Source: Rufibacter hautae
GTDB lineage: Bacteria > Bacteroidota > Bacteroidia > Cytophagales > Hymenobacteraceae
Length of the DNA: 64,000 nucleotides
Direction of reading: 5' to 3'
NCBI RefSeq assembly: GCF_008271695.1
Contig: NZ_VKKY01000002.1
Span: forward strand, 682,001 to 746,000
Part shown: one piece after another, positions 1 to 64,000 of the stretch
Position numbering within the stretch: the stretch's first letter is position 1
Layout of the letters: each line of letters opens with the position of its first letter
Made by a program: the position numbers and the translations under genes
Notes under the pieces: generated by a model
Told to the model about the DNA's origin: nothing
Database searches by the model: none
What the model saw: only the letters and a program-made list of their open reading frames with translations

Positions 1-65
1 AGGGGTATAAGTAATTGTAGCTTGTATTTTGAGGGCGGGGGGAGTGTTCCCCTGATAGAAAAGCC

Positions 66-230
66 CTAGCTAAGAACTAGTGGGTCGGTTTTTGGATTGG
101 CACCTTTTTGAATGAGTTCAATAGCGCAGAAAGTGCCACCTCCTCTTGAAAGTGTTGTTTGCCGGTTCATCACCCGATAAAGATGAGTAGCAGCCTTCTT
201 TGTTAAGCGCATACGTAATGATTGAGCCAT
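66..230 (-). CDS. Possible small protein of 54 residues, unknown function
   Basis: This is an open frame with an ATG start and a purine-rich AAGGAAATC a few bases upstream that could serve as a ribosome binding site. The product is basic in its first half (MAQSLRMRLTKK), has a run of three glycines near residue 30 and one cysteine, and has no signal peptide or membrane segment. It lies downstream of, and on the same strand as, the MBL-fold lipoprotein gene, about 200 bases past that gene's stop. I do not recognise a family. The natural-looking composition and the ribosome-binding-like sequence argue for a real gene; the short length argues against. Confidence 0.35.
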   Translation of the reverse strand: MAQSLRMRLTKKAATHLYRVMNRQTTLSRGGGTFCAIELIQKGANPKTDPLVLS

Positions 231-428
231 TTGTATGATTTCCTTCGCAGCTACTATTTGCTATACTTGAGGCGAATGTAGGCTACAATACCTGGTCAAA
301 TAAACTGCAAACGGGATAGCTGAAGTAGGGTTGTTTTGAAATAAAAATGCTTACGCATAAGTCTACCAAAGCTCATATCTTGAACTCAAAAACCTCGTAA
401 AAATAGTCTGCTTGCTTTTATGACACAA

Positions 429-1538
429 TCAATTCAGCATCCACCATTCTGTTGTCTTGGTTTCTCCCGGGATTACTTTCTGACCCATCACGGGGGTTAA
501 TAGTTCTATTTTGCTCTGCGCGGCCAGATCAGCCACCATCTTGATAGATTCATTCCATGAGTGTAACGCCAAATCAAAGGTAGAGAAATGGATTGGGAAC
601 AGGATTCTGGCATTTACATCCTGGCAAGCTTTGATAACCTGCTCCGGGAAAAGATGGGTGTTTGGCCATCCATTATTCCACGCATCTATCTCCATAAAAG
701 CTATGTCAAAGGGACCGTATTTGCTGCCTATCTCCTTTAAATGCTCTCCGTAGCCCGTATCGCCGCTCCAGTACACGTTCTTCTCTTTCCCCTTTATCAC
801 ATAGGAAGCCCAAAGCGTCTTGTTTCGGTCATTGTAACTTCTCCCTGAGTAATGCACCGTAGGGCAGGCTGTTATACTCAGTAGTCCATGAGTTACCGAC
901 TGGTACCAACCCAGTTCGGTGATTTTGTTTTTCGGGACTCCCCAGCCCTGTAACCTGGTTCCCACAGCTAGCGGTGCGATGAACTGAATGTCCTTATCGG
1001 CCAGAAACTTTATGGTTTCTGCTTCTAAGTGATCATAGTGATCATGGGTGATGATGACCACATCAATGTCCGGGAGTTCCTCCCTAAGCATAGGGGACAC
1101 ACTCATCCTTTTGGCAATCATAGGTAAAGGACCCGCATTCCCAAACACCGGATCGATCAGAACACGGTGGCCGTCAAGCTCAATGATAGCTGTGGAATGC
1201 CCTAACCAATAGGCCGCAAAAGAAGAAGGCACTTCCGGGAAATCCTTTTTCGAAAGCATGCGTTTGGGCAACTCAGACTTTGGGGCATTGGGAGAGGTTT
1301 TGAAAAATCTCGCAAAACCAGAGTTTCCTCCAGTTACCTTTTCAGCGTAATAGACTATCTCTTTGGGGCTAACGAATTCATCTTTCCCAGGTGAATAATA
1401 TGGGATTTTGGAATATTCACCTTTGCGCTCCTCCTGGGAGTCTACCTTGCCCAATTGATTATTGACATAGCAACCAGTTACGCCTATAGCAAGGAGCAGT
1501 GCTATGGCTATAAAACTTAAAATATATTTCCTTTTCAT
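429..1538 (-). CDS. MBL-fold metallo-hydrolase, lipoprotein (UlaG/NAPE-PLD-like)
   Basis: The 369-residue protein begins with a lipoprotein signal peptide (lipobox VTGC, lipidated Cys23), so it should sit in a membrane facing the periplasm. The metallo-beta-lactamase metal-binding signature HDHYDH is at residues 165-170, preceded by a WLGHS segment near residue 112 typical of the UlaG/RomA/NAPE-PLD-like branch. Further metal ligands are likely in the YWSGDTGY segment and the late FPIHFSTF segment. The family hydrolyses phosphodiester or lactone bonds in two-metal sites; the substrate here cannot be told from sequence. The gene stands alone on the minus strand, with no close partner on either side. 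The family and fold are secure; the substrate is unknown. Confidence 0.88.
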   Translation of the reverse strand: MKRKYILSFIAIALLLAIGVTGCYVNNQLGKVDSQEERKGEYSKIPYYSPGKDEFVSPKEIVYYAEKVTGGNSGFARFFKTSPNAPKSELPKRMLSKKDFPEVPSSFAAYWLGHSTAIIELDGHRVLIDPVFGNAGPLPMIAKRMSVSPMLREELPDIDVVIITHDHYDHLEAETIKFLADKDIQFIAPLAVGTRLQGWGVPKNKITELGWYQSVTHGLLSITACPTVHYSGRSYNDRNKTLWASYVIKGKEKNVYWSGDTGYGEHLKEIGSKYGPFDIAFMEIDAWNNGWPNTHLFPEQVIKACQDVNARILFPIHFSTFDLALHSWNESIKMVADLAAQSKIELLTPVMGQKVIPGETKTTEWWMLN

Positions 1539-1539
1539 T

Positions 1540-2023
1540 CTGAGGTTCTTGTACTTTCTGTGCTACTAAAAGAAGTGGGCGCCCAAAAGGTTTGAACGGC
1601 ATTCTACAAAGTAGGATGGCAATGAATTTCAAACTTAAAAATTCATATGGTATTTCAGCCATATCAAACCATTTTGTAACAGCTTTACATCCGTTACTTG
1701 CAGATAAGTTGAGGGACTTCTTTGCAGCTATCCTCCTGCCTTACAAGGAATCGGCGTTGTCCATGGTTAAGGGAAAGTAACCTCTTTGTTTCTAAAGCTC
1801 TTTTTCAATACATGAGCCCCAGATTTTTTGTAAAACCTCGATTTGCCACTCTTAGGGATATCAGTAGAGCATTAGACCCTAACTTACTTATCTATAATAA
1901 GATGAGTAAGACTCACTTTATAATAGATAAGGGTTAACAGGTAAACTCAGAAGACCATGCTGGTTTTCTGGTTAGTTTTAAAAAACATAGGGAAAACGCT
2001 GCGACAATTTTTGTTTGTTCAAA
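1540..2023. other. Intergenic stretch without a convincing gene
   Basis: Upstream of the MBL gene there is about 480 bases with only short open frames of poor composition. The one clear structure is the imperfect palindrome at 1888-1930, described separately. I see no tRNA, no transposase remnant and no clear promoter box. Confidence 0.5.
1888..1930. repeat. Imperfect 19-bp inverted repeat, AT-rich
   Basis: The left arm at 1888-1906 and right arm at 1912-1930 pair at 16 of 19 positions around a 5-base loop (TAAGA). Weaker similarity continues outwards (CCCTAAC on the left, GGGTTAAC on the right). It is not followed by a T-run on either strand, so it is not an obvious terminator. It could be a protein-binding site or the remains of a small palindromic element. 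Confidence 0.4.
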
Positions 2024-2196
2024 CTATCTACAAGCCGCATTGGAAGTATCACTCATCACGACGCCTACAGGATTGGCGGAATCCAGGGTGGAAGGCGGGG
2101 TAGTGCTGTCAATCTGGGGAGAACTAGAACGTTCCCCACTTTTCCCGCAGGCCGTGAAAACCCCAACCAGGGTGAGAACCGTCAAAATCTTCTCAT
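2024..2196 (-). pseudogene. Small lipoprotein gene with a one-base frameshift at its start
   Basis: From about codon 3 onward the minus strand encodes an excellent lipoprotein leader: KILTVLTLVGVFTAC followed by a short Ser/Thr/Pro-rich tail ending ...SDTSNAACR and a TAG stop, about 57 residues. The only nearby ATG (2194-2196) is one base out of frame: it reads ATG-AG-AAG, where ATG-AAG-AAG (Met-Lys-Lys) would give a standard leader. An AAAAGGA ribosome-binding sequence lies about 12 bases before the ATG. Either the gene carries a single-base deletion in an A/G tract, or this is a sequencing error, or translation starts at a non-standard codon. Function unknown. The leader and lipobox are what I see; the deletion is inferred. 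Confidence 0.55.
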
Positions 2197-2352
2197 AGAG
2201 TATGTTTTTCCTTTTGAATTTGTCTTAACCAAAAAGGTTGCCGTGTTTCACCAAATGGGTTGCCCACACCTTATCCATGTATTTGTGCTTAGCACTGTTC
2301 ACTGGTTTAATCCTTTGAATACCAAATGATCAGGCCGGGATGATTTTAAAGA

Positions 2353-2388
2353 CGGAATGGGAACGATATAGTAATCGTTCCCATTCCG
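2353..2388 (-). terminator. Perfect 15-bp hairpin downstream of the GH39 gene
   Basis: Arms at 2353-2367 (CGGAATGGGAACGAT) and 2374-2388 pair perfectly around a 6-base loop. Read on the minus strand it is followed by TCTTT, which fits a rho-independent terminator for the glycosidase gene ending at 2571. Between the gene and the hairpin there is only a 16-codon frame with a hydrophobic leader, MKPTFLIILFSLVAYT, that stops at TAA; I do not call it a gene. Confidence 0.65.
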
Positions 2389-2570
2389 CAGAATACTGGG
2401 GTTTATGTAATCCACCTAGAATACAGGATTTAGAAAACCTCTACTGTTTCCTCCTTGGTTTTCCCTTGGCTCTCCGCTTTTAGGTATAGGCGACCAAAGA
2501 GAAAAGTATTATCAAGAAGGTAGGTTTCATATTATCATAAAGGAGCAGAGACCCGGTCTTACAAAACTGA

Positions 2571-4199
2571 TTATGGTAATTTCCTGAGGGAGAAAAGACA
2601 AACATCATTTTCTCTCAGCGGAACTTCTTTTTTGAATTGCCCCGAGGCCCCAATCTTGATTAACTCTGAGGAGAGAGGGCTTCCATCGGTTTGCTTTTTC
2701 AGGAAAGCCACCTGTTCTCTGGTTAACTGACTCGGTTTGTTCAACTGGTAATAGGCTGTGTAGGGATCATTTTGCTTGTAGCCTATTTTATAGGTTTCAA
2801 GGTAGTAATCCCCCGCAGGTATGCCGGAGAGTTCAACCGTGACTTTTCCTTTGCTTTTGGAAGGCAGGTCCTTCACATAGTAATCCTGGTTGTTGACTTT
2901 GGCAGGAAGGGTATAGGAAAAGTCCCACAGCAAGACCTGCATATCGCCGTTGCTGCTCTTGCACACCCAGGACAAGCTATCACTATTCTGTAACTCCGTC
3001 TCGCCCAGTTTGTTCATGAAAGAGAAGGCATGGTAGGCGGGCTTTTTGATGCCCTGCGTGTTCATCAAGCCGAACCCTCCGTGGAAGGGGGTGACCCTTG
3101 GCGCGGCTTCTTCGAAAATATCCGTGAAAACCCAGTAAGACATGGAGTTGGCGGTTTTCCCTACCTGCTTCATTTTCTCTAGTATGTAGGGAGCCTGGTG
3201 GTAGCTGTCATGGATCGGGTCTGAGGGTGTGTAGGAGGAACTCCATTCGGTGTAGTGGAGCTCTAGGTTAGGCATGGTGGAATTGGAGATCTCTTTCCGC
3301 GAATTAATCACATCTCTGCTCACGCTCAGCCTGTCTTTGCTTAGAACAGTGCCGGCGCTTCCGAACTCATCAAGGAAGCCCTGGTCAACCCCGTAGGAAT
3401 GGGTGCTTATGAAATCAAGCGGCACGCCGTTCTTCTGGCAGTATTCTATCATCTCGGGTTCCCATGCGGCTCCTGCAGTGCCGGGACCGCCCACCTTGTA
3501 TTGGGCATTCACGCTCTTGATAGCGGTGGCGGCATGTTTATAAAGTTTGAAATAGTCGGCTTGCGAACCGGCCCAGAAACCATCCAGGTTAGGTTCGTTC
3601 CAAACTTCAAAGTACCAGGTTTTCACTTCCTCCGCCCCGTACCTCTCCGTGAAATGAAGGGTCAGGTCTTTAATGAGGCCTTCCCATTTGCTGTAATCCT
3701 TAGGTGGGGTCACGTTCCCCCTCCACCAGAAAATGGTCTTATCCCCGCTGGCCAAGGCAGAAGGCATGAAACCCAGCTCCACGAACGGCTTCATGCCTGT
3801 CTCAATAATATTATCGTACAAGGCATCAATGTACTGGTAGTTGTAGACAGGGTTGCCGTTCCGATCTTCCCTGTAAACCGCCATGTCATCGGTCAGCAGC
3901 CCGTGCATTCGGATGTACTTGAAACCACATTCCTCCTTAGTCACCCGCAGCTGCTGTTGCCAGTCTGCCCTTAAGCCTTCGTTTGCCCGACCGGCACCGA
4001 TGCATTCCTTGAACATCTGGCTGAGCGGGCCTTTTTCCTTCCGGAAGTCTGCCGATATGACTCTGTTTCGTCCTTTTCTTCCATTCTGGGCAAAGGCAGT
4101 TGTGTTAGAGGCTAATACTGCAAGCAAGCAGCAAATCACTAATTTAAACCTCATGCGGTAGTTCTGTTTTCCAGGTGAGGACTGTAAAATTTTCTTCAT
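2571..4199 (-). CDS. Secreted glycoside hydrolase, GH39-like (beta-xylosidase type)
   Basis: The 542-residue protein has a signal peptide (cleavage near AFAQ, residue 38) followed by a TIM barrel of the clan GH-A type. The acid/base glutamate is in WNEPN (Glu202) and the likely nucleophile is in HYTEW (Glu318). RMHG near residue 98 and the THSYGVD segment near 266 match the GH39 pattern. GH39 enzymes are retaining beta-xylosidases or alpha-L-iduronidases; the bacterial members mostly act on xylo-oligosaccharides. A C-terminal beta domain follows from about residue 400. A second possible start at Met16 gives a more compact signal peptide. It is a single gene, not in a SusC/D locus, and is followed by a terminator hairpin. 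Family confident; substrate inferred. Confidence 0.85.
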   Translation of the reverse strand: MKKILQSSPGKQNYRMRFKLVICCLLAVLASNTTAFAQNGRKGRNRVISADFRKEKGPLSQMFKECIGAGRANEGLRADWQQQLRVTKEECGFKYIRMHGLLTDDMAVYREDRNGNPVYNYQYIDALYDNIIETGMKPFVELGFMPSALASGDKTIFWWRGNVTPPKDYSKWEGLIKDLTLHFTERYGAEEVKTWYFEVWNEPNLDGFWAGSQADYFKLYKHAATAIKSVNAQYKVGGPGTAGAAWEPEMIEYCQKNGVPLDFISTHSYGVDQGFLDEFGSAGTVLSKDRLSVSRDVINSRKEISNSTMPNLELHYTEWSSSYTPSDPIHDSYHQAPYILEKMKQVGKTANSMSYWVFTDIFEEAAPRVTPFHGGFGLMNTQGIKKPAYHAFSFMNKLGETELQNSDSLSWVCKSSNGDMQVLLWDFSYTLPAKVNNQDYYVKDLPSKSKGKVTVELSGIPAGDYYLETYKIGYKQNDPYTAYYQLNKPSQLTREQVAFLKKQTDGSPLSSELIKIGASGQFKKEVPLRENDVCLFSLRKLP

Positions 4200-4210
4200 T
4201 AAATATTTAT

Positions 4211-4515
4211 TTAGTTTTTGGGATTGTCTTGGTTAAACAGGTTGCCGGGTGTTCTGGAGGAAGGAGTGGTCATACTCCCACTTGCCTGTCGGCTTGTACA
4301 GCGCATCCGCAACCGCCGCAAAAATAGCGGGGAACAACGGTTCGCCCAAGCGGTCATATTTGCCTCATTTTTCACAAAATGGATCTCAATCGCTTCGGGC
4401 CTCGCTGTGCCGGATCAGGGGTAGGTGTCGAAGTTGAATTTCTGGGGCGCACCGTCCCGGAGGGTCATCCCGCCGTGAAGGGCATTGCCGATTCGGTCGA
4501 TGATTCCTCCTTGCC
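4211..4515 (-). pseudogene. C-terminal remnant of an isoquinoline 1-oxidoreductase-like molybdopterin subunit
   Basis: No open frame covers this gap, but two overlapping minus-strand frames together read as the conserved C-terminus of the large molybdopterin-binding subunit of the xanthine dehydrogenase/IorB family. The first gives QGGIIDRIGNALHGGMTLRD and ...NFDTYP, then an in-frame TGA (4415-4417), then resumes as EAIEIHFVKNE. After a one-base shift the second frame gives LGEPLFPAIFAAVADALYKP and TG, the family's typical last helix. The homology starts abruptly at the stop codon of the cyclophilin-like gene upstream, so the 5' part has been lost by deletion or rearrangement. Intact members oxidise aldehydes or N-heterocycles with a small 2Fe-2S partner. 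It shows one stop, one frameshift and a missing 5' end, so it is not functional. The family call is from remembered motifs. Confidence 0.7.
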
Positions 4516-4517
4516 CT

Positions 4518-5003
4518 TTATTCCAGTTCAAACGTGATGGTTACATCCCTTGATCCCAACGCAGCCGCAAGCCCTGCCGGATCATTGACGCGGCCCAGCC
4601 TAGTATAGCTGTAGGAAGTGGGGAAAGTTTTGTAGAAAAGCACCAAGGTCCTGGAGCCGTATAGCATCAGGTCGCCTGTTTGGATAGTGCCAGGATTGGC
4701 CGCGTTGGTCGGCAGACCGTCAGAGAAATCATAATACTTCTCGTTGCTGTTCAGGTCGCGCATGTTGATGGTCAGCGGCAGCAAGGCCTTGAAAGCGGTT
4801 GCCGAAGCATTATCATACAGTGTGGCCGTGAAGGTACTGGTACCGAATCTTATCTTCATCTTACTGCCTGTTGGATTAAGGGTGTCGTTTCCGTTGGTGT
4901 TTCCCGCTTCAGGAATGCTGGTCTCTGAAGGATCTTCATTGCAGGAGGCAAAACCTGCAGAAAGGAACAGAAGGGAGAAAATGATAATCAGTGATAACTT
5001 CAT
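4518..5003 (-). CDS. Cyclophilin-like fold lipoprotein
   Basis: The 161-residue product has a lipoprotein leader (FASC, Cys20) and a Thr/Asn/Pro-rich linker, then a compact domain from about residue 48 (MKIRFGTSTFTATLYDNASA). The pattern TATLYDN-A, MRDLN-NEKYYDF, PG-IQTGDLMLYGSRTLVLFYK and YTRLGR matches the small cyclophilin-like domain found in many bacterial enzymes of unknown role, often beside aldo/keto reductases and flavodoxins. It shows no classical peptidyl-prolyl isomerase active site that I can point to. It is next to an aldo/keto reductase on the same strand, in line with that common pairing. Its stop codon is the junction with the decayed molybdopterin-subunit fragment. Confidence 0.75.
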   Translation of the reverse strand: MKLSLIIIFSLLFLSAGFASCNEDPSETSIPEAGNTNGNDTLNPTGSKMKIRFGTSTFTATLYDNASATAFKALLPLTINMRDLNSNEKYYDFSDGLPTNAANPGTIQTGDLMLYGSRTLVLFYKTFPTSYSYTRLGRVNDPAGLAAALGSRDVTITFELE

Positions 5004-5171
5004 CGCATTTATGGATTAAAAGCCTTTGAATTAATTAATGCTGCATTGTCAACGCTGGTAACTGTGGCATATAGCTGATCATTCATCTACCCGCCTGTGA
5101 AGGAACCCTCTTCAGAATCTTGCATGGATTTGGTGTATTCTTTTACAGAAAGGGGGAGACCATCTGACCGG

Positions 5172-6335
5172 CTAATACTCCACCCGCGACTGTTGCAGTG
5201 CGTCATATCGATCACCAACAACACCAATTTTCTCAATTTTGCCTTCAATCTCCTTTATCTCGGCTGCGGTTAAAACGAAGTCAGCAGCTCGTAAATCTTC
5301 CTCCAAATGCGAGAGCTTGGTGGTGCCAGGCAAGGGAACGATAAAAGGGTATTTTGAAAGCATCCAGCTAAGGCATATCTGGGAGGAAGTCATACCTCTT
5401 GTCTTTCCGAATTCATTCAATGCCTCGACAATCCGGATGTTAGATCGTAATGCCTCCGGTTGGAATCGCGGCCATGCACCCCGGATGTCATTCGTTTTCA
5501 AATCAGAGTATTCGGTTAGGTTGCCACCCAGCAAACCGCGGCATAGCGGACTATAGGCGACAAACCCTATCTCCAATTCCTGCAACGTGGAAAAGATGAA
5601 ATTTTCGGGCAGCCTGGTCATAAAAGAATACTCGCTTTGCACAGCCGTAACAGGGCAGACGATATGGGCCTTTCTGATGGTTTCCGCTTTTGCTTCACTG
5701 AGACCAAAGTGCAGCACCTTTCCGGCTTTGATAAGGTCCTTTACGGCACCTGCGACCTCTTCAATGGGCACGTTAGGATCAACCCTGTGCTGGTAAAAAA
5801 GGTCAATACGGTCGGTTTTGAGGCGCTTGAGTGATTGGTCCACCACCTTACAGATGTGCTCTGGTCTACTGTTCAAGCCACTTTTACCCTCAATATCAAA
5901 ACCAAATTTAGTGGAGATGGCAACTTTGTTGCGGATGGGTGCAAGTGCTTCTCCTACTAATTCTTCGTTAACATAGGGCCCATAGACTTCGGCGGTATCG
6001 AAAAAGTTGCAGCCACGTTCCGCAGCATCCCTGATCAGTTTGACCATGCTCTTATGGTCGGGATGGGTTCCGCGACCTGTGTGCATCCCCATGCAGCCCA
6101 ACTGAATGGCCGACACTTCTAACGGATTCTTCTTTGAGCCTAAGGTCCGTTTTCTGTTCAGGATGGTACCAAAGCCTTTTTTCTTCTCCATTTCCCGTGA
6201 GGAAGCGGCAAAACTAGTGACGGGTCCCGCGGCTAGCGCGCCTATCCCCAACAAGGTTGCGGCCTTCAGGAAGTCCCTCCGTATGGCCGCATCCGGGTTT
6301 TTATTACCAGACTGATCACCTTTATTCTTTTCCAT
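5172..6335 (-). CDS. Aldo/keto reductase with twin-arginine-type leader
   Basis: The 387-residue protein starts with a polar stretch and RRDFLKAATLLGIGALAAGP, a twin-arginine export signal (residues 24-43), so the enzyme is probably folded with its cofactor and exported. The AKR barrel follows: FDTAEVYG carries the catalytic Asp and Tyr, STKFGF the Lys, and YQHRVDP the His. The late PLPGTTKLSHLEEDL segment is the NADP-binding region of the YajO/AKR11-12-like branch. It reduces aldehydes or ketones with NADPH; the physiological substrate is not known. It lies 80 bases after the cupin gene on the same strand and is probably co-transcribed with it. Exported AKRs need a periplasmic cofactor source, which is unexplained. 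Confidence 0.88.
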   Translation of the reverse strand: MEKNKGDQSGNKNPDAAIRRDFLKAATLLGIGALAAGPVTSFAASSREMEKKKGFGTILNRKRTLGSKKNPLEVSAIQLGCMGMHTGRGTHPDHKSMVKLIRDAAERGCNFFDTAEVYGPYVNEELVGEALAPIRNKVAISTKFGFDIEGKSGLNSRPEHICKVVDQSLKRLKTDRIDLFYQHRVDPNVPIEEVAGAVKDLIKAGKVLHFGLSEAKAETIRKAHIVCPVTAVQSEYSFMTRLPENFIFSTLQELEIGFVAYSPLCRGLLGGNLTEYSDLKTNDIRGAWPRFQPEALRSNIRIVEALNEFGKTRGMTSSQICLSWMLSKYPFIVPLPGTTKLSHLEEDLRAADFVLTAAEIKEIEGKIEKIGVVGDRYDALQQSRVEY

Positions 6336-6415
6336 CGCTTTTATCTTTTGTGATACACGTAAGCTTAGCCGATCACCCTCTACTCGGCACGACTGGTTGA
6401 TTTTTTTTAAGGAGT

Positions 6416-6919
6416 TTATTTAGAACTGCCGTATTCTTCATCAGAGACAGGATGCAACCACTGCACGATGCCTTTCTCCGTGTTCGGGATGATGTACATC
6501 TGCTGCATGCCCTTTTCTGGGCTGGCCCCATGCCAATGGGTCACGTTGGGTGGGCATTTCACTACATCGCCTTTTTTGAGGGTTTGCCGAGGCTGGCCTT
6601 TTATCTGGTGGAATCCCTCCCCATCTGTTATGATCAGGATCTGACCGGCCGGATGGGTGTGCCAATTGCTTCTGGCACCTGGTTCAAAATAAACGTTGCC
6701 TACTAACGTGTTGTAGGTGCTGTCACTGGCTACTAGGCTGGTGGCATATGCTTTGCCGGTGAAGTTTTCCGCCGGTCCTGCCTCGCCTTTAGGGAAGATG
6801 GCTTGGGTTTCGCCGTTTCCTGTATTTTCTGGAGCCTGCTCTTTGCAGCCAATCGTGAAAAGTGCTGCCAAAGCAAAGGCGACTAAAGGAACTGCTGTCC
6901 TAATTCTGAATCGGTTCAT
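6416..6919 (-). CDS. Cupin-domain lipoprotein ((R)-mandelonitrile-lyase-like)
   Basis: The 167-residue protein carries a lipobox (TIGC, Cys25). A single cupin barrel follows, with motif 1 around WHTHPAGQILIITDGEG and motif 2 around GDVVKCPPNVTHWHG, giving the usual His/His/His metal site. The closing segment VQWLHPVSDEEY matches the small cupins annotated as (R)-mandelonitrile lyase-like or carboxymuconolactone-decarboxylase-associated. A close relative lacking the leader is encoded at 14815-15208. It sits in a run of oxidoreductase genes controlled by an AraC protein, suggesting handling of a small aromatic or carbonyl compound. The exact reaction is unknown. Confidence 0.85.
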   Translation of the reverse strand: MNRFRIRTAVPLVAFALAALFTIGCKEQAPENTGNGETQAIFPKGEAGPAENFTGKAYATSLVASDSTYNTLVGNVYFEPGARSNWHTHPAGQILIITDGEGFHQIKGQPRQTLKKGDVVKCPPNVTHWHGASPEKGMQQMYIIPNTEKGIVQWLHPVSDEEYGSSK

Positions 6920-7004
6920 ATCTTGAGAGTTAGAATTCCATTGGCCAGCTATGGCGTTGGCTGGGCTGAATATTTCGGTTACTTCTATTTAATGCAGATC
7001 AATG

Positions 7005-7012
7005 CAAACCTA
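7005..7012 (-). promoter_or_regulatory. Possible -7 box TAGGTTTG before the cupin gene
   Basis: On the minus strand TAGGTTTG fits the Bacteroidota -7 consensus TAnnTTTG. It lies about 86 bases before the cupin ATG, just after the stop of the SDR gene upstream. No convincing TTG element was found at the usual distance. It would allow the cupin and aldo/keto reductase genes to be transcribed as their own unit. Confidence 0.35.
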
Positions 7013-7038
7013 GCTTTGATACAGGCCTTCTAACGGGC

Positions 7039-7782
7039 TTACAGTTCCTGGGCAGTTGGCCGGAAAAGGATCTCGTTGATGTCAACATCTGCGGGTTGGC
7101 TGATGGCAAATGCAACCAGGCGGGCAAACGCATCGGGGGTAACTCCTACCTGTCCTACGTAGCTTTGGTTTGCCTCTTTGATATCATTTTCGCTGATGTG
7201 CTCCAGAAGCTCCGTCTTCACGGCGCCTGGTGAGACGATGGTAGTGCGGATGTTGTAAGGCTTCACTTCCTGCCGCAGTCCCTCAGATAAGGCCCGCACG
7301 CCAAACTTAGTAGCTGAGTAAACCGCGGATCCAGGGAACAGCACATGGCCGGCCACCGAAGATACGTTGATGATATGACCGGACTTCTGCTCCTTCATAT
7401 GGGGAAGTGCGGCTGCGATGCCGTAGAGTACCCCTTTCAGGTTGACATCTATCATTTGGTCCCATTCATCTACATTCAGGCGCTCCAACGGTGAGAGCGG
7501 CATGATGCCTGCATTATTGAGCATCACGTCTACTCGGCCAAACTGCTCCACGGCAGCGTCTACCAATTTTTGTACCTGCTTACGCTTGGTGACGTCGGTG
7601 GTAACGGCAATGGCCTTGCCGCCATTCCCGTTGATTTCCTCCGCCAAGGCTTCTATCCGCTCACCACGCCGGGCCCCGAGTGCCACGGCTGCACCCATTG
7701 CGGCAAGGTGACGGGCTGTTTCCTGGCCCAGGCCACTGCTTGCCCCTGTGATGACGATTACTTTTCCTTCGATGTTATTCAT
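7039..7782 (-). CDS. Short-chain dehydrogenase/reductase
   Basis: The 247-residue classical SDR has the cofactor motif TGASSGLG (residues 12-19), the structural motif NNAG, and the catalytic Ser...YSATK. The basic residues after the second strand (GARRGERI) suggest NADP preference. The order of motifs, [14 protein letters not shown] and length match cytosolic SDRs of the YdfG/serine-3-dehydrogenase type. It reduces or oxidises a secondary alcohol or carbonyl; substrate unknown. It sits between the alpha/beta hydrolase and the cupin, same strand, in the AraC-linked cluster. Confidence 0.9.
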
Positions 7783-7858
7783 GTTTTTAGATTCGGTTTG
7801 TGGTACAGGTTATGTGGTTAGATCAAATGCGACCAACTTCATTTTGGGTTCATTTTGG

Positions 7859-9007
7859 TTAATTTGGCTGCAAAACGCTTCCCGGTTGAAAGCTTTTCCT
7901 GAAGAAAGATTCAAGCTTGTCAAAGGGGATTTTATCCAGCCTGTCGTACAGGTCAACGTGGTCTGCCTTTGGTACAATCACCAACTCCTTCGGTCCCGAA
8001 GCCATTTTATAGATATCCTCAGAATAGTAACGGGAGTGGGCATTCTCCCCCGCAATCAGCAGGATGGGACGGGGGGAGATCATCTCGATGTTCGCGGCCA
8101 TCGGGAAGCTGAAGAAGGACATGGGGGTGGTAGCGGTCCAGGCAGTGGTGGAGTTGATGGACCTGGGGTGGAAGCCGCGTTTTGTGCGGTAATAATCGAA
8201 AAAGGAGGCTAAAACAGGATCTGGATTTTTAGGCAGTGTTTCCGGAAGTACCCGGGTACCTTTTACGATGTTGCCGTTTTCGTCAAAAGGAACTTCGTGT
8301 AAGCCTAAGGCATTTTTCCCGCTTTCTGCATCGTCCCAACGCTGCTGGCTCAGGTACTCAATCACTTTTTTGCGCTGTTCCGGTGTATAGCTGTCTTTGT
8401 GGCTGCGGCTCATGCTGCAGGACATGTCATACATCGAGGCCGTGGCAACGGCTTTGATCCGGCTGTCGCTGGTGGCGGCAGTAAGGGCCATTCCGCTCAA
8501 ACCACAGATGCCCACTGCACCAATGCTGTTGCGGTCTACCGAAGGTAACAAGCCGATATAGTCTACGGCTGCGCTGAAGTCTTCGGTGAAAATATCAGGC
8601 GAAGCCACGTTCCGCACCTCTCCGCCGCTCTCGCCGGTAAAAGAAGGGTCGAACGCCAAGGTCACGAATCCTCTGGCCGCCAACTCGTTTGCGTACAGCC
8701 CGGAAGATTGCTCTTTCACTGCCCCGAATGGACCACTCAAAATCAAGGCGGGCAGTTTTTGATTGGTAACACCTTTAGGCGTGTACAAATCACCCGTAAT
8801 GGTAATCCCATAACGGTTCTTGAAGGTTACTTCTTTTCGGGTAACCTTATCGCTTAATTGAAAGGTATAGTGGTCTTTTTCTGTTGTCACTTTCATGGCT
8901 TTTGCCTGGCCTGATTTCACTGTCTGGTTTGTCTGTGCCGTTACTTGTCCTAACACTAGAAGGCAGGTAATAGCTAAAAGGGATATGTTTTTCATCTTTT
9001 TACACAT
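7859..9007 (-). CDS. Secreted alpha/beta hydrolase (YcjY/dienelactone-hydrolase-like)
   Basis: The 382-residue protein has an N-terminal signal peptide ending near VTAQ (residue 25). The alpha/beta-hydrolase core includes ILSGPFGAVKEQ (oxyanion-hole side), DPSFTGESGG, and a nucleophile elbow GICGLSG at 166-172 with a cysteine at 168, the place where relatives have GICGGGG. The late PKADHVDLYD supplies the catalytic His. A Cys nucleophile is usual in dienelactone hydrolases and in this YcjY-like family. Met5 is an alternative start. It is separated from the acetyltransferase gene upstream by only 32 bases, so the two are probably one transcript. The substrate is an unknown ester, lactone or small acyl compound. 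Confidence 0.85.
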   Translation of the reverse strand: MCKKMKNISLLAITCLLVLGQVTAQTNQTVKSGQAKAMKVTTEKDHYTFQLSDKVTRKEVTFKNRYGITITGDLYTPKGVTNQKLPALILSGPFGAVKEQSSGLYANELAARGFVTLAFDPSFTGESGGEVRNVASPDIFTEDFSAAVDYIGLLPSVDRNSIGAVGICGLSGMALTAATSDSRIKAVATASMYDMSCSMSRSHKDSYTPEQRKKVIEYLSQQRWDDAESGKNALGLHEVPFDENGNIVKGTRVLPETLPKNPDPVLASFFDYYRTKRGFHPRSINSTTAWTATTPMSFFSFPMAANIEMISPRPILLIAGENAHSRYYSEDIYKMASGPKELVIVPKADHVDLYDRLDKIPFDKLESFFRKSFQPGSVLQPN

Positions 9008-9039
9008 TTAAGTTTGGTTTCATCTGGGGGAGAAACTTG

Positions 9040-9639
9040 TTATCCATCAATGGTTTTGATGACTTTGGCGGGAACGCCGCCTACAATGGTATTGGCCGGG
9101 ACGTCTTTGGAAACGACGGCGCCGGCAGCCACAATGGCGTTTTCCCCAATGGTCACGCCAGGCAAGATGGTGGCCGCCGCGCCAATCCAGGCATTCCGTT
9201 TGATGAGGATCGGCTTGCAGATAAGGGCTCTGCGGTCAGCGGGATTTACGGGGTGGTTTTCGGTGATGAGGTTCACTTTGGGGCCTAGCAACACATGATC
9301 TTCCAGAGTGATTCCGCCCATGTCCAGGAAGGAGCAGGCATGGTTAATGAAGACGTTTTTGCCTATGCGCGTGAACCGCCCGAAATTGGTGTGGAAAGGC
9401 GCGAAGACAGTAGTACTCTCGTCCAGTGGGGTACCTATGATCTCGCTTAGCCGCTCCCGTATCTGGTCCACATCGGTATAGGCGTTGAGACCGGCAGATA
9501 GGCCTATTGTTCGGGTGACTATTTCCTGTATTTTATAATAATGCGGGTCATCCAGGCGGATCGGCTCCCCGGCTTTCATTCTGTCAAAGATGTCTCTGTC
9601 ACTTTGAACCAGGACAACTTGTTCTTCCAACTTTTCCAT
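9040..9639 (-). CDS. Sugar O-acetyltransferase, left-handed beta-helix (Maa/LacA type)
   Basis: The 199-residue protein has the N-terminal maltose-acetyltransferase helical domain ([17 protein letters not shown]), then hexapeptide repeats ([64 protein letters not shown] in pieces). The catalytic His is in TENHPV. It transfers acetyl from acetyl-CoA to a sugar or related hydroxyl. A good AAAGGGA ribosome binding site precedes the ATG. It is the first gene after the AraC regulator on the same strand and has its own promoter with an AraC-type operator. Confidence 0.9.
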
Positions 9640-9663
9640 TCCCTTTGCCTTTTATTTACCATG

Positions 9664-9671
9664 CAAAGGTA
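9664..9671 (-). promoter_or_regulatory. -7 promoter box TACCTTTG of the acetyltransferase operon
   Basis: On the minus strand TACCTTTG matches the Bacteroidota -7 consensus exactly and lies 24 bases before the acetyltransferase ATG. There is no good -33 TTG at the expected distance; instead the direct-repeat operator at 9700-9729 starts 28 bases upstream, as expected for an activator-dependent promoter. An identical TACCTTTG with nearly the same spacing stands before the AraC gene itself. Confidence 0.6.
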
Positions 9672-9699
9672 CTCCGGCCCATACCCTAAGGGGTAAAGG

Positions 9700-9729
9700 A
9701 AATCAAACCGATACTTATGAAATTCAAAC
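9700..9729 (-). promoter_or_regulatory. AraC-type direct-repeat operator, copy 1
   Basis: Two half-sites TCAAAC (plus strand) start 21 bp apart (9703-9708 and 9724-9729), i.e. two helical turns, in a 30-base block that is repeated with few changes at 10875-10904. Both blocks share AAATCAAACCG, TACTTA, GAA and TCAAAC in the same order. This copy overlaps the last codon and stop of the AraC gene and sits just upstream of the acetyltransferase promoter. A pair of direct half-sites in phase on one face of the helix is typical of AraC/XylS dimers. Binding is inferred from layout. Confidence 0.6.
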
Positions 9730-10602
9730 CTCCTGCGTGCGTAGGGCCTTGGGGTTGGTGCCGGTCATGCGCTTGAAGTAGTTGTTGAAATAGGAGGGGT
9801 ACTCGAAGCCCAGGGCGTAGGCGATGTCGGCGATGTTCCAGTCGGTGTGCTGCAGCAGGGCCTTGGCCTCGCTGATGATGCGCTCCGCAATGTGGGCAGT
9901 GGTGGGCTTGCCGGTTACTTCCTTCACGGCGCGGTTCAGGTAGTTGGCGTGCACATTCAGGTTGGTGGCGTAGTCCTGCGCCGTTTTCAGCTGCAGAGGA
10001 CGGTCGGCGGTCTCAATGGGAAACTGGCGCTCCAGAAGCTCCAGGAACACAGAGGTGAGGCGGGACAAGGCATTTTTGGGTTGGTCCACGTCCTCGGAGG
10101 GTTGTAGCTTGAGGGCCTCATGGATGATGAGGTGGATGTAGTTGCGGATCAGGTCGTCCTTATGGGCGTACTCCGTCCGTTGCTCCTCTATCATCCTTTG
10201 GAAGAGGGAGTTGAGGAACAGCCGCTGCTCCTCGGTGATCTTTAGCACCGGGGTACCGCCGATCTTGAACAGAGGGGATTGCTGCAGACTCTCCGAGCGG
10301 TCTGCCTGCTTCAGGAAGTCCTCCGAGAAAAGGATGGTATACCCTACGTAGCTGGTGGAGATGGTCTCCCAGGAGTAGGGGATGTGTGGGTTTCCGAAAA
10401 ACAGCACCGTGCCTTCCTGCTCAAAGCTCCTGTCGGCGTAGTGGATGGCGCTCTTGCCAGTGGTCAGGCAGATCTTGTAGAAGTCTTTTCTGCTATAGGT
10501 GCGAATAGCATTGCCGTCGCTTTCTATCTGGAACACATTGAACCCCTTTAGCTTTAGATCCTTGTTAAAATCGGAGATAGAACGCTCTTTTGTGTTTGGC
10601 AT
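9724..10602 (-). CDS. AraC-family transcriptional regulator
   Basis: The 292-residue protein has an N-terminal cupin-like sensor region (SAIHYADRSFEQEGTV, FGNPHIPYSWE) and a C-terminal pair of helix-turn-helix motifs (NLNVHANYLNRAVKEVTG and IADIAYALGFEYPSYFNNYF). This is the type usually found next to oxidoreductase clusters in Bacteroidota. It is transcribed toward the acetyltransferase/hydrolase/SDR genes. A probable operator is found both at its own promoter, far upstream, and at the acetyltransferase promoter, so it likely autoregulates and controls the cluster. The inducer is unknown. Confidence 0.92.
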   Translation of the reverse strand: MPNTKERSISDFNKDLKLKGFNVFQIESDGNAIRTYSRKDFYKICLTTGKSAIHYADRSFEQEGTVLFFGNPHIPYSWETISTSYVGYTILFSEDFLKQADRSESLQQSPLFKIGGTPVLKITEEQRLFLNSLFQRMIEEQRTEYAHKDDLIRNYIHLIIHEALKLQPSEDVDQPKNALSRLTSVFLELLERQFPIETADRPLQLKTAQDYATNLNVHANYLNRAVKEVTGKPTTAHIAERIISEAKALLQHTDWNIADIAYALGFEYPSYFNNYFKRMTGTNPKALRTQEV

Positions 10603-10839
10603 AACGGAAATTAAAAAATCAATTCAATATGACAAATCTGCGCAACAGAAGTGATTGTCCTCCACATTTTTAAAGCTGCCTCTTACTCCCTTGTCCAGAT
10701 TGGGATACTTTTCTGGTCCTACAGTTGGAGAGCAAGTTCTGGGACAAAGCAGCAGGCCTTCCCACGGAGCGCGCTCCTATATGGTTATGGGGAGAATTTA
10801 GGGTTTCTATTTTACTCCTTTTGCCAGTATGATGCAGCA
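10603..10839 (-). other. Long untranslated leader of the AraC gene
   Basis: If transcription starts from the box at 10840-10847, the AraC mRNA has a leader of roughly 230 bases without a credible open frame. It contains a 12-base perfect palindrome GGAGCGCGCTCC (10766-10777). No known riboswitch was recognised. A stretch this long before a regulator gene may hold post-transcriptional control, but nothing shows that directly. Confidence 0.4.
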
Positions 10840-10847
10840 CAAAGGTA
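10840..10847 (-). promoter_or_regulatory. -7 promoter box TACCTTTG of the AraC gene
   Basis: The minus-strand TACCTTTG is identical to the acetyltransferase promoter box. The operator copy at 10875-10904 begins 27 bases upstream, against 28 at the other promoter. Both spacers also contain CTTAGGG. The match in box and spacing supports both as real promoters under the same activator. Confidence 0.55.
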
Positions 10848-10874
10848 ACCCTTCCCTAAGTTGCGCGAAAATAA

Positions 10875-10904
10875 AAATCAAACCGTTACTTAAGAATCTC
10901 AAAC
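10875..10904 (-). promoter_or_regulatory. AraC-type direct-repeat operator, copy 2
   Basis: Half-sites TCAAAC at 10878-10883 and 10899-10904 lie 21 bp apart. The block matches copy 1 at about 25 of 30 positions. It lies upstream of the probable AraC promoter, consistent with autoregulation. Confidence 0.6.
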
Positions 10905-11126
10905 TACTTGCGGTTTTCTTAGAAATCAGAAGTTTGCAACCTATAGTTGAAGTGATAAAATAGATTTCCGATTGAGCAGTTCAGGAATCCTTAGAGTTCT
11001 ATGCTTTTTTTACCATTTACGGTGCAGGCCCAATTGTCATTTCTAATAATAAACTACCATAATTAGTGGCTTATGGGTTCTCTTCTAGTAATTTCTTAGT
11101 AGCAATCTGAGGGGAGTAGAGACTAT

Positions 11127-11600
11127 TTACTTAGGGCTGATTCTCTGGGCGGAGGACTCTTTACTGCCCACCGCGGGCACTATTTTCCCAACTTTTCCTA
11201 ACCCATATTTGGGCATGTTGCTGTAAATGCACTCATACTCCCCAGTTCTTACCTTAAACGTCTCGTGCCAGATTCCCACCTCACCGCTCTTTCTGACCTT
11301 TTGGTTGAAGTCTTTCCAAGCGGGGTAGTGAGCCCCATCTCGGTCTTTTGCGTAAGCCTCCAACTGCTCAAACGATCTCCAGTATTGCGCAATAACAGGA
11401 GGGAGGCCGCCGTACATCTGGAAACCCAGGAACCCGCTCTCGGGCTTGCCGGAAAGCTCCCGCAGCATTCTGGGCATGGCTTGGGCGACCGGAACCCATT
11501 TATGGAACTTCCAAAAGCTATTGATGCGCATCCCAATGAGGAAAACCACGAAATCTCCCTCCACATCCACGGTCATTCTTTGGTTGATTGTCTTTGCCAT
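11127..11600 (-). CDS. DUF4188 family protein
   Basis: The 157-residue protein has the DUF4188 pattern: an early [21 protein letters not shown] segment in pieces, [56 protein letters not shown] and a closing GLGK. The fold is a ferredoxin-like dimeric alpha/beta barrel related to haem-dependent phenylacetaldoxime dehydratase. No enzymatic role is proven for most members. It stands alone, with about 270 bases of non-coding DNA before the AraC operator on one side and a 550-base gap on the other. Confidence 0.85.
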
Positions 11601-12097
11601 ATGTAATTAGTTATTAATGGAAGTTGTGAGGTTTAATGGAAACGCCTGGTGTGTAGTAATGGACAGGGATTTACTCTCTGCAGCGGCCATGCAGCTTGCT
11701 AGGTCCTTTTTTATCGTTCCTTGACCTTGAGTCCGAGTAGCTTGCCGAAGCTAAAAGATAAAATCTGATAAACCAATTAGGTAAGGGTAATGGCTTGATA
11801 AGGCAAAGCAACCCCCTTGGTTTTATTTTACAAATCATCCGTTTCCATCAATACGTGTTCCATGCTCCTTATTAATCCCTTGGATAAGTCGGTAGGATTG
11901 TTTTAGCTCTATGTTTAAGGCTGTCTATTGGAGATTAGCCCCATCGTGGCTTCCTGCTTTAATTTGGTAAGTTCTAGAAGAATTTAAGTGCTGAGAAGTA
12001 TACAACGCATTACTATAGTGGCCTTTAAGGCCAAATTGGAAGGCAGCCAAACCAAACCAGAAGGTAAAAACTAATCCTGGTTGCGTGTGGATATGGC
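11601..12097. other. Intergenic stretch without a convincing gene
   Basis: About 500 bases lie between divergently transcribed genes. Only short frames of poor quality are present, the longest being 35 codons at 11618. One perfect palindrome, TGGCCTTTAAGGCCA, lies at 12019-12033. I see no RNA gene. Confidence 0.45.
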
Positions 12098-12106
12098 TAA
12101 ACTTTG
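12081..12106 (+). promoter_or_regulatory. Possible promoter of the M15-like gene
   Basis: TTG at 12081-12083 is followed after 14 bases by TAAACTTTG (12098-12106), close to but not exactly TAnnTTTG because it has one extra base. It lies about 54 bases before the ATG at 12160. This is a weak call. Confidence 0.3.
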
Positions 12107-12159
12107 TAGTTTTATGTAAGTAACCGATCCGATTCAGTTTGAACCGAAGTCGTTTTGTA

Positions 12160-13095
12160 ATGTCGCCGTTGAATAAATCTCTCAGGAAAAAGCCGCTTTT
12201 AACCGTTTACCTGTTCCTTTTAGGCGGCGGCTTGCTTTTGCCTGATTTCCTCTCTTCGTATAAAGAATCATCGGCAGCCCAATCTAAATCCTCGTCTCGC
12301 CTAGTTCCTGCATCCAAATTAGAGATTGATTCTGCCATGGCCTTAAGGGGCAAGTCGCAGTTTGAACAGAGTTTACCAATGCACCTTCCTTTGCCGGAGG
12401 AAGACGACTGGGTGAGGAGGAGGTTACTGAAAGACCATGGCGCTATTTTCGTGGCCCAGGGCAGTGTTGTTCATCCGCCTAAGATCATTTTTGACGATGC
12501 GGTAGATTGCGCCAATTGGCAGGCACAAATTAAGACTCGCCGCGAAAAAATAGGAGGGACCTCGGTAGAACTTCAGACTGAGGCAATGGAGGCATTGCTC
12601 GCTGCCCGTACAGAAGCCGCTAAGAAGAATCTCCGGATCACTCCGCGAGGCACCAGGGCTGCCCGTCGGACTTACCGGGACACGGAAAAAATATGGAGCA
12701 GCCGCATTCTCCCTGGACTGGACTACTGGCAACGCCGCAAAAAGTTGAGTGCCCGCGAGGCAGCCCGTATCCGCGCGATGGTTCCTCCCCAGCAAGTAGA
12801 AGAGATTTTAAAACTAGAAGCTCGCGGACTGTATTTCAGCCGGAATTTTTCCAAGCCCGTGCTGTACTCAGGATCGGCTCCCGGAGCTTCGCAGCATATT
12901 TCCATGCTGGCCCTTGATGTCAATGAAAACGAGAAAGCGGAGGTGCGCGCTATTCTGGCCCGGCACGGTTGGTTCCAGACGGTTATCTCAGATCTGCCGC
13001 ATTTTACTTATTTGGGCACAACCCAAGAAAAGCTGCCAGCGCTTGGGTTGAAGAAGACAGTAAAGAATAATCGGGTTTACTGGACGCCAGAATAG
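12160..13095 (+). CDS. Secreted M15-like peptidase (VanY/D-Ala carboxypeptidase fold)
   Basis: The 311-residue product starts at ATG here; a TTG start 21 bases earlier is possible. An N-terminal hydrophobic segment (LLTVYLFLLGGGLLLPDF) is a signal or anchor. The C-terminal third looks like the M15 zinc peptidase core: SQHISMLALDV supplies a His and an Asp spaced like SxHxxGxAxD, and SDLPHFTYLG supplies the last His, with Asp in place of the usual Glu and Pro in place of Trp in ExWH. The middle region is rich in Arg/Lys/Glu helices. Members trim peptidoglycan stem peptides. Because two key motif positions deviate, catalytic activity is less sure than the fold. Confidence 0.6.
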   Translation: MSPLNKSLRKKPLLTVYLFLLGGGLLLPDFLSSYKESSAAQSKSSSRLVPASKLEIDSAMALRGKSQFEQSLPMHLPLPEEDDWVRRRLLKDHGAIFVAQGSVVHPPKIIFDDAVDCANWQAQIKTRREKIGGTSVELQTEAMEALLAARTEAAKKNLRITPRGTRAARRTYRDTEKIWSSRILPGLDYWQRRKKLSAREAARIRAMVPPQQVEEILKLEARGLYFSRNFSKPVLYSGSAPGASQHISMLALDVNENEKAEVRAILARHGWFQTVISDLPHFTYLGTTQEKLPALGLKKTVKNNRVYWTPE

Positions 13096-13122
13096 AGGCC
13101 GCTTCTACCATTAGGAAGGATT

Positions 13123-13168
13123 TTCTGTTTTAGGTAAGCTTTCGAAAAAACGCCTCCAAAACAGAGAA
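13123..13168. repeat. Intergenic palindromic repeat (TTTTAGG family)
   Basis: TTCTGTTTTAGG on the left pairs with CCTCCAAAACAGAGAA on the right with a 3-base bulge. It lies just after the stop codon of the M15-like gene and may also act as its terminator. It belongs to the dispersed family described at 41054-41090, 44097-44131 and elsewhere. Confidence 0.55.
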
Positions 13169-13327
13169 TACAATTAAATAAATCCAATATAGAAGATGAG
13201 TTGTGTTTTTGGAGGATTCTTGATTAAAGGTATTTTTCCGTTACTTTGCAACAGGAGCTATCAGTATAAATACTGAACAAAGGCTTCTAGTTTCATAAGA
13301 AACAGTACTCAGTAATACCTTATCTGA

Positions 13328-13783
13328 ATGAAGAAACTCAAAAACGTGCTTTTGGTGGATGACGATGAGATTACCCTTTTTCTTAAATCTATGTTGTTAG
13401 CCTCTGAAGGATCCGCTGAGGAGATACTAATGGCCAGTAACGGCCAGGAAGCACAGAGAATCTTAGAGGAGAGATGCTCTACGGCCAAGGTATGCAGTTG
13501 CGATTTAGATGTGATCCTGCTTGATATTAACATGCCCGTCATGACTGGATTCGAATTCTTGGAAGAGTACGGCCAAATGGATTTGGCTTGCGACCCAAAG
13601 TTGGTAATTCTCTCCAGTTCAAACCATCCGCTTGACCAAGCCCAAGCGGGAAAGTTCGCCTTAGCCGGAATGCTTACTAAACCACTCAATGTACAGGACC
13701 TAACTGACCTTCTGCTCCAGAACTCAGAACCGGAAAATGAACTGCTTAAGCAAAAACCATCAAGTGATAGAAATCCTCATTAG
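13328..13783 (+). CDS. Single-domain response regulator
   Basis: The 151-residue protein is a receiver domain only. The acidic pocket is DDD at 11-13, the phosphoacceptor is Asp66 in LLDINMP, the switch Ser/Thr is in ILSSSNHP, and the conserved Lys is in LTKPLN. No output domain follows. Such free-standing receivers, common in Cytophagales, act in phosphorelays or on partner proteins. A TTACTTTG element about 75 bases upstream may be its promoter. No histidine kinase is encoded nearby, so its partner is elsewhere in the genome. Confidence 0.92.
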   Translation: MKKLKNVLLVDDDEITLFLKSMLLASEGSAEEILMASNGQEAQRILEERCSTAKVCSCDLDVILLDINMPVMTGFEFLEEYGQMDLACDPKLVILSSSNHPLDQAQAGKFALAGMLTKPLNVQDLTDLLLQNSEPENELLKQKPSSDRNPH

Positions 13784-14036
13784 GTAAGGCTCCTATTTGT
13801 TTCTAATAAAGAGTGTTGGAATACTAGGCATATGGAAAGGAGCCTTCCGGAAATTAGATCCAGGGTCTTTTTTGAAAGTTATATTTGAATTCCTTAACTT
13901 CTTAGGTGCCGAAAAGATAGTAAGCTCCGTTTTGTGATACAGGGTAGAGTTTAAGGTCAAGACATTTAGTCTCTCTGCTTTTACTTCAAAAACTACTTCA
14001 AGCGCAATTAATGAGTATAAAGCAGGAGAAATTGAA

Positions 14037-14771
14037 ATGGCAAAGATTTTCATCACCGGCTCAGCCGACGGGCTGGGGCAGCTAGCCGCGAAGGCATTGC
14101 TCCAGCAGGGGCACCAGGTTGTGTTGCACGCGCGCAATGCAGAGCGCGGTCGAAAGGCTTTGAAGGCTAACCCGGAAGCAGAGACGGTGCTCATCGGGGA
14201 TCTGTCTAATATGCAGGACACCATCCAACTTGCCTCACAGGTGAATGCGTCAGGGCCCTTTGATGTGGTCATCCATAATGCCGGCGTTTACCAGGGCAGC
14301 GCCAAAGATATCTTCGCGGTGAATACCCTGGCGCCTTATATCCTGACCTGCCTGGTGCAGAAACCCAAGCGGCTGATCTACCTGAGTTCGGGCATGCACC
14401 TGCAGGGACGTGCGAACCTTGATAAATTCCATCCGGATAATAGCTCCATTTCCTATTCTGACTCAAAACTGCATGTGCTCATGCTCTGCAAGGCGGTAGC
14501 ACAAAAGTGGCCTGATGTGTACGCCAATGCCCTGGACCCGGGCTGGGTTCCCACCAAAATGGGAGGACGCGGCGCCCCGGACAATCTGGAGAAAGGATTT
14601 GCCACCCAGGTCTGGCTCTCCACAAGCAATGATCCGCAGGCAAAGGTAAGCGGCCGATACTTTTTCCATCAAAAGGAAAGACCTTACAACCTGGCCGCTG
14701 ATGACGTTCACCTGCAGGAGAGATTTCTGGATTTGTGCCAAGAGATCACAGGTGTTTCCTTTCCTGCTTAA
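14037..14771 (+). CDS. Short-chain dehydrogenase/reductase, second copy type
   Basis: The 244-residue SDR has TGSADGLG (cofactor motif), a HARNAERG segment favouring NADP, HNAG in place of NNAG, a catalytic Ser in YLSSG and YSDSK as the active-site Tyr/Lys. NALDPGWVPTKMGG is the usual post-catalytic segment. An AGGAG ribosome binding site lies 7 bases before the ATG. It is followed at 43 bases by a cupin gene, repeating the SDR-plus-cupin pairing seen at 6.4-7.8 kb. Confidence 0.9.
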   Translation: MAKIFITGSADGLGQLAAKALLQQGHQVVLHARNAERGRKALKANPEAETVLIGDLSNMQDTIQLASQVNASGPFDVVIHNAGVYQGSAKDIFAVNTLAPYILTCLVQKPKRLIYLSSGMHLQGRANLDKFHPDNSSISYSDSKLHVLMLCKAVAQKWPDVYANALDPGWVPTKMGGRGAPDNLEKGFATQVWLSTSNDPQAKVSGRYFFHQKERPYNLAADDVHLQERFLDLCQEITGVSFPA

Positions 14772-14814
14772 GGAAGAAGCGCAAACAATACGGTAATCAA
14801 AAAGGGACTTGAAA

Positions 14815-15208
14815 ATGGAAATAGTAAAAATAGGCTCTCAGCCATCCGGCAAAGGTCCGGAGGATTGGTTTACTGGAGCGGTGCGCATTGATCCGCTGTT
14901 TGCCGCGAATGAAGCCAGACGGGGAGCAGGGGCCAGCGTTACCTTTGAACCAGGGGCCAGAACTGCCTGGCACACCCATCCTTTGGGCCAGACGTTGATT
15001 GTAACTGCCGGCTGCGGTTGGGTACAAAAAGAAGGCGGACCCGTGGAAGAGGTTCACCCGGGTGATGTGGTCTGGTTTGAACTAAACGAAAAGCATTGGC
15101 ACGGGGCCACGCCCTACCGGAATGACGCACATTGCCATTCAAGAGACCCTAAATGGCAAAGTGGTGGACTGGATGGAGAAAGTCACCGATGAGCAGTATC
15201 GTAAATAA
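14815..15208 (+). pseudogene. Cupin protein ((R)-mandelonitrile-lyase-like) with a C-terminal frameshift
   Basis: The reading frame from ATG (ribosome site AAGGGA) encodes a full small cupin: [17 protein letters not shown] as motif 1 and [18 protein letters not shown] as motif 2. It then departs from the family after residue 100 ([12 protein letters not shown]...) and stops at 15192. In the next frame the DNA reads [20 protein letters not shown] and [10 protein letters not shown], the exact family ending, stopping at 15208. Removing one base, most simply the T at 15115, restores a continuous protein. Either this is a one-base insertion in the gene or a sequencing error. All metal ligands lie before the shift, so the product may still fold. 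It probably forms a unit with the SDR gene just upstream. Confidence 0.8.
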
Positions 15209-15287
15209 CCTAAGTGTCTCTGTAGCCTTCTTGACCTAGGTTCTTGAGAAATACAGCCACAAACATCCATAAGGAAAGCGCATGGTA

Positions 15288-15351
15288 AAATACCTGGTTC
15301 TGTTTTAGGCTTGTTTTCTTCAGAAGAAGCCTAAAACAGAACCAGGTATTT
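15288..15351. terminator. Perfect 25-bp hairpin between convergent genes
   Basis: The arms 15288-15312 and 15327-15351 pair perfectly. The outer part (AAATACCTGGTTC) is unique to this site, while the inner part (TGTTTTAGGCTT) is the dispersed repeat core. The right side is followed by TTTTT, and the left side reads AAAA, so it can stop transcription both of the cupin gene (plus) and of the radical SAM gene (minus). Confidence 0.8.
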
Positions 15352-15360
15352 TTTTCTACA

Positions 15361-16776
15361 TCAGCTTGCTACAGGTAGGCTGGCCAGGGTGGAAGTTAAA
15401 GGCGGACTGTTTTTGCCTTTAGCGGCAACTGGCGGAGGTAGTACCTGGTTCAGATCATTGCGCTTGGCCATGTCAATGGGATAATTCTTTCTAACCCTTT
15501 TGTACGCGTAGAAAGAGTTCATGAAGAAGGATAGCAGAAAGGCGCCTAATCGTAAGGTGAACAATCCGCCTAAAATCCTCCTGAAGGAGTAAAGGGGAGA
15601 GAAAGACTTCTTCCACAAGGTCCGGTGGGCCTGGAGCAGTTGGGTCTCGGTGATCTTCTTTGGCTTAAAAGCTACGTTGTAGCCATTGTAGAAATTCCAA
15701 TTTCTTTGGTTTAAGATCCGGCCCTCCTGGTTTAGTTTGGTATAAATGGGCGTTCCCCTGAAAGGCGTCATGATGCTGAGAAAAGGAACATCAATGCCAA
15801 TTTCCATCAGCTGGTCTGCCATGTTCACAATGCTCTGTTCATCATCGTGGTCAAAACCGGCAATGAAGCCCGCCATCACGGCAATCCCCCGCTTTCTGAT
15901 CTCCTGTACCGCCTCTTTGTAGTGGGCAATCTTGTTCTGCTTTTTATTCGCATCTACCAGAGAATCTACCCCGAAGGATTCAATCCCCAGAAACACGCCT
16001 ATACAACCAGAGGCTTTCATGAGATCCAACAGTTCAGGGTCTTTCGCGATGTCCATGCTGGCTTGGGTAAGCCACCACTTTTTAAGGGGAATCATCTGCT
16101 GGAGAAGCTGCCGGATGTAAGGCCGCCGAATGGTAAGGTTATCGTCCCAGAACCAAACCACTTTCCTTTGCCACCAATGCTTGAAATGGTCATAGGAGGC
16201 ATCTCTGATGACATCCTCTACCGGTCGTAACCTGAACCCCGGATTCAAAGAGGGAACGGTGCAAAAGGAACAGGAGAAAGGACAACCCCTGGTGGCTTGG
16301 ATTACCTTTTTAATGAAGAACCTATTGGGCAACAACTCATACCTGGGGGTGGGTAAGCTTACCATGTCGCTGGGCGTGCCTCTGTACACCGTCTGCAACT
16401 GACCAAGCGCCACATCCTGTAAAAGGGTGGGCCATACGTTTTCAGCTTCCCCGATGACAATGGCGTCAAAATAGGTCAAGGCTTCTTCCTGGCAGTAGGT
16501 GACATGAGGCCCTCCGGCCACCACCAGCTTTCCTCTCTTCCTGAACTCCACGGCTAGTTTGTAGGCCGATACGGCAAAACCGTTGAAAAACGAGATGGCA
16601 ATCAGATCAGCATCGGTGTTGAACTCTATTTTGTCTATTTGTTGATGAAACACCCGTACTTCATGCGGAGGAGGGGTGATGGCGGCTAAATGGATGCCCG
16701 TAATGGGCGGAACAAAATCCCGTTCATGCCCAAACTCATACCTCTGGACATAAGCAATGATGAGGTCTATTTTCAT
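15361..16776 (-). CDS. B12-binding-domain radical SAM protein
   Basis: The 471-residue protein has an N-terminal cobalamin-binding-like Rossmann domain (residues about 1-140, with GGPHVTYC and GEAENVWP) and a radical SAM core whose 4Fe-4S cysteines are at 165, 169 and 172 (CPFSCSFC). The C-terminal part with FMNSFYAYKRV is the extension typical of hopanoid C-3 methylase/HpnR-like and related uncharacterised enzymes. The group performs radical methylations or rearrangements on unreactive carbons. No partner biosynthetic genes lie beside it, so the substrate is unknown. The Cys residues and domain order are clear. Confidence 0.87.
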   Translation of the reverse strand: MKIDLIIAYVQRYEFGHERDFVPPITGIHLAAITPPPHEVRVFHQQIDKIEFNTDADLIAISFFNGFAVSAYKLAVEFRKRGKLVVAGGPHVTYCQEEALTYFDAIVIGEAENVWPTLLQDVALGQLQTVYRGTPSDMVSLPTPRYELLPNRFFIKKVIQATRGCPFSCSFCTVPSLNPGFRLRPVEDVIRDASYDHFKHWWQRKVVWFWDDNLTIRRPYIRQLLQQMIPLKKWWLTQASMDIAKDPELLDLMKASGCIGVFLGIESFGVDSLVDANKKQNKIAHYKEAVQEIRKRGIAVMAGFIAGFDHDDEQSIVNMADQLMEIGIDVPFLSIMTPFRGTPIYTKLNQEGRILNQRNWNFYNGYNVAFKPKKITETQLLQAHRTLWKKSFSPLYSFRRILGGLFTLRLGAFLLSFFMNSFYAYKRVRKNYPIDMAKRNDLNQVLPPPVAAKGKNSPPLTSTLASLPVAS

Positions 16777-16918
16777 GTTGTATCTTTTGGATGTACTGCG
16801 CTTTTAGAGACTTGCAAGCCTGCAAATAGTTGATTCAATCAGGCATAAGAATAAGGCACCTGATGTCAGCTTGGTTTTGAAGCCATTTTGAAAAAAATAT
16901 ATAGGAATCAGGAGGCGG

Positions 16919-16966
16919 GCATCTGTTTTAGGCCTGATTTCAGGGAATCTGGTCTAAAACAGATGC
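16919..16966. repeat. Intergenic palindromic repeat, also likely terminator
   Basis: GCATCTGTTTTAG (16919-16931) pairs perfectly with CTAAAACAGATGC (16954-16966). The loop contains GCCTGATTTCAGGGAA, as in other family members. It lies 27 bases past the stop of the serine hydrolase gene on the minus strand. Confidence 0.65.
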
Positions 16967-16993
16967 TCTTGGTGCGCCTTGGTTTTCAACTGG

Positions 16994-18718
16994 CTATCGG
17001 CTGCTGGCTTGGTCGCCAGACCTGGTGAACCTCATGTTGCGGACCACCGGATTGCTATAGTCCAGAGCCACGACTTTGCCGGCTTTGTCCCGCACAAAGC
17101 GCAGCGTGATACCACCTAACTGGAAGGTATCTTTGCTGACAGGCTTGAATTCAAAACCAGGAGCGGGGGCATCGTTGGCGCGGCCCATCAGGTTGTTGTT
17201 CACGGTGTCCATGTCAAAGAAGGCCCCTATCTCATCGTTCTGGTACCGACCGGAATAAGCCTGGAGATCAGCGGAGGTGGGGGTAAAGGGCTGGGCGCGA
17301 CGGTACTTGGAGGTTTTGCCTTCCATAGATTTCAGCTCAAATTGATCTGGTGAAAGAAAGTGCAACTCAAATTCGTCCTGTGACATGAATTGCACGAAGG
17401 CACCAAACCGGCGGTATCGGTCTTTGCCAACAGGCACCAGGCCAGGGCCATTCGCTATCCTGAATCTGTCACGGTCTACCGCCAGGCGCAGCGGCTCACC
17501 GGTTTTCTCGTTGAAGAACAGACCCGTTTTCCCTTTGACTTCTTCCAAGGCCTCAGCGGTTAGAGCGGGCGGAGTGCTGGCTATTGCTGGCTGGGAGTCT
17601 GCATAGGTGACAAACTGATCCACAATGCGCTCCGCTAAACCTGTGGCAGGCTTGGCATCTGAATTACACAGCACAGCCACCGATACACCCTGCTCAGGAA
17701 AACGTCCCAGCCAGGTATGGTAACCGGCCGCTCCGCCTGAGTGCCACACCTCTTTCACCCCGCGGTACGTCTCCAGGAAAAGACCACGAGCATAGCCCAA
17801 CTTTCTGCCGTTGTTCAGTTTGGCCGGTTCTTGCAGCTTTTCCGTTACAAAAGCACCCAAGCGGTTCGTTGATAAGGCATTGTTCCAGAGAAGGAGATCG
17901 GTGGCCGTGCTGAGGATGGCCCCGCCGCCCCGGTCATTTCCCAGGTACATGTCCAGTTTCCAGCCGTCTTTTGTCTTCTCGTAACCCAAGGCACGGTTCT
18001 TCACGGCGGCCGTCATATCGGTCACATAGGTGGTGGACTTCATTCCCAGGGGCTCAAACAGGCGCTTGCGGGCGAAGTCGGCAAAGGGCATGCCGGTAGT
18101 GCGGGATACGATCTCAACCAGCAACACATAGCCGCTGTTAGAGTAAGACCATTCCTCCCCGGGTTTGAAATTGAGACCTCGCTGACGCAGGATAAGGGTG
18201 ATGGCTTCTGGTTTGCCATTGGCCAGCGGCAACAATCCCGTCCAATCCCGGATGCCGCTGGTATGGGTAAGCAGATGGTCCAGCGTTATTTTCTGCCCGT
18301 AATCAGGCAGCTCAGGAAGGTACTTATGGATGTCTTCGGTAAAAGACAATTTCTTCTCCTCTACCAACAGCAAGGTGGCCGCGGCTATGAACTGCTTCCT
18401 CACGGACCCAATATCGAATACCGAGTTAAGATCCAGGGGAACTTCCCGCTCTAAATCGGCAGAGCCATAGGCGCGGTTTACCACCACTTTACCGTTCTGA
18501 GAGACCGCGCACACGCAACCAGGCGTCTCCTTTGAAGCCCAACTGAATACCTTGTCCACTTCGGCTGTTTTATCCTGCGCAACGGCAGAGTATCCTGTAA
18601 AAAAGAGAGCGAATGCTGGCAGGATAAAAGGACTAAATAGGCCTTTTATCAAGGATTTTGTGTGTTCAATTTTTGCTTTTTGTTTCCCTTTTAACAAAGT
18701 TTTTGTTTCTGGTTTCAT
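16994..18718 (-). CDS. Serine hydrolase, class-C beta-lactamase/esterase family
   Basis: The 574-residue protein has a positively charged leader and a signal peptide ending near AVAQ (residue 48). The active site has SVRK (Ser105, Lys108), YSN (192-194) and a late HSGG in place of KTG, as in EstB/Pab87-like esterases and D-aminopeptidases. A C-terminal region of about 170 residues (from residue 390) forms the lipocalin-like extension often found in these secreted hydrolases. The substrate is likely an ester or D-amino peptide rather than a beta-lactam drug. Its promoter carries one copy of the ACTTTG-N5-CAAAGT palindrome shared with the winged-helix module upstream. Confidence 0.9.
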   Translation of the reverse strand: MKPETKTLLKGKQKAKIEHTKSLIKGLFSPFILPAFALFFTGYSAVAQDKTAEVDKVFSWASKETPGCVCAVSQNGKVVVNRAYGSADLEREVPLDLNSVFDIGSVRKQFIAAATLLLVEEKKLSFTEDIHKYLPELPDYGQKITLDHLLTHTSGIRDWTGLLPLANGKPEAITLILRQRGLNFKPGEEWSYSNSGYVLLVEIVSRTTGMPFADFARKRLFEPLGMKSTTYVTDMTAAVKNRALGYEKTKDGWKLDMYLGNDRGGGAILSTATDLLLWNNALSTNRLGAFVTEKLQEPAKLNNGRKLGYARGLFLETYRGVKEVWHSGGAAGYHTWLGRFPEQGVSVAVLCNSDAKPATGLAERIVDQFVTYADSQPAIASTPPALTAEALEEVKGKTGLFFNEKTGEPLRLAVDRDRFRIANGPGLVPVGKDRYRRFGAFVQFMSQDEFELHFLSPDQFELKSMEGKTSKYRRAQPFTPTSADLQAYSGRYQNDEIGAFFDMDTVNNNLMGRANDAPAPGFEFKPVSKDTFQLGGITLRFVRDKAGKVVALDYSNPVVRNMRFTRSGDQASSR

Positions 18719-18774
18719 AAGCTTAAAATCTAAGTTAAGGTTGAATGAATTAGTAGTTGTTAAATCTTGAAAGT

Positions 18775-18791
18775 GCTTTGTGTTTCAAAGT
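18775..18791 (-). promoter_or_regulatory. Palindromic operator, copy at the serine hydrolase promoter
   Basis: GCTTTG-TGTTT-CAAAGT differs at one position from the perfect palindrome ACTTTG-N5-CAAAGT found at 21835 and 22817, and shares the flanking AAAGT on the left. On the minus strand it overlaps TACACTTTG, a near match to the -7 box, about 60 bases before the serine hydrolase ATG. This placement suits a repressor. Confidence 0.5.
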
Positions 18792-18913
18792 GTATTTTGA
18801 AAAAAAAAGGCAAAAGTACTCCTGTTCAGGAGCTTGTAGAAGCACCTGATATAACATTAGTAATTATGGCAAACTGTATTCTTGACTGTGGGTTTTTAAG
18901 AATTTAAATGGCT

Positions 18914-19630
18914 CTATTTGCCAGATGCATTATTGTAGGTTTCTAGGCACTTGTTAAGCGGTTGTCCTTCTTTGTGGATGCAATCGCAGAAAGTGTAGCA
19001 AGCGGCAGGGTTATCACTTTCATCACATTGGGTTCTACATTCCTTGAGCGTATTGCGAGGTACTAATTCGTTGCCAAAGACCGCAAATAAAATTACCGCA
19101 GTGAAGGCCAAAGCTACCCCCGAAAAGAACTTAAAAGGGAACTGTGGATGAAGCTCGCGCCACTTGGCTCTAAGGCTCTGGCGGGCAGGCCGGTTGAACG
19201 GCAGAATAGATTTCCAGGCGGGATAGTACCAGCAAATGAGGTACAGGTTGGCCAGTACCATGAGAGGCGAAGTAATGCGTGATCCCTCAAAACGAACAGC
19301 CAGGGACAGAATGCATATGTTTAAAATAATGGGAAAGTAGATAAAGGCTCCCAAAATCACCGTACGCGGAATGAGCAATAATACTCCAGCCACTACCTGC
19401 ATCACGCCAATCATGGTGTAGTAATATCCGGTATGGTGCAGAGCCTCCAGATAATTTCCCATCGGGTGGTTCACCGATAGGACTGTGAACCGCTCCCCCA
19501 TAATTTTCATGATACCAGGAGGAATGAATCCTACTGCCAGAATGATTCGGCAAAAAATGGAGAATAACCAAAGCCACCTGTTTTCTGTGGTTTGTCTATG
19601 GAAGTCGTCTAATTTTGAAGATAAGCTCAT
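18914..19630 (-). CDS. DoxX-like membrane protein with a cysteine-rich tail
   Basis: The start chosen is the ATG giving MSLSSKLDDFHRQ; a TTG 66 bases upstream, overlapping the previous gene, is possible. Membrane segments include LWLFSIFCRIILAVGFIPPG, a GVMQVVAGVLLLI segment with the DoxX-like pattern, and two or three more. After a final helix near residue 205 comes a tail with six cysteines (spacing C-x3-C-x8-C-x3-C-x-C-x10-C), probably outside the cytoplasm and either disulfide-bonded or metal-binding. DoxX proteins serve in quinone or redox-linked membrane processes. The role is not known; the Cys tail is unusual. Confidence 0.65.
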   Translation of the reverse strand: MSLSSKLDDFHRQTTENRWLWLFSIFCRIILAVGFIPPGIMKIMGERFTVLSVNHPMGNYLEALHHTGYYYTMIGVMQVVAGVLLLIPRTVILGAFIYFPIILNICILSLAVRFEGSRITSPLMVLANLYLICWYYPAWKSILPFNRPARQSLRAKWRELHPQFPFKFFSGVALAFTAVILFAVFGNELVPRNTLKECRTQCDESDNPAACYTFCDCIHKEGQPLNKCLETYNNASGK

Positions 19631-19682
19631 TTTTTTTCGTATTGTTGCCGGTCTACTATCCTTGATAATTTGGTGGAAGCGC

Positions 19683-19955
19683 TTACAGCTTATCAATCAT
19701 ATCGCCTAAATCACTTACCCCTAAGGTGAACATCATTAAGAAAATGAAAAGAATTACTTTAACTACTATTGGGATAGTGAAATTGAATTTTTGCTTCAGG
19801 TAAGCATTAGTAGGAGGCAAGTAAATGAATGAAAATAGGAAGTAGCCTATTGCCGGAACTGGGTGCACGAACACCAAATTTAATATTCCTATGACTACTA
19901 AAAGCAAGCTAACTGCCCACCCAGTTATTTCTAAATAATTTGTTTTTGCAACCAT
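19683..19955 (-). CDS. Small membrane protein of 90 residues
   Basis: The product has three hydrophobic segments (WAVSLLLVVIGILNLVFV, IGYFLFSFIYLPP, VVKVILFIFLMMFTLGV) and almost no soluble part. A TTG start 9 bases earlier is possible. It lies between the DUF4153 gene and the DoxX-like gene on the same strand and overlaps or abuts the latter, so it is likely co-expressed. No family recognised. Confidence 0.6.
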   Translation of the reverse strand: MVAKTNYLEITGWAVSLLLVVIGILNLVFVHPVPAIGYFLFSFIYLPPTNAYLKQKFNFTIPIVVKVILFIFLMMFTLGVSDLGDMIDKL

Positions 19956-20024
19956 GTTTATCAACCGTTTTTAGCCTGTAAATACATAATCAATACAAAT
20001 TCAGAATGGCTGTTCTAGTCTTAT

Positions 20025-21269
20025 TTATTTAAACCCGAATAGCACAGGGAATAAGAAAACCACGATTGCCGTCCAGATAAAATAAACCGGCAGGTACAAG
20101 ACAATGGCTCTGCCAACCTGGGGAATGTCTGCCTTTTTGGTGATGGTTTTAAAAAGCATCACCGTCACTAGAAGCAGGTGTACCAGCATGAGAACATTGG
20201 CGCCTAGCACCGCCACTCGGTTTGGGGTAATGCCCCACTCTGAGATCCGGAAGGAAATTGCAGAAAGCGCAATACCATTGACCACCACCGTCACAACGGA
20301 CAGTAATAGAAGCACCCAGGTGCCCCAAGCTGATTTTTCCTGGGCTGAGGTCTCTGCCACGGAGAAAAAGATCAAGGCCATGACCCCCACCAGGAGCACG
20401 TTGAACAACATGAGGAATTCTCTGTCATTGTAAGGGTCTTTGCCTGAGTAGATGATGGCACCCAGATAAATGATGAGCATCACCAGAACCAATGGGCTGA
20501 AGATCTTGGCAATCACCGGGGATACTTTGTTCACCAATTGTGGATTGGTTTGGGTAAGATAAGTGGCCAGGATAGGCACTGCCGCCGCCCCGAATACTAC
20601 CACGTACTGGGTGTAAAACTGCTCTATTTTCAACCCGATCAGCTCGAATAAGCCCAGCGTGATGCCGGTCATCATTACCCCCGCAATCACGAGCATCGCG
20701 GACATGACCGCCAGGTCACCGTTGAACCGAAGAAAGTCGAGCCTTTTCCGGTAATCTTTTAGGTCTTGGCCGGTAAAGGATACTCCAAGCATCACCCACA
20801 AGAGCAGGGGCAAATGGATGCAAGCCAGAATAAGGGTGTCGCTGGTGGGGCTGTTTGGCAGAGAATTGATGTACAACAAACAAACGACCATCACGCCAAA
20901 GACAAAGGCGATTTTGCTTCCGGCTAGTTTATTCCTCCAGGCAAAGTAGGCTGCCAGAAATGGAAACACCAGAAACCCGATGTTGCGGGGGTAAAAGAAC
21001 TCTTCATTGAGGCCGAAGATGCTGGGTGTTTTGGCAAGGATGCCGGCCAGAAGGGAGGCGAGCACCACAAACAGAAACTCCTTTCTGGATCCCCAGGAAA
21101 TGGCATCCGATTCATAGTGCAACCGTTCCTGCCAGAACTCGGCCAGAACATTGCCGCTGAGTTGGGGGTAGAGCCCGCTGAACTCCTGCTTGAACCCGGC
21201 TTTGTTAGTCCGGTACAGCTTCTCCAGGTGCCTTGGGTCATTTAGGTGGGTAAGAATTTCCTCTTTCAT
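20025..21269 (-). CDS. DUF4153 multi-pass membrane protein
   Basis: The 414-residue protein has a soluble N-terminal region (residues 1-65) and about eleven membrane segments. The patterns SAMLVIAGVMMTGITLGLFE, LIIYLGAIIYSGKDPYNDRE and ISEWGITPNRVAVLGANVLM match DUF4153, a family of unknown function frequent in Bacteroidota. It belongs to the run of membrane-protein genes that follows the winged-helix regulator. Confidence 0.8.
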   Translation of the reverse strand: MKEEILTHLNDPRHLEKLYRTNKAGFKQEFSGLYPQLSGNVLAEFWQERLHYESDAISWGSRKEFLFVVLASLLAGILAKTPSIFGLNEEFFYPRNIGFLVFPFLAAYFAWRNKLAGSKIAFVFGVMVVCLLYINSLPNSPTSDTLILACIHLPLLLWVMLGVSFTGQDLKDYRKRLDFLRFNGDLAVMSAMLVIAGVMMTGITLGLFELIGLKIEQFYTQYVVVFGAAAVPILATYLTQTNPQLVNKVSPVIAKIFSPLVLVMLIIYLGAIIYSGKDPYNDREFLMLFNVLLVGVMALIFFSVAETSAQEKSAWGTWVLLLLSVVTVVVNGIALSAISFRISEWGITPNRVAVLGANVLMLVHLLLVTVMLFKTITKKADIPQVGRAIVLYLPVYFIWTAIVVFLFPVLFGFK

Positions 21270-21456
21270 GGGTGTAGGCTTTTATTCTGTTTGAATCCTT
21301 TATTATCTAAATATAAATTGCTGTTTGTCCACTGTAGGTCTTATCGCCTTTTCTGCCTGTTTTCCTAATAACAGGGCTAAAACAAAGAGCTTAGTACATG
21401 GGCACGTACTTGCGCTCCGCAACATGATTGACCTTGTAGCCAGAAATCAGCGGATA
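21270..21456. other. Short intergenic gap
   Basis: Nothing convincing was seen. It lies between two membrane-protein genes on the same strand. Confidence 0.3.
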
Positions 21457-21789
21457 TTAGTCCCACATGGTTCCGTCCAGGCCAACCACGACGCCCATCC
21501 ATACGCCAATCAGGTAGACTACTATGCTCAAGAGTATGGTCAAGGCTTTGTTGAAGCCTCGGGCGCTTTGGTAAGCCATGAAAGCGTAGAAGGCGCCACC
21601 TATGGCCCCTGCCAACGGAGTAATGAGGAGCGGCCTGATTCTCCAGTACTCTCCCCAGGCGGGATCTGTGTAATCCACCCCGAAAACAAAAAAGGAGATA
21701 ACCAGGAAGGCAATGGCCGCCCCAATGAGGACAGGCTTTATGAAGGATACTTGAGGATTTGGCTGGGTTACATTGTTCTGAGTTGTCAT
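21457..21789 (-). CDS. Small membrane protein (often annotated as KefB-like)
   Basis: The 110-residue product starts at MTTQNN, with three membrane segments: VLIGAAIAFLVISFFVFGV, a GAIGGAFYAFMAY segment, and LTILLSIVVYLIGVWMG ending VVGLDGTMWD. Relatives in Bacteroidota are often labelled potassium transporter KefB without evidence; the protein is far too short for that family. A perfect copy of the winged-helix-linked palindrome lies 46-62 bases before the ATG. Confidence 0.7.
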   Translation of the reverse strand: MTTQNNVTQPNPQVSFIKPVLIGAAIAFLVISFFVFGVDYTDPAWGEYWRIRPLLITPLAGAIGGAFYAFMAYQSARGFNKALTILLSIVVYLIGVWMGVVVGLDGTMWD

Positions 21790-21834
21790 AAAAAAGTGAA
21801 TAAGGTTGAAAGTAGTTTTGATGATTATTAAAGT

Positions 21835-21851
21835 ACTTTGGATTGCAAAGT
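21835..21851 (-). promoter_or_regulatory. Palindromic operator, perfect copy at the KefB-like gene
   Basis: ACTTTG-GATTG-CAAAGT is a perfect inverted repeat with the shared left flank AAAGT. On the minus strand it overlaps TTACTTTG, a near match to the -7 box. It lies only 18 bases past the stop codon of the winged-helix gene, so the downstream gene may have its own promoter. Confidence 0.6.
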
Positions 21852-21868
21852 AAGTGGGCAAAAAAAAT

Positions 21869-22177
21869 TTAACTTCCTTGTCGGTTGCTCAAAATAAGCT
21901 TCTCCAATGCGTCCAGGTGGCTTTTAAAGGCTTGTCTTCCTGCATCAGTGGCATGGTAAGTGGTTTGCGGCTTGCGGCCCACAAACTGCTTTTCAACCCG
22001 AAGGTACTCGGCCTCTTCCAAGGCTCGCAAGTGGCTGGCCAGGTTACCGTCTGTTAGTTGGAGGGTGTCCTTCAAAGTGCTGAAATCCACTTTGTCCTCC
22101 ACCATCAGCACTGACATAATGCCCAGCCGCGCCTTGCTTTCAAAGGCTTTGTTTATGTTTTCTAAATAGTTTTTCAC
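21869..22177 (-). CDS. Winged-helix transcriptional regulator (HTH_34/ArsR-like)
   Basis: The 102-residue protein most likely starts at GTG (VKNYLENINKAFESKARLG), seven bases after the stop of the membrane-protein gene upstream, which suggests translational coupling. FSTLKDTLQLTDGNLASHLRALEEAEYL is the helix-turn-helix and GRKPQTTYHATDAGRQAF the wing and last helix of the one-domain winged-helix family. Such regulators often pair with a membrane protein and act as repressors. The palindrome found at three nearby promoters is the best candidate for its target site. This is inference from proximity. Confidence 0.85.
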   Translation of the reverse strand: MKNYLENINKAFESKARLGIMSVLMVEDKVDFSTLKDTLQLTDGNLASHLRALEEAEYLRVEKQFVGRKPQTTYHATDAGRQAFKSHLDALEKLILSNRQGS

Positions 22178-22184
22178 TGGTCTG

Positions 22185-22808
22185 CTAGCGTTCGTACTTA
22201 AAATACACCAGCGCGCCATACACAATGTGCAGCATGCCAAATCCTATGGTCCAGGAAAGCAGGCCATAACTCACAAAAAAGCTGGCTAACAAGCCAAGCA
22301 CAATCTCAAAGATACCCAGGTACCGGATGTCACTGATAGTATACTTGCTTCCGTTCAACAGAGCCAGTCCGTAGAACACCAACATGGAAGGAGCTACCAG
22401 GTACAAGAGGTTGTGGTAAATAAGGATGGCGCAAAAGGTCCCCCCGGCGGCTAAAGGAATGGCCAGGTTCACCGCCAACCTTTTTGATTGGCTGTCCCAG
22501 ATACGGTGGTTCTTTTTTCGCGCGTTCCTGACGGTAAAATAAGCAGCAGCACAGATTCCAAGCAGAAGTACGGTGGCCGCTACTCCTAACAAGAAAAAGA
22601 TATCCTGGGTTGTAAGGTTGCTGCCTAAGTCATTATAGTAATTGATGTTGTTTTCGCTGAAATACCATTTCACCACAGCCGCACCCACCAGAGCCAAAAG
22701 GCCCGGGAAAACACCAGACAATCCGCTCAGCGAGATAAAGCGGGAAGAACGATCCATGATGTTCCGGATCTCGTGCAGGGTTTCTAGTTGCTCTTGCTGC
22801 TGGTTCAT
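22185..22808 (-). CDS. Multi-pass membrane protein paired with the winged-helix regulator
   Basis: The 207-residue protein has a soluble N-terminus rich in Gln/Glu (MNQQQEQLETLHEIRNIMDR) and six hydrophobic segments, among them GVFPGLLALVGAAVVKW, IFFLLGVAATVLLLGICAAA and LAIPLAAGGTFCAILIY. It shows no catalytic motif. Its gene is the first of the module and has a complete promoter (TTG-N19-TAACTTTG) in which the palindromic operator overlaps the -7 box, 9-25 bases before the ATG. Membrane proteins paired with this type of regulator are common in Bacteroidota; the biochemical role is not known. Confidence 0.75.
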   Translation of the reverse strand: MNQQQEQLETLHEIRNIMDRSSRFISLSGLSGVFPGLLALVGAAVVKWYFSENNINYYNDLGSNLTTQDIFFLLGVAATVLLLGICAAAYFTVRNARKKNHRIWDSQSKRLAVNLAIPLAAGGTFCAILIYHNLLYLVAPSMLVFYGLALLNGSKYTISDIRYLGIFEIVLGLLASFFVSYGLLSWTIGFGMLHIVYGALVYFKYER

Positions 22809-22816
22809 GTTAAAGT

Positions 22817-22833
22817 ACTTTGCGATTCAAAGT
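22817..22833 (-). promoter_or_regulatory. Palindromic operator, perfect copy at the module's first gene
   Basis: ACTTTG-CGATT-CAAAGT is a perfect inverted repeat with left flank AAAGT. It overlaps the -7 box on the minus strand (TAACTTTG at 22828-22835). A regulator bound here would block RNA polymerase. Confidence 0.65.
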
Positions 22834-22857
22834 TAATTGAAAATTCTTTCTACGCAA
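22828..22857 (-). promoter_or_regulatory. Promoter of the membrane protein / winged-helix operon
   Basis: On the minus strand TTG (22855-22857) and TAACTTTG (22828-22835) are separated by exactly 19 bases, a full match to the Bacteroidota consensus. Transcription would start about 12-15 bases before the ATG at 22808. Confidence 0.65.
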
Positions 22858-23206
22858 TAGTTTGTTCAAAGATTGTTTTCGGGTGATGGACTGCAAAGCC
22901 TCCTTTATGGAGGGAGGGTAGTTTTACGGGAGATGTTTTCCGGAGGGTATAATTTAAAATTACCTCAGCTAGTTTACCTAGGATTACCTCACCTACTTAA
23001 TTGAGGCTTATGCTATCAAATACTTTAAATATTAAATTCCGGAAGGCTGATACGCCTGGATATAGCCTGATTTAGTAAAATCAAGCTAAAAACGAACGTG
23101 TTGATAGAAATTCCCTACAGATAGAGATGGACAGGAAGTAGTTACTTGATTGAATTTGGTTTAAGATGGTTTTTGAAAATTTGCAGGTAGAACGCTAATG
23201 CTTTAT
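22858..23206. other. Intergenic stretch with one degenerate palindrome
   Basis: About 350 bases hold no credible gene. A copy of the dispersed palindromic family lies at 23063-23088, with TAGCCTGATTT and AAATCAAGCTA pairing around AGTA. A short CCTCC/GGAGG hairpin also occurs near 22902-22916. Confidence 0.5.
23063..23088. repeat. Short member of the intergenic palindromic family
   Basis: TAGCCTGATTT at 23063-23073 pairs with AAATCAAGCTA at 23078-23088 with one mismatch around AGTA. It is a compact version of the TTTTAGGC-type repeat. Confidence 0.4.
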
Positions 23207-23410
23207 TTACCGCTGCAGAAAGTAACTGATTACTGTGATGGCGTACTCACCTCGGTTTCCAGTGAAGTCTCGGTCATCAAAGCCTACTAACCCGTCATTC
23301 CTCAGGTACGTGTACACATTAAAAGGTTCTAACAAGTAGTGCAACTCCACCATCTCCACAATCCGCTTGAAAAGTTGATCGCTCTCATTTACTTTTTCAG
23401 GTCTGCCCAT
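23207..23410 (-). CDS. Small hypothetical protein of 67 residues
   Basis: The product (MGRPEKVNESDQLFKRIVEM... ending SYFLQR) is soluble and balanced in charge, with no signal peptide, and has a codon and residue mix like a real protein. I do not recognise a family. It sits alone between gaps of about 350 and 320 bases, minus strand. No clear ribosome binding site is visible. Confidence 0.5.
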   Translation of the reverse strand: MGRPEKVNESDQLFKRIVEMVELHYLLEPFNVYTYLRNDGLVGFDDRDFTGNRGEYAITVISYFLQR

Positions 23411-23732
23411 ACAATAGCTACTCTATACTGATCCTATTTATATGGGATTGAAGCCGGAAAGTTGATGGTGTAAATACCCAATTGTTCTAGGTAAATACCT
23501 ATTTTTTGGTTTACCAAGTAGAAATCCGGAGGAAATTGAGCTTTCCCACCGTTCATTAACTTTTGGATAAGCTAAATGGTTAAAGGTCAGCCCTGCGTAG
23601 AAACTTTCCCTTACTACAGAATTGGACCTTTATTGTTTCGGCTTGTTAGAATTACCGCACCACTACAGACATAAGGATTCTTAATGACTTATTTTTTTGT
23701 GATGCTCCTTTCAGATAAAGGATAAGGTATAT
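23411..23732. other. Intergenic stretch without a gene
   Basis: No convincing gene is seen. There is a repeated TAAATACC motif near 23470-23510, with GGTAAATACC and GGTTTACC facing each other around 23491-23516. It may be regulatory; nothing more can be said. Confidence 0.35.
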
Positions 23733-25301
23733 TTATTTACCAAGAAGAGTGAAAAAAGGAATCGTCTCTAAGTTGGCAGGGAAATCAATGGTTCTATTAC
23801 CTTTCCATGTTTTGCCCTTTTGATCTCTCCATTGGCCTTTGGGTAAGACTACTTTACGGGAGGTAACACCTTTTTCCAGGATAGGGGCAACCAATACATT
23901 ATTCCCTAACATGAACTGATCTTTAATTTTTGTATAGCCCTGGTGTGGGAATTCATACTCCATCATGCGTACTATTGGTTCTCCGGTTTGGGCAGCCGCT
24001 TTTACCAAATCCATGATAATGGGCACAAATTTTTGACGCAAAGCCACCGCTTCTTTCACGGCTTTTGCGTGCCTGGCATCCAAGATGCGGAAAGGGTTCA
24101 CGGAAAACTGCATCATCGGCATAAAAGCGTGACACTGCGCCGACCTGACGATTAACTCCTGGTCAATTTGCTTTAAATCCAAAAACGAGCCGAATTCACC
24201 ACCGCCAATCATGTCGGGGCAGGAAAAGGGATAACCCATCAAGCCTTGGAGCGTGATCTGCGGAATCAATTTGCGTAAATCATCCCAGTTGTGGGCTTTA
24301 TCGGCTAAGCGTTGTGCCAGCGGTTCTCCTCCAACTTTCCAGGCGGCTCTAAACTCATTCAAAGGATAATTCACTCCTAGTTTATTGAACAACATGCTTT
24401 GGTCATGCGAAGAGATATTCCCGTAAGATTTAGCGTCATTATAGAAACGGATATCACCTGCATCGAATTTAAAGCCATCAACGCCGTACCTGGTTTGCAG
24501 GTAATCCAATATTGCTTGAAACCATTTAGACCCGTTCGGGTGGCTTAAGTCAATAACCGCACTCATGCCATTCCACCACTCTACCATCATGGGTTTAGAA
24601 CCTTGGCCATTCAACAACAATCCGCCTTCCTGGGCCAATTGCCTGTATTCCCGGGAGTCTGCACTCACAAACGGACAAACCCACAGCATCACTTTAAATC
24701 CTTGGTTGTGCAAGGTATCCATCATGGCTTTAGGGTCTGGGAACTTGTTGGCATCAAATTCCCAAACACCGTAGTCATGCTGCCAGGTATCATCTATCAT
24801 AATCACTCCTGGAGGCATGCCGTTTTTCAGCATTGATTGTGCGTAGTGCAGCACATCCTTTTGGTTTTGATTATAGGTTAATTCAATCCAGGTGTTGTAC
24901 TGAGGTTTTTGGAATAATTCTGGATGAGGGAACTGTCCTTTGAAGGAAAATTGCTTGGAGGCTACTTCCCGATAAGCTTCTTTAAGGGTTTTGCCAGCGG
25001 TCTGCACCTTTACATTGCCTTTTCCATTGATTTCTATATTACTGGCATTTACAGAAAAATCCACAGGATTCTCTGTGAAAACATAGCGGCCCTTGTTTGA
25101 TATGAAAAGCGGTTGGAGTTGATTATAGGTATTGGCTTTGGTCATGTCAAAGCTAAAATCCTTGAGTAAAGGCATCAGATGTCCTTGGTCAATAATACCT
25201 ACAAACCATGCTTCATCTTTCTGGAATGTAATTTCGGTTTTGTCTTGTGAGTACCCAGATAATGTGATCACCAATCCTATAATTAGACAGAATATTCTCA
25301 T
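23733..25301 (-). CDS. Glycoside hydrolase family 31 (MYORG-like), secreted
   Basis: The start chosen (MRIFCLIIGLVITLSGYSQ) gives a clean signal peptide of about 20 residues; an earlier ATG at 25364 would add 21 residues in front. The barrel shows VIMIDDTWQHDYG, then GFKFDAGDIRF with the nucleophile Asp, and PFSCPDMIGGGEF with the likely acid/base Asp. The FKFDAGD version of the nucleophile motif is that of the MYORG-like branch of GH31, in which alpha-galactosidase activity is known, rather than classical alpha-glucosidases. It has a small beta-sheet C-terminal domain (VLVAPILEKGVTSRKVVLPK). No SusC/D pair is adjacent. Family confident, substrate not. Confidence 0.85.
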   Translation of the reverse strand: MRIFCLIIGLVITLSGYSQDKTEITFQKDEAWFVGIIDQGHLMPLLKDFSFDMTKANTYNQLQPLFISNKGRYVFTENPVDFSVNASNIEINGKGNVKVQTAGKTLKEAYREVASKQFSFKGQFPHPELFQKPQYNTWIELTYNQNQKDVLHYAQSMLKNGMPPGVIMIDDTWQHDYGVWEFDANKFPDPKAMMDTLHNQGFKVMLWVCPFVSADSREYRQLAQEGGLLLNGQGSKPMMVEWWNGMSAVIDLSHPNGSKWFQAILDYLQTRYGVDGFKFDAGDIRFYNDAKSYGNISSHDQSMLFNKLGVNYPLNEFRAAWKVGGEPLAQRLADKAHNWDDLRKLIPQITLQGLMGYPFSCPDMIGGGEFGSFLDLKQIDQELIVRSAQCHAFMPMMQFSVNPFRILDARHAKAVKEAVALRQKFVPIIMDLVKAAAQTGEPIVRMMEYEFPHQGYTKIKDQFMLGNNVLVAPILEKGVTSRKVVLPKGQWRDQKGKTWKGNRTIDFPANLETIPFFTLLGK

Positions 25302-25364
25302 GACATGAAGCCTTATAGACGAATGAATGTTGAAGAACGAAGGTTTGGATAAGTTATTCATCAA

Positions 25365-25932
25365 CTTTGATGCTGATCTTGGAAGTATATCTCTTCTTCT
25401 TAAGCAAGGTTACTGGGCAGGTGCGGTACAGCATAGCAAAAGAAGTGCACTATACCTCACCATCATTGATATTGACAATATACAATATTTATAATTTTAT
25501 TCAACCTGCTAGTTTATTTGAAAAACTAATGGGGAAGTGCAGTAGTTTGGATGATTGGTTTGCCTTTCTTTCCTGATATTATTTTCAGTATATGCTGCTA
25601 TTGTAAACATTAAGTACTTAAAGAAGGCACCAAATATATCCTTGAACTAACTCTTTGCAGAGAAGGCCATGTATTTAAGAAAAGGGAATGGTACAATCTT
25701 GAAGGAATGAGCATAATCCTTTATTGATTAAGACCAGGGCACTATTGAGGACGTTTCCTGTAATCCTGACTTACAACAAAAACAGAACTAGCGCTGAGAT
25801 AAGGCATTTTGTTCGTCCGGAAATTGGGTGGGTTCAGCGGCCAATTGTGTATGCCTACCGTTTTTAACCATATACGTTCTTAGCATTTCTTAATATGGAT
25901 TAGATTCGAATAATTCAATTAAGGGTAAATCC
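25365..25932. other. Intergenic stretch without a convincing gene
   Basis: About 570 AT-rich bases between divergent genes. Short frames only; none has a good start or composition. No RNA gene recognised. Confidence 0.4.
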
Positions 25933-26274
25933 ATGCAGCACAGCCCGTTTACATACCAGCGAGTAATCATCTTGAAACTACAGGCGGGTTTCAGCAAGGA
26001 AGAGTTCGGGCGCGGCGATTCCATTGAAGACGTTGTGCAGTTGGCCCTCTGTTTTAGGTTTTTGCTGACCCAATTAGAAGGATCGGATTTTGACCAGGTG
26101 CTTCTCAAGGAAGCTTCCTGGCAAGTGGACTTGTTGCAGCACGAGGCTTACGCCATAACTTCTTCTCCCAAGAAGGATATGTTTATGTATCTCAAAGCAT
26201 TCCATAACACCCATGAGGTGTTTCTTCGGCTACACTCTCAATGGAACATAATGCATGGTTCTTACTTAATTTGA
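25933..26274 (+). CDS. Hypothetical protein of 113 residues
   Basis: The ATG is preceded by AAGGG at a good distance. The protein is soluble and mostly helical, with many acidic and aromatic residues (QLEGSDFDQVLLKEASWQVD; AFHNTHEVFLRLHSQW) and no signal peptide. No family recognised. It is followed, after a palindromic repeat, by a gene for a SpoIIAA/STAS-like protein, but the 160-base gap makes an operon uncertain. Confidence 0.6.
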   Translation: MQHSPFTYQRVIILKLQAGFSKEEFGRGDSIEDVVQLALCFRFLLTQLEGSDFDQVLLKEASWQVDLLQHEAYAITSSPKKDMFMYLKAFHNTHEVFLRLHSQWNIMHGSYLI

Positions 26275-26317
26275 GATTTGACGTTTCTATCTAACAACCG
26301 AGGCCTAGGCCCGGATT

Positions 26318-26352
26318 TTTGTTTTAGGTGCTATTTTCTTAAACTAGGGCAA
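26318..26352. repeat. Degenerate member of the intergenic palindromic family
   Basis: GTTTTAGGTGCTATTTTC is followed by TTAAACTAGGGCAAAAA, matching the family layout but with several mismatches in the arms. It lies 45 bases past the stop of the gene before it. Confidence 0.35.
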
Positions 26353-26433
26353 AAAGCCACTATTTGCTAAGTACTTAGCTCCTCTCACCCAACATGTTGC
26401 CTTAGCTTTTTTCTAACCTGAATTCAATGGACA

Positions 26434-26883
26434 ATGAAGACTAAATTGCCTTTCCAGGAAATCCCACCACCTACTTTTGACAACGACTTTGTTTCTATTT
26501 ACCTATTTGGGGGCCATTCATTGCTGGTGCTGGAGTGGAAACGCCAGATTACCTTAGAGGAGCGGAGGGTGGGTTTTGGCCAAGGGCTTAAAATAACCAA
26601 TCAACACCAGATCAGGTATTGGATCATTGATGATCTACAGATATTGATCATTAGTCCGGAAGAAAAGAATTGGGTACTCACCGATTGGATTGCTGAAGCA
26701 TCTAAATCCTCAATCCTTAAATTGGGCGTCGTTTGTGCAGATTACTATCCCGTTCTGGTGGCCAATACTGAGTTTACCCACCAAGGAAAAGAGCAATATG
26801 AGACGGAAGGCGTTATCCAGCATGAGGTCTTCACTGATTACCCAAGCGCCCTCAGTTGGCTTTACCCAGATGGTTTCAAGTAA
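26434..26883 (+). CDS. STAS/SEC14-like small protein of unknown function
   Basis: The 149-residue protein has the layout of the lineage-specific family in which a beta-strand pair (VSIYLFGGHSLLVLEWKRQI), an acidic helix with RRVGFGQGL, a loop IIDDLQIL, then W-VLTDWIAEA and a closing strand-helix (FTDYPSALSWL) form a SpoIIAA-like fold. The family is abundant in Hymenobacter and relatives, sometimes in many copies, and is thought to be a non-catalytic sensory or binding unit. Assignment rests on pattern memory and is moderate. Confidence 0.55.
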   Translation: MKTKLPFQEIPPPTFDNDFVSIYLFGGHSLLVLEWKRQITLEERRVGFGQGLKITNQHQIRYWIIDDLQILIISPEEKNWVLTDWIAEASKSSILKLGVVCADYYPVLVANTEFTHQGKEQYETEGVIQHEVFTDYPSALSWLYPDGFK

Positions 26884-27207
26884 GGTTGTTTAAATTAAGG
26901 CAAGTTCTAGAGGTAGATAGGTTCTTTCTTATCTTATTTCAAAACCTTTCTGAAAGAGATTCAAGAGCCTACTAGGTTAGGCCTAATCTAAATGAAGATT
27001 TTGGATTTTGTCTTACCGTAAATCCTCAAGCACACTGAAAGGCAGTAGATTTTTTGAAGGTGGTTCTTGATAGAAAGGATGGCTAAAACCTTTTTTTGCC
27101 TTATCTTCTTAAATTAGGCTTAAAACAACCTAGGGGATATTCTTGAAGGAGGATGATTGTTTTTTTCTAGGCTAAGCAACTCTAACTGATAACTAGGGGC
27201 AAAAAAA

Positions 27208-27234
27208 TGCCTGCCGGTGACAAGTCGGCAGGCA
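27208..27234 (-). terminator. Rho-independent terminator
   Basis: TGCCTGCCG (27208-27216) pairs with CGGCAGGCA (27226-27234) and is followed on the minus strand by seven T residues. It lies about 75 bases past the stop of the minus-strand gene at 27310 and supports that gene being transcribed. Confidence 0.75.
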
Positions 27235-27309
27235 AACAGACAAACAACAAAAAAACTGAAACAAGAAACTAACTTCCGCATGGGGGGCTACGGAAGACAA
27301 CTCAAAAAC

Positions 27310-27645
27310 TTAATACCGAATTCCAGGGTGACCGGTTAGGGAATCAAATTCAAAGGTTCCTAAGAAGAATCCGTCCAAAACAAAGCCCTCAGACAAAGTG
27401 GTGGTAGAGAATTCCATTAGATTTTTAGCAGAGATAGAAGTGGAGACTTGGTTCTTGCCAAAAACAGACTGGGCAGTTTGTCCGCCGGGCTTTTTAGAAG
27501 CCTGTATGCTTACTTGTAAGCCTACCTGATTTTTAGAACTGTTCTTTAAACTTAACCCTAAGATGTCCATCTCCTTTTGCTCTTTTAATATGATACAATA
27601 ATAGGGGGCTCCTTGCTCTGGAAATAGGAAACTATCTGTTACCAA
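27310..27645 (-). CDS. Hypothetical protein of up to 111 residues
   Basis: The longest frame starts at a TTG; an internal ATG (MDILGLSLKNSSKNQVGLQV) at 27570 would give 86 residues but its GGAG lies too close to serve. The product is Ser/Gln/Lys-rich with alternating polar strands (QVSIQASKKPGGQT, SVFGKNQVSTSISAK) and no signal peptide. No family recognised. It has a good terminator. It lies downstream of the ABC permease genes on the same strand, separated by about 110 bases. Confidence 0.45.
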   Translation of the reverse strand: MVTDSFLFPEQGAPYYCIILKEQKEMDILGLSLKNSSKNQVGLQVSIQASKKPGGQTAQSVFGKNQVSTSISAKNLMEFSTTTLSEGFVLDGFFLGTFEFDSLTGHPGIRY

Positions 27646-27758
27646 ATAACTATGAATATTTTGATATTTAGTTTAACTTGTTAGCTTAATGAAAGGCATA
27701 GCGGCACATTTGAGCTTTTAAAGGCTTATTAGTGATAAAATAAGAAAAGGAGAAAAGG

Positions 27759-28814
27759 CTATTTTATAACGGATTCTTGTCTGCGGTGGGCAGATATTCT
27801 GTTACCTAAAACCTGAAGGCTAAAGATGCTGGCGAGGAGAAAGGTAGCTGGAAAAGCCAAAAGCCACCACGCTTCAATGGAATACCGGGCATTGGCTAGC
27901 ATTTTACCCCAGGAAGGAACATCAGGTGGTATTCCAATTCCTAAATAGGCCAAGGTTGATCCTACACCTAATAAACCCGAAGCAGCAAAGCAGAAGTTAG
28001 TTAGAATAGGTCCTTTTAGAGAAGGAGCAATAAAATGGGTGAAAACTCTATGAAAAGGGATGCCTAATGCCTGGGCGGATTCATAGTAAAAATCTTTTTT
28101 CAACTGCAGAACGCTGGCTCTGGCAATGCGGGCTGGTAGAACCCAATAGGTCGCACAGATCCAACCCATCAGGGTACCGAGCGAAAAATGGGTGAAGGCC
28201 GTTAGAAGCAACAACAAAAGCAACTTCGGCAATGCCGACCAAACATTGATTATCTTCTGTAGCCATTCATCAAAAGCTAAAGTGATGGATTTTCCTTTAC
28301 CACGGTTTCCCGAGGATCCTTCTTTGAACAGCAGAAAATAGAGCAACGGAAGGGTGCTCCCGTAATAGGCCCAGTGGATTAGCGAGGATTCTGCAAAAAC
28401 GGGCCAGAAATGAATGATGGGGTACATTGTGGCATAAACCAACAAAAGAATTACCAAGGAGAAAAACCTGTACATTGGAATTTTCCATCCAGAATTTCCT
28501 ACCAGGGCGGCAATTGTTCCAAGTGCAACCCCTATCAAAGAAGCAGCAACTAAAGGAGGAATGGCTAAAAGCCAGGCCGTGCGGCAGCTTAGGAATAAGT
28601 AAGATAGAACATCCCTTCCTAGTTGATCGGTACCCAAGAAATGTTCAAAAGAAGTAAAGGGAGCAAGGTAGGCTTGTTCCGGTTGGGCTATCACCTGCGC
28701 ACCCTGCATCACTAAAATCTGCGAAATGAAGGCTGCTCCCGTGAAGAGCAAAAGACAGGCAATGGAGGCCTTTTCGGCTAGAGACAAAGGGCTAAGTATG
28801 TTGGATTTGCGCAT
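27759..28814 (-). CDS. Peptide-type ABC transporter permease, DppC-like
   Basis: The 351-residue protein has the N-terminal DppC helix, the GTDQLGRDVLSYL signature of the family, and about six membrane segments ending in YSIEAWWLLAFPATFLLASI. The coupling region for the ATPase is around ESAQALGIPFHRVFTHFI. It is longer than usual DppC (about 300), with an extra loop around residues 140-195 (LLFKEGSSGNRGKGKSITLA). It pairs with the DppB-like gene just upstream (7-base gap). No ATPase gene follows. Confidence 0.87.
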   Translation of the reverse strand: MRKSNILSPLSLAEKASIACLLLFTGAAFISQILVMQGAQVIAQPEQAYLAPFTSFEHFLGTDQLGRDVLSYLFLSCRTAWLLAIPPLVAASLIGVALGTIAALVGNSGWKIPMYRFFSLVILLLVYATMYPIIHFWPVFAESSLIHWAYYGSTLPLLYFLLFKEGSSGNRGKGKSITLAFDEWLQKIINVWSALPKLLLLLLLTAFTHFSLGTLMGWICATYWVLPARIARASVLQLKKDFYYESAQALGIPFHRVFTHFIAPSLKGPILTNFCFAASGLLGVGSTLAYLGIGIPPDVPSWGKMLANARYSIEAWWLLAFPATFLLASIFSLQVLGNRISAHRRQESVIK

Positions 28815-28821
28815 ACTGCCC

Positions 28822-30180
28822 TTAATTGTTTCTCATTCTAGGGTCCGCCCAACGGTATACCATCTCCGTAAGCCCTACCACCACCAACCGGAAGGTTAGA
28901 AGCATAAGGGTTAATCCTACAAGCACCGGATAATCGGCGTTCAGGATGGATTTGGTTAACAGGCTACCAATACCCGGCAAAGAAAACGTTATTTCCACCA
29001 CCAATATACCGGCCATCAAGCCAATTACCACTTCGCTCACCAAGGTGATGGTGGGGAGCAGGGCATTAGGTACTAGATGTTTTAGAAGCGTTTTTTGAAA
29101 AGTAAGTCCTTTAGCAAGCGCGGTGCGCTGGTACAAGGCAGATGTTTGGGAGGCCAGGCTTCGGTGGAACTGCAAAGTAAGGTGCGGGATTATCAGGAGT
29201 GACACGCATAGGCTACCCAACAAAATAGAAGGGGAGGCCACATACCTCCAAAAACTGTCATCATTATCTGCTTCAAAAGAAGGAAATACAGAGCCACCTA
29301 TAAGTAAAAACACGCCCAATAAGGAAAGCGCAATTAGAAAGGCCGGGATACTGTCCAAGACAAACATAAATTGCCTTAGCAGAAAAGTGAAAGGGCTGAG
29401 GGGATTTTGCGTAAAGTATAGGCCGGCAAAGAAAGAAACCAGAAGCGCAGCTAATAGCCCCAGCAACCCTAATGCTATGGAGATTGCGGCCCCGTCCTTT
29501 ATTTTGGTTGAAACGAGTTCATAGTCTTGGGAAGAAGAACCAAGATTGCCTTGCAGGAGCTGAGTTATCCAATGATGGTATACGTTGTCTCTGCCTTGCC
29601 ATTCCAATACCGGAAAGTAATAATAGATGGGTGCCGGTTGATCTACTAAGTTCTGCCAAGCGGTGAGAAGCTGGTTTGAGCTTGGCTTCTGAGACACCCG
29701 CAATGCCTCAGCTATTTCGTTTTCCTGGATTTTTCTTTCTGCGTAGACGTCAAGATAAGCCCAGGAAAGTAATTCAGGAAGCAGAAGCCTATTGCTTTGT
29801 TCAGGTGCCTGCCTGAACCATTGTTGCCATAGGTCATAAAACCTGGTAGTTTCTTCCTTGCCGTGCCTTAAAACAGCTTCGGATACCCAGGGCTGGTCTA
29901 TGGGGGATGGCTTCAGTTGGTCCGCCACTTTCTGGCCTTTAAGGAGGACTTTGAAGTAAAAGAGAGGCTTGTCAAGTCCGGTTCTTTTTTGAAAGTCTGC
30001 TTTCAGGCGATTGCGGGAAGCAGCATCAGCAGCCCCATAGGTGGCAGCATCGGATTCGTTCATTCCTTTGGGCGTCTGACCTGCCGGCAGCAAACGAGCC
30101 ATCATGAACACAAAGGAAGCAGTAAGCCATAGCGAAAAGGCAAATTTCAGTACCTGAAAAGCGACCGTTCGCAATGCCAT
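28822..30180 (-). CDS. Peptide-type ABC transporter permease, DppB-like, with enlarged periplasmic loop
   Basis: The 452-residue protein has the first DppB helix (FAFSLWLTASFVFMMARLLP), then an unusually long soluble insertion of about 190 residues rich in Gln/Trp (AADAASRNRLKADFQKRTGL ... QLLQGNLGSS), followed by the five C-terminal helices of the permease domain with the coupling EAA-like loop YQRTALAKGLTFQKTLLKH. Usual DppB is about 310-340 residues. The extra part lies between membrane helices 1 and 2 and so is periplasmic. It follows the binding-protein gene by three bases. Confidence 0.85.
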   Translation of the reverse strand: MALRTVAFQVLKFAFSLWLTASFVFMMARLLPAGQTPKGMNESDAATYGAADAASRNRLKADFQKRTGLDKPLFYFKVLLKGQKVADQLKPSPIDQPWVSEAVLRHGKEETTRFYDLWQQWFRQAPEQSNRLLLPELLSWAYLDVYAERKIQENEIAEALRVSQKPSSNQLLTAWQNLVDQPAPIYYYFPVLEWQGRDNVYHHWITQLLQGNLGSSSQDYELVSTKIKDGAAISIALGLLGLLAALLVSFFAGLYFTQNPLSPFTFLLRQFMFVLDSIPAFLIALSLLGVFLLIGGSVFPSFEADNDDSFWRYVASPSILLGSLCVSLLIIPHLTLQFHRSLASQTSALYQRTALAKGLTFQKTLLKHLVPNALLPTITLVSEVVIGLMAGILVVEITFSLPGIGSLLTKSILNADYPVLVGLTLMLLTFRLVVVGLTEMVYRWADPRMRNN

Positions 30181-30183
30181 TGC

Positions 30184-31905
30184 CTATTTTTTGAGGGTAG
30201 CTTTGGTCAGATCATACCCGGGTTTTAAGCCAGAAATGATTACTGCATCCAGTTTCTTTGAGACCGCCATTTTATTCTGCTGAAAGTAAAGCGGTATAAG
30301 ATTGCTTTCTTCCTGCATTGCCTTTTGCAACGATTTAAGTAAAAGCGCCTTTTCTGCCGTGTGTTCTTCCACAGCAATCTTTTCAAGAAGCTGATCGGTT
30401 TCTGGGTTGCCAAAACCAGTTACATTAGGGCCGCCCTCTTTGCCGTTGGAGGTATGGAGCAAAGGAATTAGATTATAGGAAAAGGGGGTACTTACCAAAG
30501 TCCTGAAATAAAGATCGAACTTTCTGCTCTCCAGTCTTTCGCTAATTTGGCTGCTTTCCAAGGCTTGGAGCGTAACCGGGATACCCAAGGATTTGGCGTT
30601 CTGCTTAAAAAGCAAACTCATGTTTTCAAAATCAGAGTTTCCGGCCCGGTACAATAGTTCCAGGGTCAGAGTTTGTGGCCTTCCATTTACATTTTTCTGC
30701 CACCCCGTGGAGGTTTGCTGCCACCCGGCTTCCCGTAACAGAGTTTTGGCTTTCTCAGGGTCAAACTTGATCTGCGGCAGCTCAGCATTATAAAAGTTTT
30801 TTTCCTGGGGGTGCACCAATCCAACCGTCGGCGTAGCCAGGCCTCCTTGCAGAGAGGAAATAATCTGGGGGATGTTCACTAAATGGGCAAGGGCTTGTCT
30901 GGTTAATCTGTTTTCCAGTTTCGGGTTTTGGCCGTTCAATCCCATGAAAACAAAATCAAAAGAAGTGGGGGAGTAGAAGTTATAGAGTTGCTGGTACTTC
31001 TTGTCCTGCTTCATTTCTTGAAAAGTAACCAGGGGAATATTGTCCATGACATCTAGCTGCTGGGTTTTCAAAGCCAGTAAGGCAGCAGCATTGTCTGGCA
31101 GAACCTGAAATAGGATACGTGACGGATTCGCCCTCAGAACGGTTTCCGGAGCCTCCACTTTGTTTCCCCACCAGGCTTTCTTTTTTTCCAACACCAATGA
31201 TTGACCCGCACTCCATTTCTTTAGCACATAAGGACCGCTCCCTTTTACCAAGGCTGTATCCCTGGCAAAGCCAGGCTGGTTTATAGAGGAAGCAAATGCT
31301 TTGAAAGTGGACGTAGAGGACAAGGAATCAAATTTTTGCCTGATCAACTGGAAAGGAACGGAAGCCAGAATTCCTTTTGGGTCAAACTGGTGTGCCGGAA
31401 GCACAAAAAAGTCTCCCGTCATCAATTTCATTTCTGGGGTATAGCCTGTGCAGACAAGCGTGAACGTTTTGGGGCTGTTTTTAGAAAACTGAATGTCTTT
31501 GATGAAATCATATTGATCTCGCCACCGCTCATTATCCAGTAAGGGGCTGTGCAGCATCTTAAGGGAAAATGCCACGTCCTGCGCCGTCACCGGAGTCCCA
31601 TTGTCCCACTGCGCCTCCGGCCGAATGGCAAAGGTGAAGTAGGAAACAGAGTCCTCTCGTTTGATGGTAGGCAATTCTGCGGCCAAAAGGGGTTGAATTG
31701 AATTGTTGCTTAAGTCAACCGTTAAGAGGCTTTGGTAAATATAATTTAGGATCTGAAGCGCAGGAGCATTTCCGTAGCTTAGCGGATGCAATGATTCAGG
31801 GTCTTGGGCAAACCTTACTTTTATGGCCGGTTCTTTGGAAGGAGAAGAGCAAGATAAAAGCCATAAAAAAAGTAAGCTAAGGCTCTTTGCGCAGTAGTTT
31901 TTCAT
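30184..31905 (-). CDS. Peptide-type ABC transporter substrate-binding lipoprotein (SBP family 5)
   Basis: The preferred start gives MKNYCAKSLSLLFLWLLSCS, with a lipobox LLSC. The family-5 binding-protein fold is clear: ESLHPLSYGNAPALQILNYI, then the signature-like TYFTFAIRPEAQWDNGTPVT region with VAFSLKML, FDPEKAKTLLREAGW and ENRLTRQALAHLVN. Members capture oligopeptides, nickel complexes or sugars for DppBC-like permeases. With the two permease genes it forms a three-gene operon with 3- and 7-base gaps. Two ATPase subunits normally complete such a system and are absent here. Confidence 0.9.
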   Translation of the reverse strand: MKNYCAKSLSLLFLWLLSCSSPSKEPAIKVRFAQDPESLHPLSYGNAPALQILNYIYQSLLTVDLSNNSIQPLLAAELPTIKREDSVSYFTFAIRPEAQWDNGTPVTAQDVAFSLKMLHSPLLDNERWRDQYDFIKDIQFSKNSPKTFTLVCTGYTPEMKLMTGDFFVLPAHQFDPKGILASVPFQLIRQKFDSLSSTSTFKAFASSINQPGFARDTALVKGSGPYVLKKWSAGQSLVLEKKKAWWGNKVEAPETVLRANPSRILFQVLPDNAAALLALKTQQLDVMDNIPLVTFQEMKQDKKYQQLYNFYSPTSFDFVFMGLNGQNPKLENRLTRQALAHLVNIPQIISSLQGGLATPTVGLVHPQEKNFYNAELPQIKFDPEKAKTLLREAGWQQTSTGWQKNVNGRPQTLTLELLYRAGNSDFENMSLLFKQNAKSLGIPVTLQALESSQISERLESRKFDLYFRTLVSTPFSYNLIPLLHTSNGKEGGPNVTGFGNPETDQLLEKIAVEEHTAEKALLLKSLQKAMQEESNLIPLYFQQNKMAVSKKLDAVIISGLKPGYDLTKATLKK

Positions 31906-32031
31906 AGAGAGCAAGAAGTACAGGCATACGCCGCGCTCAATATTACAAAACTTGCCCCAAATAGCCTTAGCCCAATGATAGAACTCATGCAGATAGACGT
32001 TAATCTATCTTTTATAGCTGAAAAGAAGTAC

Positions 32032-32247
32032 TTAGTCTCTGGTGTCCCAAGTTCCGGATCCACCAAAACCAGTTTCCCCTGAACTTGTCCCAGTACCACC
32101 TGTGGTGGTTGTTGTCTGAGTGGAATAAGTAGAGGTTGTACCAGATGTTGTGGAATTGGTTTTGGTGTTGTTTTTTTCTTTGTTTTCTGCGGTGTTTCCT
32201 GTTAAAACCGAGAGTTGTAAGAGCAGAGCGATAAGTAATTCTACCAT
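32032..32247 (-). CDS. Small secreted or anchored Thr/Ser/Gly-rich protein
   Basis: The start MVELLIALLLQLSVLTGNTA is a short hydrophobic leader; the remaining 50 residues are low-complexity Thr/Ser/Gly (TTTTTGGTGTSSGETGFGG) with no cysteine. It could be a cell-surface or structural peptide. No family recognised. It stands between the ABC operon and a divergently transcribed gene. Confidence 0.45.
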   Translation of the reverse strand: MVELLIALLLQLSVLTGNTAENKEKNNTKTNSTTSGTTSTYSTQTTTTTGGTGTSSGETGFGGSGTWDTRD

Positions 32248-32515
32248 GACGTTTATAGGATTAAAGTATAAAACAAATTTACGCTGTTGGTACTCTGGAA
32301 ATAAAGGAAACAAGTGTCCTCTGTTTAACTATGAAAAAACATATAAAAAATATAACTAAACGTGAAAACCCTTTTTAATATAAATGTTTTTAACTTATTT
32401 GATCCTAAAAGATAGGTAAGTTTCTTAACTAAATATATTTTACAATTTATAGATTGATTGCAATTATTCAAAAATTAGGGGCCTAATTTACATATGATGC
32501 ACTTGAATTAAGTAG
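32248..32515. other. AT-rich divergent intergenic region
   Basis: The 270 bases are clearly more AT-rich than their surroundings and separate divergent genes. No strong promoter box or hairpin was found. The low GC continues into the orphan gene that follows and suggests transferred or weakly constrained DNA. Confidence 0.4.
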
Positions 32516-33997
32516 ATGGAGGAACTGAAAAAAATCATACGCATAATAGAAAAGAGAGGTGGTATTTCTCCACAAATTTTTACCAACAACTCTAAAGAGA
32601 AACGACTTTATCTGGAAGTTGTGAAAGGCAACATTTCGGATGAAGAATCAGCAAAAGCTATACTTTACGGAGACAGTGATGAGAGAGATGGCTTAAAAAT
32701 GATTAAATCAAGATTGAGGAAAAAGTTAATGAATCAGCTTTTCCTTTTGGATGATAGGAGAGATGGGTTGCCAGCCTCCCACTCTGTTGAGCAGAATTGT
32801 TTAGCCAAGTTTTACCAAGCCAGGGTATTAATAGATGCCGGGGGCAATGATATTGCGCTGCCTCTTTTAAAGCAGGTTTTGACCAAAACCGTAGAATACG
32901 ATTTCAATTATATTTCCTCTCTTTGCTTAAGACTTGTGCTGCAATCTTGTATAAACCTAAAAGAAAAAGCATTCTTCTATAAAGCCCTACATCAATTAAA
33001 TGAATTAAACCCAAAGCTAACGGCAGACCAGGAATCTGAACTACTTTTTATGCAGGCTAGTATTGAGTTAAGTGGCTCTGTAGTGGCTAGAAAGAATTAC
33101 CTGAAACAGATTGACAAAGTCTTAAGTAAGATGTTAGCCCTATGGCAGCAAGCTCATACATTTGAAACTTTCCATAACTATTACAGATTATCTATTTGGT
33201 CACATGAATTAACGGGAGATTTTGACCAAATAGTTCTGGTGACGAACATGTCAGAAAAGGTGCTGCAGGAACACAAGTTCGTCGCTAATAGAATTGATAT
33301 AAGGTTTAATAAATTCATTCAGGTTTACGCGCACTTAAGAGCTAAAAAATTGGAAGAAGGCCTGGTTCTGGCCAATACGTACCTGCCTTTGTTCTCCACA
33401 TCTAGCAATAACTGGTTTGCTTACATGGAGAACTATACCTTGTTAGCCATCCATGCGAAGAAATACGAGGTAGCGCATATGTTGCTCCATCAGGTACAGG
33501 AAAACCCTTTTATAAAGAAAATCAACAAGTTGGCGCAGGAAAGGTGGACCTTGCTAGAGGCGTATTTACAGTTTATTGCTCCTCAAAAAGAAAGCCCTTT
33601 GAAATGGAAAAGCTTGGTGCAAAATTCACCTTCTTACAGCAAAGACAAGGAGGGGTTCAACGTCGCTATTCTTATTCTCCAAGTGATGTATTACCTGGAA
33701 ATTGTGGATTACGAAGCATTGGAATATAGGGTGGATTCCTTGAAAAAGTATGCGCAACATCATTTTAAAGATAGTTTTAGTGAGCGTAGCCGCATATTTT
33801 TTAAACTCTTAACAGTGTTAGTCCGATCTAATTTTGAGTACAGTACAACCCATAAAAAGGGCCATTATTTATACCATAAATTGCAGAAAACCCCCACGCC
33901 AGGTGATGCTTATGCTGAAATAGAGATTATTCCCTATGAGCATTTGTGGGAATTTATTTTGGAAAGGATAAAGAAAACAGCCTTATATGCTAAATAA
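32516..33997 (+). CDS. Large helical protein of unknown function (493 residues)
   Basis: I do not recognise a named family. The protein starts with a Lys/Ile-rich region (MEELKKIIRIIEKRGGISPQ) and a KSRLRKKLMNQLFLLDDR segment, then is almost entirely helical with repeated pairs such as EKVLQEHKFVANRIDIRFNK, KKLEEGLVLANTYLPLF and KYEVAHMLLHQVQENPF that look like degenerate TPR-type repeats. There is no signal peptide or membrane segment. The gene is lower in GC than its neighbours and ends 15 bases from the convergent TonB-receptor gene. It could be a scaffold or regulator; no function is claimed. Confidence 0.7.
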   Translation: MEELKKIIRIIEKRGGISPQIFTNNSKEKRLYLEVVKGNISDEESAKAILYGDSDERDGLKMIKSRLRKKLMNQLFLLDDRRDGLPASHSVEQNCLAKFYQARVLIDAGGNDIALPLLKQVLTKTVEYDFNYISSLCLRLVLQSCINLKEKAFFYKALHQLNELNPKLTADQESELLFMQASIELSGSVVARKNYLKQIDKVLSKMLALWQQAHTFETFHNYYRLSIWSHELTGDFDQIVLVTNMSEKVLQEHKFVANRIDIRFNKFIQVYAHLRAKKLEEGLVLANTYLPLFSTSSNNWFAYMENYTLLAIHAKKYEVAHMLLHQVQENPFIKKINKLAQERWTLLEAYLQFIAPQKESPLKWKSLVQNSPSYSKDKEGFNVAILILQVMYYLEIVDYEALEYRVDSLKKYAQHHFKDSFSERSRIFFKLLTVLVRSNFEYSTTHKKGHYLYHKLQKTPTPGDAYAEIEIIPYEHLWEFILERIKKTALYAK

Positions 33998-34012
33998 GTA
34001 CTTTCCCTATTT

Positions 34013-36679
34013 TTAGAATTGAACCCTATAACCCAAGTAAGGATAAACGCCTAACTGGTAATAGGTTTTAGCTTCATTCTGTTCTAGGTCCCAACCGTAA
34101 TACAACTCGTTTTTACGGTTGGTGAGGTTGTCTGCTGCCACAAAAAACCAGTGGGTAGTTTTGGGGGTGTTTAGCTGGTAAGACAACCGTAGATCAGTTC
34201 TGAAATATCTCCTTAATCTTGGATGATAAGCGTGGGCTACATCGTAGTAGATTTTATCTGTTTCCTCGTTTTTGGTTCTTATTTCATCAATGGGGATATA
34301 CCTTCTTCCACCGGAATAATTTACCCTTAAGTCTACGGATAAATGGTGTCGGTTAGAATTGTCTAAGTTGAATTCTTTGCCTATCAAAAAATTAGAAATA
34401 TATCCTATGCTAAATGCCGTAGGTCTTTTTTGGCCATCACCTCCGGTAAAGGAAGATTTTAGAAAGGATACATTGCCCAAAGCATAGTACCCATTTTTGA
34501 GGAATCGCTCTGCTGTAAGTTCCAGACCGTAATTTTTACCTGTTCCTTTGCTCACCACACTGTCTACAGTCACAAAGCTGTAATCGGTACCTAGGTTAAG
34601 CATGGAGAAAGCTTCTTCTCCCTCTCTTTTGCTAACTGGTACTTTATAATGGTATTGGTAGTAGGCCTCAGCTTTTAGGCGCCAGCTGGAGTTAATGTTA
34701 TAATTATAGCCAAGCACCGCCTGGCGGCTTCTGGTGAAGTCCAGTTGGTTGTAGGGCTGGTTGAATTCTGGTTTCTCCTGGGAGAAGAAACGGTACTCAT
34801 AATACACCAATGGTTGGGTTTGGCTGTGCAACCCAGCCGAGAGGTACAGCTTTTGAGCATCAGAGATAAAATAGTCTAAGGAGAGCCTGGGTTCTACGGC
34901 TAGCCTGTCACCTATTGAAAACCTTTGGCTGTAGAGGCCTGCCTGAAAATCCAGCCGGGGAGTAAGGGAGATTTTTGAAAGAAGATAAGCTTGTAAAAGA
35001 GAGGCAGCACCCTGGGCATCCAAGGGAATCTCATACACGTCCCTATGGTCTTGGTACATGATTTCTTGGTTGTTGTAGTACATCTTCTGCCAGGTTAATC
35101 CACTTTTGACCAGAATCCGGTGGTTGGGCTTATGGGTGACATTGAACCGGGTAATGAGTTGCTTTTCAAAATTGCGCAGGTAATAAAACAACCGAGAGGT
35201 ATGGTTCCGGTAATTAGCGATGCTAGTGGCTTCCACCTGGCTACCTGAGGCGGATATGATCAACTCCGTTACGGTTTTGGGGATGTTAGAATAAGTATGG
35301 TGCACCCCGAAGGCATACATCTGGTTATAGAGGGTGGGCTCCAGGCGGTATCTGACCTTTCCCCAAGTGGTGGTGTCCTGGTCTATGTCATAGATGGTGA
35401 CACTGCTACTGCCTGCTATTCCCCAAGCCGTAAATTTACCCGCCTTGGGGGTGGGCAACACCAATTTAAAGGCACCATCCTGGTAACGGGGGAGACCTTC
35501 ATAGCCAATACTAACGCCAATTCTTTCCAAAGGACGGAAGGTGAACAGGCGCATACTTCCCAAAAAGGAGCCTCCCCATTTCTTCACCAACGGACCCTCG
35601 GTGACTACTTCCATTCCGTTCAAACCCAATTGCAGGGTGTTCTCAACCTTTTTGTTGTTTCCTTCCCTCAGCCGTACATCCATCACAGCCCCAATCCGGT
35701 TTCCGTACTCGGCTGGGAAGGCACCGGTAAGGAAGTCAGAGTTGGCCAGCAGGTTGTTGTTGAGCATACTGAAGGCGCCTCCGGTGTTTGGGGTAAAAGT
35801 AAAGTGATTGGGGTTGGGAATTTCCACGCCTTCAAGGCGCCAGAGAACACCCAAGGGAGAGTTGCCTCTTACTATCAAATCATTGCGTTGGTCAGAAGCA
35901 CTGGAAACACCGGCGTAGTTGGCGGCCATGCGGCTAGGGTCCTGCCGTGAACCGGCAAACCGGTTGATCTCCTCGGTTCTAAGGGTATGCACGCTAGAGG
36001 AGATAAGCAGGTTCTGGGGTAGGGTTTTGTCTCGTTCTGCCACTACCACAACCTCAGCCTGCTGAATAAAGCTCTCCTCCAATTGCACGGATACTATGGT
36101 TTCCTTACCAGACACTACCATGATGTTAGAGATCTCGCCTTCTTTGTAACCTAAATAGGTCACCTTGAGGTAGTGTCTGCCAATGGGTATTTTCTCCAAC
36201 ACAAATGAGCCGTCCGCATTCGTGCTCACCGCCCGGGTAGGTTCCATTGATAAAAGTATAACAGTAGCTCCTATTAAAGGGGTTTTTAGCTTGGCGTCAA
36301 CCACGCTTCCCCTTAAGGTCTGGGTATAGGCTGATAAAGGAACAGTAGAGACGGTAGTGGCACTCTTGGGCTTTAATACAATCTGTTCACCTATCACCTG
36401 AAAAGAAAGGTCAGCGCACCGGCACAAAGCCTGCAAGGCTTTTTCCAGGGGAAGGGCATTAGCAGTGCAGGAAATCGGTGTTTTTAGGGGGAGCTGGCTG
36501 TCGCTGTAGGAGAAGTTCAAAGAATAGCGCCTTTGCAGGTCCTGGAGCACTTGTTCCAGCGGTTTCCCTTGGTAATGATAGGTAACCGAGACCTCATCCG
36601 GCAAATCCTGCGCTTCTGATCTCGGAGAGGAAAGGATCAGGAAAATAGCGCACAGAAATATGGGTAGATGTCTAAGCAA
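34013..36679 (-). CDS. TonB-dependent outer-membrane receptor with STN signalling domain (FecA type)
   Basis: The 888-residue protein has a signal peptide (to about residue 23), an STN domain (residues about 25-105, SVTYHYQGKPLEQVLQDLQR), a carboxypeptidase-regulatory-like beta-sandwich (GSVVDAKLKTPLIGATVILL), the plug (GSRQDPSRMAANYAGVSS, NSPLGVLWRLEGVEIPNPNH) and the 22-strand barrel to the C-terminal F. The STN domain marks it as a signal transducer that talks to the anti-sigma factor. Its ligand could be a siderophore-like or oligosaccharide compound. It lies 333 bases past the GIN-domain gene and so has its own promoter, probably read by the sigma factor of the locus. Confidence 0.9.
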   Translation of the reverse strand: MLRHLPIFLCAIFLILSSPRSEAQDLPDEVSVTYHYQGKPLEQVLQDLQRRYSLNFSYSDSQLPLKTPISCTANALPLEKALQALCRCADLSFQVIGEQIVLKPKSATTVSTVPLSAYTQTLRGSVVDAKLKTPLIGATVILLSMEPTRAVSTNADGSFVLEKIPIGRHYLKVTYLGYKEGEISNIMVVSGKETIVSVQLEESFIQQAEVVVVAERDKTLPQNLLISSSVHTLRTEEINRFAGSRQDPSRMAANYAGVSSASDQRNDLIVRGNSPLGVLWRLEGVEIPNPNHFTFTPNTGGAFSMLNNNLLANSDFLTGAFPAEYGNRIGAVMDVRLREGNNKKVENTLQLGLNGMEVVTEGPLVKKWGGSFLGSMRLFTFRPLERIGVSIGYEGLPRYQDGAFKLVLPTPKAGKFTAWGIAGSSSVTIYDIDQDTTTWGKVRYRLEPTLYNQMYAFGVHHTYSNIPKTVTELIISASGSQVEATSIANYRNHTSRLFYYLRNFEKQLITRFNVTHKPNHRILVKSGLTWQKMYYNNQEIMYQDHRDVYEIPLDAQGAASLLQAYLLSKISLTPRLDFQAGLYSQRFSIGDRLAVEPRLSLDYFISDAQKLYLSAGLHSQTQPLVYYEYRFFSQEKPEFNQPYNQLDFTRSRQAVLGYNYNINSSWRLKAEAYYQYHYKVPVSKREGEEAFSMLNLGTDYSFVTVDSVVSKGTGKNYGLELTAERFLKNGYYALGNVSFLKSSFTGGDGQKRPTAFSIGYISNFLIGKEFNLDNSNRHHLSVDLRVNYSGGRRYIPIDEIRTKNEETDKIYYDVAHAYHPRLRRYFRTDLRLSYQLNTPKTTHWFFVAADNLTNRKNELYYGWDLEQNEAKTYYQLGVYPYLGYRVQF

Positions 36680-36977
36680 AGCCTGGATTTTGAAAATTGT
36701 GGATGGTCAGCTAGGGAATTTTACTTGCCTGCTAATTTCCGCATTTCATGAATATTTACAAAATCCTATAATTAAAATATAGTAAAGAAATTCCTGTCCA
36801 ACCTCCTTGTTCTTAGTTTATTAGCCGTTTTCGGAAAAAGAAGTAGAAAGTACCCTTGGTCTTAAAAACAGTTTGTGGCTTTGTTTTTAGAAATCAACTT
36901 AAAACCTAGAATGGATGCGGAAAGACCTCAAAGGATATAATTTCGGCTTTAGCTAGAGGGTAGGTTAAGTATGCAAT
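36680..36977. other. Promoter region of the TonB receptor
   Basis: About 300 bases of AT-rich DNA precede the receptor gene. No gene is present. An ECF-sigma promoter is expected here, but no confident consensus could be named. Confidence 0.4.
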
Positions 36978-37011
36978 AAAAACGGCTGCCTTAGATTGGG
37001 CAGCCGTTTTT
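36978..37011 (-). terminator. Terminator after the GIN-domain gene
   Basis: AAAAACGGCTGCC (36978-36990) pairs with GGCAGCCGTTTTT (36999-37011). On the minus strand the stem begins directly at the stop codon of the GIN-domain gene and ends in TTTTT. It separates sigma, anti-sigma and GIN genes from the receptor gene. Confidence 0.8.
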
Positions 37012-37755
37012 TTAGTTGTCGTTGAATACCTTTCCGCTTCCGGAGGTGAAGGTAGATACCAGGTAGGGGTACCCCCGATAGTAAATGTTTCCGCTTCCGG
37101 TAACCGTAGCATCCAGGATCTTGTCTACCCAGATTTTCTGAAATCCTGAGCCGGTGGACTTGGTTTTTGCCGTGTCTGCATGTAGAAAATACCCTTGGAT
37201 GTTTCCAGAGCCGGTAAGGGTAGTCTCCAGATGGTTGGCAAAGCCCTCTAGTTCTACATTGCCAGACCCTGTATTCTGGACATGGATTCTGTCTGTGCTT
37301 CCGATATACCTGATGGAGCCTGAACCTGTTAAACTGATATTCAAAGACCCTGAGGAAGGGACCGATTGCAGGCGCATAGAGCCAGAGCTCTTTAACTCGG
37401 CAGCCTTCAAATCGGGTAAGGAGATGTATATGTTCGTGTCTTCGTCTGCGTACTCCAGGCAGGATTCTGATCTAATAACCAAAGCGTTCCCTTCCACCTC
37501 GGTAAGAATCTCTGGTAGCAGGTTAGCAAAGCTTTGCACACTAACCGAAAACTTGGAGCCGGCGGAAACATGAACGTTCCCCCCAATACGCATGTCTATC
37601 GTCTTGAAAGAAGCTACCTCCCTTTGCTCTGTTTTAGTCTCACCGCTACCTTTCTTGCATGGGCCTGTGCCCAAAATATCACAAGAGGTAAAAAGGAAGA
37701 CATAAAGGCAAAGCAAAAGGAAGTAGCATCCTTTTGAATAATAAATGGAGTTCAC
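37012..37755 (-). CDS. GIN-domain (DUF2807) lipoprotein
   Basis: The 247-residue protein has a lipobox (FTSC, Cys25) and a GIN domain of repeated short beta-strands: the pattern TGSGNI/GSGSI recurs about every 18 residues (SLTGSGSIRYIG, QNTGSGNVELEG, TLTGSGNIQGYF, TVTGSGNIYYRG) and builds a right-handed beta-helix. Function is unproven; the family is a frequent surface or periplasmic protein of Bacteroidota. Its place between the anti-sigma gene and the receptor gene suggests it is part of this signalling unit. The last base of the stop codon abuts the terminator. Confidence 0.85.
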   Translation of the reverse strand: MNSIYYSKGCYFLLLCLYVFLFTSCDILGTGPCKKGSGETKTEQREVASFKTIDMRIGGNVHVSAGSKFSVSVQSFANLLPEILTEVEGNALVIRSESCLEYADEDTNIYISLPDLKAAELKSSGSMRLQSVPSSGSLNISLTGSGSIRYIGSTDRIHVQNTGSGNVELEGFANHLETTLTGSGNIQGYFLHADTAKTKSTGSGFQKIWVDKILDATVTGSGNIYYRGYPYLVSTFTSGSGKVFNDN

Positions 37756-37776
37756 AATTCTGGCAGGTGAAAGTTC

Positions 37777-38850
37777 TTACTTGCAACCTGCGCCATCCAG
37801 GGTATAGGAGCCCGTGGCAGTTTGGTTTACCTTAAGGTCTGAGGAAGCCTTCAGAACGGATAAGATCTCTTGCAGTTCAGGGTTCTCAAACGTACCGGTA
37901 AAAGTACATGCCTGCAGGCTCTGGTTAGGAACTTCCACTGAAACTTTGAAGTATTCCTCCAGTTGATCTGCTACGGCTTGGATAGACGTGTTTTTGAACA
38001 CCAGGCTCCGCCAAGTGGTAGCAGCAGACTTCTGGGTTTCTTGTCGGTTAAGCTGTCCGTTGGCGGCAAGGTGCCCCGTAAAGCCAGGGGTGAGCAGTAC
38101 CTGCTTTTTGTCTTTCAAAGAAGATAGGGCCACTTTCCCGGTATACACTGCTACAGAAACATCAGCCTCGTTTTTAAGGGCCCGCACATTGAAAGACGTT
38201 CCCAGTACCTTGGTCTGGGCATCTCCGCTTTTCACTACGAATGGCTGGTTAGGGTTTTTACGCACCTCAAAGAACCCTTCCCCCACGAGCTCAACCCTGC
38301 GCTCAGCCCCCTTGAAGGCGGTATGGTAGCGCAGGACCGAGTTTTCGTTCAGCGTGACTTGGCTGCTGTCCGGCAAATAGATCAGCTGTCTCTGGCCCGC
38401 TGCGGTGGCTACTTGGGTCCAGGCAACCGGATTGGTGTTAAACTGCAAATACCCTATCCAAGCCAAACCAGCGGCTAGTACGAAGGCGGCGGCATACTTG
38501 TACAGGGTGTTCCAAGGGAAAAGCTGTCTTTCAACGGTTTCCTGGGACGCCTCATATGCTTGCGGCTCCGCAGGAATCAGTGGGATTACTTTAGTTTCAG
38601 TAGGGAGCTCCAACTTGGCGCTGAGCTTGGTCCAGGCTAGTTCCGCATCTGGGTTGAAGGTTTGGTTTTGTTCGGTACCTACTTCGTCCCAGACTTCCAG
38701 GGCTTCGGTCCATTGTTGCAGGTGGGCGTCATCTTCGTTCAACCAGGCAGAAAACGCTAGTTGTTCTTGATCCGTCAGTTCCCCCCGCAAAGCTTTAGCC
38801 ATCAAGACCCATTCAGGGTTCTCGATGTGGTCAGGTTTTGTTTGTGTCAT
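37777..38850 (-). CDS. FecR-type anti-sigma factor
   Basis: The 357-residue protein has the DUF4880-like N-terminal sigma-binding region (LTDQEQLAFSAWLNEDDAHL with W), one transmembrane helix (residues about 112-132, YAAAFVLAAGLAWIGYLQF), a periplasmic FecR domain (LIYLPDSSQVTLNENSVLRY, VELVGEGFFEVRKN) and a C-terminal STN-like domain (IQAVADQLEEYFKVSVEV). It relays the signal from the receptor's STN domain through the inner membrane to the sigma factor. It follows the sigma gene by 99 bases. Confidence 0.93.
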   Translation of the reverse strand: MTQTKPDHIENPEWVLMAKALRGELTDQEQLAFSAWLNEDDAHLQQWTEALEVWDEVGTEQNQTFNPDAELAWTKLSAKLELPTETKVIPLIPAEPQAYEASQETVERQLFPWNTLYKYAAAFVLAAGLAWIGYLQFNTNPVAWTQVATAAGQRQLIYLPDSSQVTLNENSVLRYHTAFKGAERRVELVGEGFFEVRKNPNQPFVVKSGDAQTKVLGTSFNVRALKNEADVSVAVYTGKVALSSLKDKKQVLLTPGFTGHLAANGQLNRQETQKSAATTWRSLVFKNTSIQAVADQLEEYFKVSVEVPNQSLQACTFTGTFENPELQEILSVLKASSDLKVNQTATGSYTLDGAGCK

Positions 38851-38949
38851 GGTAGTGTTAGTGTCGTGGTGTATATATGACAGATAAAAGTCCCCGGACC
38901 CCTATGCCCACGTCAATATTTTCTAAACTAATGTGATGGTTTTGTTTGC

Positions 38950-39540
38950 CTAGGCTAAGGCAGCAATAAATGAAGAGGTTAAGAACATTAATAGCAGATG
39001 TTCCCGCAGAATGCGTAAGGCTTTACCCATTTGGTTTTCCACCGTTTTTGGGGAAAGCTCCAGCGTTTCGGCAATTTCTTTGTAGGTAAGTTCCTCAAAA
39101 CGGCTCATCTCAAAAATGAGGCGGCACTGGGGCGGCAACTCATTGAGCGCCTGCTGAATACGCCCTTCCATCTCGGTTCCTGCCAGAAGCTCCATGGTGG
39201 TGTTGGCAGAAAGGGTAGATTCAAAAGGAGTGGTGTCCTCAGAAAGGACCAGGCGTTTCTGCTTCTCAATGTAGTTCAAGGCCTGGTTGGTGACAGACCG
39301 GACAAGGTAGGCTTTGTAAGAGGTATTGATTTCCAGCACCTCCCGGTTTTGCCAAATCTTGCAGAAGACTTCTTGCACTAAGTCCTCGGCGGCCTCGGTG
39401 TCTTTGGTGAAACGCACAGCCGTTCTACAAAGCAGGGTATAGTACTGCTTGAACAACGTCTCCATGAAAAGCGTCTCATTGGTTTTGAGCAGGGTGTGCA
39501 ACTCCTGGTCTTGGGTAAGTAGAGGTGTACCCATATGCAT
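38950..39540 (-). CDS. ECF RNA polymerase sigma factor (FecI type)
   Basis: Starts at MHMGTPLLTQD (or the ATG six bases later); an upstream frame would place the start inside the promoter. Region 2 is LFMETLFKQYYTLLCRTAVR and AEDLVQEVFCKIWQNRE; region 4 is LPPQCRLIFEMSRFEELTYKEI and TLELSPKTVENQMGKALRIL, the helix-turn-helix that reads -35. A hydrophobic tail (LLMFLTSSFIAALA) ends the protein, as in several Bacteroidota homologues. It controls the linked receptor gene. Confidence 0.92.
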   Translation of the reverse strand: MHMGTPLLTQDQELHTLLKTNETLFMETLFKQYYTLLCRTAVRFTKDTEAAEDLVQEVFCKIWQNREVLEINTSYKAYLVRSVTNQALNYIEKQKRLVLSEDTTPFESTLSANTTMELLAGTEMEGRIQQALNELPPQCRLIFEMSRFEELTYKEIAETLELSPKTVENQMGKALRILREHLLLMFLTSSFIAALA

Positions 39541-39556
39541 AAAGTTAAGTGTACTG

Positions 39557-39564
39557 CAAAGATA
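39557..39564 (-). promoter_or_regulatory. -7 box TATCTTTG before the sigma gene
   Basis: On the minus strand TATCTTTG matches TAnnTTTG and lies 16 bases before the ATG at 39540. No TTG is found at the standard distance. The location is what favours the shorter start for the sigma factor. Confidence 0.5.
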
Positions 39565-39683
39565 TAAGAACCTGCGAGTCATCCTATATTTTCGCCTTAA
39601 AATCAAAGAACCATACCTGTTTATTAGAGTATTTTCCTTAACTAGAACCCCAAACTGAGCTTTACCCCGGCAGGCCTGCCCCT

Positions 39684-40997
39684 ATGATGCAAACCATTAA
39701 GAAAAATGACCCTAAAGTATTGAGAGCCTGGTGCTTTTATGATTGGGCCAATTCCGTTTACTCGCTTGTTATTACCACCGCCATTTTCCCGATTTACTAT
39801 GTGGCCATTACCAAAGGTGACAGGGGAGACCTGGTCAGTTTTTTTGGGTTGGAGATCTCTGCCTCGGTGCTGTACAGTTACGCCTTGACCGGTGCCTTCC
39901 TTACCATAGCCTTTTTGAGTCCGTTGCTCACGGCCATCGCAGATTACGGGGGCAACAAGAAGAACTTCATGCGTTTTTTCTGCTACATGGGTTCCACGGC
40001 TTGTATGGGCCTATTCTTTTTCACCCAAGAGACGTTTTCTGTCTCGTTGCTGCTGTTCATGGTGGCGGCCATCGGGTTTAGCGGCAGTATCGTTTTTTAT
40101 AATTCCTACCTGCCAGAGATAGCCACCGAGGATAACTTTGACAAGCTGAGCGCCCGTGGTTTCTCGCTGGGGTACATTGGCAGTATGATCCTATTGATCC
40201 TCTCTTTGGGCCTGGTGCTTTTCCCGGATCTGGTGGGGATTGAGGACGATGGTCTCCCGGCCAGGATTTCCTTTTTGATGACGGGTTTGTGGTGGTTCGG
40301 GTTTGCCCAATTTTCCTTCGCCTACCTGCCCAACAACCGCAGCCCGAAGGAGAAAGAAGGCGGTTACCTGCTCAATGGCTTCCGGGAACTGGGCAAAGTT
40401 TTGGGCATGCTCAAAGAACTGCCGTTGCTCAAGCGTTTCCTCCTGGCTTTTTTCTTCTACAACATGGGCGTACAGACCGTGATGTATGTGGCCTCTTTGT
40501 TTGGGTCTAAAGAACTGAACCTGCCAGATACCGCTTTGATCACGGTGTTGCTCATCATCCAGGCCGTTGCCATTGCCGGGGCTTACTTCTTTGCCTGGCT
40601 ATCCGGGAAAGTGGGTAACACCATGGCCCTCATGTATGCCGTAGTGGTTTGGGTGGGAATTACCATCGGGGCGTATTTCGTGACGACCGGCAACCAATAT
40701 TACGTGCTGGCCTTTGTGGTGGGCGCCGTAATGGGCGGGGTGCAGTCGCTTTCCCGGTCTACGTACAGCAAGCTGCTCCCCGAGACGAACGACCACGCCT
40801 CTTTCTTCAGCTTCTATGATATCTGCGATAAAGTAGGTTTGGCGCTGGGAACGCTTTCCTTCGGGATTACCGAGCAGATCTTCGGGTCTATGCGCAACAG
40901 TATCCTGACCTTACTTGTGTTTTTCGTGATAGGTTTAATTGTACTGTTTTCCATCAGAACCCGCAAACTGGCTCCCGTGACTGCCACCGTGGCTTAA
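39684..40997 (+). CDS. UMF1-family MFS transporter (Atg22-like)
   Basis: The 437-residue protein has twelve membrane segments and the UMF1 N-terminus CFYDWANSVYSLVITTAIFP. A DKLSARGFSLGYIGSM loop and GGVQSLSRSTYSKLLPE between helices are family hallmarks. Members are related to fungal Atg22 amino-acid effluxers; the bacterial substrate is unknown. It is transcribed away from the sigma locus and ends at a long terminator. Confidence 0.9.
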   Translation: MMQTIKKNDPKVLRAWCFYDWANSVYSLVITTAIFPIYYVAITKGDRGDLVSFFGLEISASVLYSYALTGAFLTIAFLSPLLTAIADYGGNKKNFMRFFCYMGSTACMGLFFFTQETFSVSLLLFMVAAIGFSGSIVFYNSYLPEIATEDNFDKLSARGFSLGYIGSMILLILSLGLVLFPDLVGIEDDGLPARISFLMTGLWWFGFAQFSFAYLPNNRSPKEKEGGYLLNGFRELGKVLGMLKELPLLKRFLLAFFFYNMGVQTVMYVASLFGSKELNLPDTALITVLLIIQAVAIAGAYFFAWLSGKVGNTMALMYAVVVWVGITIGAYFVTTGNQYYVLAFVVGAVMGGVQSLSRSTYSKLLPETNDHASFFSFYDICDKVGLALGTLSFGITEQIFGSMRNSILTLLVFFVIGLIVLFSIRTRKLAPVTATVA

Positions 40998-41013
40998 AAG
41001 TAGATACTATATG

Positions 41014-41057
41014 AAAAGAGAAAGGGCACCCAACTAAATGGATGCCCTTTCTCTTTT
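41014..41057 (+). terminator. Terminator of the UMF1 transporter gene
   Basis: AAAAGAGAAAGGGCACC (41014-41030) pairs with GGATGCCCTTTCTCTTTT (41040-41057) with one bulged base. It ends in TTTT, which is also the start of a dispersed palindromic repeat. It also serves as a barrier to the convergent amidohydrolase gene. Confidence 0.75.
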
Positions 41058-41090
41058 AGGCTTGTTTTCAGGAAAACACCTTGAAAACAC
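41054..41090. repeat. Intergenic palindromic repeat (TTTTAGGC family)
   Basis: TTTTAGGCTTGTTTTC is followed by AGGAAAACACCTTGAAAAC. The left half is the best copy of the family core in the window. It overlaps the end of the terminator and reaches the stop codon of the amidohydrolase gene. Confidence 0.55.
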
Positions 41091-42742
41091 TATTTCTGGC
41101 CGTACACCTTTTCGCCGTTAAGATAAGTGCTGATCACTTTCACTCCTCTGATGGCTTCTGGTTTGATGGTCATGATGTCTTGGTCCAGGATCACAAAATC
41201 GGCTACTTTGCCGGGCTCTATACTGCCCTTCTGTTTTTCCTCAAAATTGGCGTAGGCGGCCCAGATGGTGGTGCCCCGCAATGCTTCTTCGCGGGTCAAG
41301 GCATTCTCCATTTGGAAACCTCCTTCAGGGAAATTCTCAGCGTCTTGTCGCGCAATAGCCGAGTGGAAGCCGAACAAAGGGTTGATGTGCTCTACCGGGA
41401 AATCTGAACCCAACGGCAGGATGTTGTTCTGCTGCAGCAAAGCCTTAAAAGCGTAGGCGTGTTTTACCCGGTCCAAGCCCAGGCGCTCGCTGGCCCAGTA
41501 CATGTCTGAGGTAGCGTGGGTGGGTTGCACCGAGGGCAGAATGCTGTACTTACCAAACAACGGCACATCGGCAGGGTTTACTACCTGCGCGTGTTCAATC
41601 CGCCAGCGGCGGTCGTTTTTGCCTTTCAGGTTATCGCCGTAAATCTGCAGGATCACCCGGTTGGCAGAATCCCCGATGGCGTGGGTGTTCATCTGGAAGT
41701 TGTGCTGGTAAATCTCTGCCGCCAAATCTTTGTAGGCTTGTACCGTCTCCAACAAGAAACCCGTTTCATTTGGTCTATCAGAGTACGGGTGGATCAGACA
41801 AGCGCCTCTTGATCCTAAAGCGCCATCGCCGTACACTTTGAAGGACCGCACATTCAATCGGTCAGTTGAATAGGGGCCGTTTTTGAAAAAATGGGCCTTA
41901 TTCTCCGGGGTTGGGCTGAGCATGGCATACACGCGTACGCGCAGCTCGTCTTTCTTCTGCAGGGAGTCCAGAAGATCCACCGCATCTTTGGGCAAGCCTG
42001 CATCTACCACGGTGGTAATACCCACCTCAAATAGATTCTGCTCCGCCTCCTTCAATACCTCGGTCAGTTCTTTTACCGAAGGCATCGGCATTTTCTCAGA
42101 AGCCAAATCGCCGGCATTATCTACCAAGATGCCAGTCAGTTTGCCGTTCTTCACTTCCACGCGGCCGCCGTTCACCTGGGTCTGAGCATTTATTCCCGCC
42201 AAGTCAAGGGCCTTCTGGTTCGCCAGGAAAGCATGGCCATCCACGCGCTGTATCAATACCGGCAGATCCGGGAAGAGCTGGTCTAGGGTGTCTTTGGTAG
42301 GGAACTGCTTTACTTTCCAGTCGTTCTGGTCCCAACCTCGGCCAGTCAGCCAGGCGGCATCCGGATGTTCCTGGCGCTGTTTCTGGAGGCGCTGGATTAC
42401 CTCGGCAAAAGAGGTGGTGCCCACCAGGTCTGCCTCACGCTGGTTCATGGCGTAGCGGTAGAAGTGGGCATGGCCGTCAATGAGGCCAGGGTACACCGGT
42501 TTGCCTTGAGCGTCTACCTCTTGGGCAGCTTTGTACTTCTGGCGCAAGCCATCGGAGGTGCCCACCTCCAGGATTTTTCCGTCTTTCACGGCAAAGGCCT
42601 GTGCTTTGTCAAAACCGGCATTCACCGTGTACACATTGGCGTTATACACGAGCAGATCGGCTTTCTCACCGCGGCTACAGGAAGATAGGAGGGACAGGCC
42701 GAAAATGGCAGACAGCCCCAGGGTACTCCACTTTCTATTCAT
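41090..42742 (-). CDS. Amidohydrolase lipoprotein, YtcJ-like (amidohydrolase 3)
   Basis: The 550-residue protein has a lipobox (LSSC) and the amidohydrolase barrel of the YtcJ branch: GLIDGHAHFYRY gives the first two metal His residues, GALGSRGACL and FQMNTHAIGDSANR the others, and LGSDFPVEHINP the final Asp. RRWRIEHAQVV is another ligand segment. It hydrolyses N-acyl or amide substrates in a two-metal site; the substrate is unknown. It overlaps the AMP nucleosidase gene by 8 bases, so the two are translated together. Confidence 0.88.
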   Translation of the reverse strand: MNRKWSTLGLSAIFGLSLLSSCSRGEKADLLVYNANVYTVNAGFDKAQAFAVKDGKILEVGTSDGLRQKYKAAQEVDAQGKPVYPGLIDGHAHFYRYAMNQREADLVGTTSFAEVIQRLQKQRQEHPDAAWLTGRGWDQNDWKVKQFPTKDTLDQLFPDLPVLIQRVDGHAFLANQKALDLAGINAQTQVNGGRVEVKNGKLTGILVDNAGDLASEKMPMPSVKELTEVLKEAEQNLFEVGITTVVDAGLPKDAVDLLDSLQKKDELRVRVYAMLSPTPENKAHFFKNGPYSTDRLNVRSFKVYGDGALGSRGACLIHPYSDRPNETGFLLETVQAYKDLAAEIYQHNFQMNTHAIGDSANRVILQIYGDNLKGKNDRRWRIEHAQVVNPADVPLFGKYSILPSVQPTHATSDMYWASERLGLDRVKHAYAFKALLQQNNILPLGSDFPVEHINPLFGFHSAIARQDAENFPEGGFQMENALTREEALRGTTIWAAYANFEEKQKGSIEPGKVADFVILDQDIMTIKPEAIRGVKVISTYLNGEKVYGQK

Positions 42743-43505
42743 AGCGCAGGTGCTTCACAGATTCGCCGGAGTCACGCAGCTCCAGCAATGAGTCAATTCC
42801 TATTTGAAGGTGTTTGGTCACGAAATCAGCGGTGATTCTCAGATCGCTCTCGGCGGTTTTCACGCCGTCTGGGGTCATGGGATTATCAGACACCAACAAC
42901 AGGGCGCCGTGCGGAATATCGTTCATGAAGCCCACCACAAAGATGGTAGCGGTTTCCATGTCTACGCCTAAAGCCCTGATGGAAAGCAGGTACTCCTTAA
43001 ATTCCTCGTCATGCTCCCACACGCGGCGGTTGGTGGTGTAGACGGTGCCGGTCCAGTAGTCCATCTCGTGCTTCTTGATCATGGACGACACGGCCCGCTG
43101 TAGACGGAATGAAGGCAAAGCCGGGATTTCCGGTGGAAGGTAGTCATCTGAGGTTCCCTCGCCGCGGATGGCCGCGATAGGCAAGATTAGGTCGCCCAAT
43201 CGGGATTTCTTAAGCCCACCGCATTTGCCCAGGAACAAAGCCGCCTTCGGCTTCACTGCCGACAGCAGGTCCATTACCGTGGCTGCCATGGCGCTGCCCA
43301 TCCCGAAGTTGATGATGGTGATGTTCTGGGCGGTAGCCGTCTGCATGGGTTTGTCTGAGCCTTTGATCTCCACCCCGAACTGATCGGCGAACATGACCAC
43401 GTAGTTGAGGAAGTTGGTTAAAAGGATGTATTCCCCAAACTCATTTAGCGGCCGCCCGGTGTAGCGGGGCAACCAGTTTTCTACAATCTCCTTTTTGGTC
43501 TTCAT
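42735..43505 (-). CDS. amn: AMP nucleosidase
   Basis: The 256-residue protein is of the short Bacteroidota type of AMP nucleosidase, which lacks the N-terminal regulatory domain of the E. coli enzyme. The nucleoside-phosphorylase fold is seen in IINFGMGSAMAATVMDLL, LFLGKCGGLKKSRLGDLILP, and ALGVDMETATIFVVGF (the base-binding Met-Glu). LLVSDNPMTPDGVK is the sugar-binding loop. It splits AMP to adenine and ribose 5-phosphate for purine salvage. Its stop overlaps the start of the amidohydrolase gene. Confidence 0.85.
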   Translation of the reverse strand: MKTKKEIVENWLPRYTGRPLNEFGEYILLTNFLNYVVMFADQFGVEIKGSDKPMQTATAQNITIINFGMGSAMAATVMDLLSAVKPKAALFLGKCGGLKKSRLGDLILPIAAIRGEGTSDDYLPPEIPALPSFRLQRAVSSMIKKHEMDYWTGTVYTTNRRVWEHDEEFKEYLLSIRALGVDMETATIFVVGFMNDIPHGALLLVSDNPMTPDGVKTAESDLRITADFVTKHLQIGIDSLLELRDSGESVKHLRYE

Positions 43506-43568
43506 AGTTTATTTTGGTTCAATTTTGAGAAAATCGGTCTGAAAACGGCAGCTCTGCTTCAAGGTTTG

Positions 43569-43576
43569 TACTTTTG
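43569..43576 (+). promoter_or_regulatory. -7 box TACTTTTG directly before a start codon
   Basis: TACTTTTG matches TAnnTTTG and ends only 4 bases before the ATG of the HsdR-domain gene. A TTG at the usual distance is missing. If active, the transcript would begin at or near the ATG, i.e. leaderless. Confidence 0.4.
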
Positions 43577-43580
43577 AGGC

Positions 43581-44036
43581 ATGGAACAGCTTTCATTGCC
43601 GGCGTATTCCTACAAACTTAAGGATTCTGAAGGGAAAAAATTTATTCTGGACCAGGTAAGGCGCAAATATGTGGTGTTAACCCCAGAGGAATGGGTACGG
43701 CAGCACATCATCCATTTGTTGCACACCCACCTGAATTACCCTCTGTCTCTAATGAGCGTGGAGCGCGGCACTAAATACAATACCCTGCAAAAACGCACCG
43801 ATCTTCGGGTCTACTCCACAGAAGGTTCACCGCTCTTGTTAGTGGAATGCAAAGCCGTGCACGTGCCCATCACCGAGGCCACCGTCAGGCAAGTAGCCGT
43901 TTATAACCAAACCATAGGCGCACCTTTCCTCATGGTGAGCAACGGGCGGGACCATTACTGCTGGCACGTGCATAATGAAACAAAGCAGATTACGCCTATT
44001 CCGGTTTTGCCTTCTTTCCAGGAAATCGGCCTATAA
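43581..44036 (+). CDS. Free-standing HsdR N-terminal-domain protein
   Basis: The 151-residue protein matches the HSDR_N nuclease-like domain in its core: EEWVRQHIIHLLHTHLNYPL, then RTDLRVYSTEGSPLLLVECKAVHVPI (the D...ECK motif of the PD-(D/E)XK fold) and QVAVYNQTIGAPFLMVSNGR. It is not part of a type I restriction system; no HsdM or HsdS is nearby. This stand-alone form is conserved in Bacteroidota and its role is unknown. The catalytic Asp, Glu and Lys are present. Confidence 0.85.
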   Translation: MEQLSLPAYSYKLKDSEGKKFILDQVRRKYVVLTPEEWVRQHIIHLLHTHLNYPLSLMSVERGTKYNTLQKRTDLRVYSTEGSPLLLVECKAVHVPITEATVRQVAVYNQTIGAPFLMVSNGRDHYCWHVHNETKQITPIPVLPSFQEIGL

Positions 44037-44096
44037 ACAAGTACGTGTGTTTTGTTGACTTAAAATGCTAGCTAACAGCTGGATGTAATATTTATA

Positions 44097-44131
44097 TTTT
44101 AGGCTTGCTTTCGATAAAACGGACCTAAAAC
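44097..44131. repeat. Intergenic palindromic repeat (TTTTAGGC family)
   Basis: TTTTAGGCTTGCTTTC, GATAAAACGG and ACCTAAAACC follow in order. It lies 60 bases after the HsdR-domain gene and directly before a terminator. Confidence 0.55.
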
Positions 44132-44137
44132 CATGGC

Positions 44138-44182
44138 AAACAAAAAGGCCGTCCCTTCTAAGGAGAGACGGCCTTTTTGTTT
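44138..44182. terminator. Perfect 16-bp bidirectional terminator
   Basis: AAACAAAAAGGCCGTC (44138-44153) pairs with GACGGCCTTTTTGTTT (44167-44182). It has a T-run on each strand and sits between the convergent HsdR-domain and alanine dehydrogenase genes. Confidence 0.85.
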
Positions 44183-44194
44183 AGGTTAGCTAGA

Positions 44195-45310
44195 TTACGC
44201 TAATACTTCAGCTACATCGGTCAACGGCAGACCGAAGGCTTCGGCCACACCTGGGTACACCACTTTACCGTCCACCACGTTCAAGCCGAGTCTCAGCTCG
44301 TCGCGCTCCTGGCAAGCTTGTTTCCAGCCTTTGTTGGCCAGTAACAAAGCGTAAGGCAGGGTAGCGTTGGTGAGGGCAAGGGTAGAAGTGTAAGGAACCG
44401 CACCTGGCATGTTGGCCACGCAGTAATGCACCACGTCGTCAATGATGAAGGTTGGGTTCTCGTGGGTGGTAGGCTTGCAGGTCTCAATGCAACCTCCCTG
44501 GTCTACGGCCACGTCCACCAATACGGTACCCGGACGCATGTCTTTCAACATCTCGCGGGTGATGAGGTGAGGAGCTTTCGCGCCTGGGATCAACACCGCC
44601 CCAATAATCAAGTCAGCGGTTTTGATGGCTTCCTTGATGTTGTAGTGGTTAGACATCACCGTGGTCACGTTGGCTGGCATGATGTCATCCAACTCGCGCA
44701 GACGCTTCAGGCTAATGTCCATGATGGTCACGTTGGCTCCGAAACCGGCAGAGATCTTGGCCGCTTGCGTTCCTACGATTCCACCTCCCAGAACCAACAC
44801 GTTGGCTGGCTTCACCCCGGGTACGCCGCCCAACAGAATGCCGCGGCCTTTCAAAGGTTTCTCCAGGTATTTCGCACCTTCCTGTGGCGCCATGCGGCCG
44901 GCTACTTCGCTCATAGGCACAAGCAAAGGAAGAGAACGGTCCTTCAACTCCACGGTTTCATACGCCAGGCAGGTTGCCTTGCGCTGGATCATGGCGTGGG
45001 TGAGGGGCTCGTAAGAAGCAAAGTGGAAGTAAGTGAACAATAACTGGCCTTCCTTGATAAGGTTATATTCCTGATCAATCGGCTCTTTCACTTTCACAAT
45101 CATCTCGGCAATGCCGTACACTTCCTCAATGGTAGGAAGGATGGTTGCGCCAGCCAGGGCATATTCCTCATCTGAGAAACCACTGCCTTCACCGGCAGTA
45201 GCCTGTACATACACGGTGTGTCCGTTTTTTATAAATTCCGCCACGCCACCGGGGGTGAGGGCCACGCGGTTTTCGTTGTTTTTTATCTCCTTCGGAAGAC
45301 CAATAATCAT
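44195..45310 (-). CDS. ald: Alanine dehydrogenase
   Basis: Starts at MIIGLPKEIKNNENRVALTP (371 residues); an upstream frame would extend it by 16 unlikely residues. The substrate-binding Arg/Lys are in the N-terminal PKEIKNNENR and LLFTYFHFAS regions; the NAD-binding Rossmann motif is GGGIVGTQAAKISAGFGANV, followed by DISLKRL; VDVAVDQGGC is the typical active-site loop. It interconverts L-alanine and pyruvate with NAD, in the cytoplasm. It is alone on its strand and ends at a strong terminator. Confidence 0.93.
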   Translation of the reverse strand: MIIGLPKEIKNNENRVALTPGGVAEFIKNGHTVYVQATAGEGSGFSDEEYALAGATILPTIEEVYGIAEMIVKVKEPIDQEYNLIKEGQLLFTYFHFASYEPLTHAMIQRKATCLAYETVELKDRSLPLLVPMSEVAGRMAPQEGAKYLEKPLKGRGILLGGVPGVKPANVLVLGGGIVGTQAAKISAGFGANVTIMDISLKRLRELDDIMPANVTTVMSNHYNIKEAIKTADLIIGAVLIPGAKAPHLITREMLKDMRPGTVLVDVAVDQGGCIETCKPTTHENPTFIIDDVVHYCVANMPGAVPYTSTLALTNATLPYALLLANKGWKQACQERDELRLGLNVVDGKVVYPGVAEAFGLPLTDVAEVLA

Positions 45311-45474
45311 TCTGCGATTTTTTATAAGGTGGTGAAAAAGTGCACAAATATACACCAAGCACCTATGAGATTTGCAACCCCAGACCTATTTTAATTAACG
45401 TTTGTTTGGTTGAAGATAGTTTAAAGCTTCATTTTATAAAAAAGGCCCAAAAGGGAAGTATGGGCATAAAAAAA

Positions 45475-45495
45475 GGCAGCAACACCGTTACTGCC
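45475..45495 (-). terminator. Terminator of the DUF1573 gene
   Basis: GGCAGCAAC and GTTACTGCC pair with one mismatch around ACC. On the minus strand it is followed by TTTTTTTA. It lies 30 bases past the DUF1573 stop codon. Confidence 0.65.
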
Positions 45496-45523
45496 ATTAG
45501 TACAAAATAAAACTATGAAAAAA

Positions 45524-46315
45524 CTATTTAAAAGGCACTGACGCCTTGTTAACCTTAACTGAACTTTGTTTTGCCAGGCTGTCTACTACTTTGGCCTTTA
45601 AAGTAAGTGTGGTGGAAGAGACTGTGATGTCATTTGAAACCAGCGTTACTGCCTCAATTCTGTCCTGTAACACCTGAGGGCTGTAGGTAAGTTCCAACTT
45701 TGCAGATTGTCCTGCTTTTACTACCGATGGGCTCATCTTGAAGGCCACACAGTTGCAGGCAGTCTGGATTCCGGTCACATTCAGGTCTGTTTTGCCGGTG
45801 TTTTTGAGGGTAAACTTAGCGGTGGCTTTCTGGCCTTTCTCCAATTTTCCGAAGTCAAAGGTGGTGCTGGCCACATCTATCTTCGGGGATTTGGCAACTT
45901 CCTCCGCAGAGTGGGCAGAAGGAGCAGGGGCCGCATCTTTAGGAACTACAGTTCCTTTGATGAACAGAGACTGGGTCTCAGGTTTACCGTTAGAAGTGAT
46001 GGTCAACGTTTTGCTGAAAGCTCCTGGGCGGCCAGCGCTGTTATAACCCGCTTTCACTACGCCGGTCTTGCCTGGTAAAATTGCCTCTTTAGGCCATTCT
46101 GGCGTGGTGCAGCCGCAGGAAGCCTGCACGTGCGAAATTACTACCGGCTGGTTTCCAGTGTTCTTGAATTTAAACTCGTAAACAGCTTGTACGCCTTCGC
46201 TCACATTGCCAAATTCATGGGTGTCTTTTTCGAAGGTCAGAATCCCCTGGGCCGAAACCATTCCTTGGGTAAGTACCATCAGGGCTAAAGTGAGCAATAG
46301 ATAGATTTTTTTCAT
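45524..46315 (-). CDS. DUF1573 secreted protein, two-domain
   Basis: The 263-residue protein has a signal peptide (to about residue 22) and two DUF1573 immunoglobulin-like domains. The first is residues 25-125 (FEKDTHEFGNVSEGVQAVYE, SCGCTTPEWPK), the second residues 148-245 (STTFDFGKLEKGQKATAKFT, TACNCVAF). The Cys-x-Cys in each is conserved. The family is very common in Bacteroidota, probably as periplasmic or surface binding units, but function is unproven. A second, one-domain member is encoded at 63504. Confidence 0.9.
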   Translation of the reverse strand: MKKIYLLLTLALMVLTQGMVSAQGILTFEKDTHEFGNVSEGVQAVYEFKFKNTGNQPVVISHVQASCGCTTPEWPKEAILPGKTGVVKAGYNSAGRPGAFSKTLTITSNGKPETQSLFIKGTVVPKDAAPAPSAHSAEEVAKSPKIDVASTTFDFGKLEKGQKATAKFTLKNTGKTDLNVTGIQTACNCVAFKMSPSVVKAGQSAKLELTYSPQVLQDRIEAVTLVSNDITVSSTTLTLKAKVVDSLAKQSSVKVNKASVPFK

Positions 46316-46432
46316 AATTCTTTAAGATAAGATTCAGTTTTATGGCCCGTTAAGTGAGCAAACAAAAATAATAAAAATTAGTTCGGTTAGCTACTAAAAA
46401 TCAATTCTAAGACCAGAATCAAAGCCATGGCA

Positions 46433-46464
46433 TTTGAAAATGGGGTAAAACTTACGTAGTTTTG
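46433..46464 (+). promoter_or_regulatory. Promoter of the fused E1 gene
   Basis: TTTG (46433-46436) and TAGTTTTG (46457-46464) are separated by 20 bases, a near-ideal Bacteroidota promoter. It gives a leader of about 35 bases before the ATG at 46502. Confidence 0.65.
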
Positions 46465-46501
46465 ACTTTAAAAATCCTTATAGGACCTTATAAGATAACG
46501 C

Positions 46502-48913
46502 ATGCAAACCGTTGAACGGATTACTCAGCTTTCCCTTACAAAAGAAGAGATGTTGCAAGACTATCGCATTGCCTGCGAGAGTCGGCAGGCCAGTTTAACT
46601 GGCCGGAAAGAAGTGTTCATGGGTAAAGCCAAATTCGGGATTTTCGGCGACGGAAAGGAAGTGGCGCAGTTGGCCATGGCCCGTTTTTTCCGCCCCGGCG
46701 ATTTCCGCTCAGGGTACTATAGGGACCAGACGTTTATGTTCGCCATTGGCGAACTGACCGTGCAGCAGTTCTTCGCGCAACTGTATGCCCACACCGATGT
46801 GGAGCAGGAGCCTTCCACCGCCGGACGCAGCATGACCGGGCACTTCGGGACGCGCCTCCTGGACGACGAAGGCAAATGGAAACCGCAGACCACAGCCAAA
46901 AACTCCTCCGCTGATATTTCCCCTACAGGAGCGCAGATGCCTCGCCTTTTAGGATTGGCCTACGCCTCCAAGTTATATAGACAAAACCCAGAGCTGCACC
47001 AATTCACTGATTTCTCCCACAACGGAGATGAAATCGCCTTCGGTACTATTGGCAACGCCTCTACTTCAGAGGGGGTTTTCTTCGAGACCATCAACGCCGC
47101 CGGCGTGTTGCAGGTACCCATGCTGGTATCGGTGTGGGATGACGGTTATGGCATCTCGGTGCCGGCCCATTACCAAACAACTAAAAGCAGCATCTCTGAG
47201 ATTTTGGCCGGTTTCCAACGTGAAGCTCCCGGAGAGCAGGGATATGAGATCTTCAAAGTGAAAGGCTGGGATTACGCCGCCCTGTGCGAAGTGTACCAGC
47301 AAGCCACCCAAGTCTGCCGTGAGCAGCACGTGCCCGTGCTCATTCACGTGGAGGAGGTAACCCAACCACAGGGCCACTCTACCTCAGGTTCGCACGAGCG
47401 CTACAAATCCAAAGACCGCTTGGCTTGGGAAGAAGAGTATGACTGCATCAAGCAGATGCGCAATTGGCTTATCACCAGTGGCTACGCCGACCACGCAGAG
47501 TTGAACCAGATTGAGGCCGAAGCCAAAGAAGCCGTACGTGTGGCCAGGGCAGCCGCCTGGAACTCTTTCAACGCTGGCATTCAGGAAGACCACAACCAGT
47601 GCCTGCACCTGCTGGAGCAGCTTTCCAACAGTATTTCAGAAAACGCCTCAGAAATAGCTTCCCTCCGGGAGGAACTAGCCAAAACTATCAACCCGCTGCG
47701 GTCAGATGCTTTGAAGGCAGCCCGGAAAGCTCTGCGCTTTGTGCGCAAGGAAAGAGGCGTAGCCAAGCGTGATCTAGTCAAATGGTTGGAGACTGTACAG
47801 GGTGAGAACGCGGAACGCTACAATTCATACCTCTACAGCCAGTCTGACGAGTCTGCCTTGCTGGTGGAAGAGATCAAACCTGAATACACAGAAAGCAGCC
47901 CCATGGTAGACGGCCGCGAGGTGCTGCAAGCTTGCTTTGACGCCGCACTGGCCCGTGAGCCCCGCTTGTTCGCCATCGGGGAAGACGTAGGGAAGATTGG
48001 AGACGTAAACCAGGCCTTCGCTGGCTTGCAGGACAAGTATGGTGAACTGCGGGTAACTGATACCGGTATCCGGGAGTGCACCATTGCCGGACAAGGCATA
48101 GGCGCTGCCTTGAGAGGCCTTCGCCCTATCACTGAGATTCAGTACCTGGATTATCTTTTGTACGCCATCCAAATACTGAGCGATGACGTAGCCAGTCTGC
48201 AGTACCGGACCAAAGGCGGCCAGAAAGCCCCTATGATCGTGCGTACCCGCGGGCACCGTCTGGAAGGCGTTTGGCACTCAGGTTCGCCTATGGGCATGAT
48301 CCTGAACAGCTTGCGCGGCATGCACGTGCTGGTGCCCCGTAATATGACCCAGGCCGCCGGTTTCTACAACCTGTTGCTCAAGTCTGACGAACCAGCTTTG
48401 GTAGTGGAATGCCTGAACGGATACCGCTTGAAAGAACGCATTCCAGCGAACATTGGGGAGTTTACCGTGCCATTGGGCATGCCGGAAGTCCTGAGATCAG
48501 GTACCGATATCACCATTGTGACCTACGGTTCTATGTGCCGGGTTGTCATGGAAGCCGCCGAGCAACTGCAAACTGTAGGCATCTCCGCTGAGGTGATTGA
48601 CGTGCAAACTTTGCTGCCTTTTGACCTGGAGCACCTGATTACAGATTCCATCCGGAAAACTAACCGCGTGCTCATCACCGACGAAGACGTATCTGGCGGA
48701 GCCACTGGGTATATGTTGCAGAAAGTAATTGATGAGCAGGAAGCATGGCGCTGGTTAGACTCTAAACCGGCTACGCTGTCGGCGCAGGATCACCGGCCTT
48801 CGTACTCTACAGATGGAGACTATTTCTCCAAGCCAAGCGCCGAGGATGTATTTGAAAGAGTGTACGCCATCATGAACGAGGCAGATCCGGAGAGTTTCCC
48901 ATCCTTGTTTTAA
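46502..48913 (+). CDS. 2-Oxoacid dehydrogenase E1, fused alpha and beta subunits
   Basis: The 803-residue protein joins an E1-alpha (residues about 10-440) to an E1-beta (about 460-803). Alpha: MTGHFGTRLLDDE, GTIGNASTSEGVFFETINAA and SVWDDGYGISVPAH bind thiamine diphosphate, with GNAS replacing the usual GDGA. Beta: GEDVGKIGDVNQAF, RECTIAGQGIGAALRGLRPI, EIQYLDYLLYAIQ and the late ITDEDVSGGATGYM. This fusion is the usual Bacteroidota form of the branched-chain/pyruvate-type E1, which decarboxylates the 2-oxoacid and passes the acyl group to the lipoyl E2. No E2 or E3 gene is adjacent, so they are elsewhere. Confidence 0.92.
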   Translation: MQTVERITQLSLTKEEMLQDYRIACESRQASLTGRKEVFMGKAKFGIFGDGKEVAQLAMARFFRPGDFRSGYYRDQTFMFAIGELTVQQFFAQLYAHTDVEQEPSTAGRSMTGHFGTRLLDDEGKWKPQTTAKNSSADISPTGAQMPRLLGLAYASKLYRQNPELHQFTDFSHNGDEIAFGTIGNASTSEGVFFETINAAGVLQVPMLVSVWDDGYGISVPAHYQTTKSSISEILAGFQREAPGEQGYEIFKVKGWDYAALCEVYQQATQVCREQHVPVLIHVEEVTQPQGHSTSGSHERYKSKDRLAWEEEYDCIKQMRNWLITSGYADHAELNQIEAEAKEAVRVARAAAWNSFNAGIQEDHNQCLHLLEQLSNSISENASEIASLREELAKTINPLRSDALKAARKALRFVRKERGVAKRDLVKWLETVQGENAERYNSYLYSQSDESALLVEEIKPEYTESSPMVDGREVLQACFDAALAREPRLFAIGEDVGKIGDVNQAFAGLQDKYGELRVTDTGIRECTIAGQGIGAALRGLRPITEIQYLDYLLYAIQILSDDVASLQYRTKGGQKAPMIVRTRGHRLEGVWHSGSPMGMILNSLRGMHVLVPRNMTQAAGFYNLLLKSDEPALVVECLNGYRLKERIPANIGEFTVPLGMPEVLRSGTDITIVTYGSMCRVVMEAAEQLQTVGISAEVIDVQTLLPFDLEHLITDSIRKTNRVLITDEDVSGGATGYMLQKVIDEQEAWRWLDSKPATLSAQDHRPSYSTDGDYFSKPSAEDVFERVYAIMNEADPESFPSLF

Positions 48914-48921
48914 GTCCAAGG

Positions 48922-48978
48922 TTCCTCTAAAAGCCAGCGGCCTGCTTCACAGAAGCAGGCCGCTGGCTTTTAGAGGAA
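48922..48978. terminator. Perfect 27-bp hairpin between convergent genes
   Basis: Arms 48922-48948 and 48952-48978 pair at every position around a 3-base loop (ACA). It starts 8 bases after the E1 stop codon and ends 13 bases before the lipoprotein stop codon. Its TTTTAGAGGAA end and the mirrored TTCCTCTAAAA suit termination on both strands, though the T-runs are short. Confidence 0.75.
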
Positions 48979-48991
48979 AATGAAATGTTTT

Positions 48992-49552
48992 TTACTGAGG
49001 CTTTGAAAACAGAATCACGTCTGAAGTAGTCACCGTTTGGCTTTCATGAAGGGTTCGGTCCATCACCTTCACGTCAAACCTGATGGTATCTCCGGCTTGA
49101 AGCGGGCTAAATGTACTTTGGAAAATATTGATGCTGTAGCGGATGTCGCCTTCCAAAGGTTCATCACGGCCTTCAGTGGAAACTCTGGGGAAACGGCCAT
49201 TGTAGTTAATAGGGTTGCCATTCACCAAAACCCGCTCATAATTGCCGTTCACCTTTTTGTAGATGTTGCAGATCATGTTGTAGAAGTATTCGCCCCCGGG
49301 ATTAAAGGGAGGCTGGATGTCTTCTGGGTACAAGGTCTCGGATAATCCTAAATTCCCATCACCATCCTGGAACCGGACCACAATGATCAGGGAATCATAG
49401 GTGGTGTTGGTAGCGTTGCGCATGGTGCGCTGCTCAATTCCTCTGAAGGTAAGGTTAGGGGTAAGCTCAAAATCTGGCTTCTCGTAGCAGGAGGTTAACC
49501 CCAGAGAACCAAGTACAAAGGCCAAGCCTAAGAAGAGTCTATGTCTTTTCAT
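48992..49552 (-). CDS. Hypothetical lipoprotein
   Basis: The start MKRHRLFLGLAF gives a lipoprotein leader with lipobox LTSC (Cys23). An upstream frame adds 14 unlikely residues. The mature part is an all-beta domain: VRFQDGDGNLGLSETL, then YFYNMICNIYKKVNGNYERV and IRFDVKVMDRTLHESQTVTT. The FQDGDGNLG pattern recurs in small Bacteroidota lipoproteins of unknown function. It is divergent from the LuxE-like gene. Confidence 0.7.
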   Translation of the reverse strand: MKRHRLFLGLAFVLGSLGLTSCYEKPDFELTPNLTFRGIEQRTMRNATNTTYDSLIIVVRFQDGDGNLGLSETLYPEDIQPPFNPGGEYFYNMICNIYKKVNGNYERVLVNGNPINYNGRFPRVSTEGRDEPLEGDIRYSINIFQSTFSPLQAGDTIRFDVKVMDRTLHESQTVTTSDVILFSKPQ

Positions 49553-49630
49553 AGTAAAATTATGAGCACCTAAGGTACAAATCCTAACGCGCACTTGCTT
49601 ACTTTGTTGTATAAATTAGCATCCTCACCC

Positions 49631-50623
49631 ATGGGTTTTCCCGAAGAGTACAAAAAGGAGATCATCCAGAAAGGCCCTCTGAATTTTGAGGCCGCAGCCT
49701 TGGCCTTGTTCCAATACCAGGCCGAGCATAACTCCGTGTACCGGCAGTACATCCAGAACTTGAAGAAAGACCCAGGCCAGGTAAGAGAACTGAGCCAGAT
49801 TCCCTTTCTGCCCATCGAGTTCTTCAAGACCCACACCGTTCAGTCGCACTTGTTTAGGCCAGAGGCTATTTTCAAAAGCAGCGGTACCACCTTACAGCAG
49901 CGGAGCCAGCACCTGGTTTCTGATACTGGGTTTTACCAGCAGCATGCCCAACACCTATTTGAGGAAACCTACGGTCCCTTGGCCGGAAGTGTGGTGCTCG
50001 CCCTGCTACCTTCTTACCTGGAGCAGGGGGATTCCTCTTTGGTAATGATGGTAGACTATTTCATCAAAGCAACCGGACAGGCTGAACCGGGCTTCTACCT
50101 CCGGAACCACCAGGAACTGCGCGAAGCCGTGCAAAAAGCCAAAGCTGAGGGAAAGAAAGTGTACCTTTTCGGGGTGACCTATGCGCTGCTGGATGTAGCC
50201 GAGGAGCCAGGTGCCGGTGAATTGAGCGGCATCACCATCTTCGAAACCGGGGGCATGAAAGGCCGCCGGCGCGAAATGGTGCGAGAAGAGTTGCACGCCG
50301 TTCTTACCCAAGCCTTCAGGGTAGAGGCCATCCACTCTGAATACGGCATGACGGAATTGCTGTCTCAGGCCTATTCCACCGGAGGCGGTATTTTCCAGCC
50401 CTCGCGCACCTTACGGGTACTGGTGCGTGATGTGAACGATCCGCTCACCGTTCTACCAGGTAGTGGCTCTGGTGGCGTGAACGTAATAGACCTGGCCAAC
50501 GTAGATTCCTGCGCCTTCATTGAAACCAAGGATTTGGGCAAACTTTACCAAGACGGCTCTTTTGAGATTCTGGGCCGCTTTGACAACTCAGATGTAAGAG
50601 GTTGTAACCTGCTTGTAAGTTAA
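49631..50623 (+). CDS. LuxE/PaaK-like acyl-protein synthetase
   Basis: The start chosen is the ATG giving MGFPEEYKKEII (330 residues); a TTG 36 bases upstream lies in a possible promoter (TTACTTTG). The adenylate-forming fold is seen in FKSSGTTLQQRSQH (the ATP-binding Ser/Gly/Thr loop), IFETGGMKGRRREM and IHSEYGMTELLSQAY, followed by the TKDLGKLYQDGSFEILGRFD C-terminal motif. Members activate acyl chains as acyl-adenylates; LuxE acts on fatty acids for the luciferase system and PaaK on phenylacetate. Here no lux or paa genes are linked, so the acyl substrate is unknown. Confidence 0.8.
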   Translation: MGFPEEYKKEIIQKGPLNFEAAALALFQYQAEHNSVYRQYIQNLKKDPGQVRELSQIPFLPIEFFKTHTVQSHLFRPEAIFKSSGTTLQQRSQHLVSDTGFYQQHAQHLFEETYGPLAGSVVLALLPSYLEQGDSSLVMMVDYFIKATGQAEPGFYLRNHQELREAVQKAKAEGKKVYLFGVTYALLDVAEEPGAGELSGITIFETGGMKGRRREMVREELHAVLTQAFRVEAIHSEYGMTELLSQAYSTGGGIFQPSRTLRVLVRDVNDPLTVLPGSGSGGVNVIDLANVDSCAFIETKDLGKLYQDGSFEILGRFDNSDVRGCNLLVS

Positions 50624-50625
50624 GG

Positions 50626-50702
50626 CTTTAGCCCTGTTTTTGTAAAAACAGCTTTAAAACAGAAGCGCCTTTCAGCCATGGGCTGAAAGGCGCTTCTGTT
50701 TT
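50626..50702. terminator. Palindromic repeat followed by a perfect 22-bp hairpin
   Basis: The family repeat CTTTAGCCCTGTTTTT/GTAAAAACAGCTTTAAAACAG starts right after the stop codon. It runs into a hairpin whose arms, 50656-50677 and 50681-50702, pair perfectly around ATG. It lies between the convergent LuxE-like and NtrC-like genes. The last AAAACAGAAG of the repeat is the start of the hairpin, showing how the repeat and terminators combine. Confidence 0.75.
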
Positions 50703-50718
50703 ATGAATGGACAGGTTT

Positions 50719-51873
50719 TTACTTCGCGTAAGCGCGGGCGTCTTCCTCCGTTATGGTTTCATCGCTCATGATCACCAAGCGTTCTACCACGTTGCGGAGC
50801 TCGCGCACGTTCCCGCGCCAATCCAAACCTTGCAGGTAGGTGAGGGCCTCAGGGGTGATTTTCTTGGGTTTGTTGCCGTAGTCGCGGGCCACGTCCTGCA
50901 GGAATTTCTCCACCAAGTCCGGAATATCTTCGCGGCGCTCGTTTAGCGGTGGTACGTGAATCAGGATTACGCTCAGGCGGTGGTACAAATCCTCCCGGAA
51001 GTTCTTGGCTTCAATCTCCTCCAACAGGTTTTTGTTTGTCGCCGCCACCACCCGTACATCCACGGTAATGTCTTTGTCGCCCCCCACACGGGTGATCTTG
51101 TGTTCCTGCAAAGCACGCAACACCTTGGCTTGCGCCGAAAGGCTCATGTCCCCGATCTCGTCCAGGAACAGCGTGCCGCCATTGGCTTGCTCAAACTTCC
51201 CGATGCGTTGCTTCACCGCCGAGGTAAAGGAGCCTTTCTCATGCCCGAACAACTCACTTTCAATCAACTCACTGGGAATGGCGGCGCAGTTCACCTCTAC
51301 CAACGGGCCAGAGGCACGGTTGCTTTGCTCATGCAGGGATCGGGCCACCAGTTCCTTGCCGGCTCCGTTCGGGCCTGTGATGAGCACGCGGGCATCAGTA
51401 GGCGCTACCTTGGCCACCGCCGATTTAACCTTGCCCAAGGCAGGTGAGGCGCCCACCATTTCATAGGTTTTGGAGATTTTCTTCTTGAGGGTTTTGGTCT
51501 CGGTCACCAGTGTGGCTTTGTCCAGCGCGTTGCGCACCGACACCAGCAGGCGGTTCAAATCAGGGGGTTTCACCAGGAAATCATAGGCCCCTTTCTTAGT
51601 GGCCTCCACGGCAGTGTCAATGGTACCGTGCGCCGAAATCATGATAAAGGGCGTGTCCGGCACCAGGATCTGGGCCCGCTCTAAAACTTCCATCCCGTCC
51701 AGCTTGGGCATTTTGATGTCGCAGAGCACCACATCGTATTTGCTTTTCTGCAGCATCTCTAGTCCGCGCTCGCCGTCTTCGGCTTCGTCTACGGTATAGC
51801 TTTCGTACTCCAGAATCTCCTTTAAGGTGTAGCGGATGCTACGTTCATCATCTATGATCAGAATTTTGGGCAT
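50719..51873 (-). CDS. NtrC-type response regulator lacking a DNA-binding domain
   Basis: The 384-residue protein has a receiver domain (Asp52 in CDIKMP, Lys102) and a sigma-54 AAA+ domain with Walker A GPNGAGKE (167-174), Walker B FLDEIGDM and the Arg fingers near residue 293. The motif that contacts sigma-54 reads GSFTSA (214-219) in place of GAFTGA. The protein ends 20 residues after the last AAA+ helix (NVRELRNVVERLV), with no Fis-type helix-turn-helix. Such DNA-binding-less forms exist in other lineages and act from solution. It is a single gene with no kinase beside it. Confidence 0.88.
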   Translation of the reverse strand: MPKILIIDDERSIRYTLKEILEYESYTVDEAEDGERGLEMLQKSKYDVVLCDIKMPKLDGMEVLERAQILVPDTPFIMISAHGTIDTAVEATKKGAYDFLVKPPDLNRLLVSVRNALDKATLVTETKTLKKKISKTYEMVGASPALGKVKSAVAKVAPTDARVLITGPNGAGKELVARSLHEQSNRASGPLVEVNCAAIPSELIESELFGHEKGSFTSAVKQRIGKFEQANGGTLFLDEIGDMSLSAQAKVLRALQEHKITRVGGDKDITVDVRVVAATNKNLLEEIEAKNFREDLYHRLSVILIHVPPLNERREDIPDLVEKFLQDVARDYGNKPKKITPEALTYLQGLDWRGNVRELRNVVERLVIMSDETITEEDARAYAK

Positions 51874-51941
51874 GGGTTATCTTATTTACTGTGCCAACGG
51901 CTAAAGCCTAAGGATTATTTCCGAGGCTTACGCGGGAAAAG

Positions 51942-51994
51942 ACTTCTGGGATATTTTAAGGCTCCTTTTCACAAAAGGCCGTTAAAACAGAAGT
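51942..51994. repeat. Intergenic palindromic repeat (TTTTAGGC family, inexact)
   Basis: ACTTCTG at 51942-51948 and CAGAAGT at 51988-51994 close an imperfect hairpin with ATTTTAAGGCTCC, TTTTCACAAAAGG and CCGTTAAAACAG inside. It sits upstream of the NtrC-like gene, not after it. Confidence 0.45.
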
Positions 51995-52044
51995 TGAAAC
52001 AAAGCTAAAAGTATAAAACTTTGGCCATTTGCCAAGAAAGGGCT

Positions 52045-52797
52045 TCAGGTACGCCGGGCTAAGTCCAACAATCTGGTTATTCTGGGCAGAGAGGCCGTCA
52101 TACTGCCATATTCGGTGGTCAACGGATTGCCGCCCATGGTAACGTCCTCTCTTTTGAACGTCATCTTGCTTTCCCTGAACTCGCGGGCCGAGGCGTGGAA
52201 TTCCGTGGCACCGGTTTTCTCCAGGAGCGCCGTGAGGTTGTCCTCGTTAATGCCGCCGCCGGGCATAATGGCGAGGTTTTCCTCGGCTCTTTGGCATAGC
52301 GCCGAAATCAAATCCGCACCTTCTGGGGCTGTGGGCTGTTGCCCTGAGGTGAGCAGCCGGTCTACCTGCAGGTACAGCAAATCGTCCAAGGCCTTAAAAG
52401 GATCTGGCGTGAGGTCAAAGGCCCGGTGGAAAGTGACGCTCATGGGGCGGGCCAGGTTGATCAGTTCCTGCGTGCGGGGCACGTCAATATTGCCGTTGGG
52501 GAGGAGTACCCCCAGAACCACGCCATCGGCGCCCAGTTGCTTGGCCATCAGGATGTCGTGCCGCATGACCTCAAACTCCAGGCCTGAGTAAAGGAAATCG
52601 CCCCGGCGCGGCCGGATGAGGACGTGCAAGCCAATGAACAGGTGCTGCCGGCAAAGTTGAATAAGGCCTGCGCTGGGCGTAGTGCCGCCCTCCACCAAAT
52701 TGTCGCAGAGTTCAACCCGCTGCGCCCCGGCTACCTGCGCCGAGATAGCAGACTGGACGGAGTCTACGCATACCTCCATCAATATGGACCTATCCAT
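52045..52797 (-). CDS. cutC: CutC family protein
   Basis: The 250-residue protein is a TIM barrel of the CutC family: LMEVCVDSVQSAISAQVAGA at the start, VELCDNLVEGGTTPSAGL, and MPGGGINEDNLTALLEKTGA. In E. coli CutC was linked to copper tolerance, though later work questions a direct copper role. It follows the glycosylasparaginase gene by 5 bases and is probably its operon partner. Confidence 0.9.
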   Translation of the reverse strand: MDRSILMEVCVDSVQSAISAQVAGAQRVELCDNLVEGGTTPSAGLIQLCRQHLFIGLHVLIRPRRGDFLYSGLEFEVMRHDILMAKQLGADGVVLGVLLPNGNIDVPRTQELINLARPMSVTFHRAFDLTPDPFKALDDLLYLQVDRLLTSGQQPTAPEGADLISALCQRAEENLAIMPGGGINEDNLTALLEKTGATEFHASAREFRESKMTFKREDVTMGGNPLTTEYGSMTASLPRITRLLDLARRT

Positions 52798-52802
52798 TGA
52801 GG

Positions 52803-53780
52803 TTACAGTTTGAATTTAGCATCCAACAGTTTGTTTGTGGTGGTGTCGCGCACGGCATAATTGAACCCGCGTTGGATACAGTAGCCGCCGTATTCGCCCT
52901 GCTTGTTGATGGCAATAAAGCCTACCTGCAGGTCTTTTACATTTTTCTGTTTTTGTATAATCCGTTCAACCGCCAAACGGCAGGCTTTCTCCGGCGCGTG
53001 GCCCTGGCGCATCAGTTCCACTACCAAATGGCTGCCCACCATCCTGATCACGGCTTCGCCAAGACCCGTGGCGGTAGCGGCGCCAATCTCGTTGTCTACG
53101 AACAAACCGGCTCCAATGATTGGAGAATCTCCTACGCGGCCTTTCATTTTGAAAGAAGCACCGCTGGTTGTACAGGCCCCAGCCAAATCTCCATGGGCAT
53201 CCAGGGCCAGTAGCCCGATGGTGTCATGGTTTTCTATGTTGATGACCGGTTTGTACTTAGACTCTTTAAGCCAGTTTTTCCAGTCTTTCTCAGATTCTGG
53301 GGTGAGCAGGTTCTCTTTCTTGAAACCCTGGGATAAGGCAAACTGCAGCGCTCCGTCGCCTACCAACATCACGTGCGGCGTGTTTTCCATCACCTTGCGG
53401 GCCACCGAGATAGGGTGCTTGATGTGCTGCAAATAAGCCACCGATCCGCAGTTGCTGTCTTTGTCCATGATGCAGGCGTCCAACGTCACGTTTCCTTCCC
53501 GGTCTGGGTAACCGCCGTAGCCCACCGTCCGCACATTGGGGTCAGCTTCGGGTACCCGCACGCCTGCTTCCACAGCATCCAAGGCAGTTCCTTTCTGGGA
53601 AAGGATTTTCCAGGCCGCCTCGTTGGCAGGCATCCCGTGGTCCCAGGTGGAGATCACCAGCGGTTTGTTTGTTTTGCCCTGCTTTATGGAACCGGAAAAA
53701 GCCTTGTGAATGGGATAGAATCCGCTTACCAAGGCGGTACCCATGGCGGAAAGCTTTAAGAAGTGACGTCTGCTGCTCAT
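52803..53780 (-). CDS. N4-(beta-N-acetylglucosaminyl)-L-asparaginase, exported
   Basis: The 325-residue protein begins with a twin-arginine-like leader (SSRRHFLKLSAMGTALVSGF). The mature enzyme is an Ntn-hydrolase precursor that cleaves itself before the catalytic Thr in NHDTIGLLALD (near residue 160), with TTSG and GDSPIIGAGLFVDN forming the substrate pocket. It removes N-linked glycans from Asn of glycopeptides, as in Elizabethkingia. It is probably periplasmic. It is in an operon with CutC. Confidence 0.88.
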   Translation of the reverse strand: MSSRRHFLKLSAMGTALVSGFYPIHKAFSGSIKQGKTNKPLVISTWDHGMPANEAAWKILSQKGTALDAVEAGVRVPEADPNVRTVGYGGYPDREGNVTLDACIMDKDSNCGSVAYLQHIKHPISVARKVMENTPHVMLVGDGALQFALSQGFKKENLLTPESEKDWKNWLKESKYKPVINIENHDTIGLLALDAHGDLAGACTTSGASFKMKGRVGDSPIIGAGLFVDNEIGAATATGLGEAVIRMVGSHLVVELMRQGHAPEKACRLAVERIIQKQKNVKDLQVGFIAINKQGEYGGYCIQRGFNYAVRDTTTNKLLDAKFKL

Positions 53781-53930
53781 GAAGTAGTTTTTATGGACAA
53801 GGAATGAAGAATTGCAAAATTAAGCAAAATTGGAGTTTCGGGCGGTTTTTCTGAAAAGAGCCGCTGAATGGTCTCATTACAGGATTTGGCCCTTTACGAG
53901 GCGTAAAAAGAAGGAAGCACTCTTATATTT

Positions 53931-54743
53931 TTATAATGTCAATTCTCCTTCTAGGATGATTTGGGCTTGGCTGCGTACCTCCAAGGTGTTGGTGTCTTTG
54001 ATGTTCAGATGCAGGTAGCCGCCTCTGGCCGAAAGTTGGAATGCCCGCAGCTCTGTTTTTTGCAGCCTGTCTGCCCAGTACTTGGCCAATGCACTGTGCG
54101 CCGAACCCGTCACCGGGTCTTCGTTGATGCCTACCCAAGGCCAGAAGCACCGGGAGTAGAAATCATACTCCGGGTCGGTTGATTTGGTCGTTACCGCTAA
54201 TCCATTGGCGATGTCCACCACCCGCAGCAGTTGCCCGAAATCAGGCCGAAGTTGGAGGAGGGTTTCCTTATCGGGTACCTCCAGGATAAGCATCTGGATG
54301 GGCTCTGAGAAGTAAAGCGGACAAGAAGACGGCAAACTCATGGCTTCATAAAACCCCAACAGGCCAGGTTGTGGCGCATACCCGTACAAGGGGAAATGCA
54401 TGAGAATGGCCTCAGGCTCTTTCAGGGCCTCTAAAACTAAGTTCTGCCCGGTGGTAAACGTCACCTGATCCAACCTAAGTCTTTCTAAAACCAGCTTTGC
54501 CGAGGCCAGCGTGGCATGGCCGCAGAACGCGATTTCCACCGTAGGCGTGAAGTACCGGATGTCAAAAAAAGAGGGCTCACCGGAACGCTGCACCAGGAAA
54601 GCCGTCTCTGAAAGGTTCATCTCCGCCGCAATGGCTTGCATGCTCTTTTCCTTCAACGGCTCGGTTAAAAGGCAAACCGCGGCCGGATTTCCTTTAAACG
54701 CCTGGTCTGTGAAAGCGTCTATGATGTAGGTCTTTATTTTCAT
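53931..54743 (-). CDS. PhzF-family isomerase/epimerase
   Basis: The 270-residue protein has the two-lobed diaminopimelate-epimerase-like fold of PhzF: AFTDQAFKGNPAAVCLL, the catalytic Glu in MNLSETAFL, and IAFCGHATLASAKL, and in the second half the mirrored DPVTGSAHSALAKYWAD. The biochemical role is unknown outside phenazine producers; no other phz gene is here. It is a single gene with 138 bases before the next. Confidence 0.9.
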   Translation of the reverse strand: MKIKTYIIDAFTDQAFKGNPAAVCLLTEPLKEKSMQAIAAEMNLSETAFLVQRSGEPSFFDIRYFTPTVEIAFCGHATLASAKLVLERLRLDQVTFTTGQNLVLEALKEPEAILMHFPLYGYAPQPGLLGFYEAMSLPSSCPLYFSEPIQMLILEVPDKETLLQLRPDFGQLLRVVDIANGLAVTTKSTDPEYDFYSRCFWPWVGINEDPVTGSAHSALAKYWADRLQKTELRAFQLSARGGYLHLNIKDTNTLEVRSQAQIILEGELTL

Positions 54744-54881
54744 GGTCCTTCTTCTTGGGTTTGAATCTAATAAAGACTTACAGGTATAAGAAAAAACCTT
54801 GGAGAAAAGTTGAAATAAGGTGCGCTCTCATCGTCATCATCAGGATTGAACAGTCCAACCAGGTAAAGACAACTAGCTCTT

Positions 54882-55517
54882 TTATTTTTTACGAGTGATG
54901 AGAATCATGTGCGTAGAGGCGGTGCTATCGGGTTTAGGATAGTTTTTCCGGATTAGATGCACCAGTTCAAACCCGTTCGCTTGCAGGACCGCTGTGAGGA
55001 AATCCGCTGGGTGGTAATAGACAAACATCCGGCCCTGCCCGCTGGAAGAGGTTTCAAAGCCAGATTGGTCATAGCTGCCTTCAATGGCACTGAGGTAAAA
55101 AATGCCCTCGGTTTCCAAGCGAAGGGCACAGTCGCTGATCAGTTTAGCCACGTCTTCCCTTGACAAATAGGGCAGGCAAAAGCCACAGATGATGCCTTGG
55201 TAAGTCTGGGTCAGGGCGGAGATTTCCCGGGCATCCAGGACGCTGAAAGTAGCCGAAGGATTGTTCTTTCTGGCCAGTTGAACCATGTTGGGCGCTATGT
55301 CTGTGCCTTCCACCTGAAAATCTGGCCGTTGGGATAGAATGTACCTGGTGATGTTTCCCGGGCCGCACCCAATTTCCAGAATCCGGGCCTTCGGGCTTTC
55401 TACCAATCCGCAGAAAAGGTCATAGGTGTCATTGTACAGGTCCAGGTCCATGAATTTGTCCTGGTAAGCCGCGGCCAGTTTGTTCCAGGTGGCAAAGTTG
55501 AGCTGATAGTTGTCCAT
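54882..55517 (-). CDS. Class I SAM-dependent methyltransferase
   Basis: The 211-residue protein has the glycine-rich SAM loop LEIGCGPGN (residues 46-54), the acidic residue of motif II in EGTDIAPNMV and motif III in SVLDAREIS. YQGIICGFCLPYLSRED is the motif IV region. The substrate cannot be told from the sequence. It is a single gene, between PhzF and the RES toxin genes, same strand. Confidence 0.9.
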   Translation of the reverse strand: MDNYQLNFATWNKLAAAYQDKFMDLDLYNDTYDLFCGLVESPKARILEIGCGPGNITRYILSQRPDFQVEGTDIAPNMVQLARKNNPSATFSVLDAREISALTQTYQGIICGFCLPYLSREDVAKLISDCALRLETEGIFYLSAIEGSYDQSGFETSSSGQGRMFVYYHPADFLTAVLQANGFELVHLIRKNYPKPDSTASTHMILITRKK

Positions 55518-55600
55518 GGTTTTAACCCGGTGTATGTCAAGCCTGATTCTAAGTCATTTTAGCAAAAACGTGCCCAAAACCTTACCCCTTCAGCCTTGCC

Positions 55601-56062
55601 TTACTTCACAAACAATCTCTCGTCAAAGGGGAAAGGCTCAGAATTGAGCAGCTTCACCTGGGAGAACGCTGGGTGGCCCGGGTTGAACAGGTAATTGTGG
55701 TCGCCGTGGACTACCGCCGAAGGAACTTTGAGGCCCACGTAACGGGATTCCCGCACAAAAGCATCCCCGATGAGCTGGGTCGCATTAGGGTGGGGAAAGG
55801 ATTTCCAATCGGGGGGAAGCTCTTGGGCAGGTACCTCGCTGAGAGGTAGGTCATCCGGCACTTCCAAAGTGATAAGCCAGTAATCTGCGGGAACAATGCC
55901 CAGAGGCGTATGGACGGCGATCTCGGTGGTGCAGAGGGCGCGTGACTCGCAGGTATAGAGCAGGGCAGTACCTTTGCTGTTCCAGCGCCCGCCGGCCAAC
56001 TCGGCTCCGCGGCCCGAGAGATCGTTTTTGTAAAGACCTTTGCTAAGCCGAAAGACAATCAT
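55601..56062 (-). CDS. RES-domain toxin
   Basis: The 153-residue protein has the RES fold (named for conserved Arg, Glu, Ser): RGAELAGGRWNSKGTALLYTC carries the Arg and Tyr, TEIAVHTPLG the Glu and ESRYVGLKVPSAVVHGDHN the Ser. RES toxins degrade NAD+. It overlaps the antitoxin gene by four bases and is the second gene of the operon, the usual order. The key residues are present, so it should be active. Confidence 0.92.
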   Translation of the reverse strand: MIVFRLSKGLYKNDLSGRGAELAGGRWNSKGTALLYTCESRALCTTEIAVHTPLGIVPADYWLITLEVPDDLPLSEVPAQELPPDWKSFPHPNATQLIGDAFVRESRYVGLKVPSAVVHGDHNYLFNPGHPAFSQVKLLNSEPFPFDERLFVK

Positions 56063-56499
56063 GCCAGCACGCCGTGTTCAATGCGCGTGAGCTCGTCTTT
56101 GAGCAAACTAATCCCGAAGGTGGTATCCAGCAGGCTTTTGGGCGTAATGCCGCCCAGGGCCACGTTCTTGGCCTCTAACCAGGCATTGAAACTGTCACTG
56201 TTGCCAAATACCTCAATGCCGCGTTTGTACAGTAAGGTCACCTCTAGGATTTTCTCTGAGTGAATTGGATCGAAGGTTTTCTTCTCTTTTTTGTACCGCT
56301 GGATGGTGCGCTCAGACAAATGCAGAAACACCGACCACTCACTCAGGTTGAACGGACTCTGGCTCGCGATTTTCACAAACAGCGGGTACTTGATGCCCTG
56401 GCGCACCGCCTGCACCAATAGCAGGATGTCGCGGTCATCTACCAGGGTGTTGCTTAGGTTCGTTTCCAGGTTCAGTGCAGCTGCCATAGTCATGCTCAT
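56059..56499 (-). CDS. Antitoxin, Xre/MbcA/ParS type (DUF2384)
   Basis: The 146-residue protein has an N-terminal helix-turn-helix (LSEWSVFLHLSERTIQRYKK) and the C-terminal DUF2384 domain (FNAWLEAKNVALGGITPKSL ... LLDTTFGISLLKDELTRIEH) that covers the RES toxin's active site. It also represses the operon. A four-base overlap with the toxin gene couples translation. A second Met (MTMAAALN) gives a slightly shorter start. Confidence 0.92.
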   Translation of the reverse strand: MSMTMAAALNLETNLSNTLVDDRDILLLVQAVRQGIKYPLFVKIASQSPFNLSEWSVFLHLSERTIQRYKKEKKTFDPIHSEKILEVTLLYKRGIEVFGNSDSFNAWLEAKNVALGGITPKSLLDTTFGISLLKDELTRIEHGVLA

Positions 56500-56532
56500 T
56501 TAAAGTAAAGGTAACAATTGTCATTTAATTAA

Positions 56533-56544
56533 CGACATGTGTCG
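56533..56544 (-). promoter_or_regulatory. Possible antitoxin operator
   Basis: CGACA-TG-TGTCG is an inverted repeat just upstream of the antitoxin ATG (about 35 bases). A TTGTC...GACA pair continues the symmetry toward the gene. Autoregulation of Xre/RES operons is well known; the site itself is inferred. Confidence 0.4.
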
Positions 56545-56786
56545 GGAAATAGTTTGAAGCACATTCAATATGAGGAGCAATAAGAGCGGGGGACGGAAGC
56601 CAGCCTAGTTTGATGATGACTACATGGTGGAATAAACCAAAGCGTTTTGAACTGGTTTTGCAAAAAAGGCCGAAGAAACAGAATCAGTGCGACTTTCTTT
56701 TGAGATTCCCCGCTTAGGCGCATTCCTTTAGTTGCAGCTTCCGTTTAAAGTGCCTATTCTTATCCCTTCCTTTTAGCCGCGCTTCC

Positions 56787-58049
56787 ATGATCCGCAAGAA
56801 ACCGCTCTACAAAAGCCTCTATTTTCAGGTTATCACCGCTATTGCCATCGGCATTGCCTTAGGTCATTTCATGCCGGACTTGGCCGTGCAGTTGAAGCCG
56901 CTGGGCGATGCCTTTATCAAACTGGTGAAGATGATGATTGGGCCGGTGGTGTTCTGTACCATCGTTACGGGGATTGCCGGCATGCAGGACATGAAGCAGG
57001 TAGGCCGGGTAGGCGTGAAGGCGCTGCTGTACTTTGAGGTGCTCACCACGGTGGCGCTGCTCCTGGGTTTGTTGGTGGTAAACCTGCTGCAGCCGGGCAC
57101 CGGAATGCACGTAGACGCCGCTACTTTGGACACCGAAGCGCTGTCGGCGATGACAAGTGCCGGAGAGAAGGCGGAGAACACCGGAGCCGTGGGCTTCTTG
57201 CTGCACCTCATCCCCAACAACATCATTGATGCGTTGGCCAAAGGCGATCTGTTGCAAATATTGTTTTTCTCGGTGCTGTTCGGGTTTGGCTTGTCTAAGG
57301 TGGGGGAGCGCGGACGACCGGTGTACAACGGCATTCAGTCGCTGTCCAACGCGCTGTTCGCCGTCATCCACATGATCATGAAAGTGGCACCGCTGGGCGC
57401 CTTGGGGGCTATGGCGTATACCATCGGCAAATACGGTTTGGCTTCTCTGGACGCTTTGGGGCAGTTGATGGGCTCTTTTTACCTCACCTGCGTGCTGTTT
57501 GTGGTGGTGGTGCTGGGCCTCGTTTTGAAACTGATTGGGTTCAGTATTTTCAGGCTGCTCCGTTTTATAAGAGAAGAATTGCTGATTGTATTGGGAACGT
57601 CCTCCTCAGAGGCAGCGCTGCCCAGCCTCATTGAGAAACTGGAGCGCTTGGGCTGCGCCAAACCGGTGGTTGGGCTGGTGGTGCCTACCGGCTACTCCTT
57701 TAACCTGGACGGGACTTCCATTTACCTCACCATGGCCGCCGTTTTTGTGGCGCAGGCCACCGATACGCCCATGGGGTTCAGTGAGCAGTTGACTTTGCTG
57801 CTGGTGCTGTTGCTTACTTCCAAAGGTGCGGCCGGGGTAACGGGGAGTGGGTTCATTACGCTGGCGGCCACGCTGCCGGCGGTAGGGCACGTGCCGGTGG
57901 CCGGTTTGGCGCTCATCTTAGGCATAGACCGGTTCATGAGTGAGGCGCGGGCGCTCACCAACCTCATCGGCAATGCCGTGGCTACCATCTTCGTGGCGAA
58001 GTGGGAGAAAGAGATGGACCTGGAGCAGGCCAAAAAGCTGATCGGGTAA
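56787..58049 (+). CDS. dctA: C4-dicarboxylate/cation symporter, DctA type
   Basis: The 420-residue protein is a DAACS-family secondary transporter. The first re-entrant loop carries [13 protein letters not shown]7 has [12 protein letters not shown], the second loop has [12 protein letters not shown], and TM8 has [21 protein letters not shown] with the substrate Arg and Asn. It imports succinate, malate or fumarate with protons or sodium. A cytoplasmic tail [15 protein letters not shown] ends it. It is a single gene with a perfect terminator right after the stop. Confidence 0.9.
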
Positions 58050-58054
58050 TTGGG

Positions 58055-58088
58055 TTTCGGGGCTGTTTTAGGGAAAACAGCCCCGAAA
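58055..58088. terminator. Perfect 15-bp bidirectional terminator
   Basis: TTTCGGGGCTGTTTT (58055-58069) pairs with AAAACAGCCCCGAAA (58074-58088) around AGGG. It sits 5 bases past the dctA stop and 2 before the HxlR stop. GGCTGTTTT/AAAACAGCC is the core of the dispersed palindromic family. Confidence 0.8.
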
Positions 58089-58090
58089 TA

Positions 58091-58471
58091 CTATACCTCC
58101 TCTGGGTGGTAGATGATCTTGTCGCGGTGCTTCATGCCCCAGTCGCGGAGCTCGTTGATGACCGGGGTAAGGCTGTGTCCGTATTCGGTGATAGAGTATT
58201 CCACAGTAACTGGCGAGGTGTCATGCACGGTGCGTTTCACCAATTTATTCATTTCCAGCTCTTTTAGTTCTTTGGAGAGCATCTTGGCGGTTATGCCCTG
58301 CACATCGCGGTGCAGTTCTTTGAAGCGTCTCTTATGGACGCAAAGGGCCACAATGATCGGAATCTTCCATTTTCCGCTGAGGATATCCAAGGCATCCCGA
58401 ATGGGCAGGATGTGGGTGATGCACAGATTGCGATCTTGTTTAAGAACGGGTTCTTTGATAAGTGCTTCCAT
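58091..58471 (-). CDS. HxlR-family transcriptional regulator
   Basis: The 126-residue protein has the HxlR winged helix: the Cys17-containing N-terminus (NLCITHILPIRDALDIL), SGKWKIPIIVALC, the recognition helix FKELHRDVQGITAKMLSKEL and the wing VEYSITEYGHSL. Members often sense reactive electrophiles through the Cys. It is divergent from the nitroreductase gene and shares its promoter region, so it probably represses that gene. Confidence 0.92.
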   Translation of the reverse strand: MEALIKEPVLKQDRNLCITHILPIRDALDILSGKWKIPIIVALCVHKRRFKELHRDVQGITAKMLSKELKELEMNKLVKRTVHDTSPVTVEYSITEYGHSLTPVINELRDWGMKHRDKIIYHPEEV

Positions 58472-58498
58472 ATGAGTATGATTTAACGGGGGATACTA

Positions 58499-58556
58499 GT
58501 ATACAAACGTAAACCAGTATCTATTTGAAACCAAATGTACGTAAATTTGTTTATAC
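58499..58556. promoter_or_regulatory. Divergent promoter region with inverted repeat
   Basis: GTATACAAACGTA (58499-58511) faces TACGTAAATTTGTTTATAC (58538-58556); the two share TACGTnnnTTTGTTTATAC in opposite orientation with a few changes. TACGTTTG (58504-58511, minus) is a -7 box for the HxlR gene and TAAATTTG (58542-58549, plus) a -7 box for the nitroreductase gene. An extra palindrome ATACTAGTAT (58493-58502) lies at the edge. It is the likely HxlR operator. Confidence 0.55.
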
Positions 58557-58597
58557 AACTATAGTAGAGACAATTATTTTACCTTACTACATAAAAG

Positions 58598-59230
58598 ATG
58601 AACTTACTTCAGGACCTCAACTGGCGCTACGCCACCAAACGCATGACGGGTGAGAAAATCCCGCAGGAAAAACTGGACAACATTTTAGAGGCCATCAGGC
58701 TTTCTGCTTCTTCCATGGGCTTTCAGCCCTACAACGTGGTGGTGATTGAAGACCCCGAGGTATTGAAGAAGATCCACGCCGAGGCCGCCAAACAGCCGCA
58801 GGTGATTGAAGGCTCGCACTTACTGGTGTTTGCCGTCTGGGATAACCTCACGGAGGAGCAGGTGACCGAATACATGGAAAGAATCGCTGCCGAAAGAGGG
58901 GTAAGCGTGGAGTCGTTGGCCGGTTTCGCCCAAAGCCTTACCGGAGTGATCAACAGCAGAACCGCGGAGGAGAACTTCCAGTGGGCCGCCAGACAAGCGT
59001 ACATCGCCTTGGGAACTGGCCTGGTCGCCGCCTCCCATGAGAAAGTAGATTCCACCCCGATGGAAGGATTCAACCCCGCTGCCTTGGACGAATTGCTGGG
59101 CTTGCGCGAGAAAGGCCTGCGTAGTGTAGCCCTTCTTGCGTTAGGCTACCGCGATGCCGAGAAAGACTTTCTGGCCTCGGCCAAAAAAGTGCGCCGTCCC
59201 GCAAAGGAGTTTTTCGTGAAAGTAGCGTAA
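58598..59230 (+). CDS. NAD(P)H-dependent nitroreductase (NfsB-like)
   Basis: The 210-residue FMN protein has RYATKRM, SSMGFQPYNVVVI, AARQAYIALGTGLVAASHEKV with PMEGFNP, and LALGYRD near the end, all typical of NfsB/YdgI-type oxidoreductases. It reduces nitro groups or quinones and may answer electrophile stress. Expression is probably controlled by the divergent HxlR gene. Confidence 0.9.
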   Translation: MNLLQDLNWRYATKRMTGEKIPQEKLDNILEAIRLSASSMGFQPYNVVVIEDPEVLKKIHAEAAKQPQVIEGSHLLVFAVWDNLTEEQVTEYMERIAAERGVSVESLAGFAQSLTGVINSRTAEENFQWAARQAYIALGTGLVAASHEKVDSTPMEGFNPAALDELLGLREKGLRSVALLALGYRDAEKDFLASAKKVRRPAKEFFVKVA

Positions 59231-59262
59231 CCAAACTCCTTTAAAAGAGAATAGCCCTATAG

Positions 59263-59300
59263 AACCCGCTGAGTTGCCAATTTTTTGGTCTCAGCGGGTT
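59263..59300 (+). terminator. Terminator of the nitroreductase gene
   Basis: AACCCGCTGAG (59263-59273) pairs with CTCAGCGGGTT (59290-59300), and the right arm is followed by TT. The loop has a run of six T residues. Confidence 0.6.
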
Positions 59301-59339
59301 TTCAACTTCATCCGTTTTTAGCTTTCTTTTACCAAAACC

Positions 59340-60290
59340 ATGGAAAAACGCACCTTAGGAAAATCTGGGCTGGAAGTGGCCCCGCTGGCCTTCGGCGGAA
59401 ACGTCTTCGGCTGGACCATTGACGAGAAAACCTCTTTTCAACTGCTGGATGCCTTCACCGATGCTGGCTTCAACCTCATTGACACCGCCGATGGCTACTC
59501 GGTTTGGGTGCCCGGCAACACCGGTGGCGAGTCAGAGACCATCATCGGCAACTGGCTCAAGTCCCGCGGCAACCGCGACAAAGTGGTCATCGCCACCAAA
59601 GTAGGCTGGGAAATTGCCCCTGACAAAAAAGGCCTGACAAGAGACTACATTTTTGAAAGGGTAGAGGAGTCCCTGCGGCGCCTCCAAACCGATTACATTG
59701 ACCTGTACCAATCGCACGTGGATGATGCCAGCACCCCGTTCGAGGAAACGCTGGAAGCCTATGACCGGCTCATTAAAGCCGGGAAAGTGCGGGCCATAGG
59801 AGCCTCCAACATCAAAGCCGATCGCCTGAAAGCCGCCCTGGAAACTAGCAAGCAGCACAACCTGCCTATCTACCAAAGCCTGCAACCAGAGTACAACCTC
59901 TACAGCCGCCAGGAGTTTGAAGCCGACCTGGAGCCGTTGTGCCTGCAAGAAGGTATTGGCGTGATCAGTTATTATGCCCTGGCCAGCGGTTTCCTCACCG
60001 GCAAATACCGCTCAGAGGACGACCTGAACAAAAGCCCCCGCGGCGGCGGCGTGAAACGCTTCCTCAACGAACGCGGCTTCAGTATCCTTTCCGCTTTGGA
60101 TGAGATAGCTGCCCGGCACAATGCCAACCCAGCGCAGGTTTCATTGGCTTGGCTCATGGCCCGCCCCAGCATCACCGCACCCATCGCCAGCGCCACCAGC
60201 CTGGAGCAATTGCATGATTTAACCAAAGCGGCTCAAATTACTTTAAGCCAAGAAGATATCAGTTTGCTAGATAAGGCGAGCGCCTATTAA
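59340..60290 (+). CDS. Aldo/keto reductase
   Basis: The 316-residue AKR shows FNLIDTADGYS (catalytic Asp and Tyr), VVIATKVGWE (Lys), YQSHVDD (His), then IGASNIKADRLKAAL and PIASATSLEQLHDLTKAAQI as the NADP pocket. It is of the YajO/IolS-like branch and has no signal peptide, so it is cytoplasmic, unlike the AKR at 5172. It reduces aldehydes or ketones; substrate unknown. Confidence 0.92.
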   Translation: MEKRTLGKSGLEVAPLAFGGNVFGWTIDEKTSFQLLDAFTDAGFNLIDTADGYSVWVPGNTGGESETIIGNWLKSRGNRDKVVIATKVGWEIAPDKKGLTRDYIFERVEESLRRLQTDYIDLYQSHVDDASTPFEETLEAYDRLIKAGKVRAIGASNIKADRLKAALETSKQHNLPIYQSLQPEYNLYSRQEFEADLEPLCLQEGIGVISYYALASGFLTGKYRSEDDLNKSPRGGGVKRFLNERGFSILSALDEIAARHNANPAQVSLAWLMARPSITAPIASATSLEQLHDLTKAAQITLSQEDISLLDKASAY

Positions 60291-60320
60291 CCATAGGCCA
60301 GATACAAGTCCAGCGTTCTT

Positions 60321-60382
60321 AAAAGCACCACCTGCTTTAAGGCTGTTTCAATAAAAATAGCCTTAAAGCAGGTGGTGCTTTT
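60321..60382 (+). terminator. Perfect 24-bp terminator of the aldo/keto reductase gene
   Basis: Arms 60321-60344 and 60359-60382 pair perfectly and the right arm is followed by TT. The inner part (CTTTAAGGCTGTTTC) is again the dispersed repeat core. Confidence 0.8.
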
Positions 60383-60540
60383 TTGTGAAAGTCCTTGATT
60401 TCTGTGAATAGAGAAATGGATTTTAACTACCTGAAAATACCTAAAAAGAGGGGATTTCTTTAATGATTCGGAAAGTAGTAGCCTTGTGGCCCTAGTCATT
60501 GATGGTGATGGCCTCGGGGTAGCAAGATGATCAGTTTTAT
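60383..60540. other. Left edge of the repeat island
   Basis: About 160 bases of non-coding DNA between the terminator and the first composite repeat. No structure was recognised. Confidence 0.35.
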
Positions 60541-61001
60541 GAGGCTATTGCCTCACGGCAGTTGCAAACTGCCGATCATTTTGGGTCCAAGTCACAGACT
60601 TGAACCATATTATTAGGAAAGGAGCTGATTGACACGGGAAAAGGCACCTGCGGCAGGCCGGGGCGAAGGCCTACAGTGAGGCCGAGACACGGCCTGCCGC
60701 ACGGAAGAACTATTCAGGTGGCAGTGGCCTGCGTGTGCTATGAAACAGAGGACGGCAGCGGGGTGGTACCTTAACTGAAGCCTCACTGTCCGAGCGTCAG
60801 CGAGTTTGAGGCTTCTTGATTCTTTTGGTTACTTTTCTCATCAAGGAGAAAAGTGACAAACGAGGGCAGACCCCGGCTGCAACTAAAAGGTTGTAAGAAC
60901 AGATATAGAAAGTAATAACCTATAAAGTGCATTTGAGGCTAACGCCTCACTGCAGTTGCAAACTGCAGCCCATGGTAGGTCCAAGTCACAGACTTGAACC
61001 A
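60541..61001. repeat. Non-coding island of duplicated composite palindromes
   Basis: Two 66-67-base copies (60541-60606 and 60935-61001, same orientation) each consist of three palindromes in order: GAGGC-N4-GCCTC, GCAGTTGCAAACTGC and CAAGTC-N3-GACTTG. Between them lie a 12-bp inverted repeat TGCGGCAGGCCG/CGGCCTGCCGCA (60649-60660 and 60690-60701), GAAGCCTCA/TGAGGCTTC (60777-60785 and 60810-60818 by my count) and an imperfect hairpin GTTACTTTTCTC/GAGAAAAGTGAC. No open frame of note. It may be a mobile structured repeat or a non-coding RNA source. Confidence 0.6.
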
Positions 61002-61049
61002 GAGGAAGAGAGATGAATTTTTAATAACAGCCCTAAAACAACCCTTTAC

Positions 61050-61535
61050 TTAATCCAGAAAAATCTGCCTCGGAATAAACAAATCATCCAAATTCACCAA
61101 CGCATGCAAAATAGGATGCAGTTCCTCCCGCTGAAGTTGGAACATCTCCCGGATGGTCAGAAATTTCACCTCCTCCAGTAATTGGGCATGCGGCTCATGC
61201 TCCGGATCAAAACCCAAAGCCAAGGTGCCACTTACCAATTTTACCTCAAAGAAGAGCTCAATGGCATGCAGCGGCGGACGAAGAAACTCATTCAAATAAA
61301 GGAACCGGCCAACCTCTACTTCCAAACCAGTCTCTTCCAGGAACTCCCGCCGGAGGCAGTCTTTCACTTTTTCCCCGAAGTCAAGTCCGCCGCCGGGGGG
61401 CATCCAGTAGTCTCCCACGCCAAAGACGGCCTTGTGCCGGGCAAGCAACAATCTATTATCCTGGACCAAAAGGCCGCAAACTCTGATTCTGGCTTTAGAC
61501 GAGTAGGTTTCCGCAAGCGGATGAATGTTCTCCAT
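61050..61535 (-). CDS. Nudix hydrolase
   Basis: The 161-residue protein has the full Nudix box: GGGLDFGEKVKDCLRREFLE and ETG, i.e. G-x5-E-x7-REUxEExGU, within residues about 46-70. It hydrolyses a nucleoside diphosphate linked to another group; substrate unknown. It is divergent from the thioesterase gene; the two starts are only 38 bases apart. Confidence 0.92.
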   Translation of the reverse strand: MENIHPLAETYSSKARIRVCGLLVQDNRLLLARHKAVFGVGDYWMPPGGGLDFGEKVKDCLRREFLEETGLEVEVGRFLYLNEFLRPPLHAIELFFEVKLVSGTLALGFDPEHEPHAQLLEEVKFLTIREMFQLQREELHPILHALVNLDDLFIPRQIFLD

Positions 61536-61538
61536 AGG

Positions 61539-61569
61539 TTGTAGGGCAGGGCAGCAGGCAGTACTTTTG
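61539..61569 (+). promoter_or_regulatory. Promoter of the thioesterase-helicase operon
   Basis: TTG (61539-61541) and TACTTTTG (61562-61569) are 20 bases apart. The -7 box ends 4 bases before the ATG, the same spacing as at the HsdR-domain gene, so the transcript would be leaderless or nearly so. Confidence 0.55.
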
Positions 61570-61573
61570 CCAG

Positions 61574-62029
61574 ATGTTAAAGACGTTCAATCCTGATTTC
61601 ACAAATACGGTAAAAGAAAAACTTCAGCGGCAATTTTACATGCATTTGCTGGGTTTTGAAATTAAAACCATAGAAATAGGCCTAATTGAAGGCACTTTGC
61701 CCTTGGAAGAAAAGCACAAACAGCACAAAGGGTTCGCTCACGGGGGCGTCATCGCCACCATAGCAGATGTGGTGATGGGTTTTGCCGCCGTAACGTTGGT
61801 GCCGGCGCAGCAGCACGTGGTCACTTCTAACTTGAATATTTCTTATCTGAACCCTGGCGTGGGAACCGCGCTTTTTGCCCGGGGATGGGTCTTAAAACAG
61901 GGGAGAAGGTTGAACTTTTGTGAGGCAGAAATCTTTAGTATAGATGGCAGCGGCCAGAAAAACCTGGTCGCGAAAGCCTCGGCTACAATGGCTATCTTAG
62001 CGCCTCCAGCCGCTACATCCCAGAACTAA
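61574..62029 (+). CDS. PaaI-family hotdog thioesterase
   Basis: The 151-residue protein has the hotdog fold of PaaI/YbgC-type thioesterases: KGFAHGGVIATIADVVMGFA contains the active-site region (Gly, Ala, Asp), followed by VTSNLNISYLNPGVGTALFA and ARGWVLKQGRRLNFCEAEIF. It hydrolyses acyl-CoA esters. A second Met (MHLLGFEI) 66 bases in is possible if the leaderless start is wrong. The stop is two bases before the helicase ATG. Confidence 0.88.
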   Translation: MLKTFNPDFTNTVKEKLQRQFYMHLLGFEIKTIEIGLIEGTLPLEEKHKQHKGFAHGGVIATIADVVMGFAAVTLVPAQQHVVTSNLNISYLNPGVGTALFARGWVLKQGRRLNFCEAEIFSIDGSGQKNLVAKASATMAILAPPAATSQN

Positions 62030-62031
62030 AC

Positions 62032-63459
62032 ATGACCCCTGCAGAAGCGCTCCGCAAGAACTTTCCGTTTGAACCCACCCAGGACCAGGCACACCTGTTC
62101 CAGAAGCTAGACAATTTCATCATGCGCCGCACCGGGCTCAAAGAAGTGTTCCTGCTCAAAGGTTTCGCGGGTACGGGTAAAACCACGGTGGTGAGCGCGT
62201 TGGTGAAAATCCTCAACAGTTTTGGGTACAAGTATGTCTTGCTGGCGCCTACGGGCCGGGCGGCGAAGGTGATGTCCACGTACTCCGCCAAGCCGGCTTC
62301 TACCATCCACAAGAAAATCTACCGCCAGACAGCCAACCCGTACTCAGAAGGCATGTCTTTTTCGCGGCAGCCCAACAAGAGCGAGCAGGTCCTCTACATC
62401 GTGGATGAGGCCTCTATGATCTCTGACGACAAAGCCTTCGGGGACAATGGGCTGTTGCAGGACCTGATGGGCTACGTGTTTGAGAAACCCAGCAACAAGC
62501 TGCTGCTCATCGGCGACACGGCCCAGTTGCCACCCGTAAACCAAAGCTTAAGTCCATCGCTGGATGCGGCGTACCTGCAGAGCAATTTCAAATGCCACGT
62601 ACACGAGATGGAAATGCGCCAAGTCATGCGACAGGCCGAGGAATCCGGGATTCTGATGAACGCCACGCGTCTACGAAATGAATTGATTAAGGAGCAACCC
62701 GAACTGGCCTTCAGAACGAAAGGTTTCCGGGATATCTTCTCTATGCGCGGAGACAAGCTGGAAGACGGCCTGCGGTACGCTTACGACAAGTTCGGGATTG
62801 ACAACACCACGGTCATTTGCCGCTCAAACAAAACCGCCAACCTGTACAACCAGCACATCCGGCGGCAGATCTTCTTTGCCGAGGACGAGATTGGCGTGGG
62901 CGATTACCTCATGATCGTGCGCAACAACTACACGTGGCTGCCCAAAGACTCCAGCATCGGGTTTATGGCCAACGGTGACTTCGTGGAGATCACCAAGATC
63001 ATCCGCTACGAGGAAATGTACGGCATGCGCTTCGCCGATGTCCGCATCCGGTTTGTGGATTACCCCAACGAAGAGGAACTGGACACCAAGATTATGCTGG
63101 ACACGCTCTACTCAGAGGCCCCGGCACTGCCCGCCGACAAGAACAAGGAGCTCTACCAGCAAGTGTTGGAAGATTACCAGCACATCGCCAGCAAACGTGC
63201 CCGCGCCCAGGAAATGCGTCAGGACAAGTACCTGAACGCCCTGCAGGTGAAGTTTGCCTACGCGCTTACCTGCCACAAAGCGCAGGGCGGACAGTGGCAG
63301 GCGGTGTTTGTGGACCATGGTTTCCTGAAGGAGGATCTGGTGACACAGGAGTTCGCGCGCTGGCTGTACACGGCCGCTACCCGGGCCTCGGAGCAGTTGT
63401 TTCTGGTGAACTTCAACGAGAAACTGCTGGAGAATGCACCCGAACGAGTGGAAGATTGA
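62032..63459 (+). CDS. RecD-like ATP-dependent DNA helicase
   Basis: The 475-residue SF1 helicase has Walker A GFAGTGKTT (residues about 43-51), Walker B YIVDEASM, motif III LLIGDTAQLPPV, and the C-terminal UvrD_C_2 part with FAYALTCHKAQGGQWQAVFV and YTAATRASEQLFLVNF. It is shorter than RecD2 (about 700) because it lacks the long N-terminal helix-hairpin-helix region. Such short forms are typical of Bacteroidota. The two-base gap suggests translation coupled with the thioesterase. Confidence 0.9.
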   Translation: MTPAEALRKNFPFEPTQDQAHLFQKLDNFIMRRTGLKEVFLLKGFAGTGKTTVVSALVKILNSFGYKYVLLAPTGRAAKVMSTYSAKPASTIHKKIYRQTANPYSEGMSFSRQPNKSEQVLYIVDEASMISDDKAFGDNGLLQDLMGYVFEKPSNKLLLIGDTAQLPPVNQSLSPSLDAAYLQSNFKCHVHEMEMRQVMRQAEESGILMNATRLRNELIKEQPELAFRTKGFRDIFSMRGDKLEDGLRYAYDKFGIDNTTVICRSNKTANLYNQHIRRQIFFAEDEIGVGDYLMIVRNNYTWLPKDSSIGFMANGDFVEITKIIRYEEMYGMRFADVRIRFVDYPNEEELDTKIMLDTLYSEAPALPADKNKELYQQVLEDYQHIASKRARAQEMRQDKYLNALQVKFAYALTCHKAQGGQWQAVFVDHGFLKEDLVTQEFARWLYTAATRASEQLFLVNFNEKLLENAPERVED

Positions 63460-63503
63460 TTACTTTAGCCCTATAAACCTGCTTTTACCTAACAGCACCC
63501 GAT

Positions 63504-63959
63504 ATGAAAAAACTAGTGATTGGCGCTTTGTTCCTGCTTTTTGGAAGCGGTGCCGCTATGGCACAGGCTACCCAGGCCACCCAAACCCAGGTTGTTCCCG
63601 TTACCCCCATCGCTGCGCCAGCCCCAACTCCGGTAGGCCCGTCCATCCTTTTTGAGGAGCAGAAGTTTGACTTCGGGGAGATTAAAGCCGGCGACGTGGT
63701 AGAGCACACCTTTAAGTTCACGAACAACGGCACCTTGCCTCTGGTCATTTCCAATGTGCGCACCACTTGCGGCTGCACCGCCACTGATTACCCCAAAGCC
63801 CCGGTAATGCCCGGCGAGACTGCTTCCATCACCGCTAAGTTCAACAGCGCCGGCAAACGCGGTCAGCAGAACAAAGTCATCACAGTGGAATCAAACGCCA
63901 TACAGGGCAATGCCCAAGTCATGATTGTGACCACCATCGCTGCGGCTACTGCCAACTAG
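63504..63959 (+). CDS. DUF1573 secreted protein, one-domain
   Basis: The 151-residue protein has a signal peptide ending at AMAQ (residue 21), a Pro/Ala/Thr-rich linker (VVPVTPIAAPAPTPVGPS), and one DUF1573 domain (LFEEQKFDFGEIKAGDVVEH, TTCGCTATDYPKAPVMPGET). It is related to the two-domain protein at 45524. It follows the helicase by 44 bases and may be in the same transcript. Function unproven. Confidence 0.88.
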   Translation: MKKLVIGALFLLFGSGAAMAQATQATQTQVVPVTPIAAPAPTPVGPSILFEEQKFDFGEIKAGDVVEHTFKFTNNGTLPLVISNVRTTCGCTATDYPKAPVMPGETASITAKFNSAGKRGQQNKVITVESNAIQGNAQVMIVTTIAAATAN

Positions 63960-63997
63960 GTTTTTTAGCTGATTTTATAAAAAGGCACAAAAAACGC
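63960..63997. repeat. Intergenic palindromic repeat at the window edge
   Basis: TTTTTTAGCTGATTTTAT, AAAAAGGCAC and AAAAAACGCC follow in the order of the family. It begins right after the DUF1573 stop and runs to the edge, so it may be incomplete. Confidence 0.45.
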
Positions 63998-64000
63998 CTC

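Follow-up and report, generated by a model that had tools for sequence, protein, structure and literature searches.

A conserved palindromic operator accompanies an HTH_34 winged-helix regulator and its putative membrane partner in Bacteroidota

In enterobacteria, CreD is controlled by the two-component system CreBC. In the SdpR/SdpI system of Bacillus subtilis, as described in PMC1626106, a polytopic membrane protein encoded in the operon relieves an autorepressor by sequestering it at the membrane. The primary-sigma promoter of Bacteroidota is given in PMC7366714 as TTTG / TAnnTTTG. The locus analysed here lies in a window of 64,000 nucleotides from Rufibacter hautae (contig NZ_VKKY01000002.1, positions 682,001 to 746,000) and resembles SdpR/SdpI in that a putative autorepressor and a membrane protein, MP, would share an operon. 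A neighbouring regulator and membrane protein with an operator at their own promoter were found in 80/80 loci selected by protein similarity. The gene order is MP-HTH here and sdpRI in Bacillus, and, unlike in SdpR/SdpI, there are many dispersed targets with a conserved operator and no toxin ligand was seen. The regulator scored 108.6 bits against HTH_34 (PF13601) in Pfam, with a gathering cut-off of 27, and has this DNA-binding domain family in common with PH1061, whose structure 1ub9 it matched at E=6.6e-10. It remained below the cut-offs of the SdpR subfamily model NF033789 (15.1 bits, cut-off 100), the ArsR/SmtB metalloregulator model NF033788 (29.5 bits, cut-off 55) and PadR in Pfam (21.3 bits, gathering cut-off 27), and MP gave no match to any SdpI model up to E=1 in Pfam or NCBIfam. 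Since neither the SdpR model nor an SdpI match was obtained, the MP-HTH pair works like SdpR/SdpI at most.

Table 1. Position and description of the features of the locus in window coordinates.
Feature	Coordinates	Strand	Sequence or size	Remarks
P1 promoter, -33	22855-22857	-	TTG
P1 promoter, -7 box	22828-22835	-	TAACTTTG
P1 operator	22812..22833	-	ACTTTGAATCGCAAAGTACTTT	before MP; palindrome 22817-22833, perfect
Membrane partner MP	22188..22808	-	207 aa	ORF; family alignment, hydropathy; conserved N-terminal helix EIRxxMxRSSRFISLSGLSG, then several hydrophobic segments
Winged-helix regulator HTH_34	21869..22177 (5′ limit approximate)	-	~102 aa	PF13601; GTG start probable from frame and relatives
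P2 T-tract	21860..21867	-	T8 (A8 on + strand)	8 bases before operator; register fixed in relatives
P2 operator	21830..21851	-	ACTTTGCAATCCAAAGTACTTT	before unit of 111-aa protein; palindrome 21835-21851, perfect
111-aa hydrophobic protein	21457..21790	-	111 aa	heads P2 unit; membrane by eye
414-aa protein	20025..21269	-	414 aa	second gene behind P2 operator, after 111-aa protein; membrane by eye
90-aa hydrophobic protein	19683..19955	-	90 aa	ORF; membrane by eye; family also in syntenic L088
DoxX-like protein	18914..19630	-		sub-threshold match, E=0.013
P3 T-tract	18800..18808	-	T9	register as in P2
P3 operator	18770..18791	-	ACTTTGAAACACAAAGCACTTT	before serine hydrolase; palindrome 18775-18791, one mismatch
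Serine hydrolase	16994..18718	-		PF00144; P3 target; signal peptide probable (by eye)
B12-binding radical SAM protein	15361..16776	-		named via relative in L165; possibly within P3 unit, 217 bases past hydrolase

The full operator is asymmetric and reads ACTTTG-N5-CAAAGTACTTT on the coding strand, exact at P1 and P2 and with one mismatch at P3. The initial annotation of this DNA had reported the three palindromes and their left flank AAAGT, which is ACTTT on the coding strand, and all of them were found at the coordinates and with the mismatches it gave (Table 1). Its TTG-N19-TAACTTTG promoter at the first site is also exact, and P1 accordingly has the complete TTG-N19/20-TAnnTTTG arrangement (22828-22857) of the Bacteroidota primary-sigma promoter, its -7 box being overlain by the operator; P2 and P3 do not have this arrangement. 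The claim of -7 boxes at all three sites held for P1 and, with one mismatch to TAnnTTTG, for P2 (TTACTTTG), but not for P3, where ACACTTTG has neither T nor A in place. Because P1 matches TTTG/TAnnTTTG with the left operator arm as its -7 box, promoter occlusion would be the natural mode of action and repression the natural reading, as initially suggested, whereas at P2 and P3, which are without the standard -33 box, occlusion is less clear. The 414-aa protein had been called KefB-like, a name that was abandoned as no Kef model matched it up to E=1 in Pfam or NCBIfam; it showed a sub-threshold match to DUF4153 (E=0.013).

We consider it probable, at roughly 75%, that HTH_34 acts as autorepressor of the MP-HTH operon and as repressor of P2, P3 and dispersed targets, that MP serves as sensor or anti-repressor, and that the regulon is an envelope-maintenance set of Bacteroidota. 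An HTH_34 dimer would bind ACTTTG-N5-CAAAGTACTTT, and at P1, where the left arm would coincide with the -7 box and the right arms with the start-site region, the bound regulator would consequently block RNA polymerase. Repression, which we favour over activation, would thus extend from the regulator's own operon to the P2 unit, the P3 unit and the dispersed targets. MP, made together with the regulator, may use a cytoplasmic N-terminal helix to hold or free it, depending on the condition of the envelope. Autorepression would keep the amounts of MP and HTH_34 in balance. The link between regulator, operator and membrane partner is very likely, and repression by HTH_34 is likely. At the level of sequence the operator, its register at P1, its tie to the regulator class and to MP, and its recurrence at common gene families are established.

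The tie to the regulator was assessed in loci obtained by searching named genomes with the regulator protein alone and taking the best 80 of 91. These loci span Rufibacter, Pontibacter, Adhaeribacter, Chitinophagaceae, Flavobacteriia, Butyricimonas, Tannerellaceae and Paludibacteraceae, so that the operator ranges from Rufibacter to gut Bacteroidales. The site, which the initial annotation had expected to be conserved beside orthologous regulators, was kept at ≤1 mismatch in 80/80, and sites lay both upstream and downstream in 80/80 at ≤2 mismatches and in 78/80 at ≤1. Every one of the 173 sites with 0-1 mismatch was on the HTH_34 strand. MP was located directly upstream of HTH_34 in all 80 loci, in agreement with the proposed pairing of the winged-helix regulator with a membrane protein.

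The recognition helix of the regulator separates the loci further. Among loci not chosen by the motif, those with the helix TDGNLA[ST]H had the site in 92/92 cases and MP directly upstream in 90/92, MP being 0.5-1 kb further up in the remaining two (L060 and L061), while loci of the TAGNLSVQ type had the site in 0/9 and MP in 0/9; these counts exclude duplicate HTH sequences and loci whose flank fell short of 760 or 420 bases. Thirteen distinct loci drawn for lacking the exact site were made up of eight with TDGNLA[ST]H and five with other helices. Three of the eight had a site at ≤2 mismatches, two had MP without a site and three had neither; the five others had neither site nor MP. In the phylum set, the MP profile was found in 65/198 genomes, being present in 42/47 genomes with the site and absent in 5/47, versus 23/151 present among those without it. 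Site, MP and TDGNLA[ST]H helix co-segregate.

Exceptions to the pairing were found in a few loci. A different protein occupies the place of MP in L224 and L225, site and regulator occur without MP in L226, and the site stands apart from the regulator in L227. The L225 substitute aligns with MP at the N-terminal helix only, and weakly (E=4.5e-4, probability 33%), and that of L224 aligns with the N-terminal end more weakly still (E=0.009, probability 4%). In the family alignment the helix EIRxxMERSSRFISLSGLSG belongs to the most strongly conserved regions of MP, and, judging from hydropathy and charge, it would lie on the cytoplasmic side provided that the strongly basic loop around residues 91-110 does. 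MP might instead be a mere regulated target, such as an envelope protein, and no partner of the repressor. This fits with the other site-controlled genes, which also encode small hydrophobic proteins, but MP is invariably upstream in the protein-selected loci while the targets vary, the HTH_34 classes without MP have no site, and the L225 substitute shares just the N-terminal helix with MP, if weakly; we regard such a role as rather unlikely. MP-HTH fusions were considered as proof of contact and rejected, as the four long frames that were read (L234-L237, from genomes of one family) carry on HTH_34 another N-terminus, sensor-like and PAS-like by eye, and not MP. The best sites near these frames had 2 mismatches in L235 (in the P2 place, +339) and 3, 5 and 6 in the others.

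P1-type sites and linked target sites differ in what precedes the operator. TTG at -25/-24 was present in 84/104 of the P1-type sites and TA at -2/-1 in 69/104, with a median of 25 bases from the site start to the start codon. At linked target sites, TTG at -25/-24 was present in 2/91 and a run of T6+ in 86/91, and the runs of ≥5 T had a common end point before the operator in 77/88. The fixed end of the T run was also seen in 19/27 sites of distant loci (L130-L157). Linked targets such as P2 and P3 have, then, a T-tract in fixed register instead of the -33 box of the primary-sigma promoter as given in PMC7366714. Unlinked targets had TTG in 17/36 and the T-run in 4/36, counting 36 of 43 read sites. 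A plain role of the T-tract as terminator of the upstream gene does not account for it well: P1 sites with a close same-strand neighbour were without the tract in 22/24, though some of these neighbours were misassigned by the gene caller.

The near absence of TTG and the fixed T-run at linked targets would also suit HTH_34 as mainly an activator, or a switching regulator, at the T-tract promoters P2 and P3 while it represses P1, since these promoters may be weak and require assistance. The operator nevertheless covers the -7 and start region in an unchanged register, which is an unfavourable position for an activator, and P1, like roughly half of the unlinked targets (TTG 17/36), looks like a normal occluded promoter, which makes activation improbable. 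Under the repressor reading the tract may have another part, and a wider version, rather unlikely as a whole, can be put forward tentatively. The system would be an envelope-stress switch of a large part of the Bacteroidota, in which a membrane sensor captures a co-made winged-helix repressor, and it would control CreD, the exosortase N system and DUF4153-type proteins. Where a target closely follows another gene, the repressor would additionally serve as a roadblock: a polymerase coming from the preceding gene would be halted when its active site has reached the T-tract, which lies 8 bases ahead of the operator, and would come off the DNA, so that one operator blocks both initiation and read-through.

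The co-occurrence of motif and regulator across genomes, proposed initially as a check, was found at both the order and the phylum level. The exact 22-mer was present in 58/148 genomes of the order, and in none with the control. HTH_34 was found in 56/58 of the genomes with the site versus 29/90 of the others (p=1.4e-16), p-values being overstated and indicative only because the genomes are related and not independent. Of 144 sites in the order set, 84 lay ≤5 kb from HTH_34, and 84/84 were on the same strand. Two of the 58 site genomes had no HTH_34 match, and in one of them (G017) an MP fragment is found beside the site. In the phylum set of 198 genomes, searched with one position of the last arm unconstrained, the site occurred in 47/198, with HTH_34 in 47/47 versus 72/151 of the genomes without the site; 63/89 sites were ≤5 kb from HTH_34, all on the same strand, and the reversed control matched once in 198 genomes. 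Thus 72 phylum genomes have HTH_34 and not the exact site.

These counts also bear on a rival reading, in which the palindrome is a promoter element read by an alternative sigma factor, or else the site of another regulator, and HTH_34 is no more than a frequent neighbour. The fixed orientation of the site and its position at the -7 region are as such an element would have them. Its strong dyad symmetry, its co-segregation with one class of recognition helix and its occurrence, among 198 phylum genomes, solely where HTH_34 is present speak against this, and we judge it very improbable.

Within the host genome of 5.84 Mb, the perfect palindrome ACTTTG-N5-CAAAGT occurs in 4 places and its reversed control in 0. 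Two of the four are P1 and P2 of the window, and two flank the one further HTH_34 gene that the genome has at E≤1e-5; the motif, which the initial annotation had wanted checked for frequency genome-wide, is in its perfect form confined to the two HTH_34 genes. Neither of the outcomes that were to refute the initial proposal, high frequency at unrelated promoters or absence beside orthologous regulators, was observed. The full 22-mer at ≤2 mismatches was found in 6 places versus 1 for the control, namely the four perfect sites, the window site at 18775 with one mismatch and one elsewhere with two, so that 18775 is the sole one-mismatch 22-mer in the genome. Loose matches to the 17-mer (≤2 mismatches) numbered 7 in the window versus 4.56 expected and, being near expectation, are uninformative, the perfect and extended ones being the informative class. 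17-mers at ≤1 mismatch occurred in 20 places (4 perfect) of the host genome versus 14 in the control; one-mismatch 17-mers are thus near chance and 45588-45604 of the window was dropped as a member of the regulon. The palindromes are genuine and greatly exceed what chance would give: an origin by chance or as an artefact of promoter composition, to which the near-chance number of one-mismatch 17-mers might point, has negligible probability given the perfect sites in the host (4 versus 0) and the order (58/148 genomes, no control match), and the perfect and extended counts against controls rule it out for the extended site.

The small local regulon envisaged in the initial annotation gives way to a wider one, as the site is also present at a second host locus and at unlinked targets in other genomes. 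The second locus has an MP paralogue and a regulator and, after them, a VIT-type and an exosortase-like protein, its target clusters being named, from relatives, XrtN-system VIT protein and exosortase N. The initial observation is therefore right, and understated. The order set had 60 sites distant from HTH_34; the 43 that were read belong to 40 loci, and in 12 of these 40 a family of the window by sequence (414-aa, 111-aa, DoxX-like, hydrolase or radical SAM) stands behind the site. The 414-aa family has its own sites at unlinked loci, the DoxX-like family in two loci (L167 and L183) and the radical SAM family in two others (L165 and L096), and in L129 it follows the hydrolase. One locus, L088, repeats the order of the window, with relatives of 110, 420, 95 and 250 aa behind P2, then a site and then the hydrolase, and in five loci including L088 and L129 a counterpart of P3 directly precedes the hydrolase orthologue (72-89% identity).

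Counting distinct sites at ≤1 mismatch with identical 80-base contexts removed gave 294, of which 279 had a downstream gene; the count takes in motif-selected loci and each cluster is named from one representative. The first genes behind the 279 sites fell into clusters of MP (104), the 111-aa protein (47), CreD (23), the 414-aa protein (18), DUF4153 (16), the XrtN VIT protein (11), a 96-aa protein (8) and radical SAM (7), and more rarely DUF1361 (6), the serine hydrolase (4) and a 250-aa protein without Pfam match (4). The dispersed target families are thus the 414-aa DUF4153-like, small membrane, DoxX-like, serine hydrolase and radical SAM proteins and further CreD, DUF4153, to which Pfam assigns a 474-aa family, DUF1361 and exosortase N. 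Judged by family or by eye, many of the targets are membrane proteins, which suggests the envelope as the object of the regulon. CreD, an inner-membrane protein, is a target here as in the CreBC system; unlike there, several loci of Bacteroidales and Chitinophagaceae have a gene of the CreD cluster, a name given on the single representative L149, behind the operator and HTH_34. The open-access literature was searched for the motif, PF13601/HTH_34, CreD, exosortase N, DUF4153, SdpR/SdpI and the promoter, and no description of this regulon was found among the matches listed.

The analysis provides a regulator, an operator and a list of targets for envelope proteins of unknown role, grouping CreD in Bacteroidota, DUF4153, DUF1361, exosortase N with its VIT-domain partner and orphan small hydrophobic proteins. 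It predicts that the envelope proteins behind the operator act together, a prediction that one protein together with one DNA fragment suffices to test. If MP is indeed the partner, the regulator would be a membrane-paired repressor that has no family relationship to the one in Bacillus. Across much of the phylum the palindrome marks genes that appear to be under the control of a single small DNA-binding protein, itself uncharacterised, and what may be a widespread and unstudied switch of the cell envelope is now open to testing.

A tract of seven to nine T residues stands in a fixed register, 8 bases before the linked target operators, the candidate HTH_34 sites near the regulator gene other than those of the P1 type, both in the window and in relatives (loci L078-L157), and is nearly absent from the P1 operators, which precede the membrane protein (MP) gene. 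The loci with this tract range from Cytophagales to Bacteroidales. Before P3, the serine hydrolase operator, lies a hairpin that is a possible terminator of the P2 unit; reading along the minus strand, the bases just after it are rich in T. A further palindrome in the window lacks the extended arm and was rejected, one-mismatch sites being near chance level genome-wide.

The same genome holds a second copy of the system, in which an operator overlaps the stop of the HTH_34 gene. The sites of this copy have a spacer identical to that of P3.

Coordinates of the features
Feature	Position	Details
T-tract	window 21860-21867	
T-tract	window 18800-18808	
Hairpin CTCCTG-TT-CAGGAG	window 18819-18832	between DoxX-like gene and P3
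Palindrome ACTTTGGCCTTTAAAGT	window 45588-45604	one mismatch
Second copy	L005:6575-11460 (G000:C2:1614574 onward)	MP paralogue, HTH_34, operator, VIT protein, exosortase-like protein (XrtN type)

At L224 and L225 a different protein (203 and 199 aa) occupies the MP position, with weak likeness to MP limited to the N-terminal end; the regulators are of the TDGNLSTH/TDGNLSVH type and the operator is the same as elsewhere. Four genomes of family f35 (L234-L237) carry HTH_34 as the C-terminus of a 325-345-aa frame whose N-terminus by eye appears sensor-like, PAS-like, and the exact operator was not found near these frames. At L241 the palindrome TGTTTGCAGTGCAAACA lies about 786 bases before a divergent HTH_34 (TRGNLSSH). 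Sites resembling TTTG-N5-CAAA may be read by other members of the HTH_34 family.
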